A DNA stretch of 64,000 nucleotides. It comes from Bacteroidia bacterium (lineage in GTDB: Bacteria > Bacteroidota > Bacteroidia > Cytophagales > Flammeovirgaceae). Numbering within the stretch: the stretch's first letter is position 1; each line of letters starts with the position of its first letter. The notes under the pieces are model-generated. The model was not told the origin of the DNA, ran no database searches, and was given only the letters and a program-made list of their open reading frames with translations. Of the stretch, positions 1 to 64,000 are shown piece by piece. The stretch covers positions 1-64,000 of the forward strand of contig JAUIAB010000002.1 in assembly GCA_030425505.1 (NCBI GenBank), given 5' to 3'. The translations under genes were made by a program, and so were the position numbers.

Positions 1-209
1 GACGCATGTTCAGCATGTATTGGAGGCAATAGCATATAACTTAAAGAGAGCTCCTGGGATAATTGTGTCCTATGCAATACAAAAAAGCTGAAATGGAAGA
101 GAAAATCAGGAAATTCAATCGATTTCCTGAAAAACAGTGAAACAAATGACCCTACAAACCAGCAGAAAAAAACCAAAAATATTATCTCATTGAATTTTGC
201 AAAACTCTC
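1..209 (+). mobile_element. 3' end of an IS5-family insertion sequence (cut by window edge)
   Basis: The first 91 bases encode the C-terminus of a DDE transposase. After the stop, about 118 bases of non-coding element tail follow and end near GAATTTTGCAAAACTCTC at 192-209. The same tail, diverged and in the opposite orientation, occurs beside the transposase remnant at 10.7-11.3 kb and ends in GAGAGCTTTGCAAAATTC (10727-10744). The right boundary is inferred from where similarity between the two copies stops. The left part lies outside the window, so completeness cannot be judged. Confidence 0.75.
2..91 (+). CDS. IS5-family transposase, C-terminal 29 residues (partial)
   Basis: The frame open from the window edge reads THVQHVLEAIAYNLKRAPG, then about ten more residues and TGA at 89-91. 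This is the characteristic C-terminal tail of IS5-family transposases, downstream of the R-(3)-E-(6)-K catalytic block. It is nearly identical to the C-terminus of the decayed copy at 10873-11276 on the other strand. No stop or frameshift is visible in the part present, so this copy could be intact upstream of the window. Confidence 0.8.
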   Translation, partial: THVQHVLEAIAYNLKRAPGIIVSYAIQKS

Positions 210-299
210 GAAGTTATCAATACCGGTAATTATTTAGACTTCATTACGTAGTTCAGTTACTCGTACCCTATACTATCCGTTTAAAACCTGTAAGTCAAA

Positions 300-821
300 T
301 TAGTTCTCTTGAAGTTGATGTTTCAACTGAGCCAATTGCTTTTCTTTTTCTTCTACCCACTTAGTTTTGCTGTAATCTTCTTGTGGGTATGCCTCTTTGT
401 AGGTGATATAATCAAAACCTAGTTCTTGGTATTTTTCTTTAAAGTAGAGGTCTATAATAGTTATGTTTTGCTCAATATTTTGAATGAGGCTTAGATAATA
501 CTCGTTGTCTTCGCTATTGAGCTTTTGGTTGTAGTACTTTAGCTTTCTTTCGTTTTTCCGTTTGGCAGCCTCTTGTTCTGCTAATCTTTCTTTTTCAAGC
601 AGTTTTGATTTTAGAGTAGTATAGAGTTGGTATTCTTGCTGGCTGAGGTCAAATAGACTTTTGGAAAAGTATTTTTGCCAGAGGGTTTCGCTTTTGGGTT
701 GAAGCTCTAGTTGATTCCAAATAGAAGGTTTTAGTAATGGATCTTTTATGAATTCCTGTTCGAGTTCTGATTGGGCTTGTGTAGTGTGAGAAACTAGGAA
801 GATAAAAGCAATTAGTGCCAT
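300..821 (-). CDS. Hypothetical exported protein with charged coiled-coil region
   Basis: Family not recognised. From the ATG at 821 the protein is 173 residues and opens with a short hydrophobic stretch (MALIAFIFLVSHTTQAQ) that looks like a signal peptide cut after AQA. The rest is strongly charged, rich in K, E and Q (a run of KLLEKERLAEQEAAKRK type), consistent with a coiled coil, and has no catalytic motif I can name. The frame stays open upstream to a start at 950, but those extra 43 codons come from a GC-rich islet (826-945) unlike the rest of the gene, so the ATG at 821 is preferred. It lies downstream of parE on the same strand. Confidence 0.6.
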   Translation of the reverse strand: MALIAFIFLVSHTTQAQSELEQEFIKDPLLKPSIWNQLELQPKSETLWQKYFSKSLFDLSQQEYQLYTTLKSKLLEKERLAEQEAAKRKNERKLKYYNQKLNSEDNEYYLSLIQNIEQNITIIDLYFKEKYQELGFDYITYKEAYPQEDYSKTKWVEEKEKQLAQLKHQLQEN

Positions 822-825
822 TTGG

Positions 826-945
826 GTGGCTTTGCACACGAGGGAAAGAGGCGAAGGGCAAGACCGAAGGGGTCTTTGTGAGTGGAAGGCTTGACCCGCC
901 GGGAAGAGCTTGAGGAAGTGTGCCCAGTTATTTTTTTTTTGTAAG
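826..945. repeat. GC-rich islet with small hairpin between parE and the downstream gene
   Basis: About 120 bases are clearly richer in G+C than the flanks, including CCCGCCGGGAAG. They contain a hairpin AAGACC-GAAGG-GGTCTT at 860-876. The islet occupies the gap between the parE stop and the ATG at 821 and happens to keep that reading frame open. The composition suggests a dispersed repeat or an inserted fragment, but no second copy is visible in this window, so the repeat call is an inference. Confidence 0.4.
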
Positions 946-985
946 GTCATTTTATGTAATGGTTTTTTATATACTACTTATGACG

Positions 986-2854
986 TTAAGAAGCTATTTG
1001 AAGTTCCTCTGCCAGGTCTTTTTCTACTCTGAGGTTATCGATGATAAAAAGTTGCCTGTCAGGAGTGTTTTTGCCCATGTAGTAGGAGAGAAGCTCTTTT
1101 ATGGAAGTGTCGGGCTTGAGCATTACTGGACTGAGACGAATGTCTTCTCCTATAAAGTTACCAAATTCGTCAGGAGAAATTTCCCCCAAGCCTTTGAAAC
1201 GAGTGATTTCGGGGTTTTTTCCAAGTTCGTTTATAGCATTTATCCGCTCTTCATCGGTATAGCAATAGATAGTTTTACTTTTATTGCGGACTCTAAATAG
1301 GGGAGTTTCTAAAATGTAAAGATGCCCTTTCCGAACCAAATCTGGGAAAAACTGCAAGAAGAAGGTCATTAGCAGCAGCCGAATATGCATGCCATCCACA
1401 TCTGCATCTGTGGCAATTACTATTCTGTTGTAACGTAAGCCATCTAGTCCATCTTCTATGTTTAGAGCATGTTGAAGTAGATTAAATTCTTCATTCTGAT
1501 ATACTATTTTTTTGGTGAGAGAGTGACAGTTGAGCGGTTTACCTCTAAGACTAAATACTGCCTGGGTCTCTACATCTCTCGATTTAGTGATACTCCCACT
1601 AGCAGAATCTCCCTCCGTTATGAATATTGTTGTGTTATCTTTCTTTTCCTGGTCTCCTTTTTTATCATCTAGGTGAAATCTGCAGTCTCGTAGTTTTTTG
1701 TTGTGAAGGTTGGCTTTTTTTGCTCTTTCATTTGCTATTTTCTTGATTCCAGCAATTTCTTTTCTCTCTCTTTCTGACTGAAGAATTCTTTTTTGGAGTG
1801 CTTTTGCAGTATCCTGGTTTTTGTGTAAGTAGTCGTCGAGATGTTTTTTTACAAATTCGTTGATGAAAGATCGCACAGTAGGTCCATCAGGAGCTATGTT
1901 GGTAGAGCCAAGCTTAGTCTTTGTTTGTGACTCGAATACTGGTTCCTGCACTCTAATGCTTACAGCAGCAATAATAGATGCTCTAATGTCAGCAGCATCA
2001 TAGTTTTTATTAAAGTGCTCTCGTACAGTTTTTACAAAGGCTTCTCTAAAGGCAGCAAGGTGTGTGCCTCCCTGTGAGGTGTACTGTCCATTAACAAAGG
2101 TGTAGTATTCTTCTCCATATTGGTTGTTGTGAGAGAGAGCTATTTCTATATCCGTACCTTGTAAATGTATGATAGGATATACAAGCGTTTCCTGATTAAC
2201 CTTTCTGTTCAAAAGGTCAAGGAGACCATTTTTTGAGAGGTAGTTTTTGCCATTGTAGCTGATAGTTAAACCTGCATTGAGAAATGCATAGTTCCATATT
2301 TGCTCTTCCACAAAATCAGAGACATAGCGGTAGTTTTTGAATATGCTACTATCTGGCAAAAATGATATAGCTGTACCATTTTTCTCTGTTGTATTTTGTA
2401 TTTTCTTATCTTCTGTTATTACTCCCTTTTCAAACAGGGCTTCTTTTTTCTTTCCATCTCTTATGGATGTTACTAAAAAGTTATTGGAGAGTGCATTTAC
2501 TGCTTTTGTACCGACTCCGTTCAGACCTACAGATTTTTGGAATGCCTGAGAGTCGTATTTTGCACCTGTATTTATCTTAGAGACACAATCGATTACTTTG
2601 CCCAGAGGTATTCCTCTACCATAATCTCTTACTGCTACTTTCCCTTCGTCTATTTTGATTTCTATTTTTTTACCATAGCCCATCATGTATTCATCTATAC
2701 TATTGTCGATGACTTCTTTAAGAAGTATGTAGATGCCATCATCTGGAGAGGTGCCATCTCCAAGTTTTCCAATATACATACCTGGTCTAAGGCGTATATG
2801 CTCTCTTGGTTCTAAGGATTTTATGCTTTCTTCGCTATAGTCATGATTTGCCAT
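986..2854 (-). CDS. parE: DNA topoisomerase IV subunit B
   Basis: ATPase subunit of the type IIA topoisomerase that decatenates daughter chromosomes. The 622 residues show, in order: the Bacteroidota ParE-type start ([18 protein letters not shown], about 24-40); the GHKL ATPase signature [11 protein letters not shown] (46-56) and [14 protein letters not shown] (110-123); the transducer domain; and the Toprim domain with EGDSASGS (414-421) and DADVDG (483-488). RFKGLGE follows in the C-terminus. Length and the GKLGDG motif favour ParE over GyrB. The partner gene parC, often close downstream in this phylum, is not between here and the window edge; a hypothetical gene and an IS end lie there. 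Confidence 0.92.
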
Positions 2855-2899
2855 TGGTGTAGTACTTGTTTGGTAAAACGAATTTAGCGCAATTTTTTT

Positions 2900-5116
2900 T
2901 TAGAATGGGAAGTAAAGGTAGAAGGTAGTACCTTTTTCCACATCACTCTCAATGTCTATTCTTCCTCCAAGAGCTTCTATTTGAGTTTTGGCTAAATAAA
3001 GCCCCATGCCTTTGCCTTCTACATGTATATGGAATCTTTGATATAGTCCAAATATTTTGTCTCTATATTTACTTAAATCTATTCCCATACCATTATCTTC
3101 TATAGTAACAAGTATTTCATTGCTTGTGAAGAATGTAGACTCAACTTTTATCTCTAAACTTCTTTTTTTAGATCGATATTTGATCGCATTTTCGATTATT
3201 ATGGCAAATATGCTATTTACATAAGATCTAATTCCATTGATCCATTTTGCATCTTTTATGGAAATATCTACTTTAACATTGTACTGTTTTACCTGATAAT
3301 AGAGGTCTCGTAAAACTAGTTTTACTATTTCTTCAATAGAGATATTTTCTATTTTCAGGTTGTTACCTTTCTTGATTTGAAGTATTTCATTTAGGTCTTT
3401 GACTACATCATTGAGCTTTAATGTAGATACTTCAATTTCTTCTAGTACTTTTTGATTAAATGAGTCATTGAGGTCGTTCTTATTAAAGATATTAATAAGC
3501 CCCATGAGGCTAGCAATTGGGCCTCTAAGATTATGAGCAGTAATATAAGCAAAGTCTTGCAGCTGATGAATGTGTCTTATAAGAGCTCTATTCGCTTTAG
3601 ACAATTCTTCTGTTCTGGATTTCACAAGGCTCTCCAGGTTTTCACTTGTAAGTAAAAGCTGAGAGTTTTGCTGTTCTATAATTTGATTTTGCAGTGCAAG
3701 CTGATTTTTTTGTGTTTCTAGTTCTTTTTGTTGCTTTTTGAGTTCGTTATTTTGCTCAACAATTTTTAATTGCTGGCTTTCTAGTGTTTTGGTTCTTTCT
3801 TTTACTTTTCTTTCTAAGCCTTCGTTAATTCTTACTTGAGCTTCTTCTTCTTCTCTTAATCTGGTAATCAAGTTTTCATTTTCAAAAACTCGTTTCTTTT
3901 CTAATTGATTAAACCTATAAGCTATACCTATAGAAAAAAGAATTATTTCTAAACACACTCCTATTTGAATAAAAGTACTGTCTGCATATAGTCTTGATGA
4001 GAGCTCGTATTTAAGGTAGGTTGCTGTTGTTCCAGCATAAAGTAAAAAGGCACCAATTATAAAGAAAAGATTAGCTTTATTTTTTACAGAAACACTTGCA
4101 ATGATGTAAATAACAACTATGAGAAACTCAAATGGAGTAAGTGCTAGAAATATATTGATCCCATAGCTGTAAAGGCTAAAGTCTAATATAATTCCTATTA
4201 ATGTTCCAATCAGAAGAGCTATCTTAATTAAGGAGTATGTTTTAACCCACTTGATCCAATTATTATCACTTTTGGGTATAGTTATTCCAACTAGGAAATG
4301 TATGTAGGCTACTGTTCCTCCTCCAAGAGCAATAATCCAAAAGAAGTGAGAAATGAAAGGGCTTTCTGTAAATAAATGACTTTGAAAAAAGCCATGAAAG
4401 TTTAAAAAGAAAAGACCAATCAGGAAAATATGTAACGAGTAAAAAAGTAGAGATTTTTCTTTTACAAAATAGTAAGCTATAATGCTAAAAGCTATAAGTA
4501 ACAGTAGTACCCCTTGAAATAGCCCCTGTAGTAAGTCTCTGTTTTGCACTCTTGCTTTGAAGTTATCTTTGCTTTCAAAGCTTAAAATTATTCTAGGTTG
4601 AAAACCAGTTAAGTTTTGAAGTCTAAAGTAAACTTGCTTTGTTTCTTTAGAATTTAGTTTTAATTTAAAGTAAGATCTGGAACAATCTTCTGAAATTGTT
4701 TTTTCTTTAATACTTCTTAGATAACCTGTTTTTAAAACGTCAAAATCTTGCTCATCATCTTTCTGTAGATAGATATTTACAATATCTCCCCCAATCCAGT
4801 CAGAGATCATTACTACAGACGTTACACTTTTACTGTCAGAGTTTGTAATTGTTAGCCTACCCCATAGTGCCTGGTTGTTTTGAATGTTGAAGTTCTTAGA
4901 GTAATGTTTAAAATCAGCGTTATAGGCTTCACTACTAACCTGTAAAATGCTTAATTGCCCAGAGGTATCAACTAAGTACTTTATACTGCTAGCATAAGAT
5001 ACATCTGCTTTTACAGAACTGATATCAAGTTTTTTGTTGGCAAATGCAAATGACACCACACTCAGTATAAATATTTTTATCAGCAATAGCGTTTTATATG
5101 TTACACGGAGTATCAA
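2900..5116 (-). CDS. 7TMR-DISM sensor histidine kinase
   Basis: Membrane sensor kinase of 738 residues. A signal peptide (about 1-27) is followed by an extracytoplasmic 7TMR-DISM sensing domain (about 35-185), seven membrane segments (about 195-400) and a long Q/E-rich coiled coil (about 405-510). HisKA has phospho-acceptor His528 in AHNLRGP. HATPase_c has an N-box asparagine in IENAIKYR, DNGMG (674-678) and GKGMGLYLAK (701-710). There is no receiver domain and no adjacent response regulator, so it acts on a regulator encoded elsewhere. The first usable start in frame is TTG at 5116, just before the signal peptide. The diffusible or cell-wall ligand cannot be predicted. Confidence 0.9.
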   Translation of the reverse strand: MILRVTYKTLLLIKIFILSVVSFAFANKKLDISSVKADVSYASSIKYLVDTSGQLSILQVSSEAYNADFKHYSKNFNIQNNQALWGRLTITNSDSKSVTSVVMISDWIGGDIVNIYLQKDDEQDFDVLKTGYLRSIKEKTISEDCSRSYFKLKLNSKETKQVYFRLQNLTGFQPRIILSFESKDNFKARVQNRDLLQGLFQGVLLLLIAFSIIAYYFVKEKSLLFYSLHIFLIGLFFLNFHGFFQSHLFTESPFISHFFWIIALGGGTVAYIHFLVGITIPKSDNNWIKWVKTYSLIKIALLIGTLIGIILDFSLYSYGINIFLALTPFEFLIVVIYIIASVSVKNKANLFFIIGAFLLYAGTTATYLKYELSSRLYADSTFIQIGVCLEIILFSIGIAYRFNQLEKKRVFENENLITRLREEEEAQVRINEGLERKVKERTKTLESQQLKIVEQNNELKKQQKELETQKNQLALQNQIIEQQNSQLLLTSENLESLVKSRTEELSKANRALIRHIHQLQDFAYITAHNLRGPIASLMGLINIFNKNDLNDSFNQKVLEEIEVSTLKLNDVVKDLNEILQIKKGNNLKIENISIEEIVKLVLRDLYYQVKQYNVKVDISIKDAKWINGIRSYVNSIFAIIIENAIKYRSKKRSLEIKVESTFFTSNEILVTIEDNGMGIDLSKYRDKIFGLYQRFHIHVEGKGMGLYLAKTQIEALGGRIDIESDVEKGTTFYLYFPF

Positions 5117-5318
5117 TTTCTTTATTTAAAGCTCTTATTTGATAAGCCTTTCAAATATATTAAGTATAAGAGGATTTAACTCCTTAGAAGGATTAGATTT
5201 TTTATAAAAAAAGTATAAGTGAAACTTTAATAGTGAAGATCGTTAATGTAATTTTTTTATTTAAAAATAGATTTTTTTAAATAAAAATTTAGTAAAAAGA
5301 AGGAATAGTACTAAAGTT

Positions 5319-5705
5319 TTAATTTAATTTAAAAGGAGCTATTAAAGAAAACTCAGGAATGTTTACAGTAAAAGATTTGCCATCAATTAACCTTTCCATA
5401 ATGTACTTCCCTTCCATTTTCCCATAGGGTGCTTCTAAGTTGCAGCCTGATACATATTGATGCTTTTCGCCAGGTTCTAATATTGGTTGCTGCCCTACAA
5501 CACCTTTTCCTTTTACTTCTTTAATTATACCATTAGCATCAAATATCTCCCAATGTCTTTTTAAAAGTTGGATAGTGTAATCACTATTATTTTCAATTGT
5601 AATTCTATAGGTGAAGACAAATTGATATTTTGAAAACTCAGAGTATTCAGGTTGGTAGGTAGTTTTTACGCTTACTTTTATACCTTCTGTTACAGATGTG
5701 ATCAT
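5319..5705 (-). CDS. apaG: ApaG (DUF525) family protein
   Basis: A 128-residue single-domain protein of the ApaG/DUF525 fold, an immunoglobulin-like beta sandwich. It shows the conserved core YRITIENNSDYTIQLLKRHW, then GKGVVGQQP with PGEKHQYVSGC and the terminal GKMEGKY block. Full family length, no signal peptide, so cytoplasmic. Its molecular role is not well established in bacteria. It is transcribed alone, divergently from tsaE, with an AT-rich 175-base gap between them. Confidence 0.92.
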   Translation of the reverse strand: MITSVTEGIKVSVKTTYQPEYSEFSKYQFVFTYRITIENNSDYTIQLLKRHWEIFDANGIIKEVKGKGVVGQQPILEPGEKHQYVSGCNLEAPYGKMEGKYIMERLIDGKSFTVNIPEFSLIAPFKLN

Positions 5706-5818
5706 TTCTCTAAAATTTAACTATTACATAAAACTATTTATATAATCTCAATTTTTAAAATAAAGTTTATCCTTTTCATCATATTTTAACTTAAAAAATC
5801 TTAATTCATTTTCGCTCA

Positions 5819-5847
5819 TTGTTAGACTAATTAATAGTTTATTTTTG
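5819..5847 (+). promoter_or_regulatory. Bacteroidota-type promoter for tsaE-ald
   Basis: TTG at 5819-5821, an 18-base spacer and TATTTTTG at 5840-5847 match the Bacteroidota housekeeping consensus (TTG, 17-23 bases, TAnnTTTG). A start site about 7 bases further would give a leader of roughly 27 bases before the tsaE ATG at 5881. It is the best-formed promoter I found in the window. Confidence 0.5.
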
Positions 5848-5880
5848 TAAAAAATGTAACCTGATGGAGTTATTCAAAAA

Positions 5881-6330
5881 ATGGATAGTTTGATTGTAAC
5901 AAAGACATCTCTTGAATCTTCAGCTCGAGAAGTTTTTGAAAAATATAAAAATATAAAAGTATGGTGTTTTTTTGGTGACCTGGGTGCGGGAAAAACTGCT
6001 TTTATACAGCAAATAGTGACAAATATTGGGGTAGAAGGTCTTGTGAAAAGCCCATCGTTTTCAATAGTGAATGAATATAAGCTTCAAGAAGGTTCCCCAA
6101 TTTATCATTTTGATTTATATAGAGTAAAAGATGCAGAAGAGCTATTTGATATTGGTATAGAAGAATATTTGACTTCGGGATGTTATTGCTTTATTGAATG
6201 GCCAGAGAAAGTTCTATCTTTATTAAATGATTGCTATCTTAAAGTAGAGGTATCATTAATAGACAGTACACGAAGAAAAATTATATTTAAACCCTATGGA
6301 CAAGAAAAGCGAACAAGAGTCTTTTTCTAA
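5881..6330 (+). CDS. tsaE: tRNA threonylcarbamoyladenosine biosynthesis ATPase TsaE
   Basis: A P-loop ATPase needed, with TsaB, TsaC and TsaD, for the universal t6A37 modification of ANN-decoding tRNAs. The 149 residues contain Walker A GDLGAGKT (32-39), the family block KSPSFSIVNEY and YHFDLYR (about 77-83), and IEWPEK near the C-terminus. Normal family length. Its last 35 bases overlap the start of ald in another frame, so the two genes are translationally linked. A promoter lies just upstream at 5819-5847. Confidence 0.93.
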   Translation: MDSLIVTKTSLESSAREVFEKYKNIKVWCFFGDLGAGKTAFIQQIVTNIGVEGLVKSPSFSIVNEYKLQEGSPIYHFDLYRVKDAEELFDIGIEEYLTSGCYCFIEWPEKVLSLLNDCYLKVEVSLIDSTRRKIIFKPYGQEKRTRVFF

Positions 6331-7537
6331 GATTCCAGAAAAGATGTACCATTATGGCACCCAGGAAGTTGCTTTAGCAACTAAAAAAGGAAAAGGGCAA
6401 CCTATTACTATAGGTATACCCAAAGAGTTTAATAAATACGAAAAAAGGTTAAGTTTACGTCCAGAGTCTGTAGAAATACTTGTTAATAATGGCATTAATG
6501 TAGTTGTAGAGGCAGGAGCAGGTGTTCATGCAAATCATCCTGATCAAGAATATAGTGAAGCTGGAGCAAAGGTTGAGTATGATAAGAAAAAGGTTTATGA
6601 GAATGATATTATTCTAAAAATTTTACCTCCCGAAAAGGAAGAAATAAAAAATATCCAACCATATGCAACTATAATCTCAACAGCTAATCTAAATTCTATT
6701 AATGCAGAGTATCTTGAATTAATTAATGATAAAAATATTACTTCTATAGCATATGAATTTCTGGAAGATCCATCTGGTGAGCTTCCTTTTGTAAGGGCTA
6801 TGAGTGAGATAGCAGGAAGCACGGTCATGCTTATAGCTGCAGAGTATTTAAATACAAGTAACAAAGGAAAGGGAGTTATATTGGGTGGCGTAACAGGTGT
6901 TCCTCCGACATGTGTCGTAATACTAGGAGCTGGTACTGTGGCTGAGTTTGCTGCCAGAGCTGCTTTAGGGCTAGGAGCTGAAGTAAAAATATTTGATAAC
7001 CACATATATAAGCTACGAAGAATTAAAGAAAGACTGGGAAATCATCATATTTTTACATCAACAATAGATAGTGCTATGTTGGATAATGCTCTCATTCATG
7101 CAGATGTTGCTATTGGAGCTATACGGTCACCTAAAGGGAGTAGAGCACCAGTAGTTGTAACAGAAGAAATGGTTTCTCACATGAAATCTAACTCAATAAT
7201 CATAGATGTGAGCATTGACCAGGGAGGCTGCTTTGAAACCTCAGAGATAATGAGCCATCAAAACCCTGTATTTAGAAAGCATGATGTAATTCATTATTGT
7301 GTTCCCAATATCGCCTCAAGGGTTGCATGTACAGCTACAACTGCTATTAGTAATATTTTCACTCCTTTACTCCTTCAGGTAGCAGAGCTTAATGGGGTAA
7401 CCAAAATGATGATCAAGCATCCTTGGTTTGCTAAAGGAGTGTATACTTTTAGAGGAAGTATAACAAATAAGGTTGTCGCAGATAAATATGATCTACCATG
7501 CAGAAATTTGAACTTAATCTTAGCTGCTAGTATTTAA
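6296..7537 (+). CDS. ald: Alanine dehydrogenase
   Basis: NAD-dependent L-alanine dehydrogenase (alanine to pyruvate plus ammonia) of the AlaDH/PNT family, 413 residues. The N-terminal domain starts with IGIPKEFNKYEKRLSLRPE (39-57). The Rossmann domain shows VILGAGTVAEFAARAALGLG (208-227). MSEIAGSTVM (169-178) and the C-terminal IIDVSIDQGGCFETSE and HYCVPNIASRV are conserved. The first ATG, overlapping tsaE by 35 bases, is kept because Bacteroidota homologues have a similar N-terminal extension; an alternative Met is at residue 17. The stop shares the bases TTAA with the convergent recN stop. Confidence 0.9.
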   Translation: MDKKSEQESFSKIPEKMYHYGTQEVALATKKGKGQPITIGIPKEFNKYEKRLSLRPESVEILVNNGINVVVEAGAGVHANHPDQEYSEAGAKVEYDKKKVYENDIILKILPPEKEEIKNIQPYATIISTANLNSINAEYLELINDKNITSIAYEFLEDPSGELPFVRAMSEIAGSTVMLIAAEYLNTSNKGKGVILGGVTGVPPTCVVILGAGTVAEFAARAALGLGAEVKIFDNHIYKLRRIKERLGNHHIFTSTIDSAMLDNALIHADVAIGAIRSPKGSRAPVVVTEEMVSHMKSNSIIIDVSIDQGGCFETSEIMSHQNPVFRKHDVIHYCVPNIASRVACTATTAISNIFTPLLLQVAELNGVTKMMIKHPWFAKGVYTFRGSITNKVVADKYDLPCRNLNLILAASI

Positions 7538-9195
7538 TTGAATAAACTTGTTAACTCCTTTGCACTTTTGAGAACATTATTAGAAGGATTTTCTCCTCCA
7601 ATCATTTTTCCTAGCTGCAATGTTTTTTGCGTAGAATCTAGCTTTTGAATTTCACTTATAGATTTGTGAGAAAGAGTTTTTTTCAAGACTAAATAGTGAT
7701 CATCACTTGCTGCAGCAATTTGAGGTAGGTGGCTTATAACAAACAATTGGTGCTGTTTGCTGAATTTCTTTAATATCTTAGCCATTTTCAAAGCAATTTC
7801 ACCAGAAACTCCAGTGTCAATTTCGTCAAAAATTAGGGTAGGCATTTGAGTAGAAGATGCAAGAATATATTTAATCGCTAGCATCAAACGAGAAAACTCA
7901 CCCCCAGAGGCTACTTGCTGTATTGGTTTAAGAGAATGACCTTTATTGGCTGAAAACAAGAACTTTATATTGTCAATGCCAGAATTTGACATTTCAGCTT
8001 CTTCTAATGCAATTTCAAACTGGCAGTTAGGCAGCCCTATTTGAGATAGTATTTCTAAAGCTTTAGGGGAAAATTGTTTTACAGTAAGCTTTCTTTTAGA
8101 AGAAATTTCGATTGCTACTTTTAAGGCCTTATTCTTACTACTTTCAATTTTATCAGCAAGTTCTTTTATATGCTCATCGTAAAATAAGACATTATCAACC
8201 TCTTTTCTTAGCTCTTCCCTTAACTTGATAAGTGAGTCAATATCATCAACTTTGTGTTTTCTTTGTAAGTCGTATATTTTATCTAACTGTTCTTTAAAGT
8301 ACTGAGCCTCTTCAGGGTTTGAAACTACTTTATTCCCCTCATCCTCAATAGATTTTGAGATATCCTGTATCTCAAAAATAACACTTTCCAGCTGCTCACG
8401 AAGCTTTACAAATGCATCTCCAAAACCTTCAAGGCTCGATAAGTGAGATAAAATGGTATTCAATAACTGTTCAATGGAATACTCTTCGTTCTCACTCAAT
8501 AAAAAACTCGATTCTTTCAGGCTGTTAATAATATGTTCAGCATTTTCAACTTGCTTCAAACTACTTTCCAGGGTTGGGAGATCCACATTATCTAGCGAAG
8601 CCTCTTCTAGCTCTCTAAGTAAAGACTCTTTATAAGCAAACTCACTTTGATCTTTATCTTTTTGATTGATTAGATCTAAATATCTGGATTTTAGCTCTTT
8701 AAGGGTACTATATTCTTTTTGGTACTCTATTAGTAGTTTTTCATTGTTTGCAATCGAATCAATCAATTTCAGTTGAAATTGCGATTGACTTATTAAAAAC
8801 GTATCATGTTGGGAGTGAATATCAATTAGATTTTGAGTTAGTCCTCTAAGCACATCTAACTTTACTGGAGTATCATTAACAAATGCTCTTGATTTACCAG
8901 AAGGTAGAATTTCTCTTCGTATAATTGTTTCATCTAAATAATCAATATCATTTTCTTTGAAAAGGTCGACAAGATTGTAATCTTTTATATCGAAAATGCC
9001 TTCAATAATACATTTAGACTCCATATTTCCTAGAGATTTTATGTCAGCTCTTTCTCCAAGAAGCAGGTTTAAGCCTCCAAGAATTATTGACTTTCCAGAA
9101 CCTGTTTCTCCAGTGATGACCACGAAGTTTCCTTCTGGAGAGAGCTCTAGCTTATCAATCAAAACAAAATTTTGAATAGTAAGAGTCTTGAGCAT
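7534..9195 (-). CDS. recN: DNA repair protein RecN
   Basis: SMC-like ATPase acting early in recombinational double-strand-break repair. The 553 residues have Walker A GETGSGKS (29-36), a long central coiled coil (about 150-370), the ABC signature ASGGEFSRLMLAIK, Walker B and D-loop LIFDEIDTGVSGE, then a switch histidine in VISHLPQIAA. Full length and apparently intact. It converges on ald with stops overlapping in TTAA, and is transcribed divergently from ftsY across a 200-base gap. A possible -7 element (TAAATTTG on the minus strand, 9215-9222) lies 20 bases before the start, but no well-spaced -33 TTG accompanies it. Confidence 0.95.
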   Translation of the reverse strand: MLKTLTIQNFVLIDKLELSPEGNFVVITGETGSGKSIILGGLNLLLGERADIKSLGNMESKCIIEGIFDIKDYNLVDLFKENDIDYLDETIIRREILPSGKSRAFVNDTPVKLDVLRGLTQNLIDIHSQHDTFLISQSQFQLKLIDSIANNEKLLIEYQKEYSTLKELKSRYLDLINQKDKDQSEFAYKESLLRELEEASLDNVDLPTLESSLKQVENAEHIINSLKESSFLLSENEEYSIEQLLNTILSHLSSLEGFGDAFVKLREQLESVIFEIQDISKSIEDEGNKVVSNPEEAQYFKEQLDKIYDLQRKHKVDDIDSLIKLREELRKEVDNVLFYDEHIKELADKIESSKNKALKVAIEISSKRKLTVKQFSPKALEILSQIGLPNCQFEIALEEAEMSNSGIDNIKFLFSANKGHSLKPIQQVASGGEFSRLMLAIKYILASSTQMPTLIFDEIDTGVSGEIALKMAKILKKFSKQHQLFVISHLPQIAAASDDHYLVLKKTLSHKSISEIQKLDSTQKTLQLGKMIGGENPSNNVLKSAKELTSLFN

Positions 9196-9397
9196 AGAGT
9201 ATTTTTAAATTCTGCAAATTTAAAAGGAATCTATGAGACGGCTACCAAAGAATAAATGATAAGTTTTTAAAAATGTAAGTGTATAAGCTTTTAATCAAAA
9301 TAATAAAGGTTGTGAAATTTACTGTGCAATGTCATTTCTATGAGTAGATAAGTGTAACTTAGTATTTTATTTAATCAAATTTTAAATAACTATCGCT

Positions 9398-10348
9398 GTG
9401 GGCTTTTTTAAGAAAATTTTTAACAAAAAGGAAAAAGAAAGTTTAGATAAAGGGCTAGAAAAGACAAGAGGAAATTTCTTAGGAAAGTTAAGCAAAGCTG
9501 TAGTAGGAAAGTCTAAAGTTGACGAAGAAATACTAGATGACTTAGAAGAAGTATTGATTGCTTCTGATGTAGGGGTTTCTACTACTATAAAAATAATAGA
9601 GAGAATAGAAGAGAGAGTTGCCAGAGATAAGTACCTAAATACCTCAGAGCTAAACTCTATCTTAAAAGAAGAGATAGCTTTATTATTAGAAGAGAACGAG
9701 ACTACTACTGAAGCCCAAGACTTTGAAAAGAAGCCATATGTACTTTTGGTCGTAGGAGTTAATGGAGTTGGTAAAACAACCACAATTGGAAAGTTAGCGG
9801 CACAGTTCAAAGCTCAGGGAAAATCTGTTTTGCTTGGAGCTGCAGACACATTTAGAGCTGCAGCAGTAGATCAACTGAAATTGTGGGGAGAGCGTGTAGG
9901 TGTTCCTGTAATATCTCATGGAATGAATACTGATCCTGCTTCAGTAGCATACGATGCTGTAAAACAAGGAGTTGAGCAGGGGGCAGATATTGTGATTGTA
10001 GATACAGCAGGGAGACTACATACTAAGGTTAACTTAATGAATGAGCTTTCTAAAATAAGAAGGGTGATGCAAAAGATATTGCCAGAATCTCCTCATGAAG
10101 TCATGCTTGTATTGGATGGAAGCACAGGTCAAAATGCATCTATACAAGCAAAAGAATTTACTAAAGCAACAGAAGTGAATTCTTTAGCGATAACCAAGCT
10201 TGATGGTACGGCCAAAGGTGGGGTAGTAATTGGGATATCAGATGAGTTCAAGATCCCCGTGAAGTATATAGGAGTTGGAGAGAAGGTAGAAGACCTACAG
10301 ATATTCGATAGGAAAATTTTTGTAGAGTCACTGTTTCAAGAAAAGTAG
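9398..10348 (+). CDS. ftsY: Signal recognition particle receptor FtsY
   Basis: SRP receptor GTPase that brings ribosome-SRP complexes to the Sec translocon. The 316 residues carry a short basic N-terminus (MGFFKKIFNKKEK, no long acidic A domain), the four-helix N domain, then the G domain: GVNGVGKTTT (120-129), AADTFRAAAVDQL (148-160), DTAGRLHTK (202-210) and TKLDGTAKGG near 263. The start codon is GTG at 9398, the first in frame and the one that fits the family's amphipathic start. Transcribed alone. Downstream is the IS-remnant region. Confidence 0.95.
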   Translation: MGFFKKIFNKKEKESLDKGLEKTRGNFLGKLSKAVVGKSKVDEEILDDLEEVLIASDVGVSTTIKIIERIEERVARDKYLNTSELNSILKEEIALLLEENETTTEAQDFEKKPYVLLVVGVNGVGKTTTIGKLAAQFKAQGKSVLLGAADTFRAAAVDQLKLWGERVGVPVISHGMNTDPASVAYDAVKQGVEQGADIVIVDTAGRLHTKVNLMNELSKIRRVMQKILPESPHEVMLVLDGSTGQNASIQAKEFTKATEVNSLAITKLDGTAKGGVVIGISDEFKIPVKYIGVGEKVEDLQIFDRKIFVESLFQEK

Positions 10349-10726
10349 ATTGTTTACTTCCAATCATTACTAAGAGAGTGTGATAGTTAGATATCTAATA
10401 GTAAGTATTTTATAGATTAATCCACCCTTACCTTTTTTAGTTGTTATCATAACAATTAAGGAATACGCATACTTTACTTTTTTAATGCTATATGACATCG
10501 AATAAAGTTCACTATGATATTTTTACAAGCCATACGGGTTACAAATATTCATTTTTTTTAAACTTTAAATATTAATTAAATAGTTAAAAGCTATTTAGAT
10601 AAAAATCATCCAACCAGTTCCAAGACTAAATTTTTTAATAATAATTTAAAAAAGAGAAACATAACACATAAAATTATGAATAGAGGTATACTATCCCAGC
10701 TAATACTAGCTTGTTGTTTAACCGCA
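10349..10726. other. Gene-free AT-rich stretch downstream of ftsY
   Basis: No convincing reading frame. The only structured element is a 15-base palindrome, TTGTTAT-C-ATAACAA, at 10441-10455, which looks like an operator but has no gene start nearby on either strand. The stretch ends where similarity to the IS element begins. Confidence 0.4.
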
Positions 10727-11290
10727 GAGAGCTTTGCAAAATTCAATGAGATAATATTCGAGAATATTTTTGATTTTTTTGTTGGAGTTGTATGGTTATT
10801 TGTTTTTCTGTTAATCAGGGAACTGCTTGAATTCCCTGATTTAATACCCTATTTCAGCTCTTTTGTATTGCATTAGATACAATTATCCCTGGGGGCTCTC
10901 TTTAAGTTATAAGCTATTGCCTCCAATACATGCTGAGTATGCGTCTTGGCAATACCCTTGTATCTTGCTACCCCTGCCCTAAACCATTTCTTAATGCCCC
11001 CAAAGGTTCTCTCTATCACATAGCGTTTCTTTGCAATGAGCTTGTTGAACTTCATCTGCCAACTAGTAAGAGGACGATTCCTAAAGGCTGTAGCCTGTTC
11101 TTTAAATTTAGCTCTTCTAGCAAAGCATCATTATCTGGCACCTTGTAGCCCTTATCCCCATTGACTCCTTCATAAGTATGAATATCCTCCACCTTTTCCA
11201 GTACAGAGCCAAGTTGCTTACTATCATGTACATTAGCTGTAGTAGTAGATACCCCTACTGGTCTTGGCAGATACATAACTAGTAATTTTG
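10727..11290 (-). mobile_element. Decayed IS5-family element (truncated)
   Basis: Minus-strand remnant related to the element at 1-209. The right end, GAGAGCTTTGCAAAATTC (10727-10744 as read on the plus strand), matches the end of the first copy in inverted orientation, and the roughly 130-base untranslated tail is recognisably similar. The transposase is frameshifted and lacks its N-terminal half. A weak AATTTTG match near 11284 could be the left end, which would imply an internal deletion; this is uncertain. Confidence 0.7.
10873..11276 (-). pseudogene. IS5-family transposase, frameshifted and N-terminally truncated
   Basis: Two overlapping frames together make the C-terminal half of an IS5-type DDE transposase. 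The upstream frame (11276-11052) carries GVSTTTANVHDSKQLGS and NGDKGYKVPD (the second DDE aspartate in GDKGY). The downstream frame (11055-10873) carries KKRYVIERTFGGIKKWF, which fits the R-(3)-E-(6)-K signature with the catalytic Glu, then the tail THTQHVLEAIAYNLKRAP. The join is near 11090-11115, where the true frame continues as RNRPLTSWQMKFNK. The first aspartate and N-terminal DNA-binding region are missing, so it cannot be active. Confidence 0.85.
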
Positions 11291-11345
11291 TGCTAAACTA
11301 TTTTTTTATTACTCTATTAAGGTGATTTATATAGCTTTTTGGTAT

Positions 11346-12650
11346 TTATGATATGCTTGTTGATGCAAGTTCCACAGCTAAACCAATATAATTAGAGGGT
11401 TTTAGCTTTTTTAGCCTTGATTTATCTTTACTAGATAGATCAAGGCTTTCAATAAACTGGTGGATAGCTTCTAAAGAAATTTTGTTACCTCTGGAAAGGA
11501 CTTTAGTAACCTCATATGGGTTAGGATAATTCAGACTTCTTAAAACTGTTTGAATAGCTTCCATAATTACCTCTGGGTGATTTTTGAGATCTTCTTCTAG
11601 TCGGATAATATTTGGAGAAAGTTTTTCAAGACCTTGGTCTAAAGAGTCATAGGCTAAACATGCATGGGCAAATACAACCCCTATATTTCGCATAATAGTA
11701 CTATCAGACAAGTCCCTTTGCATTCTTGAAATTTGTAAAGACTCAAAGCAGGTAATTAAGCTAGTGCAAACTTTCAGGTTTCCTTCTGCATTTTCAAAGT
11801 CGATAGGGTTTACTTTGTGCGGCATAGTAGAAGACCCAACTTCATGCTCTTTTTTCTTAAGGTTGAAATAGCCAAAAGAAATATAAGTCCAGATATCCTG
11901 GCATAAATCAAGCAAAATGGTATTGATTCTCTTAACTACATGGAGAAGCTCTACTAAAGAATCTTTAGCATTTATTTGAGTAGTAACAGTGGAAGGTTTT
12001 AAACCGATTTTATGGATAAAATCTTGACTAAACTTAATCCAATCAGTTTCGGGTAAAGCATATTTTAAAGCACTAAAGTTACCCGTAGCACCATTCAGTT
12101 TTCCAGTGAGCTTAACTTCCCTCAGCTGTTGAAATTGCTCTTTTAACCTTTGGTAAAAAACATTGATTTCTTTACCTAGAGTAGTAGGGGAGGCAGGCTG
12201 CCCATGCGTTCGAGCAAGCATAGCAATAGCCTTATTCTTACTCTTTAATTCATCTAGCTTATCTAGTAGGTTTTTGATTTTATCAGAATAAGAACTATGA
12301 ATAAAATCTTGCATTAAAAGGCTGTAAGACAGGTTATTAATGTCTTCAGAGGTTAGTCCAAAGTGAACAAACTCTTTAACGTCATTAGATACTTTTTCTT
12401 TTATGAAATACTCTACTGCTTTTACGTCGTGGTTAGTTGTATTTTCTATTTCTTTAATTTTTTCTGCATCCTCAAGACTAAAATTAGCGTGAATAGAAAG
12501 ATAATCACCTTTGCCAAGCTCTTTTAGGAATGCTAACTCTACGTAAACCCTTTTCTTAATTAGAGCAAACTCTGAAAAAAAGAAAGAAAGAAATTTAGTT
12601 TTATGATGGTATCTGCCATCTATCGGAGATACATTCGTGAGATTTGACAT
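11346..12650 (-). CDS. purB: Adenylosuccinate lyase
   Basis: Cleaves adenylosuccinate to AMP and SAICAR to AICAR (purine biosynthesis). The 434 residues belong to the fumarase/aspartase superfamily, shown by the signature GSSTMPHKVNPIDFE at about 270, ARTHGQPASPTTLGKE at about 146-161, and NHDVKAVEYFIKEK in the N-terminus. Full length and intact. It follows purA by 29 bases on the same strand, so the two make a co-transcribed AMP-synthesis pair. Confidence 0.95.
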   Translation of the reverse strand: MSNLTNVSPIDGRYHHKTKFLSFFFSEFALIKKRVYVELAFLKELGKGDYLSIHANFSLEDAEKIKEIENTTNHDVKAVEYFIKEKVSNDVKEFVHFGLTSEDINNLSYSLLMQDFIHSSYSDKIKNLLDKLDELKSKNKAIAMLARTHGQPASPTTLGKEINVFYQRLKEQFQQLREVKLTGKLNGATGNFSALKYALPETDWIKFSQDFIHKIGLKPSTVTTQINAKDSLVELLHVVKRINTILLDLCQDIWTYISFGYFNLKKKEHEVGSSTMPHKVNPIDFENAEGNLKVCTSLITCFESLQISRMQRDLSDSTIMRNIGVVFAHACLAYDSLDQGLEKLSPNIIRLEEDLKNHPEVIMEAIQTVLRSLNYPNPYEVTKVLSRGNKISLEAIHQFIESLDLSSKDKSRLKKLKPSNYIGLAVELASTSIS

Positions 12651-12679
12651 ATAACTTAGCCTTTAAAAATAGATGAATC

Positions 12680-13939
12680 TCATAAAAATATTGTTTGGTT
12701 TCTATCGGGGCCAATAGATAAAATAGAAATTGGAACATCAAGATACTCTTGAATAAAATCTAGATAAACTTTGGCTTTTTCTTCTAAATCATCATAGCTC
12801 TTTTCATTGCCAGATACAGCAAAACCAGCAAATGATTTATACACAGGCTCGCACTTTTCCAAACTACTACAAGTAAGAGGGTAACTTGTTTCAGTTCCCT
12901 CTATTTGATAGTCAATAGCAACTTTTATTTCATCAAGACCAGATAAAACATCCAGCTTAGTTACTGCCAAAGAGGTAAATCCGTTGAGCCTATGTGCATA
13001 CCTAAGCATCACTAAATCTAGCCAACCACACCTTCTTTTTCTGCCAGTAGTAGTGCCAAACTCTTTGCCTTTATCTACAAAATAGTCTGCTAATTTGCCA
13101 TATAATTCTGTGACAAAGGGACCTTCACCAACTCTGGTAGTATACGCTTTTACAATACCAATAGTATTAAGCTCTTGGGGCGCAATGCCTGCACCCAAAA
13201 AAACACTTCCAGAAATAGGGTGAGAAGAAGTTACATAAGGATAAGTACCATAGGTAATATCTAAAAAAGTCCCTTGAGCACCTTCAAAAATGATACTTTT
13301 TTGCTTTTCCTTACTCAATTTCCTAGAGACATCAGTCAAATACTTTTGAAGTTGAGAACCATATTCCAGGTATTCACTGTAGACTTTATCAAAATTTAAT
13401 AAAAACGCTTTGCCATAAACCTTTTCTACAATTTTCTTTTTAAGCTGAAAAACATCGGTTAACTTTTCCTTAAAAGCAACCCTATCTAACAAATCAATTA
13501 GTCGTATCCCTCTTCTTCCAAATTTGTCCTCATAAGCTGGGCCAATCCCTTTTTTAGTAGTGCCTATAGATTTATCATTTAAAGCAGACTCACTTACACC
13601 ATCTAGGAGCTTATGGTAAGGCATAATAATATTCACCAAAGGGTCAATAGATAACTGAACATCCAACCCATTTTCTTTTGCATAATTGATTTCTTGTAGC
13701 AATACTTCAGGATCCAGAACAACGCCATTTCCTATAAAGCATTCTTTCCCATGCACAACCCCAGACGGAAGAAGATGCAGTTTAAACTCCGTTTCTCCTA
13801 CCTTTATGGTGTGCCCAGCATTATTTCCTCCCTGATATCGAACTACGTAATCTGCTTTTTCGGCTAGTAAATCTGTGATTTTTCCCTTTCCCTCATCACC
13901 AAACTGTGCTCCTACAATAACTTTTGGATTATTATTCAT
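12680..13939 (-). CDS. purA: Adenylosuccinate synthetase
   Basis: GTP-dependent conversion of IMP and aspartate to adenylosuccinate, the substrate of the adjacent purB product. The 419 residues start with the P-loop-like GAQFGDEGKGK (10-20), followed by YQGGNNAGHTI (about 35-45), GIGPAYEDK (about 127-135), EGAQGTFLDI and the GRKRRCGWLDL block. A complete family member. First gene of the purA-purB pair. I see no purine riboswitch in the 70-base upstream gap. Confidence 0.95.
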   Translation of the reverse strand: MNNNPKVIVGAQFGDEGKGKITDLLAEKADYVVRYQGGNNAGHTIKVGETEFKLHLLPSGVVHGKECFIGNGVVLDPEVLLQEINYAKENGLDVQLSIDPLVNIIMPYHKLLDGVSESALNDKSIGTTKKGIGPAYEDKFGRRGIRLIDLLDRVAFKEKLTDVFQLKKKIVEKVYGKAFLLNFDKVYSEYLEYGSQLQKYLTDVSRKLSKEKQKSIIFEGAQGTFLDITYGTYPYVTSSHPISGSVFLGAGIAPQELNTIGIVKAYTTRVGEGPFVTELYGKLADYFVDKGKEFGTTTGRKRRCGWLDLVMLRYAHRLNGFTSLAVTKLDVLSGLDEIKVAIDYQIEGTETSYPLTCSSLEKCEPVYKSFAGFAVSGNEKSYDDLEEKAKVYLDFIQEYLDVPISILSIGPDRNQTIFL

Positions 13940-14009
13940 CGGTTTAAAACAACCTATTATAAGCTAAATATGAATGACCTCTTTTTAATTATGTTATTTT
14001 AAAAAAGGA

Positions 14010-14330
14010 TTAGCTTTTTAAAGCTTTTCGAATGAAAACACCTCTTATTTTTCGCTTAATCTTTTTTCTGGATAAGAGAATGATCAAAAAAGCCACTGCT
14101 TGCCCCCCACCAACAGCAAAAAAGGAATTGGTTAAAGACCACGCCAACTTTTCGTGCAATAAATGCACCAGCCCGTAACTGAAAAAGGTAAGAATCACCC
14201 CAGAAAAGACAAGAACTATAAAGATTAAAATAAATGAAGATATAAACCCGGAAGATTTATCTATTAACTCTAGTTTGAGTAACTGTGAATAGAGATTTAG
14301 AAGCTGTTTTAGACTATCAATTAATGACAT
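14010..14330 (-). CDS. Small membrane protein, phage-holin-3_6/DUF1469-like
   Basis: A 106-residue protein with an N-terminal amphipathic helix (LIDSLKQLLNLYSQLLKLEL), two membrane segments (about 28-52 and 66-88) and a basic C-terminus (SRKKIKRKIRGVF). This layout matches the DUF1469 family, widespread chromosomal proteins that are not phage lysis holins in this context. The ATG at 14330 is preferred to an in-frame TTG six codons earlier. It lies 70 bases upstream of purA on the same strand. Function unknown. Confidence 0.65.
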   Translation of the reverse strand: MSLIDSLKQLLNLYSQLLKLELIDKSSGFISSFILIFIVLVFSGVILTFFSYGLVHLLHEKLAWSLTNSFFAVGGGQAVAFLIILLSRKKIKRKIRGVFIRKALKS

Positions 14331-14348
14331 ATAGAATGTTTTTATCAA

Positions 14349-14714
14349 TCATTTATTATATAGAAGCCATTAATTAATTTCACAAAAAGATATATTTTCT
14401 TACGTATAATCAGATACTTACTGCTATTTTTCGTGAAACTATCTCATGGATTCCATGTAAAAATACCGAAATCTTGATCACTAGTATAGTTTTTTGTTCA
14501 AAACATAACTAAAATAACTGTTTTTATTGAAGTTACTTAAAGTTTATTTTTAGTGAAAGTCCTTCAAAACGGATTTCATAGAAGTGGTTTTCATCAAAAA
14601 GTGAGGGCTATTTAGAAAAGGAATTGCAAGATCAACAATCAATAATGGGTTTTGGTAGCCCAAAAGGTTAATTTTAGCAACTTTGTAGTAGGGTTTCCAT
14701 CTTAATTAGATAGG
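14349..14714. other. Intergenic region upstream of the Omp85-like gene
   Basis: There is no gene in these 366 bases. It holds the motif ATCTCATGGATTCCATG (14441-14457), whose core CATGGATTCCATG is nearly palindromic and which recurs with one change at 17410-17426. Upstream of the next gene CAACTTTG (near 14677) resembles a -7 element with one mismatch, not enough to call a promoter. Confidence 0.4.
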
Positions 14715-16418
14715 ATGAAAGAAATAATTAGTGGTAACATATTCTTTTTTTTCTTCTTGATTACAGCATTCTCACAGGATATTCAAGATGAAAAATTCTA
14801 TTTAGCGCTAATTGATAAATCACTAAATCTTGAAAAATCCTTACCTAAAGGATATTTAAATAAAAAACATAGCCGCCAAGAGCTGAAGTCTCTGATCTAT
14901 AAACTAAGAAATAAAGGTTTTTTTCTGGCTTCTATAGATTCTACAGTTCGGGATACAGCGTATGTATATTTAGGGAAAAAGTTTAATGACATTCATATAG
15001 AGCTGGATGGAAGTGTAGGGGAAATTATCAAAACTTCTTCTTTAAAAAGGAGATTGTCTCTAGATAAACTAGGAAAGCTGCAACGAGAAATAGTAGAAAA
15101 AAGCGAAAACCGAGGGTATCCTTTTGCAAAAAATTTCTTAGACTCTATTCAAATAAATAGAAACGAAATAAAAGGAAAGATATTTTATAAGCCAGGAGTA
15201 TTTATTCGTTTTGATACCCTTTCTATCAAGGGAAATGTCAAAATAAAAAAAGAGTTTCTTTCAAGACTCTTGCGATTAGAAAAAGGAGAAGCATTTAATC
15301 AAAAAAAACTAAATAATATACCAGAAAATATTACTTCGCAGTCTTATTTATCATTAACTGAAAGTCCTAGAGTGAGCTTTCAGTACGATAGAGCATATAT
15401 TTATTTGTCTCTCAAAAAAAGATTGTCCAATGAGATCAATGGCTTCTTGGGTTTATTCCCAAAGAGTAATAGCAGCGATCAATTAGGCGTTTCAGGTGAA
15501 TTTAACTTAAAACTAAATAATCCTTTTGGCTCGGGCAAAAAAATTGAAGTTAAATGGAAGAAACTTCCTCAAAGAAGATCCCAAGAGTTGCTGCTAAATT
15601 ACCAGCATCCATTTTTTCTTAAGCTTCCTTTTGGTATAAGAAGCTCATTGAAGGTGTTTTCTCAAGACACATTGTTTTCAAATGTGGCTTTCAAAGCAGG
15701 TTTAGATGTAGACTGGATATACTCAGGAAAAATTATTTTTAGCTATAGTTTACAGAGAAGTAATTCTAATCGGTTGGACTTTTTGCAACTAGATGAAAAC
15801 TCTTTATCGGATAAGTTGGCAAAAGTAAATAGCCAACTTTATGGAATTTCTTGGGAAAAGAATAGAATAGAAGATGATTTTTTGATTCGTAATTACTGGA
15901 ATACAAGCATAGGGTTAAGCTTTGGAAGTAGAGAAATAGTTGAACCAGATTCCTCTTTAATTTTAAAAACAACAAAAACGAATCAGTTAAATATAGAAGG
16001 ATACATCTCTACACTATTTCCTTTAAAGAAGAATCTAGCATTGTATTCTTTAACTAGCTGGGAAGGTATTTTTGCAGAAAAAGTTTTTTTTAATGAGCTT
16101 TTTCGTCTTGGAGGGCTGAGGTCATGGAGAGGATTTAGTGATAACAGCTTGCTTGCTTCCAAATACATTAAACAATCTATTGAGCTTCGTTGGTACTCAC
16201 AAAATACGGTAGTGCTTGCTTTTTCTGATTTTGGATATGTTATAAATGATGTAATAGAAGATTCTCAGGAACAGTATCCGATAGGTTTTGGTGTAGGGTT
16301 AAAGTTTAGAAGTAAAGCTGGAGTTTTTGATCTTGCTTACGCCTTTGGGCATTCCAACAATCAATCTATAGGGTTGAATAGTTCAAAAATTCACATAGGC
16401 TATTCTACTGTTTTTTAG
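14715..16418 (+). CDS. Omp85/BamA-TamA superfamily outer-membrane protein
   Basis: A 567-residue outer-membrane protein. A signal peptide (about 1-20) is followed by an N-terminal region with at least one POTRA-like repeat (FIRFDTLSIKGNVKIKKEFL, about 165-184). The C-terminal beta-barrel has the superfamily's loop motif in the form GGLRSWRGFSDNSL and an aromatic C-terminal residue (F). It is shorter than BamA (usually five POTRA domains), so TamA-like or a patatin-less Omp85 is more likely. It lies in the same direction as the PlsC-type acyltransferase downstream, with a gap of 178 bases. Confidence 0.8.
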   Translation: MKEIISGNIFFFFFLITAFSQDIQDEKFYLALIDKSLNLEKSLPKGYLNKKHSRQELKSLIYKLRNKGFFLASIDSTVRDTAYVYLGKKFNDIHIELDGSVGEIIKTSSLKRRLSLDKLGKLQREIVEKSENRGYPFAKNFLDSIQINRNEIKGKIFYKPGVFIRFDTLSIKGNVKIKKEFLSRLLRLEKGEAFNQKKLNNIPENITSQSYLSLTESPRVSFQYDRAYIYLSLKKRLSNEINGFLGLFPKSNSSDQLGVSGEFNLKLNNPFGSGKKIEVKWKKLPQRRSQELLLNYQHPFFLKLPFGIRSSLKVFSQDTLFSNVAFKAGLDVDWIYSGKIIFSYSLQRSNSNRLDFLQLDENSLSDKLAKVNSQLYGISWEKNRIEDDFLIRNYWNTSIGLSFGSREIVEPDSSLILKTTKTNQLNIEGYISTLFPLKKNLALYSLTSWEGIFAEKVFFNELFRLGGLRSWRGFSDNSLLASKYIKQSIELRWYSQNTVVLAFSDFGYVINDVIEDSQEQYPIGFGVGLKFRSKAGVFDLAYAFGHSNNQSIGLNSSKIHIGYSTVF

Positions 16419-16596
16419 CAAAAGTTATTCACACTATCGATAATAAAAATCACTATGAAGGAGATGGTCACAGAAGTTTTTGAAAGGTTTTATATATTTT
16501 AGCTTATGCAAGATTATTTAAAAGCTATGAGAAACCTTATATACAAGAATTAAGCTTTTCCTTAATTCAAAATATGAACCTTATGATAGATTTTCA

Positions 16597-17373
16597 ATGA
16601 AAAAGCTAAGAATTAGGAAAAAGAAACTGCCAAAAGTTATAAATAAAGATCCTTTTGGAAATATAATAGTTTTAAAAAGGCTTCTGATTAGTGTCTTGGG
16701 AACCCTCACATACGGGAGAATTAACATAGTAAATAAACTCAAGCTAAAAGGAACCGAACACCTCAATGACCTTCCAAGAAATAATGTTTTATTTGTTTCT
16801 AATCATCAGACGTATTATGCAGATGTCATGGCATTGTATCACATTTTTTGTAGTGTGAAGTGGAAGTTTAAAAACAACGTCAATCTACCATTTTATATGT
16901 TGGTGCCTCGAGCAAGAACCTACTATGTAGCAGCAGAGGAGACAATGAAAGAAAGTGGGTTGCTACCTAAAATATTTTCTCTTGCTGGAGCGGTAACTGT
17001 GAAAAGGTCTTGGAGAGCTAAAGGGAAAAGCGTTAATAGAGGAGCAGATACAAAAGCTCCAAAAAAGATAAAAAAGGCATTAGAAGATGGGTGGGTGATC
17101 AACTTTCCACAAGGAACTACCAAGCCCTATGCACCAATTAGAAAAGGTACTGCACATCTTATAAAAGAATTTAACCCCATCGTAGTTCCCATTGTATTAG
17201 ATGGGTTCAGAAGAGCTTTTGATAAAAAAGGCTTTTTCTTTAAGAAAAGAGGGACAAAGTTAAGCGTTACATTCAAAGCTCCCCTTCAATTTGCCGAAGA
17301 TGAACCAATAGAATCCATGATTTTAAAAATTCGAGAAGCAATTGAGCAGGTTCCACCAGAAGAAGTAGTTTGA
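16597..17373 (+). CDS. 1-acyl-sn-glycerol-3-phosphate acyltransferase-like (PlsC family)
   Basis: Membrane-associated lysophospholipid or lipid acyltransferase of 258 residues. The catalytic His-Asp motif is SNHQTYYADV (His70, Asp76), with five rather than the canonical four residues between His and Asp. FPQGTTKP (170-177) is the acceptor-binding FPEGT motif, followed by RKGTAHLIKE and VPIVLDGFRRAFDKKG. The N-terminus is very basic. The substrate could be lysophosphatidate or another lipid such as an aminolipid precursor. Likely expressed alone or with the Omp85-like gene upstream. Confidence 0.82.
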   Translation: MKKLRIRKKKLPKVINKDPFGNIIVLKRLLISVLGTLTYGRINIVNKLKLKGTEHLNDLPRNNVLFVSNHQTYYADVMALYHIFCSVKWKFKNNVNLPFYMLVPRARTYYVAAEETMKESGLLPKIFSLAGAVTVKRSWRAKGKSVNRGADTKAPKKIKKALEDGWVINFPQGTTKPYAPIRKGTAHLIKEFNPIVVPIVLDGFRRAFDKKGFFFKKRGTKLSVTFKAPLQFAEDEPIESMILKIREAIEQVPPEEVV

Positions 17374-17441
17374 ATAGTGCCATATTAACCCATTTGCACA
17401 TTAACAATTATCTCACGGATTCCATGAAGAGTTTTCTAATC

Positions 17442-18584
17442 TTACTTTAGATTGATCGCTTTCGTGATTGCTTTTTTCCCAAACTCAACTTTTATTCTAT
17501 CCATAGCTTTGTAAGCATCAATGGATTCCTCTCCTTCATCAAATAACCTTTTCTGGATGCCATCACTGGTTAAGTTTCCAAACCGAACACCGATTAATCG
17601 CAAAGGTTGAGGCTCATTGTAAAAACTATTGAATATGGAAGAAACTTCTTTCATCAACTTTTCATCATTAGCTGTAGCATCTATTTGCTTTTGTTGGGTA
17701 TAGGTTTTAAAATTAGAATGCCTGATTTTGATAGCAACATTCTTTGTAAGAATATTTTTAGATCTAAGTTGATACGCAAGTTCTTCTACCATCATCGCCA
17801 AAAATCGTTTGAGCACAGTTTTATCTGCAATATCTTTTGGAAAAGTTCTTTCCGTCGAAATTGATTTTCTTTCTCTGTGTATGCCTACCTCAGAGCTATC
17901 GATACCTTGTGCTTTTTTCCAAAGAGAAACACCATGTTTTCCCAACATAGACTCTAGGGTTTTGGGAGGCATATTCTGAATATCCTTCACATAGTTTATG
18001 CCTACAGACCTTAAAAAAGCCTGCATCTTTTTCCCAACCATCGGGAGTTCCTCAATAGATAGTTGTGCTAAAAACGCCTTTTCTTCTCCAGGGTAAACCC
18101 GTAAATAGTTATTCGGCTTAGCTTTGTTAGCAGCTATTTTGGAAACAACTCTGCTAGTTGATAACCCAAACGAAATAGGCAACCCTGTTTCATTAACTAT
18201 TTTCTCTCTGAGCGTAATCGTCCAGTCAAAAACGTCATAGTATTTTTCCATTCCAGTTAAGTCTAGGTAAAATTCGTCTATGGATGTTTTTTCATAAACA
18301 GGAGCATTTTCTTTTATTATTTGAGTAACTTCTTTGGACAGTTTGCTATATAACCCTCTCGTTCCAGAAATATATATTCCATGAGGGCATAGCTTTTTCG
18401 CTTGGTAAATAGGCATTGCAGATCGTACACCTAGTTTACGAGCTTCATAACTGCATGAAGATACAACACCCCTTTCTGAGTATCCTCCAACAATTACAGG
18501 TTTTCCAATAAGACTTTTATCTATAGTTCTCTCACAGGAAACAAAAAAAGAATCTAAGTCCATATGTACTATGGACTTAGGCAT
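17442..18584 (-). CDS. dinB: DNA polymerase IV (Y family)
   Basis: Error-prone translesion polymerase of 380 residues. Catalytic carboxylates are Asp9 in VHMDLDSFF and Asp103/Glu104 in TSIDEFYLDLTG. The palm and fingers are followed by helix-hairpin-helix segments (LPMVGKKMQAFLRSVG) and the little-finger domain. The C-terminus lacks an obvious canonical beta-clamp pentapeptide of the QLxLF type. Transcribed alone. It is bracketed by two copies of ATTTGCACATTARCA (17392 and 18827). Confidence 0.94.
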   Translation of the reverse strand: MPKSIVHMDLDSFFVSCERTIDKSLIGKPVIVGGYSERGVVSSCSYEARKLGVRSAMPIYQAKKLCPHGIYISGTRGLYSKLSKEVTQIIKENAPVYEKTSIDEFYLDLTGMEKYYDVFDWTITLREKIVNETGLPISFGLSTSRVVSKIAANKAKPNNYLRVYPGEEKAFLAQLSIEELPMVGKKMQAFLRSVGINYVKDIQNMPPKTLESMLGKHGVSLWKKAQGIDSSEVGIHRERKSISTERTFPKDIADKTVLKRFLAMMVEELAYQLRSKNILTKNVAIKIRHSNFKTYTQQKQIDATANDEKLMKEVSSIFNSFYNEPQPLRLIGVRFGNLTSDGIQKRLFDEGEESIDAYKAMDRIKVEFGKKAITKAINLK

Positions 18585-18853
18585 AAATTAAAAATGCTTT
18601 GTTTTTAAGTAAATTCAATTTATGTATTAAGGCAATGATTTGATCGGTATTATCTTTAATGGATTTTTTGGGAAAAGGTTTCATTATTTTTAAACAACTT
18701 CAAAAAAACTTTTACTTTAACTGTAAAAAAACTAATAATTACTTGTGCAAAATATATCATATTCTGATAACCAGATGCTTATTATTATTGAGATATAATG
18801 GTAGTTAAACAGTTTAAGCACAATCTATTTGCACATTAGCATATTGTCACATT

Positions 18854-19984
18854 TTATAGATTTCCTAACTCTGACTTTACTTTTTGAGCTATTTTATTCC
18901 AGTGAAATGTTTCATAAAATACTGTTGGAGTAGGGAATAGGTAGCTTTCATTTTTTTTGATCGTTAAAAGTTCTTTAGCAAACTGATCATAGTCATGGTC
19001 TTTTATTACCCTTAATTTATCTCCACATTTCTCTAAAGGAATGCCTGCAGCTCCACTTTCAAATGACACTACTGTTTTTCCATTGGCTATCGCCTCAATT
19101 ACTTTTGTTTTTACCCCACCGCCCGATACTATAGGATTTACAACTATGTCTGCAGTATTCAGGTATTTGTCGATATCATCCACATATCCTAGGTGCTTTA
19201 TAGGATTATTTTTTTGCTCACTCATTTCTTTTTTGCCTCCACAAATCAGAATATTGAATTCAGTTTTAGAATTGTGCTCTAATAATTTTGGATAAATCTT
19301 TTCACACAAAAGATGTATTGCTTCGGCATTAGGCTGATAAGAAATAGGCCCAAAAAAGAGAATCCAAAAAGATTTTACATTGAGATTGTGTTTACCCGAT
19401 AAGCTTTTTCGTAGTTCAAAAGTAAGAGCCTGATTTGGTGATGATTGCAAATAAGTACCATAAGGAATTAGAATGCATTTGTCATTCTTAATCTTAAATT
19501 CTTTGGTGAGTTCAGGAATTTCATCTTTAGAAATGCAGAATAGTTTACTTGCATTTTTATATACCAATTTTTCATAAGGTTTTAGAATCCACCACCACCA
19601 TTTCCCTATAGTTTTAAATCGTTGATATTCAATATTATGAACATATACAATTAAAGTAATATTTAAAACTTTAAGAATGGGTAAAAGTATAAATCCTAAA
19701 AAAGGCTGGTGGAGAATACAAGTTTTGATTTTATTCTTTTTAAAAAAGCGAAAAAACTTAATAGAAAGTAAAGGATTAAAATACTTAGTCTTTCTATCCT
19801 TAAATAATTTTACGAGAATAAAATCATCCTCTGGGCTATCATTATTAAATGTACTTAAAGCAGTTACAGGGTAAACTTCGGATACGTTTTTAGCAAAGTG
19901 ATAAGACAAATTTGTCCCCCCATTTTTAGGAGGGATAAACTTATACGGTGTGATTATAACTGTTTTATTAATGCTTTCTGTCAC
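18854..19984 (-). CDS. Glycosyltransferase family 4 (GT-B)
   Basis: A 376-residue retaining GT-B glycosyltransferase. The N-terminal domain begins with ITPYKFIPPKNGGTNLSYHFAK. The C-terminal nucleotide-sugar domain shows FFGPISYQPNAEAIHLL, GYVDDIDKYLNTADIVVNPI and the E-x7-E-like region GGGVKTKVIEAIANGKTVV. No signal peptide. It starts 16 bases after the LolC/E-like permease gene ends, on the same strand, so the two are probably co-transcribed. Donor and acceptor sugars cannot be predicted. Confidence 0.85.
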   Translation of the reverse strand: MTESINKTVIITPYKFIPPKNGGTNLSYHFAKNVSEVYPVTALSTFNNDSPEDDFILVKLFKDRKTKYFNPLLSIKFFRFFKKNKIKTCILHQPFLGFILLPILKVLNITLIVYVHNIEYQRFKTIGKWWWWILKPYEKLVYKNASKLFCISKDEIPELTKEFKIKNDKCILIPYGTYLQSSPNQALTFELRKSLSGKHNLNVKSFWILFFGPISYQPNAEAIHLLCEKIYPKLLEHNSKTEFNILICGGKKEMSEQKNNPIKHLGYVDDIDKYLNTADIVVNPIVSGGGVKTKVIEAIANGKTVVSFESGAAGIPLEKCGDKLRVIKDHDYDQFAKELLTIKKNESYLFPTPTVFYETFHWNKIAQKVKSELGNL

Positions 19985-20000
19985 TTAAATTTTCGGTGTA

Positions 20001-21341
20001 TTAAGTTATAGTCAATTTTTCTATATCGCCAGCTTTTTTTGCTGGAATCAATGAGGCCAAGAGGCAAATAAACAGTACAGATAAAGAAGTGAAAACCAAA
20101 TCAGTACCTACAACCTTTATGGGGTATGCATCTATAATAGTATCTGCAACACCAAGCTTTACCAAATGATATTTTTGCTGTAAAAAGGCTAGCAAAATAC
20201 CTAGAAATAGACCAACCAAAACACCAATAAAGCCAATAATAAATCCTTCATAAAGAAAAAGCTTTTGAATTTGATATTTTTTAATCCCTAGTGAGAATAA
20301 AATCTTTATTTCTTTTTGTTTCTGGACAACCATCAAAATAAGAGAAAAGAAAATATTAAAAGAAAGAAGCCCAATCAAAGTACATAAAGCCAGAAATGAA
20401 AATAAGCGCTCTGTTTTTAGTGCTTTTAAAATCGAAGCATGCTGTTCTTCCAATGTCTGTACTTTAAAGCTTTGACCTAAAATAGAGGCAACCTTACTTC
20501 GAATCATATCAATACTTTTATCAGTATCAATGAGAATTTCCAAAGTGCTTCTTCTATCATCTATGCCAGTTAATTTTTCTACAAATGAAATTGGGGCAAA
20601 AATATAATTTTCATCAAAAGAAGGCTCAATAACAAAAACACCTCCAGGCATAATGTTTTTTTGCACAAATGCTCTTGCGGGATCGAGGTGTAATTTTTTT
20701 CCCCTTTTGGGATACCAAACTTCCAAAGGAGTAAAAGGATCTTTAATATTCACCGACAAGCCATATTGAATCCCACTACCTACAATAGCACTAGAGAGAT
20801 TATTACTATCAAAATTTTTTGCACCAACCTTTATAAGTGTGTCTAATCGATAGCCCTTAAAATAATTGTGATCAATCCCTTTGAGTTTGACTGTTTTTTG
20901 CTGATCTAAATACTTTACTAAAACGTTATCTTCTACTGTTTCACAAACGTACTCAACTCCATCCAACATTCTTATTTCTTCTATTTTTAAAGAATCAATA
21001 GCAAAAAACTTCCCTTTATTAGGAGTAACAAGTAGGCTGGGAGAGTGAGTCTCGTATAACTTTAGTGTCCATTCGTGGAGACCATTAAATGTAGACAATA
21101 CAATAATTAGAGATGTTGTTCCTATAGTTATACCGCTGATAGATAGGTAAATAAGAAGCTTAATAAAGCTTTTAGGTAAAAGAGACTCAACTAGTTTTTG
21201 GTAGTTTTTATGTATTTTTTTTCTTGAAAAAGAAAAAAAACTCAAGCACAAAAGAAAAAAGTTTATGAAAATATTTTCATCGCTAGTCTTGGTACTTTGT
21301 TGAGAAAAATATTTTTTTGCTAGCCACCATGAAATTTTCAT
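20001..21341 (-). CDS. LolC/LolE-like ABC transporter permease (FtsX/MacB fold)
   Basis: A 446-residue inner-membrane permease. One membrane helix near residue 65-85 (YLSISGITIGTTSLIIVLSTFNG) is followed by a periplasmic domain (about 95-310) and three C-terminal helices of the FtsX family (about 318-440, ending LIPAKKAGDIEKL). This is the topology of LolC/LolE, which release lipoproteins from the inner membrane. An additional hydrophobic segment (ENIFINFFLLCLSFFSFS, about 22-40) precedes the first standard helix. No ATPase gene is adjacent. Overlaps nothing; the glycosyltransferase follows by 16 bases. Confidence 0.82.
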   Translation of the reverse strand: MKISWWLAKKYFSQQSTKTSDENIFINFFLLCLSFFSFSRKKIHKNYQKLVESLLPKSFIKLLIYLSISGITIGTTSLIIVLSTFNGLHEWTLKLYETHSPSLLVTPNKGKFFAIDSLKIEEIRMLDGVEYVCETVEDNVLVKYLDQQKTVKLKGIDHNYFKGYRLDTLIKVGAKNFDSNNLSSAIVGSGIQYGLSVNIKDPFTPLEVWYPKRGKKLHLDPARAFVQKNIMPGGVFVIEPSFDENYIFAPISFVEKLTGIDDRRSTLEILIDTDKSIDMIRSKVASILGQSFKVQTLEEQHASILKALKTERLFSFLALCTLIGLLSFNIFFSLILMVVQKQKEIKILFSLGIKKYQIQKLFLYEGFIIGFIGVLVGLFLGILLAFLQQKYHLVKLGVADTIIDAYPIKVVGTDLVFTSLSVLFICLLASLIPAKKAGDIEKLTIT

Positions 21342-21372
21342 AAGCTAAAAATAACATAAGGTCTCAATTAAA

Positions 21373-21380
21373 TAAATTTG
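21373..21380 (+). promoter_or_regulatory. Candidate -7 element (TAAATTTG) for the WG-repeat gene
   Basis: TAAATTTG matches the Bacteroidota TAnnTTTG consensus and lies 36 bases before the ATG at 21417, a plausible leader length. I do not find a -33 TTG at the right spacing, so this is only a partial match. Confidence 0.3.
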
Positions 21381-21416
21381 GAAACTAAAAAAAGGCAATA
21401 ATTCTTTTATAAACGG

Positions 21417-24059
21417 ATGCTTAAATTTAAAATTATAGCAATTGCAGCCCTTTATTTTGGTTATGCCTGTTGTAAAGCGCAGAATGTAAACGCTCTAATC
21501 AAAAAACTAGAAAAAAAACAGTTCAAAGAAGTAAAAGAAAAACTTGACAAGTACATATCAAAAGGAAAGAAAGAGCCAGTTATCTTTTACTTTTACAGCA
21601 AATATTTTTTTGATAATAATAACCAGAAAAACAGATCTTTAGACTCGGCTTATGCTAACATTGAAGTTGCTTTTAAAGAACTTCAACTACTTGATAGTAA
21701 TGAGCGGGAGAAATACCAAAAAGCAGAAATAGGCGAGAAAGCATTCGAGGATCTAAAAAGTAAGATTTTATCTGAAGCGTTTTTAAAAGCCAAAGAAGAG
21801 AGCACAGAGCCTTCATTAAACCACTTTATTACTTTTTATAATAGTGATAGCTCCCTTCATAAGCGGGCAATTCAAATGCGCGATAGTATAAGTTATCATT
21901 TATCTCAGCTGGAAAATAGCTATCAGTCCTACCTTACTTTTCTAAGCAAATACCCCGATGCAGCTCAGGCAAAAAACGCAAAATACCTATATGAAAAACT
22001 ACTTTATGAAGCTAAAACCAAATCTAGTGAAATAGATGATTTGGTCTCCTTTATAAATAGCTATCCAGAAAGCCCCTATAGAGTAGATGCAGAAAAAAGG
22101 CTTTATTACAAGTTTACATTTGACAATCAAAAAGAAACCTTTGAGCAATTTGCAGAAAAGTTTCCCGACAATTCAATGTCTTTGAAAGCATGGCTTTGGC
22201 TATGGTTTCTCACCAAAGAGAAAGATAGTTTCTTTAGTAAGTATCCTAAAATGCCTAATAGAGAAATCTTTGTAAATCGATTATCAACGGATACACTTAT
22301 TTTCCTTCCAATTGTAAAAAATAACCTGTTCGGCTTTATAGACCTGGAAGGAAATACAAGAATAAAGCCTTCAATTCAAAACATACCCGCTACTCAAAAG
22401 TGTAAGCCAATTAATGAAGAATACATAATAGCAGAAACAGAAGGTGGGCTGTCAATCTTTACCAAAAAAGGAGAAAAAATAAGTGCCTCAGAGTTTGATA
22501 GAATAAAGGATTTTAGTGAAGCAACGTTTTGCACTAAAAAAGGAAATAAGTTTGGACTATTCCATAAAGGTGGATTTGAGCTAATACCACCGAAATATGA
22601 CTCATTACTTTTTTTATACCAAGGTGTAGTTGCAGCAAAAAGCAATCGAAAGTGGCGTCTAATAACAATGCGTGATTCTGTAATTGTTGATTCGAGTTGT
22701 ACTTCAATAAAACCAATAAAAAAAGATTTGTGGATACTGGAAAGAGATAGCCTAAAAACATTTTTGGATAAAAGAGTATTTAGCATTACTCAAAATGCAG
22801 AAAACTCCTTTGATTTTTTATATGAAGAGCTCTCTTTAAGCCATGAAAACTTTTTTCAAGTACTAAGAAAAAATAAATGGGGAGTTATTAGTAGAAATAG
22901 TAGAGAAATTATTCCTATAGATTATTCTTATATAGAAGAAAGTAGCTATGGTTGGATCGTAGAGAAAGATAGTGTTTATTATGCATATGATTTGAAAGGG
23001 AATTTGGTTTTGCCAGAGCCATTAGAAAATGTTTTAGTTGGAGACAATCATTATGCTATAAAAAAAGAGAGCAAATGGGGCTTAGTTGATTTGAAAGGTG
23101 AAACTATACTCCCTGTAAAATGTGAAGAACTCAACTTTTTAGGGAAAAGCCACATTTTGATTAAAGAAAAGAATAAATACCATATCATTTCATTGCAAAA
23201 CCCAGAAAAGCTAGTATCTATTCACAACTTTTGGCAAGTAGCTTACAGTAAAACTTCTAATCGCGAAGATCCAGCAACATTTATAATTACTAGAAGTAAA
23301 AGAAATAAAAAAGGGTTGATGGATCTTTCTGGCAAAAAGCTTTTACATGATCATTACGATGATCTTCAGCTAGTACAAGATAGCTTGTGTATTTTCAAAA
23401 AGCATAATAAAAAAGGTGTTTTAAAGGTAACTGGAGAAGTTTTGTTACATGCAAAGTACGATGGTATATCAGAAACATCTGGTCAAAGCCTTTCCCTTTA
23501 CTTAAAAAACAAATTTGGACTATTTAATACACAAACTAAAAAAACAATACCTGCTTATTACGCTTTTGTCCCCAAAAAATATGGCAAGAGGGATAGCTTA
23601 TTCATTGCAAAAAAGCAGAAGTTCGGAATTATTGATAGTAGTGATGAGGAACTAATTCCTTTTGTTTATGATGAAATAAAGTACTGGAACGATACCATTG
23701 CTTTGGTTCAAAAAGCAAATAAGTGGCAGTTTTTGCTGCTTAACCAAAAACAGCTATTGCCAGATACTTTTGATCACTATGAACTACTTTTTAAAAATAA
23801 TGATGAAGTCGCGATTAAAACATTTAATGCAAGTGGATATGGCTTAATAAGCAGCAGATTTGGTAGAATAATACCTGAAGAATACAATGAAATTCTTAAC
23901 ATATCAAATACTAACATTCCGATATATTTAGTTCAAAAAACAGATAGGCTCACTCACTCTCATCTAATCTTATATGTTTCCAATAAGGGAAAAGTAATCT
24001 ATAAGCAGTTTCTATCCGATGAAGAGTTTCAAAAATTTTCTTGCTTTAGTAAGCCCTAA
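21417..24059 (+). CDS. Exported WG-repeat protein
   Basis: An 880-residue protein with a signal peptide (LKFKIIAIAALYFGYACCKAQ). The N-terminal third (about 25-280) is helical and TPR-like (SYQSYLTFLSKYPDAAQAKN; DDLVSFINSYPESPYRVDA). From about 295 onward it is built of roughly ten WG/KWG repeats, each around 45-60 residues, for example NKFGLFHKGGFELIPPKYDS, NKWGVISRNSREIIPIDY, SKWGLVDLKGETILPVKCEE, KFGLFNTQTKKTIPAYYAF and KFGIIDSSDEELIPFVYDE. WG repeats fold as a propeller-like or stacked beta structure and are usually taken as interaction modules. Likely periplasmic or surface exposed. It converges on the helicase gene. Confidence 0.85.
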   Translation: MLKFKIIAIAALYFGYACCKAQNVNALIKKLEKKQFKEVKEKLDKYISKGKKEPVIFYFYSKYFFDNNNQKNRSLDSAYANIEVAFKELQLLDSNEREKYQKAEIGEKAFEDLKSKILSEAFLKAKEESTEPSLNHFITFYNSDSSLHKRAIQMRDSISYHLSQLENSYQSYLTFLSKYPDAAQAKNAKYLYEKLLYEAKTKSSEIDDLVSFINSYPESPYRVDAEKRLYYKFTFDNQKETFEQFAEKFPDNSMSLKAWLWLWFLTKEKDSFFSKYPKMPNREIFVNRLSTDTLIFLPIVKNNLFGFIDLEGNTRIKPSIQNIPATQKCKPINEEYIIAETEGGLSIFTKKGEKISASEFDRIKDFSEATFCTKKGNKFGLFHKGGFELIPPKYDSLLFLYQGVVAAKSNRKWRLITMRDSVIVDSSCTSIKPIKKDLWILERDSLKTFLDKRVFSITQNAENSFDFLYEELSLSHENFFQVLRKNKWGVISRNSREIIPIDYSYIEESSYGWIVEKDSVYYAYDLKGNLVLPEPLENVLVGDNHYAIKKESKWGLVDLKGETILPVKCEELNFLGKSHILIKEKNKYHIISLQNPEKLVSIHNFWQVAYSKTSNREDPATFIITRSKRNKKGLMDLSGKKLLHDHYDDLQLVQDSLCIFKKHNKKGVLKVTGEVLLHAKYDGISETSGQSLSLYLKNKFGLFNTQTKKTIPAYYAFVPKKYGKRDSLFIAKKQKFGIIDSSDEELIPFVYDEIKYWNDTIALVQKANKWQFLLLNQKQLLPDTFDHYELLFKNNDEVAIKTFNASGYGLISSRFGRIIPEEYNEILNISNTNIPIYLVQKTDRLTHSHLILYVSNKGKVIYKQFLSDEEFQKFSCFSKP

Positions 24060-24393
24060 ATATCGAGTTCTTTAAACTATTTGTATAAACAGGGCGTCAA
24101 AAATTTGGCGTTCTCGAAGTAAGAGTAAAGCTACTATGGAAAATAGAGGAGCGTTCAAATTTTTAAGATTTTTCTTTGGTTCATTTCTTTTTAAAGATAA
24201 AAAGAAATGAATATAAAAAACTAGATAGTCACAATAAGTTGTTTATTAGTAAAATATAAGATAGATGAAGCAAACTTTTTAAATTTTTTGTTTTACTATA
24301 CAAACTCCAAGAGCAAGTTTTAATACTTTAATTGCTGTAAAACCGAGGTATAAAATTCAATATACCTTTCGCTCAAACGATAAACTTAAGAGC
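24060..24393. other. Convergent intergenic region with hairpin element
   Basis: There are 334 bases between the ends of two convergent genes and no reading frame. It contains CTTTGGTT followed by a perfect 13-bp hairpin (24180-24211), the same arrangement as at 32790-32827. The rest is plain AT-rich sequence. Confidence 0.5.
24180..24211. terminator. 13-bp perfect hairpin, possible bidirectional terminator
   Basis: TTCATTTCTTTTT (24180-24192), loop AAAGAT, then AAAAAGAAATGAA (24199-24211). The stem is perfect but AT-rich. It lies between convergent genes, which suits a bidirectional terminator, yet no long T tract follows on either strand. The similarity to the hairpin at 32801-32827, including the preceding TTTTTCTTTRGTT, suggests it is a dispersed element and not a gene-specific terminator. 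Confidence 0.45.
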
Positions 24394-25665
24394 CTACTTA
24401 AACTTCTTCTTAGAATTTTTCGGAGATTTCTTTTTCTTTTTATGAAAAGCACCTTTATAATCTGGATTCTCTTTTTGTTTTTGAAAATCAATTAGTCGAT
24501 CATAATTTTTTTTCTCTTCCAGTGGGGTTTCAGGGATATCAACATCGGAAGGTATTGGTAAGGCTTTAATCTTAGAGTTAATTTGATCTTCGATCTTTTT
24601 TAGAAAATATTTTTCAGCAGGATTACAAAAAGTTATGGCTTGCCCCACTGAGAAAACACGACCTGTTCTTCCAATCCTATGAACATACTTATCTGCATTA
24701 GAGGGTACATCGAAATTGATTACATGACTTACATGATCTACATCCATTCCTCTAGAAGCAATATCTGTGGCAATGAGAATTTTACTACTACCTTCTTTAA
24801 ATTTCTTTATAGCATTGAGTCTTGTGTTTTGTTCCTTATTCCCATGGATTATAGCAGCCTCACTATCTATTTTTCGCTGAATAAACTTAAACAAGTTATT
24901 TGCATCACCTTTTATCCTTAAAAAAATAACAACCTTCTCAAAGTCTTTTTTTGTTAGTAAGCTCTCTAAAAGATTAACCTTGGTTTTAAAATTGGATGTA
25001 TAGTAAACAATTTGATCAATTTTCACAGGGATCTTATTGTCTGAATCTAGTCGAACAATAAAAGGATATTCTAGAAAGTCTTCTGTCAACTTTTTAGCAT
25101 TAGGAGACATAGTAGCAGAAAACAGCAGATTTTGCCTCTTTTTTGAAGGTATGATTTCAAGTAGCCTATTTACTTGAGGTAAAAAACCCATATCAAGCAT
25201 CATATCAGCTTCATCAATAACCATATACTGGATGCTTTTCAAATAAAGATGCCTTTCTGTATAGAGTTCCAATACCCTGCCAGGAGTTCCGACAATTACA
25301 TCCGCTCCATTGAGTCCTTCGATTTGCTTACTTTTTCCAGACCCTCCATACAAAGCAACAATTTTTAGATCTGTGTATTTGGCAATATTTTGAAAATGTT
25401 CCTGAACCTGAATAGAAAGCTCTCTTGTAGGAACAATAATCAAACATCTAGGCTTTTCTCCTTGTGAATAATTTAGCTTTCTTACGATAGGGATTAAAAA
25501 AGCAGCAGTTTTGCCTGTGCCAGTCTGAGCAATACCAATAACATCATTTCCAGCTAAAACTTTTGGTATAACTTCTTTTTGAATAGGAGTAGGTTTAGCA
25601 AACTCTAAATCATCTAAAGCATTGATAATTTGTTTATTAAGTTTAAAATCTATAAATCTACTCAT
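24394..25665 (-). CDS. DEAD-box RNA helicase (RhlE/CshA-like)
   Basis: ATP-dependent RNA helicase of 423 residues for RNA decay or ribosome assembly. All motifs are present in order: Q motif (FAKPTPIQKEVIP, 22-34), I (AQTGTGKT, 46-53), Ia (PTRELSIQV), GG, Ib (TPGRV), II (DEAD), III (SAT), IV to VI (ATDIASRGMD, HRIGRTGR). The C-terminal extension is short and very basic (GAFHKKKKKSPKNSKKKFK), as in RhlE-type proteins with RNA-binding tails. Single gene, convergent with the WG-repeat gene. Confidence 0.93.
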   Translation of the reverse strand: MSRFIDFKLNKQIINALDDLEFAKPTPIQKEVIPKVLAGNDVIGIAQTGTGKTAAFLIPIVRKLNYSQGEKPRCLIIVPTRELSIQVQEHFQNIAKYTDLKIVALYGGSGKSKQIEGLNGADVIVGTPGRVLELYTERHLYLKSIQYMVIDEADMMLDMGFLPQVNRLLEIIPSKKRQNLLFSATMSPNAKKLTEDFLEYPFIVRLDSDNKIPVKIDQIVYYTSNFKTKVNLLESLLTKKDFEKVVIFLRIKGDANNLFKFIQRKIDSEAAIIHGNKEQNTRLNAIKKFKEGSSKILIATDIASRGMDVDHVSHVINFDVPSNADKYVHRIGRTGRVFSVGQAITFCNPAEKYFLKKIEDQINSKIKALPIPSDVDIPETPLEEKKNYDRLIDFQKQKENPDYKGAFHKKKKKSPKNSKKKFK

Positions 25666-25858
25666 AAAGAAGAAAGCATTTTCGAAAAAAATTATGAAGA
25701 TACAAGGTTACAATTCTTTTTTCAATTAAAAACTACTTAGAAATACACATATATTACCCTAATTTTAAGCCTCATTGGAACATAACAATAGAAAAGTATT
25801 CTTTTATAAATTAGTAGATCCTAAATTCGCTAGCAGTAGTAAAATTTCAAACAAGCAA

Positions 25859-28099
25859 ATGCGATCTATTTTTATAAGTATAGTCAGTTTCCTTTCAGCC
25901 TTATCGCTTAGTGGGCAAAGCCAAGAAGTATTACTAACAGTAGGAGAGGAAAAAGTTCATTTACAAGACTTTAAGTACTTGTACGAAAAGAACTACCAAA
26001 ATGCAAAAGATATCTACTCTAAAGAGAGTTTGGATGAATATCTGGATTTATTCATAAAGTTCAAACTAAAAGTAACAGAAGCATATAACTTGGGTTACCA
26101 CGAGAGAGATGCATTTAAAGCAGAGTATGGAACATACAAAAAGCAATTAGCTAAATCCTACTTAAAAGATAAGCAACAAGTCAAAAAACTAATAAAAGAA
26201 GCATACGAGAGGCTCAAATACGAAGTGTTGGCATCCCATCTTTTGGTAAAACTTCCCGAAATACCTTCTCTTGAAGATACAATTAAAGCATACAATAAAA
26301 TACTAGGGTACAAGAAAAGAATTGAGAGCGGAGAGAACTTTGAAGACGTTGCTTTAAAGCATTCTGATGACCCTTCTGCTAAGTTTAACAAAGGTAGCTT
26401 AGGTTACTTTACAGCTATGCAGATGGTATATCCATTTGAAAGTGCTGCCTATGATACTCCCGTAGGTAAAATCTCTGATCCTATACGAACAAAATTTGGG
26501 TATCATCTCATCAAAGTATATGAAAAAAGACCCAGTAGAGGATCTGTACGAGTAGCTCATATAATGATAAGAGCAACAGAAGGACTTCCAAAAGAAGACT
26601 CTATAAAAGCACACAATAAAATAAAAGAGATTCATAAAAAAATAAAAGAAGGTGGTAGCTGGGATACTCTGTGTAAGCAGTTTTCCGAAGACCCAAACTC
26701 AAGAGATAAAGCAGGTCAGATACAAGAATTCACGATCGGTCAAATGCCAGCCACTTTTGCGGAGGCAGCTTTCAACCTTCAAGAAACAGGTCAAATATCT
26801 GAGCCAGTAAAAACACCTTATGGTTGGCACCTTATCAAACTATTAGAGAAGAAAAGTATCAAACCATTTTCAGATATGGAATACGAGCTACAGCGTAAAG
26901 TAAGTAGAGACTCCAGATCTGAAGTTTCCAGGCAGAAATACATTCAGAAAATAAAGAAGGAAAATAACTTTAAATGGAAGAAAGAAAACTCTAAGCTACT
27001 GCCAGAAATACTAAATGATAATTCGGAAGAAAAAAAGATCAACAAGCTAACTTACGAAAAAGAGCTTTTCACAATAAATAATAAGGGGTTTACCATTAAT
27101 GATTTCCTAGATTACTTTTCTAAAAAAAATCGAGCAAAAAGTAATATATCTGAACAATTGATTCAGAAACAATTAGATGACTATGCTGAAGAGTCTTTGA
27201 TGCAATATGAAGAAGAACATCTGGTAGAAAAATATGATGATTATCGATATCTGGTGCAAGAGTATGAAGAAGGCATTCTTCTATTCAATATTATGGAAGA
27301 AAAAGTGTGGAATAAAGCAATAGAAGATACTTCGAGTTTAAAAAGTTTTTTTAAAGAAAACCCAGAAAAATACCAATGGGGAAAAAGAGTAGAAGCACAG
27401 CTATTTAACGCTAAGTCCAAATCGATAATTAAGGAAATAAAGAAGTTAATCAAGAAAGATTCCATACAAGTTTCAACAACAGTAGTCACTTTCGCTGATA
27501 CTCTAACTCTTGCAGATCAGGAAAGTAGGATTACTAAAAAAGTAGATAACATATTGAAGAAACATTTACATGATAACCTTTCTTCCATTCAAGTTAAACT
27601 TTCCAGATCTAAGCCATCCGTATCTTTGAGTAGCTTGTATAGCTTGAAAAAACTAGTTCAAGAAAAACTAAGCACTAAGAAAAACATACAATACATTGTT
27701 GATGAAAAAATTAATAAGAAAGGGAGTTCTACTGGAGAAGATATTATTTCAGAAATAAAAGTGTATTCGCCAGATTTTAAATTGCTCGAAGAGTTTTATA
27801 ATCAAAAAGATCCATTGGCATTGAAAGTAGAAATTGGTAAGCATGAAATAGGGGAGTGGAAATATTCAGCTCAGATTGAACTCAAACAAGGTACATATAT
27901 TTTGCGAGAAGATGACCGTTGGGTATTAGTAGATGTAAAAAAAGTGCTTCTTGCTTCACCAAAACAATTTGAAGAAATAAAAGGTCAGGTAATTACAGAT
28001 TATCAGGAGAACCTGGAAAATCAATGGATTAAAGAGTTAAAAGAAAAATATAAGGTTCAGGTGAATAAAAATGTGTATACTAGTCTTATAAAAAACTAA
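25859..28099 (+). CDS. Exported peptidylprolyl isomerase with two parvulin (PpiC/SurA) domains
   Basis: A periplasmic folding catalyst of the SurA/PrsA type, 746 residues from the ATG at 25859. A signal peptide follows (SIFISIVSFLSALSLSGQ); an in-frame TTG 28 codons earlier would place it behind a non-signal extension. An N-terminal SurA-like helical region is followed by two parvulin domains, recognised by HLLVKLPEIP with DPSAKFNKGSLGYFTAMQMV, and HIMIRATEGLP with DPNSRDKAGQIQEF and PYGWHLIKLLEKK. The remaining 390 or so residues look like further helical and isomerase-like segments without catalytic motifs I can identify. The response regulator follows 31 bases later. Confidence 0.87.
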   Translation: MRSIFISIVSFLSALSLSGQSQEVLLTVGEEKVHLQDFKYLYEKNYQNAKDIYSKESLDEYLDLFIKFKLKVTEAYNLGYHERDAFKAEYGTYKKQLAKSYLKDKQQVKKLIKEAYERLKYEVLASHLLVKLPEIPSLEDTIKAYNKILGYKKRIESGENFEDVALKHSDDPSAKFNKGSLGYFTAMQMVYPFESAAYDTPVGKISDPIRTKFGYHLIKVYEKRPSRGSVRVAHIMIRATEGLPKEDSIKAHNKIKEIHKKIKEGGSWDTLCKQFSEDPNSRDKAGQIQEFTIGQMPATFAEAAFNLQETGQISEPVKTPYGWHLIKLLEKKSIKPFSDMEYELQRKVSRDSRSEVSRQKYIQKIKKENNFKWKKENSKLLPEILNDNSEEKKINKLTYEKELFTINNKGFTINDFLDYFSKKNRAKSNISEQLIQKQLDDYAEESLMQYEEEHLVEKYDDYRYLVQEYEEGILLFNIMEEKVWNKAIEDTSSLKSFFKENPEKYQWGKRVEAQLFNAKSKSIIKEIKKLIKKDSIQVSTTVVTFADTLTLADQESRITKKVDNILKKHLHDNLSSIQVKLSRSKPSVSLSSLYSLKKLVQEKLSTKKNIQYIVDEKINKKGSSTGEDIISEIKVYSPDFKLLEEFYNQKDPLALKVEIGKHEIGEWKYSAQIELKQGTYILREDDRWVLVDVKKVLLASPKQFEEIKGQVITDYQENLENQWIKELKEKYKVQVNKNVYTSLIKN

Positions 28100-28130
28100 A
28101 GTGCGGTAAGGTGTATAAACTCACTCATTG

Positions 28131-28823
28131 ATGGCTAAGAAAACTGAAAAGAAAATTCTGGTAGTAGATGATGAACCAAGTATTGTTGAAATTCTCAAAT
28201 ACAATTTTGAAAAAGAAGGCTTTCTTGTAAAAACAGCCAGTGATGGCTTAGATGCTGTAAGAAAGGCTAAAGATATGAAACCAGATTTGGTAGTAATGGA
28301 CATAATGATGCCAAAACTGGATGGGGTAGAAGCATGCAGACAAATCAAAGAAATTCCTGAGCTATCAGAAGTGATGATAATCTTTTTGACAGCAAGGATT
28401 GAAGAATATTCAGAAGTAGCAGCTTTTGAAATGGGTGCGGATGATTATATAATAAAGCCAGTAAAGCCAAGGGCATTGGTAAGTAGAATCCATGCTTTAT
28501 TTAGACGGCAGTCAAAAATTAAAGAAGAAGACCAGAGTGCTATAGAAATAGGAGACTTAAAAATCGATAGATCCAGCTATCGGTTATTTTTAGCAGATAA
28601 AGAAATTACTTTACCCAAGAAAGAATTCGAACTTTTATACTTCTTAGCTGAATCTCCACAAAAAGTCTTTTCCAGAGACGACTTACTTAACTACGTCTGG
28701 GGAGCAGATGTCTATGTATTACCTAGAACAGTAGATGTACATATCCGAAGGCTAAGAGAGAAAATAGGGGGGAACTACATTAAAACTCTTAAAGGGATTG
28801 GATATAAGTTTAATGTAGAATAA
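28131..28823 (+). CDS. Two-component response regulator, OmpR/PhoB family
   Basis: A 230-residue DNA-binding regulator. The receiver domain (about 7-120) has the acidic pair in VVDDEPS and phospho-acceptor Asp in LVVMDIMMPKLDG, with conserved Thr (FLTARIEEYSE) and Lys (YIIKPVKP). A winged-helix effector domain follows (about 130-230) with the recognition region LPRTVDVHIRRLREKIG. The ATG at 28131 is used; a TTG is immediately before it. No histidine kinase is adjacent, so its partner is elsewhere. It follows the parvulin gene by 31 bases. Confidence 0.93.
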   Translation: MAKKTEKKILVVDDEPSIVEILKYNFEKEGFLVKTASDGLDAVRKAKDMKPDLVVMDIMMPKLDGVEACRQIKEIPELSEVMIIFLTARIEEYSEVAAFEMGADDYIIKPVKPRALVSRIHALFRRQSKIKEEDQSAIEIGDLKIDRSSYRLFLADKEITLPKKEFELLYFLAESPQKVFSRDDLLNYVWGADVYVLPRTVDVHIRRLREKIGGNYIKTLKGIGYKFNVE

Positions 28824-28848
28824 CCTCATCCAACCCCTCTAAAAAATA

Positions 28849-30510
28849 TTACTCAACAAAACTTTTAGATAAAACTCCGATGATCTCAGGAGTTTGTTCT
28901 CTATTGTTTAATCGTCTTGCCATGTACGTAATATTAGTTTCTAAATAATCTTTCATTTCAAGGAGGGATAGCTTTCGGTTTCTATCTGAGTCTGCTTCTC
29001 CTCTGAGACCTTTAAGAAAATAGTAGGTAAATAGGCTATGGTTTTGCTCTGGATACCAAGATGATACCTGCTCAGAAGAAGCAGAAGTAAATACCATTGC
29101 ATTTTCATCTTTCAATATTTTATTCTCCGTCTTTATGAAAATAGGGGAGATGTTTTTAAGCAACATTCCACCTTCTGATGCTCCACTGAAGCAAGCATCA
29201 ATAACCACAGTTAATTTCCTATAGGGGACATTTCCTAAATTGGTATAAAATGTTTTAAGTGAATATCCATTGTATTGTATTAGAGATGGGTCAGTATCTA
29301 CAGGAACAAAAAAACCTTCATTCGTTTCGGGGTTTGGAGCGCCATGCCCACTGTAATAAATAAACACATCAGACTTTCCTGGCTTTACATAATTAAAAAG
29401 TTGGGCTTTATAATCTTTTTCATTACCAAAAATACTGTTAAACTTAGCTTGGGTTGCGTCTTCCACATAAATGATGTTTCCCTCTCGATAACCCAGCATA
29501 TCTATCAGATATTGCTTCATAATTCTGGAATCATGTATAGCATAGTCAACATCTGGAGTATCGCCATGCTGATAGCTTCTATTACCAATAATTACCGCTA
29601 CTGCATCTTGATTAACTCTATTTGTTTTGGGAATATTTGTATCTACATCGGAGTTAAGTAGGATGGCATTTGTTTTAACATCTTTGTTGTTATCATCATT
29701 AGTATTAATTTGCTCATTTTCAATTTCAGCATATGCTTGATCTGGAGATTGCATCAAATCAACTACATCCGAAGAAATCTTTTTAAAAGCTTGCTTAGAA
29801 AGCAAAGCAATATTAGTAGAAGCCATCTTATTAGACTTAGAGCTAAAATATTCTAATTCTACTCCTTTAGAATCTATTATAGAAATAGAAATATTGACGT
29901 AATTTCCTGTAGGGCTGGTATTAAAATTAGGCTCAAAAATTAGATAATAATTTGCTGGGAACTCTTTTCTTAGCCGATCAAATGTGACTTCAAATTGATC
30001 GGAACAAAGGTTTTTCCTTTTCAAAGATCGTGTTGCAGAAAAGAAGTTTTTAACTCTAATTTCCTTTTCATCAGATAGAGTTTCCGATAAAATATCAACA
30101 GCCTCAGAGTATTTATTACTTCTGCTTAACTCACATAAATTCTCCTCATTAGGAATTCTTGGAACTACCATTACCGTAATTGAGCTATTGATATCATAAT
30201 CATACCTATTGTTTTTATTACGGTTTTTAATCGCATTTACACCTTCTATTATTGGTAGTATAGTTTCTGATAAAAAAACATTTCCTACTTTTCCGATAAC
30301 TCTCAGGTCTCGTATTGTTTTTTCATAATCTGAATGGAATCTGCTTTTGGAGCTACTTGTATTATATGGTACTCTTTGGTTTATGCTGTAATCACTATTA
30401 TATCTAACATTTCTTGATCTATATTGTGAAAAAGCATTAGAGAGATTCAATAAAAATAGAAGAAAAAGGAGAGAGCTAATTAATACTGAGTTTCTTTTAT
30501 ACTTTTTCAT
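28849..30510 (-). CDS. Exported caspase-family (peptidase C14) protein
   Basis: A 553-residue secreted or periplasmic caspase-like protease. Signal peptide about 1-28. The C-terminal p20/p10-like domain starts at VAVIIGNRSYQHGD (304-317). The catalytic dyad is complete: His389 in YYSGHGAP and Cys440 in VIDACFSGAS. Downstream SSWYPEQNHSLFTYYFLKGL is also family-typical. The middle region (about 110-255) reads NYYLIFEPNF, then ISIIDSKGVELEYFS, and resembles the alpha/beta fold of the CsgG-like partner encoded just upstream; that likeness is my inference. It is the second gene of a pair with a 37-base gap. Substrate unknown. Confidence 0.82.
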   Translation of the reverse strand: MKKYKRNSVLISSLLFLLFLLNLSNAFSQYRSRNVRYNSDYSINQRVPYNTSSSKSRFHSDYEKTIRDLRVIGKVGNVFLSETILPIIEGVNAIKNRNKNNRYDYDINSSITVMVVPRIPNEENLCELSRSNKYSEAVDILSETLSDEKEIRVKNFFSATRSLKRKNLCSDQFEVTFDRLRKEFPANYYLIFEPNFNTSPTGNYVNISISIIDSKGVELEYFSSKSNKMASTNIALLSKQAFKKISSDVVDLMQSPDQAYAEIENEQINTNDDNNKDVKTNAILLNSDVDTNIPKTNRVNQDAVAVIIGNRSYQHGDTPDVDYAIHDSRIMKQYLIDMLGYREGNIIYVEDATQAKFNSIFGNEKDYKAQLFNYVKPGKSDVFIYYSGHGAPNPETNEGFFVPVDTDPSLIQYNGYSLKTFYTNLGNVPYRKLTVVIDACFSGASEGGMLLKNISPIFIKTENKILKDENAMVFTSASSEQVSSWYPEQNHSLFTYYFLKGLRGEADSDRNRKLSLLEMKDYLETNITYMARRLNNREQTPEIIGVLSKSFVE

Positions 30511-30547
30511 AATTTATAGAATTAAAGATTTGTAGAGTTTATTTAAA

Positions 30548-31441
30548 TTACTGTTGGCCACTTACAGCATAGATAGCAGCTTGGGAGTCCATTTTTTGCT
30601 TCAAAATATCACTGCCGTTTCTTTGTACCTTACAGGTTGAAAAGTTCTCACCATCCACACTTTTAACTGTTGCCCAGCCAAGAGGAGTTTTTTTCTGTAA
30701 ACTTCTTCCATCTACTTCAACATCAGATAACTCCATTAATCTAAATTTTTGTCCTTCTTTTACTCCTAAATCTTTACCACCTGCAATTGTAATCTCTTTT
30801 ACCCGATCTTTTTTCTCTTCGGTAATTTCAAAAACCTTGAGAACCAGAGGAAAATGAATATCTATAAAACTTAATAAAGGCTCTCTAACCTTTTCTATTC
30901 CTCTAGACTTAGCTTTTTCTTCTGATGCAAATTTTTCACCATATAGAAGAGAGTACCAAGACTTATCCTTGGTGTTACCCATGATTTTGGAAGCTACAAT
31001 TTCTCCCGTTTTAACATCTAATATTTTAAGAGAAAAGCCAATTCTACCAACATAGCCTTCAAACTTCTCTCTACCATTTCTTTCTTTATACCAAGACTCA
31101 TTAGCCTCAATATTTGATAAACTTCCAGTAATTATATATTCAGCACCAAGCTTTTTACCTTGTTCAACTACTAAACCATCAATAAAGCTTTCATTTTTTT
31201 GCAAATTTTCTTCTGAGAAAATAAGGTTGAAATCAGATCTTTCTACAACTTTGAATCGGTTAGAAGAAACTAAAGCATCTACTACAGTCTCTGTAAAATT
31301 AGCAGCGAAACGATGTGTATCTTCATTGCCAGTAGCCTTAAATGGTGCTATTGCAATTACTTTTTTCTTCATATCTGAAGCAAATGCTCCGCATAAAGCA
31401 ATTAAAAGAAGTGCGAAAATTAGAGTTAATTTTTTTTTCAT
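30548..31441 (-). CDS. CsgG/LpoB-like exported protein
   Basis: A 297-residue exported protein from the ATG at 31441, chosen because it opens the signal peptide KKKLTLIFALLLIALCGAFA; an upstream start would add 14 residues before it. The mature start KKKVIAIAPFKATGNEDTHR, then VVDALVSSNRFKVVERSDFN and GKKLGAEYIITGSLS, is the CsgG/FlgT/LpoB pattern, followed by SLKILDVKTGEIVASK. A C-terminal segment (about 220-290) resembles a small beta-barrel (LGVKEGQKFRLMEL). No lipobox Cys is seen, unlike true CsgG. First gene of the pair with the caspase-like protein. Confidence 0.75.
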   Translation of the reverse strand: MKKKLTLIFALLLIALCGAFASDMKKKVIAIAPFKATGNEDTHRFAANFTETVVDALVSSNRFKVVERSDFNLIFSEENLQKNESFIDGLVVEQGKKLGAEYIITGSLSNIEANESWYKERNGREKFEGYVGRIGFSLKILDVKTGEIVASKIMGNTKDKSWYSLLYGEKFASEEKAKSRGIEKVREPLLSFIDIHFPLVLKVFEITEEKKDRVKEITIAGGKDLGVKEGQKFRLMELSDVEVDGRSLQKKTPLGWATVKSVDGENFSTCKVQRNGSDILKQKMDSQAAIYAVSGQQ

Positions 31442-31592
31442 GCGTTTAAAATTTGTGACCTGTCTAATTTGTTTGACACACATCTTAATTATTGCTTTGT
31501 GTGTGCCTCAGTTTTAAATCGGACATGATCTGTTTCATCAGTAGATATTTATTTAAGTTTTAATAGGAATACGATAAAAATGATTAATTATT

Positions 31593-32384
31593 TTACAATT
31601 TAGCTTCTTTTGCCTTTACTTTTGACCAATACTCTTCAAGTTGCTCAAGGTTTAACTCATTAAATGATTTTTCATCTGTTTTAATACTTTTTTCAACCTC
31701 ATTAAACCTTCTAATAAACTTTTTATTTGCTTTCTCTAACGCATTTTCAGGATTAACGTTTATGAATCTTCCTAAATTAACTAATGCAAACAGTAAATCT
31801 CCATATTCTTCTTCTCTTTTAGCAGTATTGTCAGGATGAGCCATTTCTTCTTTTAACTCATCCATTTCTTCTAAAACCTTATCCCAAACCTGCTCCGTTT
31901 TGTCCCAGTCAAAACCCACACCTTTTGCTTTTTCTTGAATTCTAATAGCTTTCACTAAGGAGGGAAGGGACTTTGGAACCCCTGAAAGTACTGTTTTTTC
32001 ACTCCCTTCACTTAGCTTTATCAATTCCCAATTCTTCTTTACATCATCTACCGAGTTGACTTTTGTGTCTCCATAAATATGAGGGTGTCGTTTAATAAGT
32101 TTTTCACAAATGCTATTTAATACATCCGCAATTGTGAAGCTATTTGTCTCTGAGGCGATTTTAGAATAGAAAATAATATGTAAGATAAGGTCACCAAGTT
32201 CTTTTTTTATTTCCTCGTCGTCCTTACTCAGAATGGCATCAGCCAACTCAAAAGTTTCCTCTATAGTAAGCATTCTAAGAGACTCCATCGTTTGCTTTTT
32301 ATCCCAGGGACATTTTTCCCTAAGATCATTCATTATGTTGAGTAATCGTAAAAATGCTTTGGAGCTACTTTCTTCAAATGACAT
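31593..32384 (-). CDS. mazG: Nucleoside triphosphate pyrophosphohydrolase MazG
   Basis: Hydrolyses (deoxy)nucleoside triphosphates to monophosphates, a housecleaning role. At 263 residues it is the two-domain form. The first domain begins LNDLREKCPWDKKQTMESL-like and carries the metal-binding EETFELADAI with KKELGDLILHI (E-E-x-x-E...E-x-x-D). The second domain repeats the pattern in EMDELKEEM and REEEYGDLLFALVNLGR. Complete. Transcribed on the same strand as, but separate from, the CsgG/caspase pair. Confidence 0.93.
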   Translation of the reverse strand: MSFEESSSKAFLRLLNIMNDLREKCPWDKKQTMESLRMLTIEETFELADAILSKDDEEIKKELGDLILHIIFYSKIASETNSFTIADVLNSICEKLIKRHPHIYGDTKVNSVDDVKKNWELIKLSEGSEKTVLSGVPKSLPSLVKAIRIQEKAKGVGFDWDKTEQVWDKVLEEMDELKEEMAHPDNTAKREEEYGDLLFALVNLGRFINVNPENALEKANKKFIRRFNEVEKSIKTDEKSFNELNLEQLEEYWSKVKAKEAKL

Positions 32385-32938
32385 CAGATTAAACTAAAGT
32401 TAGTAAGATGATCATACAATATTAAATAGAATCTGTGGATAATTTATTGAGAAATAGTAGTAACCTGAGTTCAATTAAATAAACATGTTTTATCAAAATG
32501 GCAGTCATTCTGGACACCAATCCAGGATCTAAAAGATGGCAGAGTAAGCCAGATATGACATTGCTTTGTAATCAGAGAGTTGCCTGTTTTATTAAATAAG
32601 CCCTGAATTATACCAATAAAATTTTCATATGGCGTATAATAATAAGAATACTCATAAAATGCATCTAGGAGCGGCAGGGAGGATATCCATACACAGCGCG
32701 GTTCATTTGAGCAAAAGAGAGGCAAGGCTAAGGTGGGAAGGTATGTAGGGCAATGTGGGCAAAATGAACTTGGTGGATGATGCCTTTTTCTTTAGTTTCT
32801 GTTTTCTTTTGGGCAAACAAAAGAAAATGAAAACACTACAAGTAGAGAAGGTAGCCTCATCGTAAAGCTTAGAAATAGGCAGTAAATTTTATCTTTTTAT
32901 TATAACGCCTTTATATAATTAAATTGGTATTATTTAGC
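32385..32938. other. Gene-free region with GC-rich islet and hairpin element
   Basis: Between mazG and the GH3 gene. A frame of 84 codons on the minus strand (32725-32471) shows no recognisable domain, signal peptide or homologue I can name, so I do not call it a gene; it could be a decayed fragment. Around 32660-32780 the sequence is noticeably richer in G+C than its flanks. Next to it lies TTTTTCTTTAGTT followed by a hairpin (32801-32827), the same arrangement as at 24165-24211. Confidence 0.45.
32801..32827. terminator. Hairpin element downstream of the GH3 gene
   Basis: TTTTCTTTTG (32802-32811), loop GGCAAA, CAAAAGAAAA (32818-32827). With mismatches the stem extends outward to 17 pairs (GTTTCT on the left, TGAAAAC on the right). 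It lies about 110 bases after the GH3 stop and could end that transcript. Its resemblance to the 24180-24211 element points to a dispersed hairpin family. Confidence 0.4.
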
Positions 32939-34483
32939 TTAATACAAAAGCGTATTTGGGTTCTTGTTCTCAAGTGTTAGCATTTCAAGAATAGACTCAA
33001 CATAATCTCTTGAGTTAGAAAGGCGAGGTACTTTATGCTGCCCGCCTAACTTCCCTTTTGACCTCATCCAGTTGTAAAAAGTACCTTTAGGTACAAAATG
33101 AATCTTTGGTGCGATGAGAGCAATATCTTTATATCTTTTGGCATCATAGTCCGAGTTTATTTTCCTCAACGTGGAGTCTAGCTCTTTGGAGAAAGCATTA
33201 ACACTTTCTGGTTCTTGTTCCATTTCTATAATCCACTCATGACCTCCTTTTTTACCCTGGTCAAGAAAGATAGGGGCTACAGTAAAATCTCTGACTCTAG
33301 CATTAGTTACCTGTGAGGCTTTTGTAATAGCATGCTCTGCATTTTCAACGATTACTTCTTCTCCAAAAGCGTTGATAAAATGTTTCGTTCTGCCAGATAT
33401 TTTTATCCGAAAAGGGTGTTTAGAAGTGAATTTGATTGTATCACCTAACTTATATCTCCACAAACCAGCATTGGTAGAGATAATGATAGCATAATTCTTC
33501 CCCAACTCAACTTCATCTAAAGTATAGGATTTGGGATGCTCATTATTGATTTCTTCTGTTGGTATAAACTCATAAAAAATGCCATAATCCAGAAGTAGAA
33601 GCATTTCGTCAGGCTCATTGGTATCTTGAATACCAAAAAAGCCCTCAGAAGCATTATAGATCTCTATATACTTCATATCAGGATTGGGAATCAGTTTTTT
33701 GAAAACTTCTCTGTATGGTCCAAAAGCAACTGCACCGTGGGCAAAAAACTCTAAATTAGGCCAAACTTCATGGAGGGATTCTTTTCCGGTAAGTTTTAAA
33801 ACCTTTTCTAGGAGTACTAACATCCAGGTTGGAACACCACAAATATTAGTAACATTTTGATTTAAAGTAGCTGTAGCAATCTTCTCAATCTTCTCTTCCC
33901 ATTCTTCCATTAAGGCAATATCTAGATCTGGAGTTCTATGATACTGAGCCCAAAAAGGAAGATATTTCATAATAATTGCAGACACGTCCCCATATGTTGT
34001 TTGCGCATTCAAATGATTTTCTTGTGAACTTCCCCCAACTGCTAAAGATTTTCCTAAAAAGAAATTAGTTTCAGGATTTTGGCTTAAATAAATGGCGATA
34101 AGATCTTTTCCCGCTTTATAATGGGAATCCTCCAAAGACTCTTTTGTAATAGGAATGAACTTACTTCTAGCATTAGTAGTACCTGAAGACTTAGCAAAAG
34201 CAAAAGCCTTAGAAGGCCAAAGCAAATTACTTTCCCCTTTCATTACCCTTTCAATGAAGGGAAATATATCCTCGTAGGATGATATGGGTACTCTACTCTT
34301 AAAAGAATGATAGGACTTAATATCGGAATAACTATACTTCTTACCCCACTCTGTATTTTTGGCAGTATTTATCAGATTAGAAAAAACCTTATTTTGAACT
34401 TCAATAGGGTTTTTTCTGTAATTCTCAACCTGACTGACTCTTTTTTTCATCAGCCACTTAAATACTGCATTTACAGGCTTCAT
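32939..34483 (-). CDS. GH3 auxin-responsive-promoter family protein (acyl-adenylating)
   Basis: A 514-residue member of the GH3 family in the ANL adenylating-enzyme superfamily. Plant members join amino acids to hormone carboxylates; bacterial substrates are unknown. Seen: AFAKSSGTTNARSKFIPIT (about 92-110, ATP/AMP-binding motif A), VGGSSQENHL, the central YIEIYNASEGFFGIQD (motif B), and NAGLWRYKLGDTIKFTS (motif C). KISGRTKHFINAFGEEV follows, with the C-terminal lid ending near KLGGQHKVPRLSN. Full family length. It follows lptB on the same strand by 65 bases, an arrangement that suggests an envelope-related role, but that is inference. Confidence 0.88.
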   Translation of the reverse strand: MKPVNAVFKWLMKKRVSQVENYRKNPIEVQNKVFSNLINTAKNTEWGKKYSYSDIKSYHSFKSRVPISSYEDIFPFIERVMKGESNLLWPSKAFAFAKSSGTTNARSKFIPITKESLEDSHYKAGKDLIAIYLSQNPETNFFLGKSLAVGGSSQENHLNAQTTYGDVSAIIMKYLPFWAQYHRTPDLDIALMEEWEEKIEKIATATLNQNVTNICGVPTWMLVLLEKVLKLTGKESLHEVWPNLEFFAHGAVAFGPYREVFKKLIPNPDMKYIEIYNASEGFFGIQDTNEPDEMLLLLDYGIFYEFIPTEEINNEHPKSYTLDEVELGKNYAIIISTNAGLWRYKLGDTIKFTSKHPFRIKISGRTKHFINAFGEEVIVENAEHAITKASQVTNARVRDFTVAPIFLDQGKKGGHEWIIEMEQEPESVNAFSKELDSTLRKINSDYDAKRYKDIALIAPKIHFVPKGTFYNWMRSKGKLGGQHKVPRLSNSRDYVESILEMLTLENKNPNTLLY

Positions 34484-34548
34484 TCGAATGATAATCTGTA
34501 TCTAAGTGCTCTTTTACTAAACTTATTATCAGAGTTACTAACTATTGA

Positions 34549-35286
34549 TTAAGCAAACTCTTTTTTGATATATTCAGAATATTCGCCAAAATAGGTTTTT
34601 CTCAACTCAGCATCTTTAACTAATTCCTCTGGAGAACCTGATCTAAATATTTCTCCATTAAAAAGAACATAGATTCTGTCTGTTATAGAAAGAGTCTCAT
34701 TAACATTATGATCTGTAATCAAAATTCCAATATTCTTCTGCTTTAATGCAAAAATAATTTTTTGAATTTCTTCTACGGCAATAGGGTCTATTCCAGCAAA
34801 AGGTTCATCCAGAAGGATAAAATTTGGAGATGTAGCCAGGGCTCTGGCAATTTCTGTTCTTCTTCTTTCTCCTCCCGATAAGTTTTTGCCCATAGACTTT
34901 CTTATTTTTTGAAGTCCAAACTCATCCAAAAGTTCTTCTAGTCTATTCTTTTTCTCTTCTTTACTAAGCTTAATCTGCTCTAGGTGCGCAATGATATTAT
35001 CCTCAACAGATAAATTTCTGTAAACAGAAGCTTCTTGCGTTAAATACCCAATGCCTTTTCTGGCTCTCTTGTACATTGGCAAATTAGTAATCTCCTCCTC
35101 ATCCAGTTTAATATGACCTTCATTAGCTTTTATATGTCCTACAATCATATAGAAGGTTGTGGTTTTTCCTGCACCGTTCGGTCCCAAGAGCCCTACGATT
35201 TCTCCTTGATTTACTTTAACAGAAACATCATCAACGACTAATCTTTTCCCATATCTTCTTTTTAGACCTTCGGCTTTAAGCTCCAT
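34549..35286 (-). CDS. lptB: LPS export ABC transporter ATP-binding protein
   Basis: Cytoplasmic ATPase of the LptB2FG complex that extracts lipopolysaccharide from the inner membrane. The 245 residues show Walker [11 protein letters not shown] (35-44), the Q-loop [15 protein letters not shown], signature [15 protein letters not shown] and Walker [18 protein letters not shown] (the FAGIDP form is typical of LptB), then a switch His in ITDHNV. The permease and LptA/C genes are not in the window. Followed by the GH3 gene. Confidence 0.92.
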
Positions 35287-35407
35287 TTTTTAATTACCTA
35301 TTTAAAAAGTTTAATACCAAAAATACGATAAATATAACTTAGATGTTAATAGAATAAAGGAATAACATATTTTAACACTATACATTATAGAGGCTCACTA
35401 AGAAGTC

Positions 35408-36394
35408 TTAATGATGAGAAATATAATTTTCCCATTTTATAATCAAATCACTAAAATTTTCTGGTAACTCAGAGTCAAACTCAACGTATTTACTGGTTTC
35501 AGGATGGATAAACCCCAATGTCTTAGCGTGCAAAGCCTGTCTTGGTAAAAGTTTAAAGCAATTTTCAACAAAGGCTTTGTACTTCGAAAAACGTTCGCCT
35601 TTTAAGATCTTATCTCCTCCATACATGGCATCATTAAATAATGGATGACCAATGTATTTCATATGAGCTCTTATTTGGTGGGTTCTTCCAGTCTCCAAGT
35701 TGCATTTTGCTAATGTTACATACCTCAACCTTTTGAGAACCTCATAGTGAGTAATTGCAGTTTTTCCAAAGTCTCCTTCAGGAAAAACAGAGCTTAATCT
35801 TCTGTCTTTCAGGCTTCTTCCAATGTTTGCATCAATTGTGCCTTTATCGTCTTTCAGTTCACCCCACACTATGGCATAGTACGTTCTTTCAATACTATGA
35901 TCAGAAAATTGTTTTGCCAAGTGGGTCATAGAAGCCTCCGTTTTGGCAATTACCAAAAGACCAGTAGTGTCTTTATCAATTCTATGAACCAAACCAGGTC
36001 TTTGTTCCCCATTTTGTGATATCGGCAAATGATCAAAATGATAAATTAGACCATTTACTAAAGTTTCATCCCAGTTGTTATAACCAGGGTGAACGACCAT
36101 ACCAGCTGGTTTATTGATAATTAAGATGCTTTCATCTTCAAATACAATATCTAGATCTATCTTTTGAGCCTTTAGTTCATGGTCATGAGATTTTTCGGGT
36201 AACTGGACAGTTATTTTATCCTGCGGTCTGATTTTATAATTTGGTTTTATTCCCTTCCCATTGACCAAAATATCTCCACTCTTTAGAGCATCTTGTATTT
36301 TGTTTCTAGAAGAATTAGCTAGCCGATCTTGCAAAAACTTATCTATACGAATAAGTGATTGCTTATCATCTGCTATGATTTCTATTTTTTCCAA
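35408..36394 (-). CDS. rluD: Ribosomal large-subunit pseudouridine synthase, RluA/RluD family
   Basis: Converts specific uridines of 23S rRNA to pseudouridine. The 328 residues contain an N-terminal S4 RNA-binding domain (RIDKFLQDRLANSSRNKIQD, about 16-35; ILVNGKGIKPNYKI) and the catalytic domain with HRIDKDTTGLLVIAKT (catalytic Asp in HRIDKDT, about 140), ETGRTHQIRAHM and HPLFNDAMYGGD. RluD-like by length and the S4 domain. The only in-frame start is TTG at 36394. Two bases upstream on the mRNA is a perfect 10-bp hairpin that could affect initiation. Confidence 0.9.
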   Translation of the reverse strand: MEKIEIIADDKQSLIRIDKFLQDRLANSSRNKIQDALKSGDILVNGKGIKPNYKIRPQDKITVQLPEKSHDHELKAQKIDLDIVFEDESILIINKPAGMVVHPGYNNWDETLVNGLIYHFDHLPISQNGEQRPGLVHRIDKDTTGLLVIAKTEASMTHLAKQFSDHSIERTYYAIVWGELKDDKGTIDANIGRSLKDRRLSSVFPEGDFGKTAITHYEVLKRLRYVTLAKCNLETGRTHQIRAHMKYIGHPLFNDAMYGGDKILKGERFSKYKAFVENCFKLLPRQALHAKTLGFIHPETSKYVEFDSELPENFSDLIIKWENYISHH

Positions 36395-36395
36395 C

Positions 36396-36419
36396 TTTTG
36401 CTATTAAGAAATAGCAAAA
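36396..36419 (-). promoter_or_regulatory. Perfect hairpin abutting the rluD TTG start
   Basis: TTTTGCTATT (36396-36405), loop AAGA, AATAGCAAAA (36410-36419): a 10-bp perfect stem with a 4-base loop. On the minus-strand transcript it ends two bases before the start codon of rluD, where the ribosome must load. It could instead end transcripts from upstream, but no T tract follows on the minus strand. The position makes a translational-control role possible. Confidence 0.4.
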
Positions 36420-36483
36420 CTAAGAAAATAGGATAGCTTTTTGTTAAATAAGATTGAGGATGTTAGAAAAAGTTCTACTGAAC

Positions 36484-37113
36484 TCACTTTATAATATTTA
36501 CAGTTCCAAAAACTTTCTTACTCTCATTGACAATGGTAAAGCTGTAGGCTCCACTGAGAAGTGGATGTCCATTTTTGCTATAACCATCCCACTGGTAGTT
36601 ATCACTTATTTTAGACTCAAATACACTCTGCCCATTTCTGTCAAATATTTGCAAATCCCCATTTGTTAAAGGGATTTGAGATAAATCCCAAAACTCACCT
36701 ATAGAAGGATTAAAGAATACATCTTCCAACTCACAGACATTATTTTCTTTAACAATGACTTCTTTGAAGTCATATTTACACCCTTGCTGATTCATTACTT
36801 TTAAAGAATAAGCTCCAGGGGAAAGGTCATTATACAATTTTTTGTCGCTGAAGTTTTTCCCTCCATCAATAGAAAAGTAATAATCAATACTGCTATTAAA
36901 CTCTAAGCTTCCAGTTGGTCTAATGAAGCAACTATGCTCAATACTTATATTTAGATCTGGCTTGAAGCCAAAGCAGTCAACTTCTACTTTAGGGATAATA
37001 CGCTGTATAGGTATTTTATCTTTTGTGCTAATTTCAGTATCAAGCCTTGCTTTTTTATCTCCTCTTCTCATTGACGGGTGGAATATAAGAAATCTGAAAG
37101 CCAATTCCACCAA
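36484..37113 (-). pseudogene. 5'-truncated protein with T9SS type B (CHU_C) sorting domain
   Basis: Reading frame of 209 codons without signal peptide, opening at a TTG directly after a stop. The C-terminus has the gliding-motility/CHU_C sorting layout: VFFNPSIGEFWDLSQI, then LQIFDRNGQSVFE, YQWDGYSKNGHPLLSGAYSF and a final KVFGTVNIIK. The preceding 100 residues resemble a cadherin/PKD-like repeat (YYFSIDGGKNFSDKK; SPGAYSLKVMNQQGC). A T9SS cargo needs a signal peptide, so the 5' part has been lost. Its truncated start faces the truncated start of a similar plus-strand fragment at 37090-37414. Confidence 0.6.
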
Positions 37114-37414
37114 CTATTTTTCAGTACATTACCCTAATGGATGTGTAAAAGAGTGGCCTTACGCTATAGAAATTCAAGAGTTAGTATGTGAAGATGCAGC
37201 TTTTTCACCAGATGGAAATGGACAATATGATCGGTATCCTTTGCCGTATGATGGGCTTGCTAAGATATATAACCGTTTTGGAATATTACAAAAGGAAATA
37301 AGCCTTCCTTCTAGCTGGGATGGCACAGATAGAAATGGAAATTCCGTCCCCACAGGCGATTATATCATTATTTGCAGCCAAGGAGAAAAAATTAATGTCT
37401 CTGTTATACGATAA
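37090..37414 (+). pseudogene. Second 5'-truncated CHU_C sorting-domain fragment
   Basis: Plus-strand frame. The recognisable coding part starts around 37090-37110 and reads VHYPNGCVKEWPYAIEIQ, then AAFSPDGNGQYDRYPL, AKIYNRFGILQKEI, SSWDGTDRNGNSVPTGDY and VSVIR: the full CHU_C/T9SS type B consensus (spaced Fx-PDGNG, IYNRFG, WDG...G...PTGDY). The frame stays open back to 36923, but that part is antisense to the neighbouring fragment and is probably not coding. No signal peptide or start of its own. It ends 6 bases from the convergent GNAT gene. Confidence 0.6.
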
Positions 37415-37419
37415 AAAAT

Positions 37420-38502
37420 TCAGGCTATAAAATGTCTTAAATTAAAATAAACCAGCATATGCGTAACCTCATTTTTATCAAACACTCTAAGTAAACCTCT
37501 GTTACCAGTAGGAAATGAAAACTGTAGTCTATAATTCTCTTGAGGATTTAAACGTTTGATATTAACAAAATGATGATTTCGAGTATTCATATTTCTTTCG
37601 AAATCTAAATACTTGTTGATAATCTTAATGATATGCTTATTTGAGATTTTATCTGTTTCATAGTCACTACATTCAAATGAAGTAGTTACTTCAAATCGGT
37701 CAAAAACGCTCTTTTTGAGCATAGCATTTATGTGAATAGTATTTTCTAAGTGATGTAGTCTAAAACCTAGGTCTGTCCATACTTTTTGGACAGTTGTATT
37801 CTCAATTTGAGTAGTAACCCTAATATATTTTCTTCCAATGCTATTACTGTAATTAATAGCATACTTCATCATATCTCTAAAAATACCTTTTCCCCGATGC
37901 ATAGGCTTTACTCCATATAAAATACCTTTTCCTTTTTCCTCTTTTTCAAAATTAAAACTGATAAACCCTACAAATTCATCATTTAATTTTACCAGCCAGC
38001 AAAGTCTTGTATCATCATTTTCTGCATAAGATCTTACCCAATCCTGGTAGCCTTCCGTAACATGCTCGTTGTCAAAAAATGGGTTTATTCTATAATGGTT
38101 TACATAATCTCCAAAAGTTTCTCTTACTAAAATATTGATAATTGGATGATGTTCAGGTGTAGCAACAATAAATTGTAGGTCGTTATTTTCTAATTCTAAA
38201 GGCACATGATTTTCTAGGCTAAGATGGTAATAGGCTAATGTATCGGTTATTTGGTTTGGCATAGCCAGCCTTTCCAGCCGCTGCACTTCAGAAAGCTTAG
38301 TTGTAGGAATCCTGATAATAGCAGTATCAATAGCGTTATCCAATATCTGTTGCAATATTTCACCTGCATTTAGCCCTTGTAGCTTGGCTCTATAAATCGT
38401 CAGCCCAAAGCGTTGACTATCTTTAGCAGCAAAAGAAAGTTCTTCTTGTAAAGCCTGATCAGAGGTTGTTTTTTCTTTGTTAGATATGGATGTGAGAGTC
38501 AT
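37420..38502 (-). CDS. GNAT-family N-acetyltransferase with C-terminal extension
   Basis: A 360-residue protein. The N-terminal region (DSQRFGLTIYRAKLQGLNAG, about 29-48) resembles the accessory domain of WecD/RffC-type sugar acetyltransferases. The central GNAT domain (about 110-255) has FVGFISFNF, the acetyl-CoA loop VKPMHRGKGIFRDMM (Q/R-x-x-G-x-G/A) and VQKVWTDLGFRLH. About 100 further residues (255-360, with SFPTGNRGLLRVFD) have no family I recognise. It follows parA by 51 bases on the same strand. Substrate unknown; an amino-sugar or a polyketide-like acyl group are both possible. Confidence 0.75.
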   Translation of the reverse strand: MTLTSISNKEKTTSDQALQEELSFAAKDSQRFGLTIYRAKLQGLNAGEILQQILDNAIDTAIIRIPTTKLSEVQRLERLAMPNQITDTLAYYHLSLENHVPLELENNDLQFIVATPEHHPIINILVRETFGDYVNHYRINPFFDNEHVTEGYQDWVRSYAENDDTRLCWLVKLNDEFVGFISFNFEKEEKGKGILYGVKPMHRGKGIFRDMMKYAINYSNSIGRKYIRVTTQIENTTVQKVWTDLGFRLHHLENTIHINAMLKKSVFDRFEVTTSFECSDYETDKISNKHIIKIINKYLDFERNMNTRNHHFVNIKRLNPQENYRLQFSFPTGNRGLLRVFDKNEVTHMLVYFNLRHFIA

Positions 38503-38553
38503 TCGAAATAAAGACTTTAGTATGATACAAAATTAGATAAAGATTATTTAAGC

Positions 38554-39309
38554 CTAACTGTATTTCTCAGCTATTTCTTTGCACAACGAGCGATAATCAT
38601 CTGCTCCATAGCTTTTTGGAGCATATTCATAAATATTTCTTCCAGAAACTGGAGCTTCAGCTAGTGCAACGTTATCTCGGATAATTGTATTAAATAGCTT
38701 ATCTCCAAAGTGACCTTTCACAGCTTCTAATACACTTCTGTTTAAAACTCTTCTTTGATCAAATTGGGTTAAAAATACTCCCCCAATATCCAAAGAAGGG
38801 TTCAATCGTTCTTTTACCTTCTCTATAACGTCGCTTATTTTACTCATTCCCTGAACGGCCAAATACTCAGACTGTATGGGCAAAAATATTCTATCTGAAG
38901 CTACTAAAGCATTAATAGTGAGAACTCCAAGAGCTGGAGGGCAATCGATTATAATATAATCAAATTCTTTCTTAACAGAATCTAGACTATTTTTAAGTAT
39001 AAACTCTTTTTCAGGAACACTTCCAATTTCTATTTCCATTCCCGATAGATTTAGTTCGGAAGGAATTAAAAAAAGATTATCGCTATGTTGGATAATGGAC
39101 TCTTCAATGTTAGATCTTTTAGTTAATAAGGTGTAGCTAGAATTCTGATAATCAGTAATTCCCATGGATTGAGTTAAATTTGATTGAGGGTCTAAATCCA
39201 CCAATAAAACTTTGTTCTCTAGATTTCTTAGACCTGCTCCAATATTAAGGGTAGAAGTTGTTTTTCCTACTCCGCCTTTATGATTGCTCAAAGAAAAAAT
39301 GTATCCCAT
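38554..39309 (-). CDS. ParA/Soj-family ATPase (orphan)
   Basis: A 251-residue cytoplasmic P-loop ATPase with the deviant Walker A KGGVGKTTS (11-19), DLDPQSNLTQSMG (switch region), IIDCPPALGVLTINAL (Walker B) and the C-terminal YGADDYRSLCKEI. Full family length. ParA proteins position chromosomes, plasmids or protein cargo. A parB gene is not next to it; the downstream neighbour is a GNAT gene. This argues for an orphan or cargo-positioning ParA over the main chromosomal Soj, but parB could be elsewhere. Confidence 0.85.
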   Translation of the reverse strand: MGYIFSLSNHKGGVGKTTSTLNIGAGLRNLENKVLLVDLDPQSNLTQSMGITDYQNSSYTLLTKRSNIEESIIQHSDNLFLIPSELNLSGMEIEIGSVPEKEFILKNSLDSVKKEFDYIIIDCPPALGVLTINALVASDRIFLPIQSEYLAVQGMSKISDVIEKVKERLNPSLDIGGVFLTQFDQRRVLNRSVLEAVKGHFGDKLFNTIIRDNVALAEAPVSGRNIYEYAPKSYGADDYRSLCKEIAEKYS

Positions 39310-39533
39310 AGAAGTAAAACGCTTATTTCTTTTAAAGATTCAAACCCTAAAATAAGCAAGTATTTAGTACTAAAACTTTAAATCTAATAATTGCTTTTAA
39401 AAATGAACTAATTATTTCTAAAATTTACTCTTGAGCAAACGGAGGTAAGTGCATTTTAATACGTAATTTCACCTATTAAAGCTTTTACTTTATTGAAAAA
39501 GTGTAACATATAAAGAGCTAAGTTTAGTAAAAG

Positions 39534-41036
39534 ATGGATGAAAGAATAAAAAGCCAACTTAAAATTTATGATTCTCTCACCAGAGAGAAAAAAGTATTTG
39601 AACCTTTAAATGAATCATTTGTTGGCATGTACGTTTGTGGTCCAACTGTATATAATCATGTTCATTTAGGGAATTGCAGAACATTTACATCATTTGATGT
39701 GATATTCAGGTACTTGAAGTTTTTAGGGTATACCGTACGTTATGTCAGAAATATAACAGATGTTGGTCATTTGGTGAACGATGCAGACGAAGGAGAAGAT
39801 AAAATAGCTAAAGAAGCAAAGGCAAATGACTTGGAGCCAATGGAAGTAGTTCAAAAGTATACTTCTGGTTTTCATCAAATAATGAGAGAGTTGAATAATT
39901 TATCTCCAAGTATAGAACCAACAGCTACAGGACATATTATCGAGCAAATAGAAATGGCAAAGGCTTTACTTGAAAAGGGCCTTGCTTATGAGGTTAATGG
40001 TTCTGTTTATTTTGATGTAGAAAAATACCATGAACAAAAGCATTATGGTAGGCTTTCAGGAAGAAAAATAGAAGAACTGGCTACTGGTCAAAGAGAAATA
40101 GAGGGTACTAAAGATAAAAAAAGCCCTCTTGATTTTGCCCTGTGGAAGAAAGCAATTAAAGGACATATTATGCGTTGGCCATCCCCTTGGGGAGAGGGTT
40201 TTCCTGGTTGGCATATTGAATGCTCTGCCATGGGGAAAAAATACTTGGGAGAAGTTTTTGATATTCATGGTGGTGGTATGGACTTGAAGTTTCCTCATCA
40301 TGAGTGTGAGATCGCTCAAGCTTCAGGAGTAACAGGTCAAGACCCTGTCCAATATTGGATGCATACTAACATGCTAACTGTCAATGGTCAACGAATGGGG
40401 AAATCGGTAGGTAATGCAATTCTCCCGCAAGAGCTATTCAAAGGAGATCATGAACTTCTGGACAAGGCGTATAGCCCTATGGTATTGCGGTTTGCAATGC
40501 TTCAAACGCATTATAGAAGTACGATGGACTTGTCTAATGACGCTTTGAGAGCAGCAGAAAAAGGCTATAAACGTCTAATTAACGCTCTAAATGCATTAGA
40601 AAAGCTAACGACCTTAAAATCTGACACACAAGAAATTGATAATAAGTTAGATGAAGAAATCAATAAGTTAGTTGATACCATTTTTCATGGATTGAATGAT
40701 GATTTTAATACAGCTAGAGCAATAGCAAGCCTTTTTAATTTAGTAAAAAAGATTAACGGTTTTTATACAGGGCAATTGAATCTGCAAGATATTAGCAACC
40801 AAACATTTAATAGGACTTATAAGGCATTTAAAGCTGTGTTTTTTGATATTTTGGGTTTGAAAGTAGAAGCGCCAGCTGATGCAGAAAAGCTGATTGAGAA
40901 TTTTGTAAATGAATACAAAAAAGCTAAATCAATTAGAGATTTTGAAGCTGTAGACAGAATGAGAGAGTACTTTAAAGAAAATGGTCTTGCTTTTAGGGAT
41001 ATGAAAGAAAAAATTGACTGGGTACTAGAAGAATAA
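39534..41036 (+). CDS. cysS: Cysteinyl-tRNA synthetase
   Basis: Class I aminoacyl-tRNA synthetase of 500 residues. Zinc and substrate-binding cysteine 35 lies in [15 protein letters not shown], where HVHLGN (42-47) is the HIGH motif. [15 protein letters not shown] and HHECEIAQ supply further zinc ligands. KMSKS appears as [11 protein letters not shown]. The C-terminal helical anticodon-binding domain is complete. It has its own transcription unit. A weak promoter (TTG at 39493, TAAGTTTA at 39519) lies just upstream. Confidence 0.95.
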
Positions 41037-41184
41037 ATAAAGTGTAAGTATAACTATTATCAAAAAATTAATTCACACATTATTGAGGAGTGGACTAAGC
41101 ATAAATTTGTGAAATAAATTGTGGAACTTTGTATGATTATTTAAAACCATGATAATGCAAAAGAGAGGAGAGTTGTACCGAGTG

Positions 41185-42171
41185 ATGAGCAAATTATGTC
41201 TAATTCTATTAATTGGAATTTGGTCTTGCGCTGGCAACAATGAAAGTAAACAATCTAAGAAACTTTTGAGCGTAGAATTATTAACAAAATTACCTAAAGT
41301 CAACGCAGATTCAGTTTATGGTTTTGTTAAAAAGCAAGTGGAATTTGGACCAAGAGTTCCTGAAACAGAGCCTCATACAAAGTGCGGAGATTTTATTGTT
41401 AGCTACTTAAAACAAAATGGACTAGAAGTCATCGAGCAAACCTTTGAAGCTAAAGCATGGAATGGGGAAACATTAAGTGGAAGGAATATAATTGCTTCGA
41501 TTAACCCAGCGGCGAGAAAAAGAATTCTTTTTTCTGCCCATTGGGATACAAGACCCTATGCTGACCAGGATTCTACAGAAAAAGAAAAGCCTATATTGGG
41601 AGCGAATGATGGGGCGAGTGGGGTAGGAGTACTATTAGAGTTAGCAAGGGTTCTTTCTGTCAAGAGTGATTTTAAGACAGGCTTAGATCTGATTTTCTTT
41701 GATTTAGAGGACTACGGAATGCCTTCTTATGCCGAAAAAAGCGAAACAGGAGATAGTGGGTACTGTTTAGGCTCTCAGTATTGGTCTAAAAATATGCATA
41801 TCAAAGATTATCATGCATTTTTTGGGGTCTTATTAGATATGGTAGGAGGGAAGAATGCCCAGTTTTTGCAAGAAAAGTACTCCTTAGAATATGCGCCTAG
41901 TATTGTTAAAAGAGTTTGGACAATAGGTTCAGAGTTAGGGTATTCTAAATACTTTATTTTTGAGGAGGGGGAGTATATTTTTGATGATCACTTTTATATT
42001 AATAGAAATACCGGTTTTCCAACTATAGATATTATACATCAAGATTCAGATATGGGGCATCCATTTTTTGCTGGGTGGCATACGCATGAAGATGACATGG
42101 ATGCAATAGATAAGGAAACATTAGAAGCTGTTAGTAACATGCTGATTGCGGTTTTATATTCTGAAGACTGA
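41185..42171 (+). CDS. M28-family lipoprotein, glutaminyl-peptide cyclotransferase-like
   Basis: A 328-residue exported lipoprotein from the ATG at 41185. The signal peptide ends in a lipobox (LIGIWSC, then AGNNES). The zinc-dependent M28 fold shows SAHWDTRPYADQD (first His and Asp), GANDGASGVGVLLELARVL (bridging Asp), DLEDYGMPSYAEK (acidic ligand) and HTHEDDMDAI (final His). This subgroup includes glutaminyl cyclases, which make N-terminal pyroglutamate, as well as aminopeptidases, so the reaction is not certain. An in-frame ATG 12 codons earlier exists but would bury the signal peptide. Single gene. Confidence 0.82.
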   Translation: MSKLCLILLIGIWSCAGNNESKQSKKLLSVELLTKLPKVNADSVYGFVKKQVEFGPRVPETEPHTKCGDFIVSYLKQNGLEVIEQTFEAKAWNGETLSGRNIIASINPAARKRILFSAHWDTRPYADQDSTEKEKPILGANDGASGVGVLLELARVLSVKSDFKTGLDLIFFDLEDYGMPSYAEKSETGDSGYCLGSQYWSKNMHIKDYHAFFGVLLDMVGGKNAQFLQEKYSLEYAPSIVKRVWTIGSELGYSKYFIFEEGEYIFDDHFYINRNTGFPTIDIIHQDSDMGHPFFAGWHTHEDDMDAIDKETLEAVSNMLIAVLYSED

Positions 42172-42211
42172 TTATACTGGAAATACAGTAATCATGAAAA
42201 GCTCTTCTAAA

Positions 42212-42373
42212 CTACTTTTTAAGAGCTTCAAAAGTAAATTCCTTAGCAACAGGGCTGTTATTAAGCTTATCTGTTTTAAGCATATCTAGTCCCTTAGAAA
42301 TGAATGCAATCAATAGCATTGCCGCTAGACAAATTTTTAAAATCTGGATAATATCTTTTTTTAAAGTTAACAT
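42212..42373 (-). CDS. Small membrane protein (53 aa)
   Basis: ATG at 42373, TAG at 42212-42214. The translation begins MLTLKKDIIQILK, has one membrane segment (ICLAAMLLIAFIS, about 14-26), and ends with a charged tail (EFTFEALKK). A basic start, one helix and a polar tail make a plausible single-pass protein; no family recognised. It lies in a 713-base gap otherwise lacking a long gene. Confidence 0.45.
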   Translation of the reverse strand: MLTLKKDIIQILKICLAAMLLIAFISKGLDMLKTDKLNNSPVAKEFTFEALKK

Positions 42374-42634
42374 GGTGATAATATTTTTATAGCATCTCTT
42401 AACATAATGTCTTCATATTAATAGACATGTTTTTTGAGCGAATTGTCAATAAAAAAATTTAAGTTTTTTTTAATACCCTAAAAACCATTCGTTTAATATA
42501 TACAACGATTAAAATAGAAGAAAGAGTATAGACATATACAGCTTTAGTAGCTATAAAACTTCGCATGTAACTTTTTTTGGTTTTTTTGGAGAAGGGTATG
42601 TAGGGGTATATTAATAATGGAAATTAAATACAAA

Positions 42635-42778
42635 TTATTCTTTTCTCTCTCCTTTTCTTCTTGTCAAAATGAAATAAACTACGTAAAGCCAACCAAAGAA
42701 ACCATGAATAATGGCATATAAGATAGATTTGTTTCTTTCCCAGGAAGCAACTACAGCTATTATACTTCCAAGACCTAT
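42635..42778 (-). CDS. Small two-helix membrane protein without canonical start
   Basis: The frame, ending at TAA (42635-42637), reads IGLGSIIAVVASWERNKSIL, then a second helix (GFFGWLYVVYFIL) and a basic tail (TRRKGERKE). This resembles a widespread family of very small bacterial membrane proteins with a WxRN-x-S turn between two helices. There is no ATG, GTG or TTG at the right place; the codon where a start would be expected is ATA (42778), and the frame stays open upstream to 42838. Either a non-standard start is used, or the start has been lost and this is a fresh pseudogene. Confidence 0.4.
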   Translation of the reverse strand: MGLGSIIAVVASWERNKSILYAIIHGFFGWLYVVYFILTRRKGERKE

Positions 42779-42884
42779 ACTGCTGTTGATTACTACTTGT
42801 ACACTATGACTATAGCATTCAAAAACAATTAATAAGGTTTAGAGCTGTTGAAAAGTAGCTTTATTTACAGGTATAAAGTTTAAA

Positions 42885-43757
42885 TTAGTTTGGGCTAACA
42901 CATTCCCCATCTTGATTTCTTCCAGGAAAAATAGCATTTAATGCTTTGTTGAGTTTGTTCCAGTCCTTAGCCATTTTTCGTGCTTGCTTTTTGGTTAAAA
43001 CCTGTCCATCATATTTGTTTTTTCTTTCTTGTTCTATTTTTTGATAATGAAAAATGGTGAGATCTATATCTGTGTCTTTTTCAAAATGATTTTTTACATC
43101 AATAACATTTTTCTCTGAGTCGTCTACAAAAATTATCGATTTAAAAGACCTATCTGTCATTGCCAAAATATCACTTAGCATTTTACCTTTATTCATACCG
43201 GTTGTCATCATAATACCATTTATATAGCTTATTGGTCTTTCTAGCTTAAAACTATAGCACGGAACTCCTTCATTACTTGGTTTTAGTGCTGACTTAGATA
43301 GGTCAATCCCATTTTTTATCAATTCTCTTTCTGTAGCAGCTCTATATCTTGGACTTCTTGAGGTGAGAGCAAAAATGGTAACCCCTTTGTTTTGCCAGTT
43401 ACTAATGTGGTTGGGTAAGGATTCATCTGTGAGATTTGTTGTTCCTAATTCGTATAAGAGACCGATGGCATCTTCATAAAAGCAGTTTTTTATTTTTTGC
43501 TTTTCAGTGGGCTTTATACTAAGTTTTTCTCTTTGCCATTGATACCAAATATCTCCGCCAAGGTCTGTATTGCTGGTAAGAATTGTATTATCTATATCGA
43601 GTACAACAAGTACTTCAGATTCTCCATACTTTTTTATCTTTTGCAGTATGCAACTTTCTACATTTTTAAAATCAATGGTTGAAGTATCTCTGATTGAATG
43701 AGCATTTGCCTTTATAAATAAAAATAGAGAGATGGCAAGTAGAATTACTTTTTTCAT
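42885..43757 (-). CDS. Exported HAD-superfamily protein (DUF2608-like)
   Basis: A 290-residue exported phosphatase-like protein. Signal peptide about 1-19 (KKVILLAISLFLFIKANA). HAD motifs are present in order: I, VVLDIDNTIL (Asp54, Asp56); II, FALTSRSPRYRAATE; III, a lysine in MNKGKML; IV, SIIFVDDSEKNV. The cap and overall layout match DUF2608, a family first noted in intracellular bacteria but also found in free-living ones. Substrate unknown. The C-terminal 45 residues are basic (KKQARKMAKDWNKLNK). Single gene. Confidence 0.75.
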   Translation of the reverse strand: MKKVILLAISLFLFIKANAHSIRDTSTIDFKNVESCILQKIKKYGESEVLVVLDIDNTILTSNTDLGGDIWYQWQREKLSIKPTEKQKIKNCFYEDAIGLLYELGTTNLTDESLPNHISNWQNKGVTIFALTSRSPRYRAATERELIKNGIDLSKSALKPSNEGVPCYSFKLERPISYINGIMMTTGMNKGKMLSDILAMTDRSFKSIIFVDDSEKNVIDVKNHFEKDTDIDLTIFHYQKIEQERKNKYDGQVLTKKQARKMAKDWNKLNKALNAIFPGRNQDGECVSPN

Positions 43758-43879
43758 TTCAATGTGATTGAATTTCGAAAAGTAAAATTAATACTAATTA
43801 ACCAACTAAACCGAATATGATTTAATGTAGTATTTATTCAATACTTGAATCTATAGATTGAGGATAAATAGTAGTAAAT

Positions 43880-44608
43880 CTATTTCAACTGCAAAAGCTT
43901 ATAAAGCTCTTTTCTGATTGATTTTTTCTTAAACTTTCCCGTAAAATGAGAGGTCAAAGTAGTGCTGGTATCATCTTCAATACCCCTCATCGCTACACAC
44001 AAGTGTTTCGCATCAATGATAACAGCAACATCATCTGTTTGAAGACTTTCTTTTAGCTCATTAGCGATTTGCATAGTCATTCTTTCTTGTACTTGTGGTC
44101 GCTTAGCATAGTGTTGCACTATTCTATTGATTTTTGAAAGACCTACTACTTTTCCTTTAGAAATGTAAGCTACGTGAGTCTTGCCAATAATTGGCACGAA
44201 GTGATGCTCACAAGCAGAATAGAAGCTAATATTTTTTTCAATAAGCATTTCGCCATATTGAAACTTATTATCAAATAGTTTTACTTCAGGTTTATTTTTT
44301 GGATCTAAGCCTTTAAATATTTCTTTTACATACATTTTAGCTACTCTGTAAGGAGTTCCTTTGAGACTGTCATCCTCTAAATCTAGCCCAATAGTGTACA
44401 TTATCTGTTCAAAATGCTTTGATATTATTTCAACCTTTTCTTCGTCAGAGATTTCAAATGCTTTTTTGTGCATGGGAGTATTTATGCTGGTGGACATATG
44501 GCTATCACCAATTTGCTCGTCGTCTAAAATATCATCAACAAGGTTATTACCATTCTTTTTATTGTCGTGTTTATGCAGGGTATTCAACAAAATTTCTTTC
44601 GGTTTCAT
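43880..44608 (-). CDS. folE: GTP cyclohydrolase I
   Basis: Converts GTP to 7,8-dihydroneopterin triphosphate, the entry to folate and to queuosine. The 242 residues end with the catalytic domain: TPYRVAKMYVKEIF, the zinc Cys/His in SACEHHFVPI, IGLSKINRIVQ-like GLSKINRIVQHYAKRPQVQE, and AKHLCVAMRGIED (second zinc Cys). The start at 44608 overlaps the end of queD by 38 bases; a later Met (44497) would drop the conserved acidic segment. Co-transcribed with queD, which uses its product. Confidence 0.92.
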   Translation of the reverse strand: MKPKEILLNTLHKHDNKKNGNNLVDDILDDEQIGDSHMSTSINTPMHKKAFEISDEEKVEIISKHFEQIMYTIGLDLEDDSLKGTPYRVAKMYVKEIFKGLDPKNKPEVKLFDNKFQYGEMLIEKNISFYSACEHHFVPIIGKTHVAYISKGKVVGLSKINRIVQHYAKRPQVQERMTMQIANELKESLQTDDVAVIIDAKHLCVAMRGIEDDTSTTLTSHFTGKFKKKSIRKELYKLLQLK

Positions 44609-44978
44609 ATAGTTGTAATTTCAGATCTAAGCTTGCGTCAATTCTTTCTCTAAGTATATTATAAATTACTACTGCTATATTCTCAGCAGTAGGGTTTAGA
44701 TGTTCAAACTCTTTAGTATCTAAGTTTAAATTTTTATGATCAAATTTTTTAATAATGTTTTCTTGAATTACCTGTTTAAGGTGCTTCATGTCAATAACAT
44801 AACCCGTTTCTTCATTTATTGTTCCTGTAACTTTAACTATTAAGTCGTAGTTATGCCCATGATAGTTTGGGTTATTACATTTCCCAAAAACTTCCTGGTT
44901 TTTTATTTTGTCCCAATTCTCATTATTTAATTTATGGGCGGAGTTAAAGTGAGCTTTTCTACATACTGTTATTTTCAT
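44571..44978 (-). CDS. queD: 6-carboxytetrahydropterin synthase QueD
   Basis: Turns dihydroneopterin triphosphate into 6-carboxytetrahydropterin on the queuosine/7-deazaguanine path. The 135 residues contain the catalytic and zinc residues FNSAHKL, CNNPNYHGHNYDL (Cys and zinc His pair), VIDMKHLKQ, FDHKNLNLD (His) and PTAENIAVV. The terminal Glu is in YETERNFVEY. The Cys in the CNNPNYHGH segment fits QueD over eukaryotic PTPS. It is upstream of, and overlaps, folE, giving a two-step unit. Confidence 0.9.
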   Translation of the reverse strand: MKITVCRKAHFNSAHKLNNENWDKIKNQEVFGKCNNPNYHGHNYDLIVKVTGTINEETGYVIDMKHLKQVIQENIIKKFDHKNLNLDTKEFEHLNPTAENIAVVIYNILRERIDASLDLKLQLYETERNFVEYPA

Positions 44979-45339
44979 CTAAATACGATAATCAAAAAAT
45001 TAGGCAATTCAGTTTTCTGGTTTAATTGTACTGGCTTCTTTTTTGAGAAACCTCATTTCCTTTAAAATTGTTCTAAAACTCAACTTTTCTGGGTAATTTA
45101 ATTTATAAGTTGCTTAAAGTTAACTCTTTTGGATGGCAATACCCATTATTAGAATTTGATTTTTCAGGTGAGTTATACCAAGGATTTGTTGAAAATCTCT
45201 TTCTGAATATCAATGGCAGATATTTTTGTAGTTGAAATGAATTTTATTAGCTGCATTAATGAAAAAAATAGAAATTTTTAGAATAATTATGGGTATTTTG
45301 TTATATTTTAGTAGTTGGGCTACTCTTTATAAATGAGAG
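44979..45339. other. Intergenic region between queD and the anti-sigma-like gene
   Basis: No certain gene in these 361 bases. Two short things: a plus-strand open frame without ATG (45077-45235) whose translation is unusually protein-like, including NSFGWQYPLLEFDFSGELYQ; and a 25-codon frame (45258-45335, MKKIEIFRIIMGILLYFSSW) ending four bases before the next start. No preQ1-type riboswitch sequence is seen upstream of queD. Confidence 0.35.
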
Positions 45340-45675
45340 ATGAAAACAATAGAGGAGTTAGATCTATCAAATATCGTTACTATTGAGCGCTACCTCGATG
45401 GCAGTATGGATGCTATAGAGAAGCGAAGGTTTTTGATCAACTTAAAGTCTGATAAAGAGTTGATGAAAGACTTTAAGATGGTTATGGAATCTCTTGGAGA
45501 ATGTGAGGATATTCCAACTTTAAATGAGGTTTCCAGAGAAAACTATTTTGATCAGTTTTCATCAAAAAAATTACTGCTATCAAGGAAAGTTATCCGTTTT
45601 GGTTTTGTTGCGGTATTAGCGTCTGTTGCTCTTACAGTGCTTTCGGCTCTTCTAATTGCATATTTTTTACTTTAG
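45340..45675 (+). CDS. Small membrane-anchored anti-sigma-factor-like protein
   Basis: A 111-residue protein. The N-terminal cytoplasmic region (IERYLDGSMDAIEKRRF, then LKSDKELMKDFKMVMESL) has the YLDG...F...L..D.EL pattern found at the start of Bacteroidota anti-sigma and FecR-type proteins. One membrane helix follows at the C-terminus (about 87-111, FVAVLASVALTVLSALLIAYFL) with no domain beyond it. No ECF sigma gene is adjacent. So it is either a minimal anti-sigma or an unrelated tail-anchored protein. Confidence 0.5.
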   Translation: MKTIEELDLSNIVTIERYLDGSMDAIEKRRFLINLKSDKELMKDFKMVMESLGECEDIPTLNEVSRENYFDQFSSKKLLLSRKVIRFGFVAVLASVALTVLSALLIAYFLL

Positions 45676-45774
45676 GTCATTTGGGAATATAATTCAAAGT
45701 GGAAAGCTATAGTTTGAGGTTTTTCATTTAATGTAATATATTCAACAATCAAAAGTGGATAACAGGAATCACTA

Positions 45775-46395
45775 ATGTTCATAGAACCCAAAACTATTAT
45801 ACATGAACCTAAAGTTGGATGGATTGAATTAATTTGTGGTTCTATGTTTTCAGGTAAAACTGAGGAGTTGATCAGAAGAGTCAGAAGAGCTGTAATAGCT
45901 CAAAGAAAAGTGAAGATTTTTAAGCCTAAGATTGATATTAGGTATCACAAGATTAAGGTTGTTTCTCATAACAAAAATGAAATCCAATCTGTTCCAGTAG
46001 CAAACCCCTTAGAAATATTGAAACTCATAGAGGGTGAAGAGGATGTAATAGCTATTGATGAAGCGCAGTTTTTTGAAAACAGCTTGGTTGATGTAGTAAC
46101 GGAGCTAGCAAATGATGGATATAGAGTGATTTTAAGTGGTTTAGATATGGACTTTGAAGGCAAGCCATTTGGCGTTATTCCTGGTCTTATGGGTATAGCA
46201 GAGTATGTGACTAAGCTGCATGCTGTATGCAAAAGGTGTGGCAATATTGCATCTTTTTCCTACAGACTGACTGAGTCTAATAAGCAGGTGCTTTTAGGAG
46301 AGCAGGAAGAGTATGAGGCTAGATGTAGAAGATGTTTTATTATTGGTATGGAAGAAAAGAGAAATAAACTTACTAGTCAAAAAATTACTTTTTAA
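45775..46395 (+). CDS. tdk: Thymidine kinase (type II)
   Basis: Phosphorylates thymidine to dTMP (salvage). The 206 residues carry the P-loop GSMFSGKTEELIRR (22-35), the DEAQFF Walker B (about 96), the lasso region with zinc ligands CKRCGN and CRRC, and substrate-binding YRLTESNKQ. The tetrameric type II fold matches in length. Complete. Separate transcription unit between the anti-sigma-like gene and an unknown exported protein. Confidence 0.95.
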   Translation: MFIEPKTIIHEPKVGWIELICGSMFSGKTEELIRRVRRAVIAQRKVKIFKPKIDIRYHKIKVVSHNKNEIQSVPVANPLEILKLIEGEEDVIAIDEAQFFENSLVDVVTELANDGYRVILSGLDMDFEGKPFGVIPGLMGIAEYVTKLHAVCKRCGNIASFSYRLTESNKQVLLGEQEEYEARCRRCFIIGMEEKRNKLTSQKITF

Positions 46396-46451
46396 GAGTT
46401 TATCTGCTTTATAGAATAACTTGCTTTAAATTTAATTCTCAATTATAATAT

Positions 46452-47645
46452 ATGAAAATAGGCTTTAGAGTTTCCCTTATAGTATTGTTATTAAACTTAT
46501 TTTGTTTGCATCTTTTATCTGGAAGCTCTCTGCAAGAAAAGAAAAAAGGTATAATATATGATCTTAAAATACAGTCTAAGCTTGTTAATGAGAGGAAGCA
46601 ACAAAACCTTGATGAGTGGTGGAAAAAAGAAATTGAAAATACGTTTAGAGAATATTCTTTTTTGGCTCGAGAGGTAAATAAATCTAGTTCGGATTGGATT
46701 AAAAGTCTTTTTGAGGAAGATAGAATTGTAGAGGTAATAACAGGTTCAAACACAAGTGTTGTTTTTAGTGGGTTAGTAGAGCAAGATCAGCAGAAAGACT
46801 TAACTGTAGTGAGTTTGTATTACTATGATAGGCTTCAAAACTTTATTGGTAGCTATGAAGAAAGTATTTCCTCTAGAAAGCTAAAAGATTTCAAGAAAAT
46901 TTTGCGGAAACTAATTTTGAAAATAAAAGCAGAGCATCACTTTAGTGATAGTCACTTCCATATTCAAAATTTGATGGAAATTCCTATGTCTTCTGATAGC
47001 AAGAAATCAAGTATCAACAAAATAGGAAAGGGATTTCAAAGTCTTGAGCTTGGTACTTTATATGATTCACTTGAGTTTGATAAGACAAAATGGATTATTG
47101 AAAGAAGTACGAAAGATAATTCTTTTATTAAGTTGGTTAGAGTTTACCGAGGTTTTGGTCTAGATTACGAGTTTAAAGCATTTGGTCAAAATGTAAAAGA
47201 AGTAACTCTTACTTTTATGGACAAACTTCTTTCAAGGATAGATATAGAAATTGATTTAACCTCTACTCCAGGATCATTAATCAATAAAGAAAAAGATTTG
47301 ATTGAAGAAGTTCAAACTGTATATGGAAAGCCAAATAGCATTAAGGATCAAAAAATTAGAATTATAGAAAAATATGATTTTAATAAGGAAAAGACTGGAA
47401 TACTAGAGAGGAAGTTGAAAAGTTTGATAAGTGAATATCATTGGAAGTACAAGGGTGTAAACTTTTATATTGAAGTTATTCCTAAACAGACTGAAAAAGA
47501 CCTTTTAGATAATAGCTATGTATTTGAAGTTTTAGATAAGGAATGTCATCTGATTTATGAGCTTTCGTCTAACTCTGAAAGGTATATTGATGCTTATAAA
47601 AAGTTTACGAAGGATTGGTTTACTAAGATGATGGAAGAGGAGTAA
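46452..47645 (+). CDS. Exported protein of unknown function (397 aa)
   Basis: I do not recognise the family. A signal peptide (KIGFRVSLIVLLLNLFCLHLLSG) is followed by a charged region (about 30-75), then a mixed alpha/beta domain with YRGFGLDYEFKAFGQNVKEV (about 238-257) and EYHWKYKGVNFYIEVIP (about 325-341). No catalytic motif, lipobox or sorting domain is seen. The first part, with VVFSGLVEQDQQKDLTV, might be a sensor or pilotin-like domain, but that is only an impression. It sits 57 bases downstream of tdk. Confidence 0.6.
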   Translation: MKIGFRVSLIVLLLNLFCLHLLSGSSLQEKKKGIIYDLKIQSKLVNERKQQNLDEWWKKEIENTFREYSFLAREVNKSSSDWIKSLFEEDRIVEVITGSNTSVVFSGLVEQDQQKDLTVVSLYYYDRLQNFIGSYEESISSRKLKDFKKILRKLILKIKAEHHFSDSHFHIQNLMEIPMSSDSKKSSINKIGKGFQSLELGTLYDSLEFDKTKWIIERSTKDNSFIKLVRVYRGFGLDYEFKAFGQNVKEVTLTFMDKLLSRIDIEIDLTSTPGSLINKEKDLIEEVQTVYGKPNSIKDQKIRIIEKYDFNKEKTGILERKLKSLISEYHWKYKGVNFYIEVIPKQTEKDLLDNSYVFEVLDKECHLIYELSSNSERYIDAYKKFTKDWFTKMMEEE

Positions 47646-47763
47646 GTTAAATGTTTTGGTCAGAGATAGTTACCTGTATTATTTTTTAGCAATTTAACTT
47701 ACTTGAAATTATTTTATATTTTAATTTTAACTAACTTATATTTTTTTTTGTTAATCAGCTTTT

Positions 47764-49161
47764 ATGAAGACAAGATATATTGATCTTATTGAGCAAACCT
47801 TTGATTTTCCTCAAGAAGAATTCTCTATGAGTAAAGGTGAATTGCTTTTTCATGATTTTAATTTGATGGATTTAATAAAGCAATATGGAACTCCTTTGAA
47901 GTTTTTTTATTTACCTAAAATTTCTGAAAAAATAAAAGAAGCAAAAAAGGCTTTTAATGTTGCAATTGCTAAGTCGGAATATAAAGGGGCGTATAATTTT
48001 TGTTATTGTACTAAAAGCTCTCATTTTTCTTTTGTATTACAAGAGGCTCTAAAGAACGATATTCATATTGAAACTTCTTCTGCTTTTGATATTAATATTA
48101 TTGAGTCTTTAGCTGAGAGTAATCTGGTAAATAATAATACATATATAATATGTAATGGTTATAAAATGCCAACATATATTGAAAATATTCAGCGATTAAT
48201 ATTGAGTGGATATAAAAATGTTATGCCTATTATTGACAATCCAGGTGAGTTGGATTGGCTGTGTTCTATTAAAAGTAATAAAGTTAAGGTTGGTATTCGT
48301 ATAGCATCTGAGGAAGAACCAAAGTTTGAGTTTTATACTTCTAGGCTTGGCATTCGATATTCTGATATCATCCCTTTATATCAAGAAAGAATAGCTACGA
48401 ATAAGAATTTACAATTTAAGATGCTTCATTTTTTTGTAAATACTGGAATTACAGATACTGCTTATTATTGGAATGAATTAACTAAATGTTTAAATGTTTA
48501 TTGTCAGCTTAAAAAGATTTGTCCTGAATTGGATTCTTTGAATATTGGAGGAGGCTTTCCCATTAAGACATCTTTGAATTTTGACTACAACTATCAGTAT
48601 ATGGCAGAGGAAATTATAGCTCATATCAAACACATTTGTGGGGAAAATAACGTTCCAGAACCAAATATTTTTAGTGAGTTTGGAAAGTATACAGTAGGAG
48701 AGAGTGGAGGTGCTATTTTTTCAGTAATAGATCAAAAGAAGCAGAATGATAAAGAAAAATGGAATATGATAGATAGCTCATTTATGACATCTCTTCCTGA
48801 TACCTGGGCTATAAATCAAAGGTATATTATGCTTCCAGTAAATAAGTGGAATGAAGAATACGAACGCGTATTTTTAGGTGGATTGACGTGCGATAGCGAT
48901 GACTATTACAATTCAGAGCAACATACAAATGCCATTTATTTGCCTAAGTTTAAAAAAGGGGAGAAGTTGTATTTAGCATTTTTCTATACTGGAGCTTACC
49001 AGGAAGCTATTGGTGGATTTGGAGGGATTCAACACTGTTTAACTCCTGCTCCAAAAATTGTTTTGATTGATAGAGATGAAGAAACAAATGAAATTCACAC
49101 AAAACTTTTCTCTAAGGAACAGAGTTACAAGTCGATGCTTAAGGTTTTGGGTTACTTTTAA
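47764..49161 (+). CDS. speA: Biosynthetic arginine decarboxylase, Bacteroidota short form
   Basis: PLP-dependent decarboxylase of the alanine-racemase-like fold (group IV), making agmatine for polyamine synthesis. The 465 residues contain the PLP lysine (Lys84) in YNFCYCTKSSHFSFVL, HIETSSAFDI, the GGG motif SLNIGGGFPIKTS (about 258), SEFGKYTVGESGG and the second-monomer Cys in LTCDSDDYYN. Typical E. coli SpeA is longer (about 630 residues). In this phylum a 460-residue form is usual, so the shortness is expected. Carboxynorspermidine decarboxylase is the main alternative. The last 23 bases overlap the convergent VWA-like gene. Confidence 0.85.
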   Translation: MKTRYIDLIEQTFDFPQEEFSMSKGELLFHDFNLMDLIKQYGTPLKFFYLPKISEKIKEAKKAFNVAIAKSEYKGAYNFCYCTKSSHFSFVLQEALKNDIHIETSSAFDINIIESLAESNLVNNNTYIICNGYKMPTYIENIQRLILSGYKNVMPIIDNPGELDWLCSIKSNKVKVGIRIASEEEPKFEFYTSRLGIRYSDIIPLYQERIATNKNLQFKMLHFFVNTGITDTAYYWNELTKCLNVYCQLKKICPELDSLNIGGGFPIKTSLNFDYNYQYMAEEIIAHIKHICGENNVPEPNIFSEFGKYTVGESGGAIFSVIDQKKQNDKEKWNMIDSSFMTSLPDTWAINQRYIMLPVNKWNEEYERVFLGGLTCDSDDYYNSEQHTNAIYLPKFKKGEKLYLAFFYTGAYQEAIGGFGGIQHCLTPAPKIVLIDRDEETNEIHTKLFSKEQSYKSMLKVLGYF

Positions 49162-50281
49162 GCTGCTCTTTTAGTTTTAAAATTTCTTTTTTGTTTAAAT
49201 AATCTTTTTCTATGGTATGAAGAGAACCATTGGTAGTTAAAGCCAGCTCAATGTATTGCTTATTAATGGGGTATTCTTTTCCTCTAAGTTTTGTTTTAGA
49301 CAAAATAATTCTGACTGGTTTTTCTATCTTTTTTTGTAAAGAAATATCTCTAATCTTAGATAGGTTATCAGCAATTAGGATAAACTCGTTAGCATCTGGA
49401 AATGTGCTTTGTGCATAAAGTATAGCTTCAAGATCGTTTTCTTCGAGTTCTCCGCCATCTCCATTTTTCTGTACTTCTTTCATTTTATTAAGTACATGAT
49501 AAATTTTGCTATCTGTTGTATGGTAAAGTCCTCCTGTTGTGCCTATTTTTTTTTCATGCTCTTCTTTATGATCACCATCATTAAAAAAGACATAGCCAAC
49601 TATATTATCATGCTTATTTTCATCAATTTGCCATTTAAGGACTTGTAGCGTGTATGGATACATGCTCCCTGTCCAGTCACTTATGATTACAATGTTTTTC
49701 CAGTTGTTTCTTTCCAATACACAGGAAGATACAGAATCAACATTCATATTAACAGATCCTAGTTTTCTTATTACTGCTGAGTAAAACTTTCTATCCAGAT
49801 ATTTTTTTTGGATATCAGTAGTATGATTTCCATGGAGTTTAAGAGGTTTTTTTGTATAAATTATGAATCCATGGTAGTAATCTTTAGCTTCTTCTAACGA
49901 TTTGCATCCTGTTTGCTCAAATACTTTCCATGAGATGTTTTCATGGTTTCTGTTTAGACCTGAGATGCTATCAAAAAGTATGGTAAGTCTGTTTGTATTT
50001 AGCTTTGTGAAATCACGGTTTTTAGGATAGTCAGTGTAAATGAGATGTATGCTATCAATATTATGAGTTTTGAATGCAGAAAGTGGAATTGGTTGTTCAA
50101 TATTGCTTTCTCCAAAGTTCATTTCTATGTAGTAAGCATTTTTCCCTTTTTTAAACGATTCTAGGTACTTTTTAACAGTATACTCTTTTATTTCATTTAG
50201 CAAAAAGGGCTGTCCACTCACTTTTATGAAAGTGAATATTAGGAAGGCGATGGATAATATGGTCTTATTAAATCTATTCAA
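49139..50281 (-). CDS. Exported VWA-like protein of unknown function
   Basis: A 380-residue protein starting at TTG (50281) with a signal peptide (SIAFLIFTFIKVSGQ). The second half has a von Willebrand A-like domain: the MIDAS-type SDWTGSMYPYTLQVL (D-x-T-G-S-M in place of D-x-S-x-S), then VGYVFFNDGD with a second acidic site, and NEFILIADN. The first half (about 25-170) is unknown. Only the VWA part suggests a metal-dependent ligand-binding role. Its 3' end overlaps arginine decarboxylase by 23 bases on the opposite strand. The toxin gene precedes it by 17 bases on the same strand. Confidence 0.65.
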   Translation of the reverse strand: MNRFNKTILSIAFLIFTFIKVSGQPFLLNEIKEYTVKKYLESFKKGKNAYYIEMNFGESNIEQPIPLSAFKTHNIDSIHLIYTDYPKNRDFTKLNTNRLTILFDSISGLNRNHENISWKVFEQTGCKSLEEAKDYYHGFIIYTKKPLKLHGNHTTDIQKKYLDRKFYSAVIRKLGSVNMNVDSVSSCVLERNNWKNIVIISDWTGSMYPYTLQVLKWQIDENKHDNIVGYVFFNDGDHKEEHEKKIGTTGGLYHTTDSKIYHVLNKMKEVQKNGDGGELEENDLEAILYAQSTFPDANEFILIADNLSKIRDISLQKKIEKPVRIILSKTKLRGKEYPINKQYIELALTTNGSLHTIEKDYLNKKEILKLKEQLKSNPKP

Positions 50282-50298
50282 TAAATTATATTAAGTTA

Positions 50299-50763
50299 TT
50301 ATTCTCCTGCTTCTGGTAGAATTGTTTTCAATAGAGTATCACTAAATCGGAAATTAGTTTTTCTAATCTTATCTACTATTGGTCGAATTGCTAGCAAAAC
50401 GCCTTCTTGTGTTGCTTTAAGAATTAACCCAAAAGTACCTGAGTATTTCAGTTGTAAGTGTTCAGCAGCTTTGCGACCTTTGAGGTCATCTATTATTAAA
50501 ATGGAATTATCAACTTCTAGAGCCAAAGCTATTGCGCTTGCTTCTCCTGGATCAAGATCTATTTCAAGAATTTGTTGATATCGACTGTTAGAAGGAGCAG
50601 TAGTTATAATCCAATCAGGCAAAGGTTGTCCAAACTCCTGTTTAATTGTATTGGTAATCAATATTTTTTTACTTAAGCTTTTTAATAAATTAAGCTCATC
50701 GATTTTATATAATAAGATTAAGCAACTAGTATCAGATATAATTATTTTAGAATTGTGCAGCAT
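50299..50763 (-). CDS. PIN-like toxin, DUF3368 family
   Basis: A 154-residue protein with the DUF3368 PIN layout: the first acidic residue in IISDTSCLILLYKI, a middle DPGEASAIALALE (second acidic cluster), LIIDDLKGRKAA (third) and the C-terminal FRFSDTLLKTIL. PIN domains are ribonucleases, often toxins. The ATG at 50763 overlaps the antitoxin gene by 17 bases, which indicates translational coupling. Together they form a typical type II pair. Confidence 0.82.
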   Translation of the reverse strand: MLHNSKIIISDTSCLILLYKIDELNLLKSLSKKILITNTIKQEFGQPLPDWIITTAPSNSRYQQILEIDLDPGEASAIALALEVDNSILIIDDLKGRKAAEHLQLKYSGTFGLILKATQEGVLLAIRPIVDKIRKTNFRFSDTLLKTILPEAGE

Positions 50764-50974
50764 CTCTTGTGATAGCTGAAGGAGGGTAGTTAACTATTGA
50801 AACATTAAAATCTATCAATATTTCAGAAAATGCTATTTTAGAAAGTCCTGCTAGTTCAGCAGCTTGACCTAAAGAAAGCTTACCAGATTCATACATTTTA
50901 GCAGCAAGAAACCTCCTTACTTCTACCTCGTTGAGATTTAGGCTGTTAGGTATATTTAGAGTAAAATGCTTCAT
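50747..50974 (-). CDS. UPF0175 family antitoxin
   Basis: A 75-residue protein with the UPF0175 hallmark: a beta strand start (HFTLNIPNSLNLN), EVRRFLAAKMYESGKLSLGQ, then the helix-turn-helix-like QAAELAGLSKIAFSEILIDF. Members are usually antitoxins for DUF3368/PIN toxins, as here. It comes first in the pair, the common order. A -7-like element (TAGATTTG on the minus strand, 51012-51019) is 40 bases upstream, consistent with its own promoter. Confidence 0.85.
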   Translation of the reverse strand: MKHFTLNIPNSLNLNEVEVRRFLAAKMYESGKLSLGQAAELAGLSKIAFSEILIDFNVSIVNYPPSAITRDAAQF

Positions 50975-51011
50975 AACGTATTTTAGAAGAAAACTATGAA
51001 GAAGTTAATGG

Positions 51012-51019
51012 CAAATCTA
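51012..51019 (-). promoter_or_regulatory. Candidate -7 element for the toxin-antitoxin pair
   Basis: CAAATCTA on the plus strand reads TAGATTTG on the minus strand, matching TAnnTTTG, 38-45 bases before the antitoxin ATG. No -33 TTG at standard spacing is seen, so it is a partial match. Confidence 0.3.
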
Positions 51020-51143
51020 TGTATTAATATCTATATTTTATTTTTGATGTAACAACTTAGTTAACAAGCTTTAGGCAAAAAAGGTTTGAGCTGCTACATT
51101 TGATGAATCGTATGCTGATTAGATATAAATAAAATTAAAGAAT

Positions 51144-51620
51144 ATGGTTTTAGATCCAACGATTAAAACTGCTTTGTTGGTATTAATAGGCTTGATTTGT
51201 GTATTCATTATTATTAAAATAGCAAAGGTTCTTATTAAGCTAATTGCACTATTGGTATTAGTTGGTCTTATTTATTTTGGTTACAAGAACTGGGATACAA
51301 TTGAAAGTAAAGCCTCTGATTTTATTGAGAACCCTTCTTCTGTAGTAGATATACCAACTTTTGACCAGGTAAAGACTTTTTTTGGTGGACTCACTATTAG
51401 AGATTTGAAAAAAGAATGTGAAGACGAAGGCAGTGATAATTGGCGGTGCGATTGTATTTATGAACCCATAATGAAGAATTTGAAAGAAAGACTTTCTAAT
51501 AAAGAACTTAAGCAACTATTGAAGGATGAAGATGTACTATCAAAAGAGCTTAAAGTTAGCTATGACCAACTTAAATCAGGTTTTAAAGATTGTGTTTTTA
51601 ATAGAAAAGGGAAAATTTAA
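51144..51620 (+). CDS. Membrane protein with cysteine-containing C-terminal domain (158 aa)
   Basis: No family recognised. Two adjacent hydrophobic segments (about 8-26 and 30-48) are followed by a roughly 110-residue soluble domain with three cysteines near RDLKKECEDEGSDNWRCDCI and one near the end (FKDCVFNRKG). The spacing suggests disulfides if the domain is extracytoplasmic. TACATTTG at 51095-51102, 42 bases before the start, fits the -7 consensus. It is followed by a glycosyltransferase gene after a 94-base gap. Confidence 0.55.
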   Translation: MVLDPTIKTALLVLIGLICVFIIIKIAKVLIKLIALLVLVGLIYFGYKNWDTIESKASDFIENPSSVVDIPTFDQVKTFFGGLTIRDLKKECEDEGSDNWRCDCIYEPIMKNLKERLSNKELKQLLKDEDVLSKELKVSYDQLKSGFKDCVFNRKGKI

Positions 51621-51714
51621 AGTGTTTCAGAGATATTTAGCTATAATGTTATCCTTATCTATTTTTTCAGAGCATTTGAGTGCTATGGAAGTACTGTATA
51701 AAAATAAGTGAGAA

Positions 51715-52860
51715 ATGAATTTAGGGTTTGACGCAAAGAGGCTGTATTGCAATTTTACAGGCTTAGGTAATTACAGTAGGACACTAGTCAAAAATTTACA
51801 AAAATTGTACCCTGAAAATGAATATAACCTTTACACATCTAAAGTTAGAGACTCATTAGAAACATCTTTTTTTTATAATAACTCTTCATTTAAAACACAT
51901 AAATCTAAAGCTGTTTTTGAGTCTTTGTGGAGAAGCTTTTCTATTGTTAATCAATTAAAAAAAGATAGAGTTGAACTATTTCACGGTTTAAGTAATGAAA
52001 TTCCATTCAATATTCAAAAGAGTGGAATAAAGAGTATAGTAACTATACATGATTTGATATTTAAAGTTTTGCCAGAAACATATCCTTTTGTAGATAGGTT
52101 GATTTATGATTTCAAGTTTAAAAATAGCTGTAAAAATGCGAGTAAAATTATTGCAATAAGCAATAGTACTAAAAATGATATAGTTAAGTATTATGCAATA
52201 AGCCCAGATAAGATTAAGGTGGTTTATCAGTCTTGCAATCCTATATTTTATGATAGTTTTTATGAGAATGAGCCTGAGTCTGTTTTAAAAGAATACAATA
52301 TTCCTTCGGATTATGTTTTATGTGTTGGGAGCATTGAAAGACGAAAAAATTTATTTGGAGTTATCGAGGCTTATAACTATTTAAAACCTGAATTTAGGAT
52401 TCCATTAGTTATTATAGGGGGTAATAAAAGTAAAAAGTACAGTAAAATTCTACATGATTTGATTAGAGCTAATAGATTAGAAAAGAAAGTTTTCTGGATT
52501 TCTAATCTAAAAGATAATATTAGTTTAAAGTATATATATCAAAGAGCGCTAGCATTTATTTACCCATCATTTTATGAAGGTTTTGGCTTACCTGTAGTTG
52601 AAGCTTTGTTGAGCAGGACTCCTGTTATCACATCAAATCTTTCATCTCTTCCTGAGGCTGGTGGGGAAAACTCTCTTTATGTAGACCCTAAGCAACCCAA
52701 TGAAATAGCCAATGCAATCGTTAAAGTTTTAGACAGTTCATCTTTGAGAGAAAAGATGGTTAGCACGGGTTATGAATATGCTATTCAAAACTTTTCCCCA
52801 GATTATGTAACTGAGCAGTTGTATTCTTGCTATAAACAAACTTTAGAAGAATCAAAATAA
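51715..52860 (+). CDS. Glycosyltransferase family 4 (GT-B)
   Basis: A 381-residue retaining glycosyltransferase. The N-terminal domain starts LGFDAKRLYCNFTGLGNYSR, continuing with LFHGLSNEIPF and VTIHDLIFKVLPE. The C-terminal donor domain has YVLCVGSIERRKNLFGVIEA and ALAFIYPSFYEGFGLPVVEA (the E-x7-E motif), then TSNLSSLPEAGG. This pattern matches mannosyl- or rhamnosyltransferases of polysaccharide assembly; the exact sugar is not predictable. It starts three bases after a 29-codon open frame that I do not call. Confidence 0.87.
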   Translation: MNLGFDAKRLYCNFTGLGNYSRTLVKNLQKLYPENEYNLYTSKVRDSLETSFFYNNSSFKTHKSKAVFESLWRSFSIVNQLKKDRVELFHGLSNEIPFNIQKSGIKSIVTIHDLIFKVLPETYPFVDRLIYDFKFKNSCKNASKIIAISNSTKNDIVKYYAISPDKIKVVYQSCNPIFYDSFYENEPESVLKEYNIPSDYVLCVGSIERRKNLFGVIEAYNYLKPEFRIPLVIIGGNKSKKYSKILHDLIRANRLEKKVFWISNLKDNISLKYIYQRALAFIYPSFYEGFGLPVVEALLSRTPVITSNLSSLPEAGGENSLYVDPKQPNEIANAIVKVLDSSSLREKMVSTGYEYAIQNFSPDYVTEQLYSCYKQTLEESK

Positions 52861-52867
52861 AAGTGTG

Positions 52868-53803
52868 TTATGGGTTTTCTATATTTTGAAGAGCTTTAAT
52901 TATGTGTTTTTTATCTAAGGTCAATTGAGATTTTAACTCTTCAAGATTATTCATCTTTTTTTCTTCTCTTAAATAGTTAGCTAGAACTATTCTAATGCTT
53001 TTGCCATAAATGTCTTCATTGAAATTGAATATATTCACTTCAATATGTTTTTTTTGGTCTGGTACGGTTGGGCGATATCCGATATTAAGCATTCCATCAA
53101 AATATTGGTTCTCAATAAAAACTTTTACTGCATATACTCCATTTTTTGGTATCAATTTATAGGTGGAAAGGATTTTTAGATTTGCCGTTGGAAATCCAAT
53201 TTTTCTACCTATTTGCTTTCCATGAACTACTTTCCCTTCTATACAGTATTGGTATCCAAGGTAAGTATTGGCATCTTGTATTTTACCAGCAACTAGGGCC
53301 TCTCTTATTTTTGTAGAGCTTACTGCATTTTTCTCGACTATGTGCTTGGGTATTTCTTCGATTGTAAAGTGTCCTTTAGCTTCAATACTTTTTAGGTAAC
53401 TAAAATCACCTTTTCTGTCTTTGCCAAATTTATGATTGTATCCGATGATTAGTTTTTTTGTGTTGACTGTATCTATTAAGATTTTTCTTACGAATTCATG
53501 ATGGCTTTTTCCCGAAAATTCTTTGTTAAATGGAATAATTAGAAGTTTATTAATGCCAATTTTTTTTAGTTGCTCTACCTTTTCTTCAAGTGTATTTAGC
53601 AGCTTTGGCTCATCACTAGTATCATTGATCACATGTCTTGGGTGAGGCCAATAAGTGATTACTACACTTTCTAACTTTGAAAAGTTTGCTAAATGTTTGA
53701 GAATCACTTGATGTCCTAGATGAACGCCATCAAAAAATCCATCTGTGACTACAGCTTCATTTTTTGAGTGAGAGTATTCTGGCAAAGATCTAAAAACCTG
53801 CAT
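52868..53803 (-). CDS. ribF: Bifunctional riboflavin kinase/FMN adenylyltransferase
   Basis: Makes FMN and FAD from riboflavin. The 311 residues have the N-terminal adenylyltransferase domain with TDGFFDGVHLGHQVILKHL (the HxGH-type site) and IGYNHKFGKDRKGD. The C-terminal flavokinase domain has KVVHGKQIGRKIGFPTANL and KNGVYAVKV. Complete. A -7-like TATTTTTG (minus strand, 53822-53829) lies about 20 bases upstream without a matching -33. No FMN riboswitch is visible. Confidence 0.93.
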   Translation of the reverse strand: MQVFRSLPEYSHSKNEAVVTDGFFDGVHLGHQVILKHLANFSKLESVVITYWPHPRHVINDTSDEPKLLNTLEEKVEQLKKIGINKLLIIPFNKEFSGKSHHEFVRKILIDTVNTKKLIIGYNHKFGKDRKGDFSYLKSIEAKGHFTIEEIPKHIVEKNAVSSTKIREALVAGKIQDANTYLGYQYCIEGKVVHGKQIGRKIGFPTANLKILSTYKLIPKNGVYAVKVFIENQYFDGMLNIGYRPTVPDQKKHIEVNIFNFNEDIYGKSIRIVLANYLREEKKMNNLEELKSQLTLDKKHIIKALQNIENP

Positions 53804-53883
53804 CTTATTTTATTATTAGAACAAAAATAAACTCTAATTATTATCTGCCGTATTATTGCATATTAAGCATATTAATTTTTTTT

Positions 53884-54312
53884 ATGAAAACTTTATTTTA
53901 CTTTATTCTTATAGTAATAGCTTTTATGATTTTTATGATTGTGCATTTTTACAAATTACATCTTGAATATCAAAAAGGTGGCGAAGAATTAGAAGCAACT
54001 ATTATCAAAAAAGTTTATTATCCAGGAATACGAGGAAAGTATAATGATGAATATTACTTTGAACTTAGTTCATCTCCTTCTTATAGTGATAGCTTGGTAG
54101 TAAAGGAAACATCTATTTCAAAAGATATTTATCATCAAATGAAAAAGGGAGAGAAAATCATGGTATATGATCATCCCAATTGGGGTAAATTAATTCCAAA
54201 CAAATTAACTGGGCAAAACCCTGGCAAATTGAAAACTGTTAAAATTATTGCTGTAGTGATAATCGTATTAACTGGCGTTGTCATTTTTCTTTATAGAAAG
54301 ATATGGACTTAG
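53884..54312 (+). CDS. Two-helix membrane protein, DUF3592-like
   Basis: A 142-residue protein with an N-terminal helix (LFYFILIVIAFMIFMIVHFY), a roughly 75-residue extracytoplasmic domain, and a C-terminal helix (TVKIIAVVIIVLTGVVIFLY). The middle part starts YQKGGEELEATIIKKVYYPG and contains KGEKIMVYDHPNWGKLIP. This helix, beta domain, helix plan resembles DUF3592. Function unknown. It is divergent from ribF across an AT-rich 80-base gap. Confidence 0.5.
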   Translation: MKTLFYFILIVIAFMIFMIVHFYKLHLEYQKGGEELEATIIKKVYYPGIRGKYNDEYYFELSSSPSYSDSLVVKETSISKDIYHQMKKGEKIMVYDHPNWGKLIPNKLTGQNPGKLKTVKIIAVVIIVLTGVVIFLYRKIWT

Positions 54313-54458
54313 CTTTTCATTTGCTAAAGTTTAATATTTTATCGACATAATACCTCTAACATACTGTGAGTTTATTTAGCATTTATTTTAGATTATGAAG
54401 ATTTTGTTTTCATTTTTAGCGATATTTTTATACAAAAAGGCATTTTAAATAACGCTAC

Positions 54459-55313
54459 TTAGAGCGTATGGAAAACTGTATTCAAGTCTTTTTGATTTAT
54501 TTGAATATTTGCCTTGTCAAACGCTGCTATAACTTTTGTGATATCCTGTTGAATAAGGTTAATGGTACTAGACCATTCAATACTATTAAAAGCTTCCGTA
54601 GAATCATTTGCAGATAGTCCATATAGGGATTCAATTTTATTTGGGGTGTCATCAGAGTTTTTAAGTGTTCTGCAGGTTCTACAAATTATTTCAATTAGTT
54701 TTTTCAATTGACTGCTATGGCTTTCTATAACCTCATTTCTAGCTGCAATTACGAAGCTTGACCAGGGGGTAGGGTAGATGTCTATTCTTTTAAACTCTCC
54801 TAAATCCACTATTGGTTGGGTCGTTAGATATTCCCACAAGAAAGCATCAATTTCTTGATTTTTAAAAGCTGTTCTTGCTCCTTCTAGGTGATCAACTATT
54901 TTAAAGTTGATTTCATTTTTGCTCCAATCTTGGTTATTTGCTAATAATAATGCCATCAAGTGAGACCCTGAGCCAAACCTGCTAACCCCAAACGTTTTAT
55001 TTCTCAAATCTTCTATTTCTTTGAAATTAGATTTAGCAGAAATATGTATACCCCAATTCAAAGGTGATTTCACATAGGTGTGGATAATTTTGGACGGGTT
55101 TCCTTCTAAGATACTTTTTGTGATTCCTTCCGTAAGTATTATTGCCAGATCAAGTTCCCCTTCAGAAAGCATTTTTGCCATAGCTCCAGTACCTTCAAAA
55201 ATATCTTTCCAGTGTAAACTGATACCACTTTTTTCGAAAGTTTTGTTTTTGATACTTTCTTTGATTGGGAGATTAAAATACTCTGGTACGCCTCCAATAG
55301 TAAAAGAATGCAT
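54459..55313 (-). CDS. Substrate-binding-fold protein without signal peptide (SsuA/THI5-like)
   Basis: A 284-residue protein of the type 2 periplasmic-binding fold: FTIGGVPEYFNLPIKESIKN at the start, then GTGAMAKMLSEGELDLAIIL, FGVSRFGSGSHLMALLLANN, and ARTAFKNQEIDAFLWEYLTT. This is the NMT1/THI5/SsuA-type layout. It starts directly at the fold, with no signal peptide or lipobox, so it is probably cytoplasmic. No permease or ATPase is nearby. It may be an enzyme- or sensor-type relative of a binding protein. Single gene. Confidence 0.7.
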   Translation of the reverse strand: MHSFTIGGVPEYFNLPIKESIKNKTFEKSGISLHWKDIFEGTGAMAKMLSEGELDLAIILTEGITKSILEGNPSKIIHTYVKSPLNWGIHISAKSNFKEIEDLRNKTFGVSRFGSGSHLMALLLANNQDWSKNEINFKIVDHLEGARTAFKNQEIDAFLWEYLTTQPIVDLGEFKRIDIYPTPWSSFVIAARNEVIESHSSQLKKLIEIICRTCRTLKNSDDTPNKIESLYGLSANDSTEAFNSIEWSSTINLIQQDITKVIAAFDKANIQINQKDLNTVFHTL

Positions 55314-55372
55314 TTTATCTAAGTTTTTACCAAAACTAGTTTATATGATCTTTAGAATGAAGAAGCTTTTTA

Positions 55373-57496
55373 TTAATGAACAATAACTTTCTGTGTTATT
55401 TGTTCATTATTAGAATTCAATGATAGGATATAGGTTCCTTTAGGTAGATGTCTTGTTGCTAGGTATAGTTGATCATTTTGACTTATTATTTCAGAGCTCA
55501 CTCGGTTACCCAAAGAATTATAGATCACTATTTCTCTATCTAGGATATCTCTCATCATAATTTTGACATTTGCACCTTGAGGTATTGGGTTAGCTACAAT
55601 AACCGGTTTTATTAGGTTACTTGTAAAGTTTAAAATAGTTTGTATTTCAGAATAGGAATAGGTTCCATCAAAATCTGTTTGCTTAAGGCGATAGTAGGAA
55701 GTTCCTAAATAAGGTGTATAATCATAGTCTTTATAGGATAAGATTTGATTGCTATTTCCTGACCCCTTAATCGTTTTAAACTCTTCCCAAGAAACTGCAT
55801 CCACAGATCTTTCAAGGGTGAAATAATCATTATTTATTTCAGATGCTGTTTCCCACGAAAGTTTCACTAAATCACCATCGAGCTTAGCATCAAATGATAT
55901 TAAGTCAATTGGAAGGACATTATTTGCTGTTGTTGAGCCTAAAGTAAAAGGGCTAAAAGAGGTGATAACTTCAGAAGTAATCGTACCAGAATTGGCACCT
56001 CCAGTTGTACCAGTATTACCATGATCTTTCCACTGGCTTCCATCCCATCTTGCCACAATTAATTCAGCAGGTACACCAACTGCACTACTTCCATCCCAGC
56101 TCAAAGAGACAGAAACATTGGAAGAGCCTTTATCTCTGCTGAGTTCCCAATACTCTAATACACTAATGTTATTTATTGTTCCATCTTTTGAAGTTGCGTC
56201 ATAGCTTTTATCTGGATCATCAGCTATATAAGTAGCGGTAAACTCATCATCATCTAGTGAGGGGGCTGATATTGATATTGGTCTATATTTTCCATTTGCA
56301 CCTACGGGAAAGGTAAATGCATCGTTGCCTACTTTTTTAACAAAACCATCTATATAGGAATCATTACTAACATTGGATACTGTAGCACCATCATTTATTA
56401 CTAAATTACTACCGCTGGTATTGACTATACCATCAATAAGTTCTAACTCATTTGTGACAGTTACGTCATCATTAAAATAAACTATTCCTGCTGACTTATT
56501 AACTGTGAAATGGTAAACTTCTTGGAAATCACTAGTAAAATCTTGATCTGAGTTGCCTCCTAATACAAGCTCTCCTCCATTAGGATCAAATGTTCCATTG
56601 GTAAAGTCAACGTCACCTCTCACTTCAAGGTAGTGTGGATTTCCACCTGCTGATTCGCCTATTAGCTCTGCTGTCCCACTTATTATGCTAAAATCTCCTT
56701 TTACAATTATGTTTCCTCCATCTTCACTTTGCAGTTTAACAGTTCTAGCTACATTAGCACTAATGATTAGATTATATACTTCAGCAGTTTTATTGGATGC
56801 AGATTCAAAAGTTACACTGCTTCCCCCTGTTCCTTCTGTTGTTAAAATTATGGTTCCTCCAGTGATGGAACATGAGGTATTACTAACTTCAAAGTTATTT
56901 CCAACGGTAAGAGTATAATTCCCACTAAAATCCCCCGAAAAAGTATTATCATCATCAAACCTACAAGTTTCAGTAACATCAATATCTCCACCAGTTATTG
57001 TAACATTGCCATCGGCAGTTCCATTATCTTCCCCAGCCCAGTCATCGTAAATTTTAAGCATGCCACTCGATATATTTATTGAGCAGTCTTCAGCAGTTCT
57101 AAAGTCATCTGTAACTTCCATTATCCCCCCAGTTATATTAAGAGTTCCATTAGCTTGGATTATAACACCTCCAACTAATTGTTTGATTGCAATATCTCCT
57201 CCATCAGCAATAGTTAATATTCCATTTGCTGTTACAGTTAAGCCTCTACACTCATTACCAGCTTCATCAATTACCAAGTTATTCGCACCATTACCAATAA
57301 TAACTGAATCTACATCTGTAGGCACTAAATTGGTATCCCAGTTTGCAGCAGTATTCCAGTCTGAACTTTCACTTCCGTCCCATGTGATAGTAGCTTGAGC
57401 AATAGAAGATGAACAAATCCCAAAAAGGAAGAGGTTAGTTGAGAAGGTTATGAGTAGGAGTCTTTTTATCATTCCTAAGTTTTTTTTTGTTTTCAT
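55373..57496 (-). CDS. T9SS-exported cargo protein A (beta-helix adhesin-like)
   Basis: A 707-residue secreted protein. Signal peptide at about 8-33 (LLLITFSTNLFLFGICSSSIAQA). The N-terminal domain (WDGSESSDWNTAANWDTNLV) and following repeats rich in G, T and N (GGIMEVTDDFRT; GGDIDVTETCRFD) suggest a right-handed beta-helix. A conserved module follows (APSLDDDEFTATYIADDPDK), then a fibronectin-III-like WETASEINNDYFTLERSVD. The end is a type A sorting domain: NSLGNRVSSEI, HLPKGTYILSL, QKVIVH. T9SS machinery is outside the window. It is a close paralogue of the next gene. Confidence 0.85.
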   Translation of the reverse strand: MKTKKNLGMIKRLLLITFSTNLFLFGICSSSIAQATITWDGSESSDWNTAANWDTNLVPTDVDSVIIGNGANNLVIDEAGNECRGLTVTANGILTIADGGDIAIKQLVGGVIIQANGTLNITGGIMEVTDDFRTAEDCSINISSGMLKIYDDWAGEDNGTADGNVTITGGDIDVTETCRFDDDNTFSGDFSGNYTLTVGNNFEVSNTSCSITGGTIILTTEGTGGSSVTFESASNKTAEVYNLIISANVARTVKLQSEDGGNIIVKGDFSIISGTAELIGESAGGNPHYLEVRGDVDFTNGTFDPNGGELVLGGNSDQDFTSDFQEVYHFTVNKSAGIVYFNDDVTVTNELELIDGIVNTSGSNLVINDGATVSNVSNDSYIDGFVKKVGNDAFTFPVGANGKYRPISISAPSLDDDEFTATYIADDPDKSYDATSKDGTINNISVLEYWELSRDKGSSNVSVSLSWDGSSAVGVPAELIVARWDGSQWKDHGNTGTTGGANSGTITSEVITSFSPFTLGSTTANNVLPIDLISFDAKLDGDLVKLSWETASEINNDYFTLERSVDAVSWEEFKTIKGSGNSNQILSYKDYDYTPYLGTSYYRLKQTDFDGTYSYSEIQTILNFTSNLIKPVIVANPIPQGANVKIMMRDILDREIVIYNSLGNRVSSEIISQNDQLYLATRHLPKGTYILSLNSNNEQITQKVIVH

Positions 57497-57792
57497 GAGC
57501 TGTGGTAGATGATTTACTTTAATTTACGATTTTTTATATCATAATAATTCTGACATTTAAAATCTCTTACTTACCTTTTAACCACTTTTTAGAATGATTT
57601 AAAGTACTAGCCCTTTTTAGTCAAAAAATATTACATTTCTTAGTGCCACATTGAGAGTAAGGTTCAAACCCCTTTAAAAAGGGAAACCGTCTTTCGATCA
57701 ATTAAGTATCATGAAAACATATAGTGCATTTTGTTATTAGTTACATTTTTCTTTCTTTCATTACAAAAGTTAGCTTATTCACAAATTGTAAA
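57497..57792. other. Spacer between the two T9SS cargo genes, with structured segment
   Basis: No gene in 296 bases. Around 57645-57710 is a segment with GGTTCAAACCCC and the short hairpin CCCTTT-AA-AAAGGG (57670-57683), followed by GAAACCGTCTTTCG. It is GC-richer than its flanks and lies between two genes read from the minus strand, in the 5' leader region of cargo protein A. It has no match to a riboswitch class that I recognise. Confidence 0.35.
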
Positions 57793-59961
57793 TTAAGTAG
57801 AGCTACTTACTATAAACTTTTTAAATTTTTCATTGCCCTTGCTATCAATAACAACCAAATAATACAAACCATTTTGGAGGTGATTTGTTGAAATTTCTAA
57901 GTCTATATTATTTTTTACTATTTCTGCATCAAATGAATTTCCTGAGGAGTTTATTATTCTAATGTTTTTGATATCATCTACGTATTCTGATTTAATTATC
58001 AGTTTTTCAACTCCTGGATTAGGGTAAATAGTTATTTCAAAATTTAAGATATTACTATTCTGTAGTTGTATAGTCTCGATGTGAGAATAGGAGTAAGTAC
58101 CATCAAAATCTGTTTGTTTTAATCTATAGTATATAATTCCCTGATGAGAGAAGCAGTCTGTTTCTCTATATGTTAAGGCTTGGTTACTGTTCCCTGCTCC
58201 TTTTATTTTTTTGACACTTTCCCATTTTTTAGCATCAATAGACCTTTCAATTGTAAAAAAATCATTATTTACCTCTGATGCAGTTTGCCAGGATAAGGTT
58301 ATTTCATTTTTTATATAATTTTCAGCTTTGAAATAGACCAGCTCAACAGGCAATGGATTATTAGGAGTAGTAGAACCTAGTGTAAAAGGACTAAATGATG
58401 TTATAATTTGTGAAGTTATTGTGCCAGACTCAGTATTACCTGTAGTACTTGCATTTCCATGATCTTTCCATTGGCTTCCATCCCACCTAGCTACAACCAA
58501 ATCATCTAAATCACCTACACCACTATTTTCATTCCAGCTCAGCGTAACAGAAACATTAGAAGATCCCTTTTCTCTATTTAACTCCCAGTATTCAAGAATG
58601 CTTAAGTTAGTAATAGTCTCATCTTTTGAAGCAATACTATAGCTTTTATCAGGGTCATCAGCAATATATGTTGCAGTAAATTCATCATCAGCCAATGAAG
58701 GAGCAGTCATTGATATCGGTCTATAATTTCCGTTAGCTCCAGTGGGAAAAACAAAAGCTTCATTACCAACTTTTCTCACAAAACCTTCAACATAAGAGCT
58801 ATTGCTAGTTCCTGAAATAGTGGCATCGTCCTGAATTGCTAAAGTATTCCCATCTGTATTGATTATGCCACTTGTGAGTGTTAACTCATTGAATATAGAT
58901 AGCTCATCATTAAGGTATATAGTGCCACCACTTTTATTTATTGTCAGGTCATACATTTCCTGAAAGTCACTGGTAATTTCTTGATCGTTGCTTCCAGTTA
59001 ATCTTAAATCACCTTCGTTGTTATTAAAAATACCATCAGTAAAATTAATATCTCCTCTTACTTCAATGTATTGCCCAAAAACTGCAAAAGGACTGACTAA
59101 AGTTCCTTTTGATACTGTTAAATCTCCTTTAATTAGCAAATGAGTCCCAGTAGCTAATGCATTAATCTCACCTTCAAAGGTTTCTGTTTCAACTGTTAGG
59201 TTATATAATTCTACTCCATCACTAAAACCAGGTGAATCTATTACGCCACTCTCACTCTCAAAACCAGTCATAACCACTGTACCTCCGGTTACACTACATG
59301 AATTACTGTATATTTCCAAATTTTGACCTATGGTTAATATATAGTCACCACTTAAGTCGCCACTAAAATTATCTTCGCTAAACCGACAGTCTTCGCCTAC
59401 ATTAATAATACCACCAGTAATTGTAATATTTCCTTTAGCATCACTAGTCCCATTATCAGCAACCCAATCATCACCGATATTTAAAACTCCTCCAGAAATA
59501 TTCACATTAGAACCCAGGGCAGTTTTAAAGTCGTCGCTCATTGTTATCTCCCCTCCGTCTTCTAAATTTAAAACCCCTTGATTAAGTACAGTTACTGCAC
59601 TTGTATGATCATTTATGGTTAATTTTCCTCCAGCAGCTACAGTTAAAGTAGCATTTGCCTGAACAATCAAATTAGCACAGTCAACTTCAGCACTTAAAAT
59701 TAACTCTGGTGTTCCTATGGCTATGTAAACAGTATCATTTATTGTTGGTACAGAGTTAGTTGACCAATTGCTTGCTACATTCCAGTTTGAGCTAGAGCTT
59801 CCATCCCATAAAACATTACCTTGACCATATACATTTAGAGTAACACATGTAAGGAAAAGTAATAAAACCAAGTTACTTAAGAACGGAGGAGAAAACCTTT
59901 TTTTTTGTTCTCTTCCCCACTCGTAAGGGATCTTTTGTGATATATGGCATCGTTTTTTCAT
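57793..59961 (-). CDS. T9SS-exported cargo protein B, paralogue of A
   Basis: A 722-residue secreted protein with a signal peptide preceded by a long basic extension (KKRCHISQKIPYEWGREQKK); the hydrophobic core is LVLLLFLTCVTLNVYG. The same architecture as protein A follows: WDGSSSSNWNVASNWSTNSV, the G/T/N-rich beta-helix (GGIINVGEDCRFSED), APSLADDEFTATYIADDPDK, WQTASEVNNDFFTIERSID, and the sorting domain ending TIYPNPGVEKLIIKSE, NHLQNGLYYLVVID, KFKKFIVS. It is tandem with A in the same direction, evidence for a duplication. Surface adhesin or glycan-binding role is likely, not proven. Confidence 0.85.
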   Translation of the reverse strand: MKKRCHISQKIPYEWGREQKKRFSPPFLSNLVLLLFLTCVTLNVYGQGNVLWDGSSSSNWNVASNWSTNSVPTINDTVYIAIGTPELILSAEVDCANLIVQANATLTVAAGGKLTINDHTSAVTVLNQGVLNLEDGGEITMSDDFKTALGSNVNISGGVLNIGDDWVADNGTSDAKGNITITGGIINVGEDCRFSEDNFSGDLSGDYILTIGQNLEIYSNSCSVTGGTVVMTGFESESGVIDSPGFSDGVELYNLTVETETFEGEINALATGTHLLIKGDLTVSKGTLVSPFAVFGQYIEVRGDINFTDGIFNNNEGDLRLTGSNDQEITSDFQEMYDLTINKSGGTIYLNDELSIFNELTLTSGIINTDGNTLAIQDDATISGTSNSSYVEGFVRKVGNEAFVFPTGANGNYRPISMTAPSLADDEFTATYIADDPDKSYSIASKDETITNLSILEYWELNREKGSSNVSVTLSWNENSGVGDLDDLVVARWDGSQWKDHGNASTTGNTESGTITSQIITSFSPFTLGSTTPNNPLPVELVYFKAENYIKNEITLSWQTASEVNNDFFTIERSIDAKKWESVKKIKGAGNSNQALTYRETDCFSHQGIIYYRLKQTDFDGTYSYSHIETIQLQNSNILNFEITIYPNPGVEKLIIKSEYVDDIKNIRIINSSGNSFDAEIVKNNIDLEISTNHLQNGLYYLVVIDSKGNEKFKKFIVSSST

Positions 59962-60349
59962 ACTTAACTCATAAGAATAGAACTCTTATTGTTAAGTACT
60001 GAAAATAGCTTATGAAAGATATTATAGGAGATAAAAGAGATGTAAGCTAGAGGTAGTTTGAAAAGCTTTTCAGTACATTAACCAATTAAATTGAGTTGTA
60101 CCTAATTACATTTAGCTTTTAGAATATAGTTATTGTGGAGACACTAGTGTTTTTTCTAAAAAGCTTTATAATGTAAGACTCAATACTTAATAAATACGGA
60201 GAGATTTTCTTTGTGATTTCAAACTCACCATTATTTACCAAGCTGACTTTTAGTTCAGATAAAGTTGCAATTACTCTTGACTTGTTCATTTGAACAATAT
60301 CATTCCTTAGCTTGCAAAAGGTTTTGCTAGGGTTAGCTAATGGATATTC
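59962..60349. other. Intergenic region upstream of T9SS cargo B, with inverted repeats
   Basis: No gene in these 388 bases. Two structured elements: a long-armed inverted repeat, GTACTGAAAATAGCTT (59996-60011) against AAGCTTTTCAGTAC (60063-60076), about 35-115 bases upstream of the B start; and a compact palindrome, TTGTTCA-TT-TGAACAA (60282-60297). Neither matches a known family I can name. Confidence 0.4.
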
Positions 60350-60604
60350 TTAGTAAAGATTGATCTCTTCTTTATATTTTTTGAGCACGTTACTCAACCC
60401 TTTGTTGCTTTCTGCTACATATGAAGCTAGTTTTTTAGCAACCCAAAAAAGATTTTTTACGACATGTCTTTGTATTGCTTTTGATTTATGATTGGTAAAA
60501 CTCTTAAGTATAGAGTAACCATTACCAGCCTGAGAGCATCCTAGGATGGTCAAAAATAGGAAGACAAATACTTTACATTTTATAGTACCTACTTTACTTG
60601 ACAT
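60350..60604 (-). CDS. Small lipoprotein (84 aa)
   Basis: The frame starts inside the last codons of metG (overlap 16 bases). It has a basic start (SSKVGTIKCK), a hydrophobic segment (VFVFLFLTILGC) ending in a lipobox, and a mature part of about 57 residues rich in Lys (KNLFWVAKKLASYVAESNK). A small outer- or inner-membrane lipoprotein of unknown role. Translational coupling to metG is possible but the functional link is obscure. Confidence 0.55.
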   Translation of the reverse strand: MSSKVGTIKCKVFVFLFLTILGCSQAGNGYSILKSFTNHKSKAIQRHVVKNLFWVAKKLASYVAESNKGLSNVLKKYKEEINLY

Positions 60605-62661
60605 CCATCATCCGTTTTTTCAGTGGGCGATACAAGTTTTAAGTTTCCACTCGAATCTTCAGCCATTAAAATCATACCGTGAGACTCAATACCTTTTATT
60701 TTCTTTGGAGCTAGGTTTGCTAGTAAACAAACCTGCTGATTTATTAGCTCTTCAGGATCATAATGTTCAGCAATGCCACTGATAACCGTTCTTTTATCTA
60801 TACCAGTGTCGAGCTCTAGTTTCAGGAGCTTTTTGGTTTTTGGTACTTTTTCTGCTGCTATTACTGTGGCTGTCCGAATGTCTAATTTGCTAAAATCTTC
60901 AAAATCAACTTTAGCTTTCAAGGGAATTACTTCAGACTTTTTTTGTTCCACCTTACTTTTAAGCTTATTAATTTGATCTTCTATCGTTTGGTCTTCTATT
61001 TTCTCGAAAAGAAGAGTTGGTTTTTGCAATTCAGAGCCAGGTTTAACTAAAATAGTACTATTAAGATCTGCCCATTCTATTTTTTCGCTTTTACCATAAA
61101 TCATTTTGGAGAGCTTTACCGAAGTAAATGGTAAAAATGGCTCTAGGAGAATAGAAAGCCCAGCAGATATTTGAATAGATACATTTAGTATATTTCCTAC
61201 AGCACTTTTGTTATCTTTAATAAGCTTCCATGGCTCGGTATCCGCAAGATACTTATTGCCTATCCTGGCAAGAGAAATTACTTCATTTTGCGCTTCTCTA
61301 AATTTATATGCTTCAATATACTTACTTACATTATCAGCAATTTCTTTGATTTTGCTTAATACTTCCTGGTCATAGCTCGAAGGGTCTCGGAGCTCAGGCA
61401 CTAAGCCATCAAAGTATTTATGTGCCAATACAAATGCACGATTAATAAAATTTCCAAGTATAGCTACAAGCTCGTTGTTATTCCTTGCCTGGAAATCTTC
61501 CCAGGTAAATTCACTATCCTTATTTTCTGGAGCAATAGAAGTTAAAACATACCTCAATACATCTTGCTTTTCAGGGAAATCCTCTAAATACTCATGCAAC
61601 CAAACTGCCCAGTTCCTAGAAGTTGACAGTTTATCTCCCTCTAGGTTTAAAAATGCATTTGCTGGAATGTTGTTAGGTAGGTTATACTCTCCATGCGCTT
61701 TTAGTAAAATTGGAAATATGATACAGTGAAAAACGATGTTGTCCTTGCCAATAAAGTGAATGATTTTAGTGTCATCCTCTTTCCAGTAATCTTCCCAGTT
61801 TTTATTTTCCTGACTAGCCCACTGTTTAGTAGCAGAAATATATCCTATTGGTGCATCTAGCCAAACATATAAGACTTTTCCTTCAGCATCCTTTAAAGGA
61901 ACTTTTACTCCCCAGTTGAGATCTCTTGTCATGGCTCTGGGTTGTAAACCCCCATCAATCCACGATTTGCACTGTCCTAAAACATGTGTCTTCCATTCTT
62001 TAGGATTATGATGCTTTTTGCCTTCTAAAAGCCCTTCTTCAATCCATTTTTTTATCCACTTTTCATGCTCGTTCATAGGCAAATACCAATGTTTAGTCTT
62101 TTTTAGTATAGGAGAATTTCCAGTAATGGTTGATTTAGGGTTAATAAGCTCAGAAGGGTTTAAAGAACTACCGCATTTTTCACATTGGTCTCCATAGGCA
62201 TCTTCATAATGACAGTTTGGGCATTCTCCTTTAATGTATCTGTCTGCTAAAAACTGTTCTACTTTTTCATCATAGAACTGCTCAGATTCTATTTGAGTTA
62301 AAGCACCATTTTCATAAAGCTTTTTAAAAAAACCTTGAGAGGTTTCGTGATGTAGGGTAGAAGATGTTCTGTGATAAATAGAAAAAGCAATTCCAAAGTC
62401 TTCAAATGCTTTTTTATTTAGTTGATGAAATTTATCAACTATAGCTTGTGGTGTTGTATTTTCTTTTTGTGCTTTTATAGTAATTGCAGCTCCGTGCTCA
62501 TCACTCCCACAAATAAATGCTACATCTTTATTATTAGCTCTGAGATATCTGACATATATGTCTGCTGGTAAATAAGCACCTGCAATATGACCAATATGCA
62601 AGGGTCCATTAGCGTAGGGTAGGGCAGCTGTGATTAAATATTTTTTATTGTTTTCTTTCAT
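60589..62661 (-). CDS. metG: Methionyl-tRNA synthetase
   Basis: Class I aminoacyl-tRNA synthetase of 690 residues. Features: PYANGPLHIGHIAGAY (HIGH at 22-25); the zinc-binding insertion with CPNCHYEDAYGDQCEKCG (about 141-158, four Cys); KLSTSRNWAVW, the KMSKS motif in KLSTS form; and an anticodon-binding domain. A C-terminal tRNA-binding module (FSKLDIRTATVIAAEKV, EMAP-II/Trbp111-like, last 110 residues) is present, as in the dimeric long form. Complete. TTCAAATTTGAA lies 10 bases upstream. Confidence 0.96.
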   Translation of the reverse strand: MKENNKKYLITAALPYANGPLHIGHIAGAYLPADIYVRYLRANNKDVAFICGSDEHGAAITIKAQKENTTPQAIVDKFHQLNKKAFEDFGIAFSIYHRTSSTLHHETSQGFFKKLYENGALTQIESEQFYDEKVEQFLADRYIKGECPNCHYEDAYGDQCEKCGSSLNPSELINPKSTITGNSPILKKTKHWYLPMNEHEKWIKKWIEEGLLEGKKHHNPKEWKTHVLGQCKSWIDGGLQPRAMTRDLNWGVKVPLKDAEGKVLYVWLDAPIGYISATKQWASQENKNWEDYWKEDDTKIIHFIGKDNIVFHCIIFPILLKAHGEYNLPNNIPANAFLNLEGDKLSTSRNWAVWLHEYLEDFPEKQDVLRYVLTSIAPENKDSEFTWEDFQARNNNELVAILGNFINRAFVLAHKYFDGLVPELRDPSSYDQEVLSKIKEIADNVSKYIEAYKFREAQNEVISLARIGNKYLADTEPWKLIKDNKSAVGNILNVSIQISAGLSILLEPFLPFTSVKLSKMIYGKSEKIEWADLNSTILVKPGSELQKPTLLFEKIEDQTIEDQINKLKSKVEQKKSEVIPLKAKVDFEDFSKLDIRTATVIAAEKVPKTKKLLKLELDTGIDKRTVISGIAEHYDPEELINQQVCLLANLAPKKIKGIESHGMILMAEDSSGNLKLVSPTEKTDDGCQVK

Positions 62662-62797
62662 GAAAGGCTAATTCAAATTTGAAAATTACTCACTAGAGAA
62701 GATTTCAAAGCCTCGAAGCTTGCTCCAATTATAAAAATGTTTTTCATTATTATGCTTCGTAGAATTGATCCAAGGTAGTTGACTCTATCTATTATGG

Positions 62798-63376
62798 TTA
62801 CTTCATATCTCTTTGAAGGTTTTTTACAGCTACTTTTAGTATGTCTTCATCACTTTCTACCTCATCAGGTATTGGAAAAAAATAACTAACTCCATTGTAA
62901 GTATACTCTAGGGTTTTAGGAAGAGTAGATCCAGCTATCAATACTCTACTTGGATCTTTTAAAGAAAATATTTTTTCATTTTTTGATTTTAAGAGCACTT
63001 CAAACTTTTCAGAATTGGCTAAATCAAAAACACCTCCTCCCTCATATAAACTATTAATATTAACTATAGCATAGCTCCCTTTTGAGTGAGGATTGAAAAA
63101 GTAGGAGTGACCATTTTTGTCTTTATTAATCTCAACACTTGCGCTATCGATTAATTCACCTTTATGAATAGCCTTAATATGATGAATGCCTTCTTTAAGG
63201 AAAATGGATGCAATAGGCACTTTGGGTTGATAGTAAGAAGCCTTAAGAGAATCATTAACCTCAAATACCATAGGGTATTGACCTGTCATATTTACGCAGT
63301 TGACGGTATATCTAAAATCAGAAGAAGAACAGCTTTGTAAGAAAAAGCTTATTAGAATAAGATAAAAGAATCGCAT
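62798..63376 (-). CDS. Lipoprotein, DUF4397-like
   Basis: A 192-residue lipoprotein from the ATG at 63376: signal peptide RFFYLILISFFLQSC with the lipobox Cys, then SSSDFRYTVNCVNMTGQYP. The mature part is a small beta-rich domain, with APIPDEV-like FFPIPDEVESDE near the end and repeated strand patterns (VPIASIFLKEGIHHIKAIHK; GSYAIVNINSLYEGGG). This resembles DUF4397-type extracellular domains. Function unknown. The 3' end of prs lies just upstream (stop at 63399-63401), so both may share a transcript. Confidence 0.55.
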   Translation of the reverse strand: MRFFYLILISFFLQSCSSSDFRYTVNCVNMTGQYPMVFEVNDSLKASYYQPKVPIASIFLKEGIHHIKAIHKGELIDSASVEINKDKNGHSYFFNPHSKGSYAIVNINSLYEGGGVFDLANSEKFEVLLKSKNEKIFSLKDPSRVLIAGSTLPKTLEYTYNGVSYFFPIPDEVESDEDILKVAVKNLQRDMK

Positions 63377-63398
63377 TTTATTGTATTTAAGTTTAAAC

Positions 63399-64000
63399 CT
63401 ATTGTAAAAATAAAGCACTTATCGATTCCTGCCTATTTATTTTATGTATTGCTTTTGAAAACAAGTCAGCACTACTTAATACATTTATTTTATTGCAGAC
63501 CTGTTTTAAAGGGAGAGTATCTGTAGAAATGAGCTCTGTTAGTACAGATTTTTGAATCTTATCATAAGCATCTCCAGATAAAACAGGATGAGTGATTACT
63601 GCTCTTACACTTTCCGCTCCATGCTCCATAATAAGCTTAGCGGAGTTGCATATTGTCCCGGCAGTATCAATAATATCATCAACAATGAGGACATTTTTTC
63701 CTTTTACATCCCCAATTAGCTGCATTGAGGCAATTTCATTTGCTCTAACTCTATGTTTATCACAAATTGCCATATCCGCATTAAAATAGCTGGCATACCT
63801 TCTTGCTCTTGCAACTCCACCCATATCTGGAGCAGCAATTATTAAATTATCCAGCCCTAAATTTTTTATATAAGGAACAAATACGGGTGAGGCTTGTAAG
63901 TGGACAACAGGAATATCAAAAAAACCTTGCAATTGATCACTGTGGAGGTCAAAAGTAATAAGTGATGTAGCTCCAGAAGCTTGTAAAAGGTTTGCAATCA
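63399..64000 (-). CDS. prs: Ribose-phosphate pyrophosphokinase (partial, 5' end outside window)
   Basis: Makes PRPP from ribose-5-phosphate and ATP, feeding purine, pyrimidine, histidine, NAD and tryptophan synthesis. About 200 C-terminal residues are present. The open frame continues to the window edge (ITFDLHSDQLQGFFDIPVVH), so the start lies beyond 64000; the TTG at 63932 is inside the protein. Seen: PDMGGVARARRYASYF and the PRPP-binding loop GKNVLIVDDIIDTAGTICN (Asp-Asp and T-A-G-T), then HPVLSGDAYDKI. It supplies the substrate pathway for purA and purB. Confidence 0.94.
   Translation of the reverse strand, partial: IANLLQASGATSLITFDLHSDQLQGFFDIPVVHLQASPVFVPYIKNLGLDNLIIAAPDMGGVARARRYASYFNADMAICDKHRVRANEIASMQLIGDVKGKNVLIVDDIIDTAGTICNSAKLIMEHGAESVRAVITHPVLSGDAYDKIQKSVLTELISTDTLPLKQVCNKINVLSSADLFSKAIHKINRQESISALFLQ

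Follow-up and report, generated by a model that had tools for sequence, protein, structure and literature searches.

A predicted exported caspase with a DUF6175-related, CsgG/LpoB-type N-domain, encoded beside a CsgG-like gene in Flammeovirgaceae

Little work, to our knowledge, has tested what bacterial caspases do apart from cell death, and even less has addressed the exported ones. Every characterised member of family C14 except the metazoan caspases prefers Arg or Lys (PMC5756287), and the substrate-pocket aspartates of the metacaspase TbMC2 are given as Asp95 and Asp211 in PMC6426788. Extracellular bacterial caspases were already predicted and discussed in a survey from 2012 (PMC3501461). 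Neither a CsgG-fold N-domain nor a CsgG neighbour is mentioned in the accessible parts of these two caspase surveys (PMC3501461, PMC6426788).

The locus studied here lies in a window of 64,000 nucleotides from a 2.95-Mb assembly (95.7% complete) of a family that includes Flammeovirga and Flexithrix. On its minus strand, 37 bp separate the stop codon of P0002, which is CsgG-like, from the start of P0001, a caspase-family gene (Table 1). No terminator-like site was found between the two; such sites are at chance level in the region. The start of P0002 was taken as the ATG at 31441, although translation could also begin at an in-frame ATG further upstream (31483), because the signal sequence then falls at the N-terminus. 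The first-pass annotation had described two such minus-strand genes 37 bases apart, one CsgG/LpoB-like and one of the caspase family, and the ORFs and Pfam matches confirmed this description. It had also credited the protease with a complete His389/Cys440 dyad, which is intact and conserved among 71 aligned sequences, and with a signal peptide, which agrees with a hydrophobic N-terminus. Signal sequences throughout were called by eye together with a crude hydrophobicity score. The window further encodes a complete protein of the GH3 family (plant auxin-conjugase-like) in this bacterial host (32939-34483, minus strand) and an 880-aa WG-repeat protein with a signal-like N-terminus (21417-24059, plus strand).

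Table 1 Features of the gene pair in window coordinates.
Feature	Position	Strand	Basis
P0001, predicted exported caspase-family protein, 553 aa	28849..30510	-	ORF; Peptidase_C14 E 8.6e-17
Probable Sec signal sequence, P0001 residues 1-29	30424..30510	-	Hydrophobic window mean 2.96, by eye
N-domain, P0001 residues ~110-265, DUF6175-related, predicted CsgG/LpoB-type topology	29716..30183	-	Model, DUF6175 in orthologues, profile match
Caspase (C14) catalytic domain, P0001 residues ~300-553	28852..29613	-	Pfam; VIA Z 20-23
Asp327 codon, counterpart of TbMC2 Asp95, acidic P1 pocket	29530..29532	-	71/71 aligned sequences
Catalytic His389 codon	29344..29346	-	71/71 aligned sequences
Asp438 codon, counterpart of TbMC2 Asp211, acidic P1 pocket	29197..29199	-	71/71 aligned sequences
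Catalytic Cys440 codon	29191..29193	-	68/71; Ser in three Flammeovirga rows
P0002 (first of the two genes), 297-aa predicted exported protein of the CsgG/LpoB/FlgT superfamily	30548..31441	-	Pfam, Foldseek
CsgG/LpoB/TolB-N-type domain, P0002 residues ~26-198	30848..31366	-	Pfam, Foldseek; model mean pLDDT 56
C-terminal beta domain, FlgT-like, P0002 residues ~200-297	30551..30844	-	FlgT rows cover 21-297; weak model

The Peptidase_C14 match of P0001 spans residues 303-548 and scores 62 bits against a cut-off of 21.4. In the predicted model, which was built from 23 sequences with a mean pLDDT of 77, the caspase domain resembles solved structures of metacaspases, MALT1 and metazoan caspases with VIA Z values of 20-23; plant metacaspase 4 is matched at Z 22.9 over 213 residues (2.3 A). 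Since Asp327 and Asp438 are invariant and stand in the sequence at the spacings of TbMC2 Asp95 and Asp211, a basic P1 specificity, for Arg or Lys, is expected for P0001. We infer catalysis itself from the intact dyad together with this acidic pocket.

The N-domain of P0001 was examined through its orthologues, in which it directly follows the signal-like segment; P0001 has about 80 extra residues before it. Pfam DUF6175 (PF19672) matched 8 of the 11 N-domains tested, and whole-genome searches placed above-cut-off matches within the caspase orthologues of five Flammeovirga genomes and of G001, G003 (9.5e-17) and G006. Because the N-domain of P0001 has no Pfam DUF6175 match of its own, we call it DUF6175-related; P0001 and the G003 orthologue are 55% identical over 446 aa, N-domain included. 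An N-domain profile also retrieved stand-alone DUF6175 proteins adjoining CsgG genes, with E down to 6e-26. The predicted order of elements is b-a-b-a-a-b-b-b-a at a pLDDT of mostly ~90 (strand 111-117, helix 132-146, strand 151-154, helices 156-183, strands 188-199, 202-213 and 218-225, helix 234-254). The model of P0002, folded as a single sequence with a mean pLDDT of 56, has a matching order (strand 28-31, helix 40-59, strand 64-68, helices 77-97, strands 102-119, 125-142 and 148-157, helix 174-196).

Profile comparison pointed to the same relationship. After removal of the signal peptides, the profile combining the N-domain and DUF6175 matched the CsgG-like profile with a score of 43.8 (E 8.6e-6), against a maximum of 16.4 in 100 column shuffles and 12.8 for the reversed profile. 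Occupied columns were shuffled for this control, a full-width column shuffle having given one outlier of 136.5. The first wide comparison had contained signal peptides and was repeated without them, and control profiles of caspase domains and of the small lipoprotein family described below matched nothing. Early comparisons with few sequences were weak (E 0.084 and E 0.0046) and became convincing only with the wider set. Window-type N-domains alone matched the CsgG-like profile weakly (E 5e-4), so that the connection to CsgG depends in part on DUF6175 as an intermediate. BLASTP of the P0001 N-domain against P0002 gave no match, and the VIA and Foldseek results for the full-length P0001 model listed caspases only. 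The N-domain is related to DUF6175 by homology and, as judged from profile comparison and predicted strand order, to the CsgG/LpoB fold. The earlier guess that the middle region of the protease is CsgG-like thus gained a CsgG-type order of secondary structure and a significant profile match. This tie to DUF6175 and the CsgG/LpoB fold is new here; in our literature search DUF6175 went unmentioned, and CsgG combined with caspase led to no relevant paper.

Stand-alone DUF6175 proteins of Bacteroidota are encoded in an operon consisting of one or more CsgG-like genes, a gene for a ~155-aa, mostly lipoprotein-like protein, the DUF6175 gene and a gene for a ~310-aa protein, all on one strand and all with exported-like products. 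The four-gene loci are L191, L192, L193, L195, L198 and L201; L196 is permuted and L197 ends at a contig end. Within the sampled part of Bacteroidota, nine genomes that belong to the order but not to the window's family had a match to A2-type CsgG, and in five of them a DUF6175-type gene lay in the same cluster; from the DUF6175 side, 3 of 8 strong loci of the phylum sample had a recognisable CsgG-like gene and all 8 had the fourth gene. What is conserved is the pairing of a CsgG-like protein with DUF6175, and it is to this domain that the caspase is fused. G001 has both forms, a two-gene CsgG and stand-alone DUF6175 locus (L199, E 4.3e-30) and CsgG with a DUF6175-caspase (L047). The second (small lipoprotein) and fourth genes are absent from the window pair, which looks like a reduced form of the conserved exported operon in which DUF6175 has become joined to a caspase. 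The DUF6175-type fusions formed one side of one branch (1 change against a shuffled mean of 18.5) when 98 caspase domains were placed in a tree, and the support of the branch uniting them was weak (14). The simplest reading is that the fusion probably arose once, in the ancestor of the family. Two further observations were made on these proteins. The fourth protein of the operon matched CsgG-like proteins weakly with signal peptides and more weakly without them. In another group of the phylum (L177-L186), a DUF6175-type domain occurs in ~430-aa proteins that adjoin a second exported gene, with no CsgG match nearby.

The adjacency of caspase and CsgG was examined in 18 genomes of the family, which hold 14 CsgG loci and 2-17 caspase genes each. 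A caspase adjoins CsgG at three of these loci: the window, G001 (CsgG, 85 bp, caspase) and G004/Flexithrix (caspase, 57 bp, CsgG), where the caspase has a different N-domain. On the assumption of one gene per kb, ~0.04 adjacencies would be expected by chance against the 3 observed, or ~0.035 against 2 with the window left out. The adjacency is above chance yet patchy. Both genes are present and unlinked in G003 and G006, and nine Flammeovirga genomes that keep the caspase have no CsgG match, with an LpoB-type gene present elsewhere in them. The partnership is therefore not obligatory, or it can work in trans. Conserved adjacency, which the first-pass annotation had proposed as a check, thus recurred in G001 and Flexithrix and failed at the remaining loci, and its idea of a two-gene caspase-CsgG system gives way to the CsgG-DUF6175 pairing.

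We propose as the likeliest explanation, though tentatively and with slightly more doubt than belief, that the window pair is a reduced, caspase-armed version of the Bacteroidota envelope operon. Both products would be exported to the periplasm, where the CsgG/FlgT-like P0002 may build or become part of an assembly in the envelope. The protease would dock there through its DUF6175-related N-domain, which has the same predicted fold, as the stand-alone DUF6175 protein is presumed to do in other genomes, and a flexible linker would tie this domain to the C14 cysteine protease domain. Once the assembly is triggered, the protease domain would cut exported proteins after Arg or Lys. The direct basis of this proposal is the gene pair, the signal-like N-termini, the domain homology, the intact dyad and pocket, the CsgG-DUF6175 operon and the one-branch fusion; from these we infer a periplasmic location, docking, cleavage, trigger and substrates. 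A broader and more doubtful suggestion is that Bacteroidota have an as yet undescribed envelope complex of several CsgG-fold subunits, one of which would in Flammeovirgaceae be a caspase-like protease, providing a regulated periplasmic output that cleaves at Arg or Lys. It is also conceivable, if rather unlikely, that the protease works alone in the envelope and that the CsgG-like gene beside it was left over from an older operon and has no functional tie to it. The retention of the fusion in Flammeovirga without CsgG fits such independence, as does the retention of adjacency in just one of three relatives with both full-length genes, whereas its recurrence in Flexithrix, where both the CsgG and the gene order differ, and the wide spread of CsgG-DUF6175 linkage, argue for a functional tie.

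A periplasmic location for P0001 and P0002 is suggested by their N-termini. The N-domain of the caspase has two invariant cysteines, 126 and 169, which would fit an oxidising compartment. P0001 has no Pfam match to a T9SS sorting domain; T9SS C-terminal sorting domains are found in two large proteins encoded side by side elsewhere in the window (55376-57496 and 57796-59961, minus strand). The export of the caspase had been regarded as unusual, a view that does not hold: by the crude measure, 63 of 68 complete ORFs of its subfamily have a hydrophobic N-terminus, compared to 314 of 578 background ORFs, and export was already predicted in the 2012 survey (PMC3501461). Members of this subfamily, which share ~50-69% identity across the domain, are found in Deltaproteobacteria, Cloacimonadota, Neomarinimicrobiota and Nitrospirae, among others, often with CARDB, TPR or WD40 as N-terminal modules. 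Its commonest neighbours elsewhere (L067-L146, many phyla) are DUF4384 (11/47) and FGE-sulfatase-like proteins (7/47); CsgG was rejected as the general partner of the subfamily, as it accounts for just 1 of the 47 neighbour proteins. One Flammeovirga caspase copy (L055, L056, L060, L065) immediately precedes a ~130-aa gene and the gene of a ~985-aa protein, SecDF-like by eye.

The protein could instead be exported to carry out programmed cell death or fratricide: on a stress or phage trigger it would degrade envelope proteins and lyse the cell or its neighbour. Caspase homology and a weak PADLOC caspase match are in keeping with this role, which was suggested for exported bacterial caspases in the 2012 survey (PMC3501461). 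We consider it improbable, since the ORF list and Pfam matches of the window reveal no toxin, immunity or defence gene beside the pair, P0001 falls well below the cut-off of the EACC1-type caspase model NF047832 (65.5 against 140 bits), and close relatives occur in 17/17 same-family genomes searched, unlike patchy defence islands. More improbable still is that the caspase domain serves mainly as a scaffold or sensor. In its favour is a Flammeovirga paralogue lineage (L055:6427-7857, L056:6123-7553, L077:7932-9362) in which Ser replaces the catalytic Cys (DVSFSG), making it a candidate pseudo-caspase alongside paralogues that keep the dyad, but the dyad and both pocket aspartates are intact in P0001 and nearly all relatives.

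P0002 matches Pfam CsgG (E 8.7e-11, 42 bits against a cut-off of 20.8) and, above cut-off, LpoB (E 3.7e-8); other CsgG proteins in Flammeovirgaceae score 137-138 bits. In Foldseek searches its model matched FlgT best (3w1e, E 5e-13), followed by PelC, TolB, CsgG and LpoB, and the comparison with FlgT gave a Z of 13.0 with a large rmsd, the model being weak. FlgT, PelC, TolB, CsgG and LpoB are located in periplasmic rings or serve envelope machines. Judged by eye, P0002 has no lipobox, as Leu precedes Cys17, and a site between AFA and S fits signal peptidase I. Since the lipobox is absent and the 95.7% complete genome has no match to CsgE or CsgF, P0002 is unlikely to be a curli channel. That it is a curli-like outer-membrane pore secreting the caspase or another substrate, as its above-cut-off CsgG match might suggest, is accordingly the least probable reading, the other superfamily members matching it equally well or better.

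The pair supplies a concrete candidate partner and a candidate docking domain for an exported bacterial caspase, and it connects the CsgG/LpoB/FlgT fold with DUF6175 and with a conserved operon. Both DUF6175 and the operon can thereby be approached by experiment in Bacteroidota that grow in culture, Flammeovirga and Flexithrix among them.

Among known systems, P0001 shares the p20 fold, the His-Cys dyad and two acidic pocket residues with the orthocaspases, the bacterial metacaspases of family C14, for which an exported form was likewise predicted earlier; the Geobacter caspase structure GSU0716 (3bij) has the bacterial C14 fold in common with it (VIA Z 20.1). What P0001 adds to the orthocaspases is the DUF6175-related N-domain of predicted CsgG fold and the CsgG-like neighbour gene. 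Both proteins of the pair can be related to the CsgG/LpoB/FlgT/PelC/TolB-N superfamily, P0002 by sequence and fold and the caspase N-domain by profile and topology. P0002 differs from CsgG of the curli system in lacking the lipobox and the curli partners, and FlgT is its closest solved chain, yet the window locus is not flagellar. The DUF6175 (PF19672) operon proteins, which adjoin A2-type CsgG genes, appear homologous to the P0001 N-domain, but in the window pair this domain is fused to a protease, and the small lipoprotein and fourth gene of the operon are missing.

Follow-up and report, generated by a model that had tools for sequence, protein, structure and literature searches.

A truncated IS256-type insertion-sequence end at the junction of two head-to-head type IX secretion cargo gene fragments in a member of the Flammeovirgaceae

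Introduction

How did the C-terminal ends of two cargo genes of the type IX secretion system (T9SS) come to lie head to head, in open frames that overlap? The question is raised by positions 36484-37414 of a 64,000-nucleotide stretch of DNA from a member of the Flammeovirgaceae, which was analysed as a whole and is referred to here as the window. A literature search found no publication joining type IX secretion, insertion sequences, pseudogenes and C-terminal domains.

Results

The list of open reading frames confirmed a frame of 209 aa on the minus strand (36484-37113 (-)) and a frame on the plus strand that ends at 37414. Native gene sequence reaches up to approximately 37059 on the minus side and resumes from 37134 on the plus side, and both open frames read through the 74 bp between them (37060-37133), which correspond to the end of an insertion sequence (IS). 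The minus frame extends only into this IS end; the plus frame crosses it and continues on the strand opposite the minus fragment. An earlier note on this DNA correctly took both frames to be real, but the junction that it placed at 37090-37113 has to be redrawn, since the IS end lies inside both frames, and its account misses what is central here: exactly at the junction sits the remnant of an IS256-type right end. A stop-free frame like that of the minus fragment arose in none of 5000 mononucleotide shuffles, and one like that of the plus fragment in 7 of 5000, indicating that both real frames exceed the length seen in shuffled sequence.

The minus fragment (36484-37059 (-), approximately 190 codons) is assigned to the C-terminus of a T9SS cargo gene on the basis of the open reading frame list, a Pfam CHU_C match and its homology to the plus fragment. 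Its CHU_C sorting domain is preceded by a part that resembles repeat-type cargo, for which Pfam gives no match and which we presume to be SprB-like. The plus fragment (37134-37414 (+)) begins at a '(P)NGC' motif, continues for 92 codons to a stop, and is assigned to the C-terminus of another T9SS cargo gene, a paralogue of the first, by a CHU_C match below the cut-off and by its alignment with the minus fragment (28% identity, 99 columns). Inspection by eye detected neither a start and upstream gene body nor a recognisable signal peptide for either fragment, bearing out the claim that both frames lack a start and signal peptide. The further claim that neither fragment could be exported would be consistent with this lack of a signal peptide.

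With Pfam CHU_C the minus C-terminus reaches 34.8 bits, above the cut-off of 27, and with NCBIfam TIGR04131 26 bits, below the cut-off of 35. The plus C-terminus falls below both cut-offs (21.3 bits with CHU_C and 22.6 bits with TIGR04131), and the description of both C-termini as complete CHU_C/T9SS type B domains is generous for the plus fragment. Both share the C-terminal sorting-domain homology of T9SS type B cargo proteins (CHU_C PF13585/TIGR04131), from which they differ in the absence of signal peptide and gene body and, for the plus fragment, in scoring under the curated cut-offs. As judged from their alignment, the homology between the two fragments is not a matter of chance. The organism's own genome contains 22 CHU_C-like loci, eight of them above the cut-off, and among the open reading frames of at least 100 aa at these loci each of the two fragments matches the other best, suggesting that they stem from genes that were probably local duplicates. 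When the minus fragment was searched in 18 genomes of the family, four matched, including its own, and the remaining matches were weak and C-terminal. An inversion within one repetitive gene, offered by the earlier note as an alternative to deletion, was set aside as unlikely, the two C-termini being distinct at this level of identity.

The nature of the junction became apparent from the first 20-26 residues of the fragments, which gave weak matches in the 41 contigs of the own genome, to contig C11 for both fragments and to contig C5. The C11 matches fell on opposite strands of a single stretch, which argues for a DNA repeat rather than protein homology. A DNA search of the same genome aligned 37060-37133 with C11:41-114, a right end at the contig edge, at 87% identity, and shorter parts of it with C5:3476-3527 (92%), C25:17901-17931 (94%) and C24:209-254 (80%). 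The terminal 23-mer, with up to three mismatches, occurs once in the window and in none of 100 shuffles.

Homology to the IS ends abruptly at 37060, whereas C11 and related elements carry on inward. The C11 right end matches further inward (CTCCACCAG...CCTCTTC), as do an element of Emticicia and those of G246, a further genome in this order. In the window copy the pattern is present only from 37060 onwards, and this copy is thus truncated at that point. DNA matches to C11, C5 and G246, together with the aligned right ends of intact or partial elements, delimit a 74-bp right-end remnant (37060-37133 (+)) with its outer end at 37133. Within it, the terminal inverted repeat (37105-37133 (+)) is defined by its match to both ends of the 1289-bp Emticicia element, reaching 28/29 bases (96.6%) with the right end and about 80% with the inverted left end.

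Across the order Cytophagales, 5 of 291 genomes, the own genome included, match the repeat at E <= 0.001. In G246, the terminal 26 bases recur exactly (26/26) at three contig edges, adjoining the 3' end of a frame that resembles the Emticicia transposase. The G246 contigs concerned (C9, C8 and C4; stretches L094, L051 and L053) all begin with the same IS right end and differ in their flanks, as expected of a multi-copy element. The Emticicia oligotrophica plasmid NC_018742.1 carries an intact element (L055:2741-4029) whose right end gives the match; it has terminal inverted repeats and is flanked on both sides by the 7-bp repeat GATTAAA.

The 317-aa transposase frame of this element passes the NCBIfam IS256_Zn_var model (NF048019; 172.6 bits, cut-off 150) and stays under the cut-off of the IS1249 model (NF033544; 179.1 bits, cut-off 300), while its annotated 287-aa part matches Pfam Transposase_mut (36.2 bits, cut-off 21). 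The annotated protein begins at an internal TTG, and its frame continues upstream, where it encodes the zinc-ribbon N-terminus. The closest ATG seen on the upstream side is out of frame, ahead of eight consecutive A, which may reflect a frameshift or a wrongly annotated start.

Sequence comparison thus identifies 37060-37133 as the right end of an IS256-type element of the zinc-ribbon variant. The window copy shares the terminal repeat and right-end sequence of the zinc-binding IS256 variant (NF048019, with the related IS1249, NF033544), whose intact Emticicia relative encodes a transposase of the zinc-ribbon and Mutator type, is bounded by terminal inverted repeats and has a short repeat on its flanks. 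The window copy differs in retaining only 74 bp of the right end, with transposase gene, left end and left flank absent, and is classed as a remnant rather than an element.

Other readings of the repeat were also considered. In an Rfam scan (evalue mode) of the five repeat-bearing loci, a structured RNA at the junction was rejected, with only sub-threshold matches at the repeat; the sole match over the gathering score in these loci was RNase P, on L010. A miniature element (MITE) was rejected as well, no second terminal repeat being found in the 64-kb window even with nine substitutions allowed. A meaningful hairpin in the repeat was likewise dismissed, with folding no stronger than that of shuffled sequence (z -0.77).

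This last result bears on a more elaborate proposal, in which the fragments would be silent C-terminal cassettes, exchanged by recombination at the repeat with a T9SS gene that is expressed. In its favour, a short repeat containing an 8-bp inverted repeat separates two alternative C-termini placed head to head, but besides the unremarkable hairpin, the copies on C11 and C5 do not sit beside CHU_C-like genes in the stretches read, and the IS end already accounts for the repeat. We consider silent cassettes highly improbable. The C11 copy instead adjoins a GldJ gene (GldJ_short, 558.9 bits, cut-off 382.9), which indicates that the organism carries gliding/T9SS-linked machinery, and the C5 copy adjoins a gene recognised by eye as a transaldolase.

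Further decayed copies of the element are present in the own genome. Contig C24 begins inside a left end and includes the N-terminus of the transposase, with 22 of 32 residues identical to the Emticicia protein. No full or longer transposase of this type was found assembled in the own genome; the matches of one search lay below the cut-off, and 13 of 14 control genomes also reacted to it. The copies on C5 (3476-3527, L029) and C25 (approximately 17901-17931, L096) are solo right-end scraps, apparently intergenic, with no left end in the stretches read, an indication that the element is eroding throughout this small genome. Contig C11 (L028) starts inside a right end and C24 (L093) inside a left end of the same element type, and these two contig starts may flank one unassembled copy. 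The genome measures 2.95 Mb, while the 17 other family members compared range from 5.4 to 9.5 Mb, except for one of 2.8 Mb.

An IS end that is repeated in the genome, with contigs C11 and C24 beginning inside or beside such an end, could also have misled the assembly, falsely joining through the shared sequence two fragments that are not neighbours in the real chromosome. However, when four further assembled copies were compared with that in the window, none shared an exact run of more than 29 bp with it (a maximum reached by C11). The two copies that match best are 8-13% divergent where they align, and the truncation point at 37060 adjoins unique sequence. A false join would require that the assembly used very short k-mers or that an identical copy was left unassembled, and with so short an exact match we regard mis-assembly as unlikely.

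The neighbours of the locus were also looked for in 17 relatives from the family, of which 7 have the GNAT gene and 16 have rluD. At the seven GNAT loci, and at the 16 rluD loci covered with flanks of about 1.5 kb or less, tblastn detected neither the other neighbour nor T9SS homologues; upstream open reading frames were inspected at 7 of the 16 rluD loci. Neither an intact gene pair nor an empty site was found among the relatives examined. The comparison that the earlier note had proposed, a search of relatives for a large divergent gene pair, hence yielded no GNAT or rluD stretch that keeps the locus.

Discussion

Taken together, these results make it likely that a pair of T9SS cargo genes has decayed here, scarred by insertion of an IS and a subsequent deletion or rearrangement. 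On this history, an IS256-type element would have inserted into the plus-strand gene directly upstream of the 'NGC' codons, thereby bringing its right terminal repeat up against the 3' part that survives, at 37133/37134. In a later deletion or rearrangement, the DNA would have broken inside the IS, approximately 74 bp short of its right end, and inside the minus-strand gene. With this step the remaining IS sequence would have been lost together with the 5' parts of the two genes, and the C-terminal remnants joined head to head. We infer the order of these events, a divergent starting arrangement and a lack of function. Against this history count the failure to find an intact pair or an empty site in the relatives examined, or a full transposase in the assembled genome. 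In addition, neither fragment has lost its open frame, which would fit a recent event or some constraint on the fragments.

The loss of 5' parts from two cargo genes, as envisaged in the earlier note, is upheld in outline. The simple deletion between divergent genes by which it explained that loss is possible, but no relative examined keeps the locus, leaving tandem genes followed by an inversion equally open. A deletion between two genes, or an inversion, might also have been unrelated to the IS, whose end would then be there by chance. The position of the breakpoint speaks for such an event: it lies inside the IS, away from the element boundary at which a classical IS-mediated adjacent deletion would break. 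The IS end, however, exactly occupies the gap between the native fragments and stops precisely where the plus fragment begins, and we consider a coincidence of this kind improbable. That the fragments form a living reservoir of sorting domains, refilling other cargo genes by gene conversion or IS-mediated exchange, is scarcely credible.

IS-associated pseudogenes and deletion scars are well known in bacterial genomes, and the locus resembles them in carrying a truncated IS remnant at the join of two truncated genes. What sets it apart is that the two truncated genes are paralogues in a head-to-head arrangement. Ordinary gene decay through a mobile element and a deletion is the simplest history for the arrangement.

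An odd-looking arrangement would thus be explained by a routine process, in which an IS breaks a gene and a later deletion leaves a scar. The case has little value beyond one lesson, namely that short repeats at the junctions of gene fragments should be tested as transposon ends. For the organism itself, the reading of the junction as an IS scar fits a small genome that holds several scattered, decayed ends of the same element.
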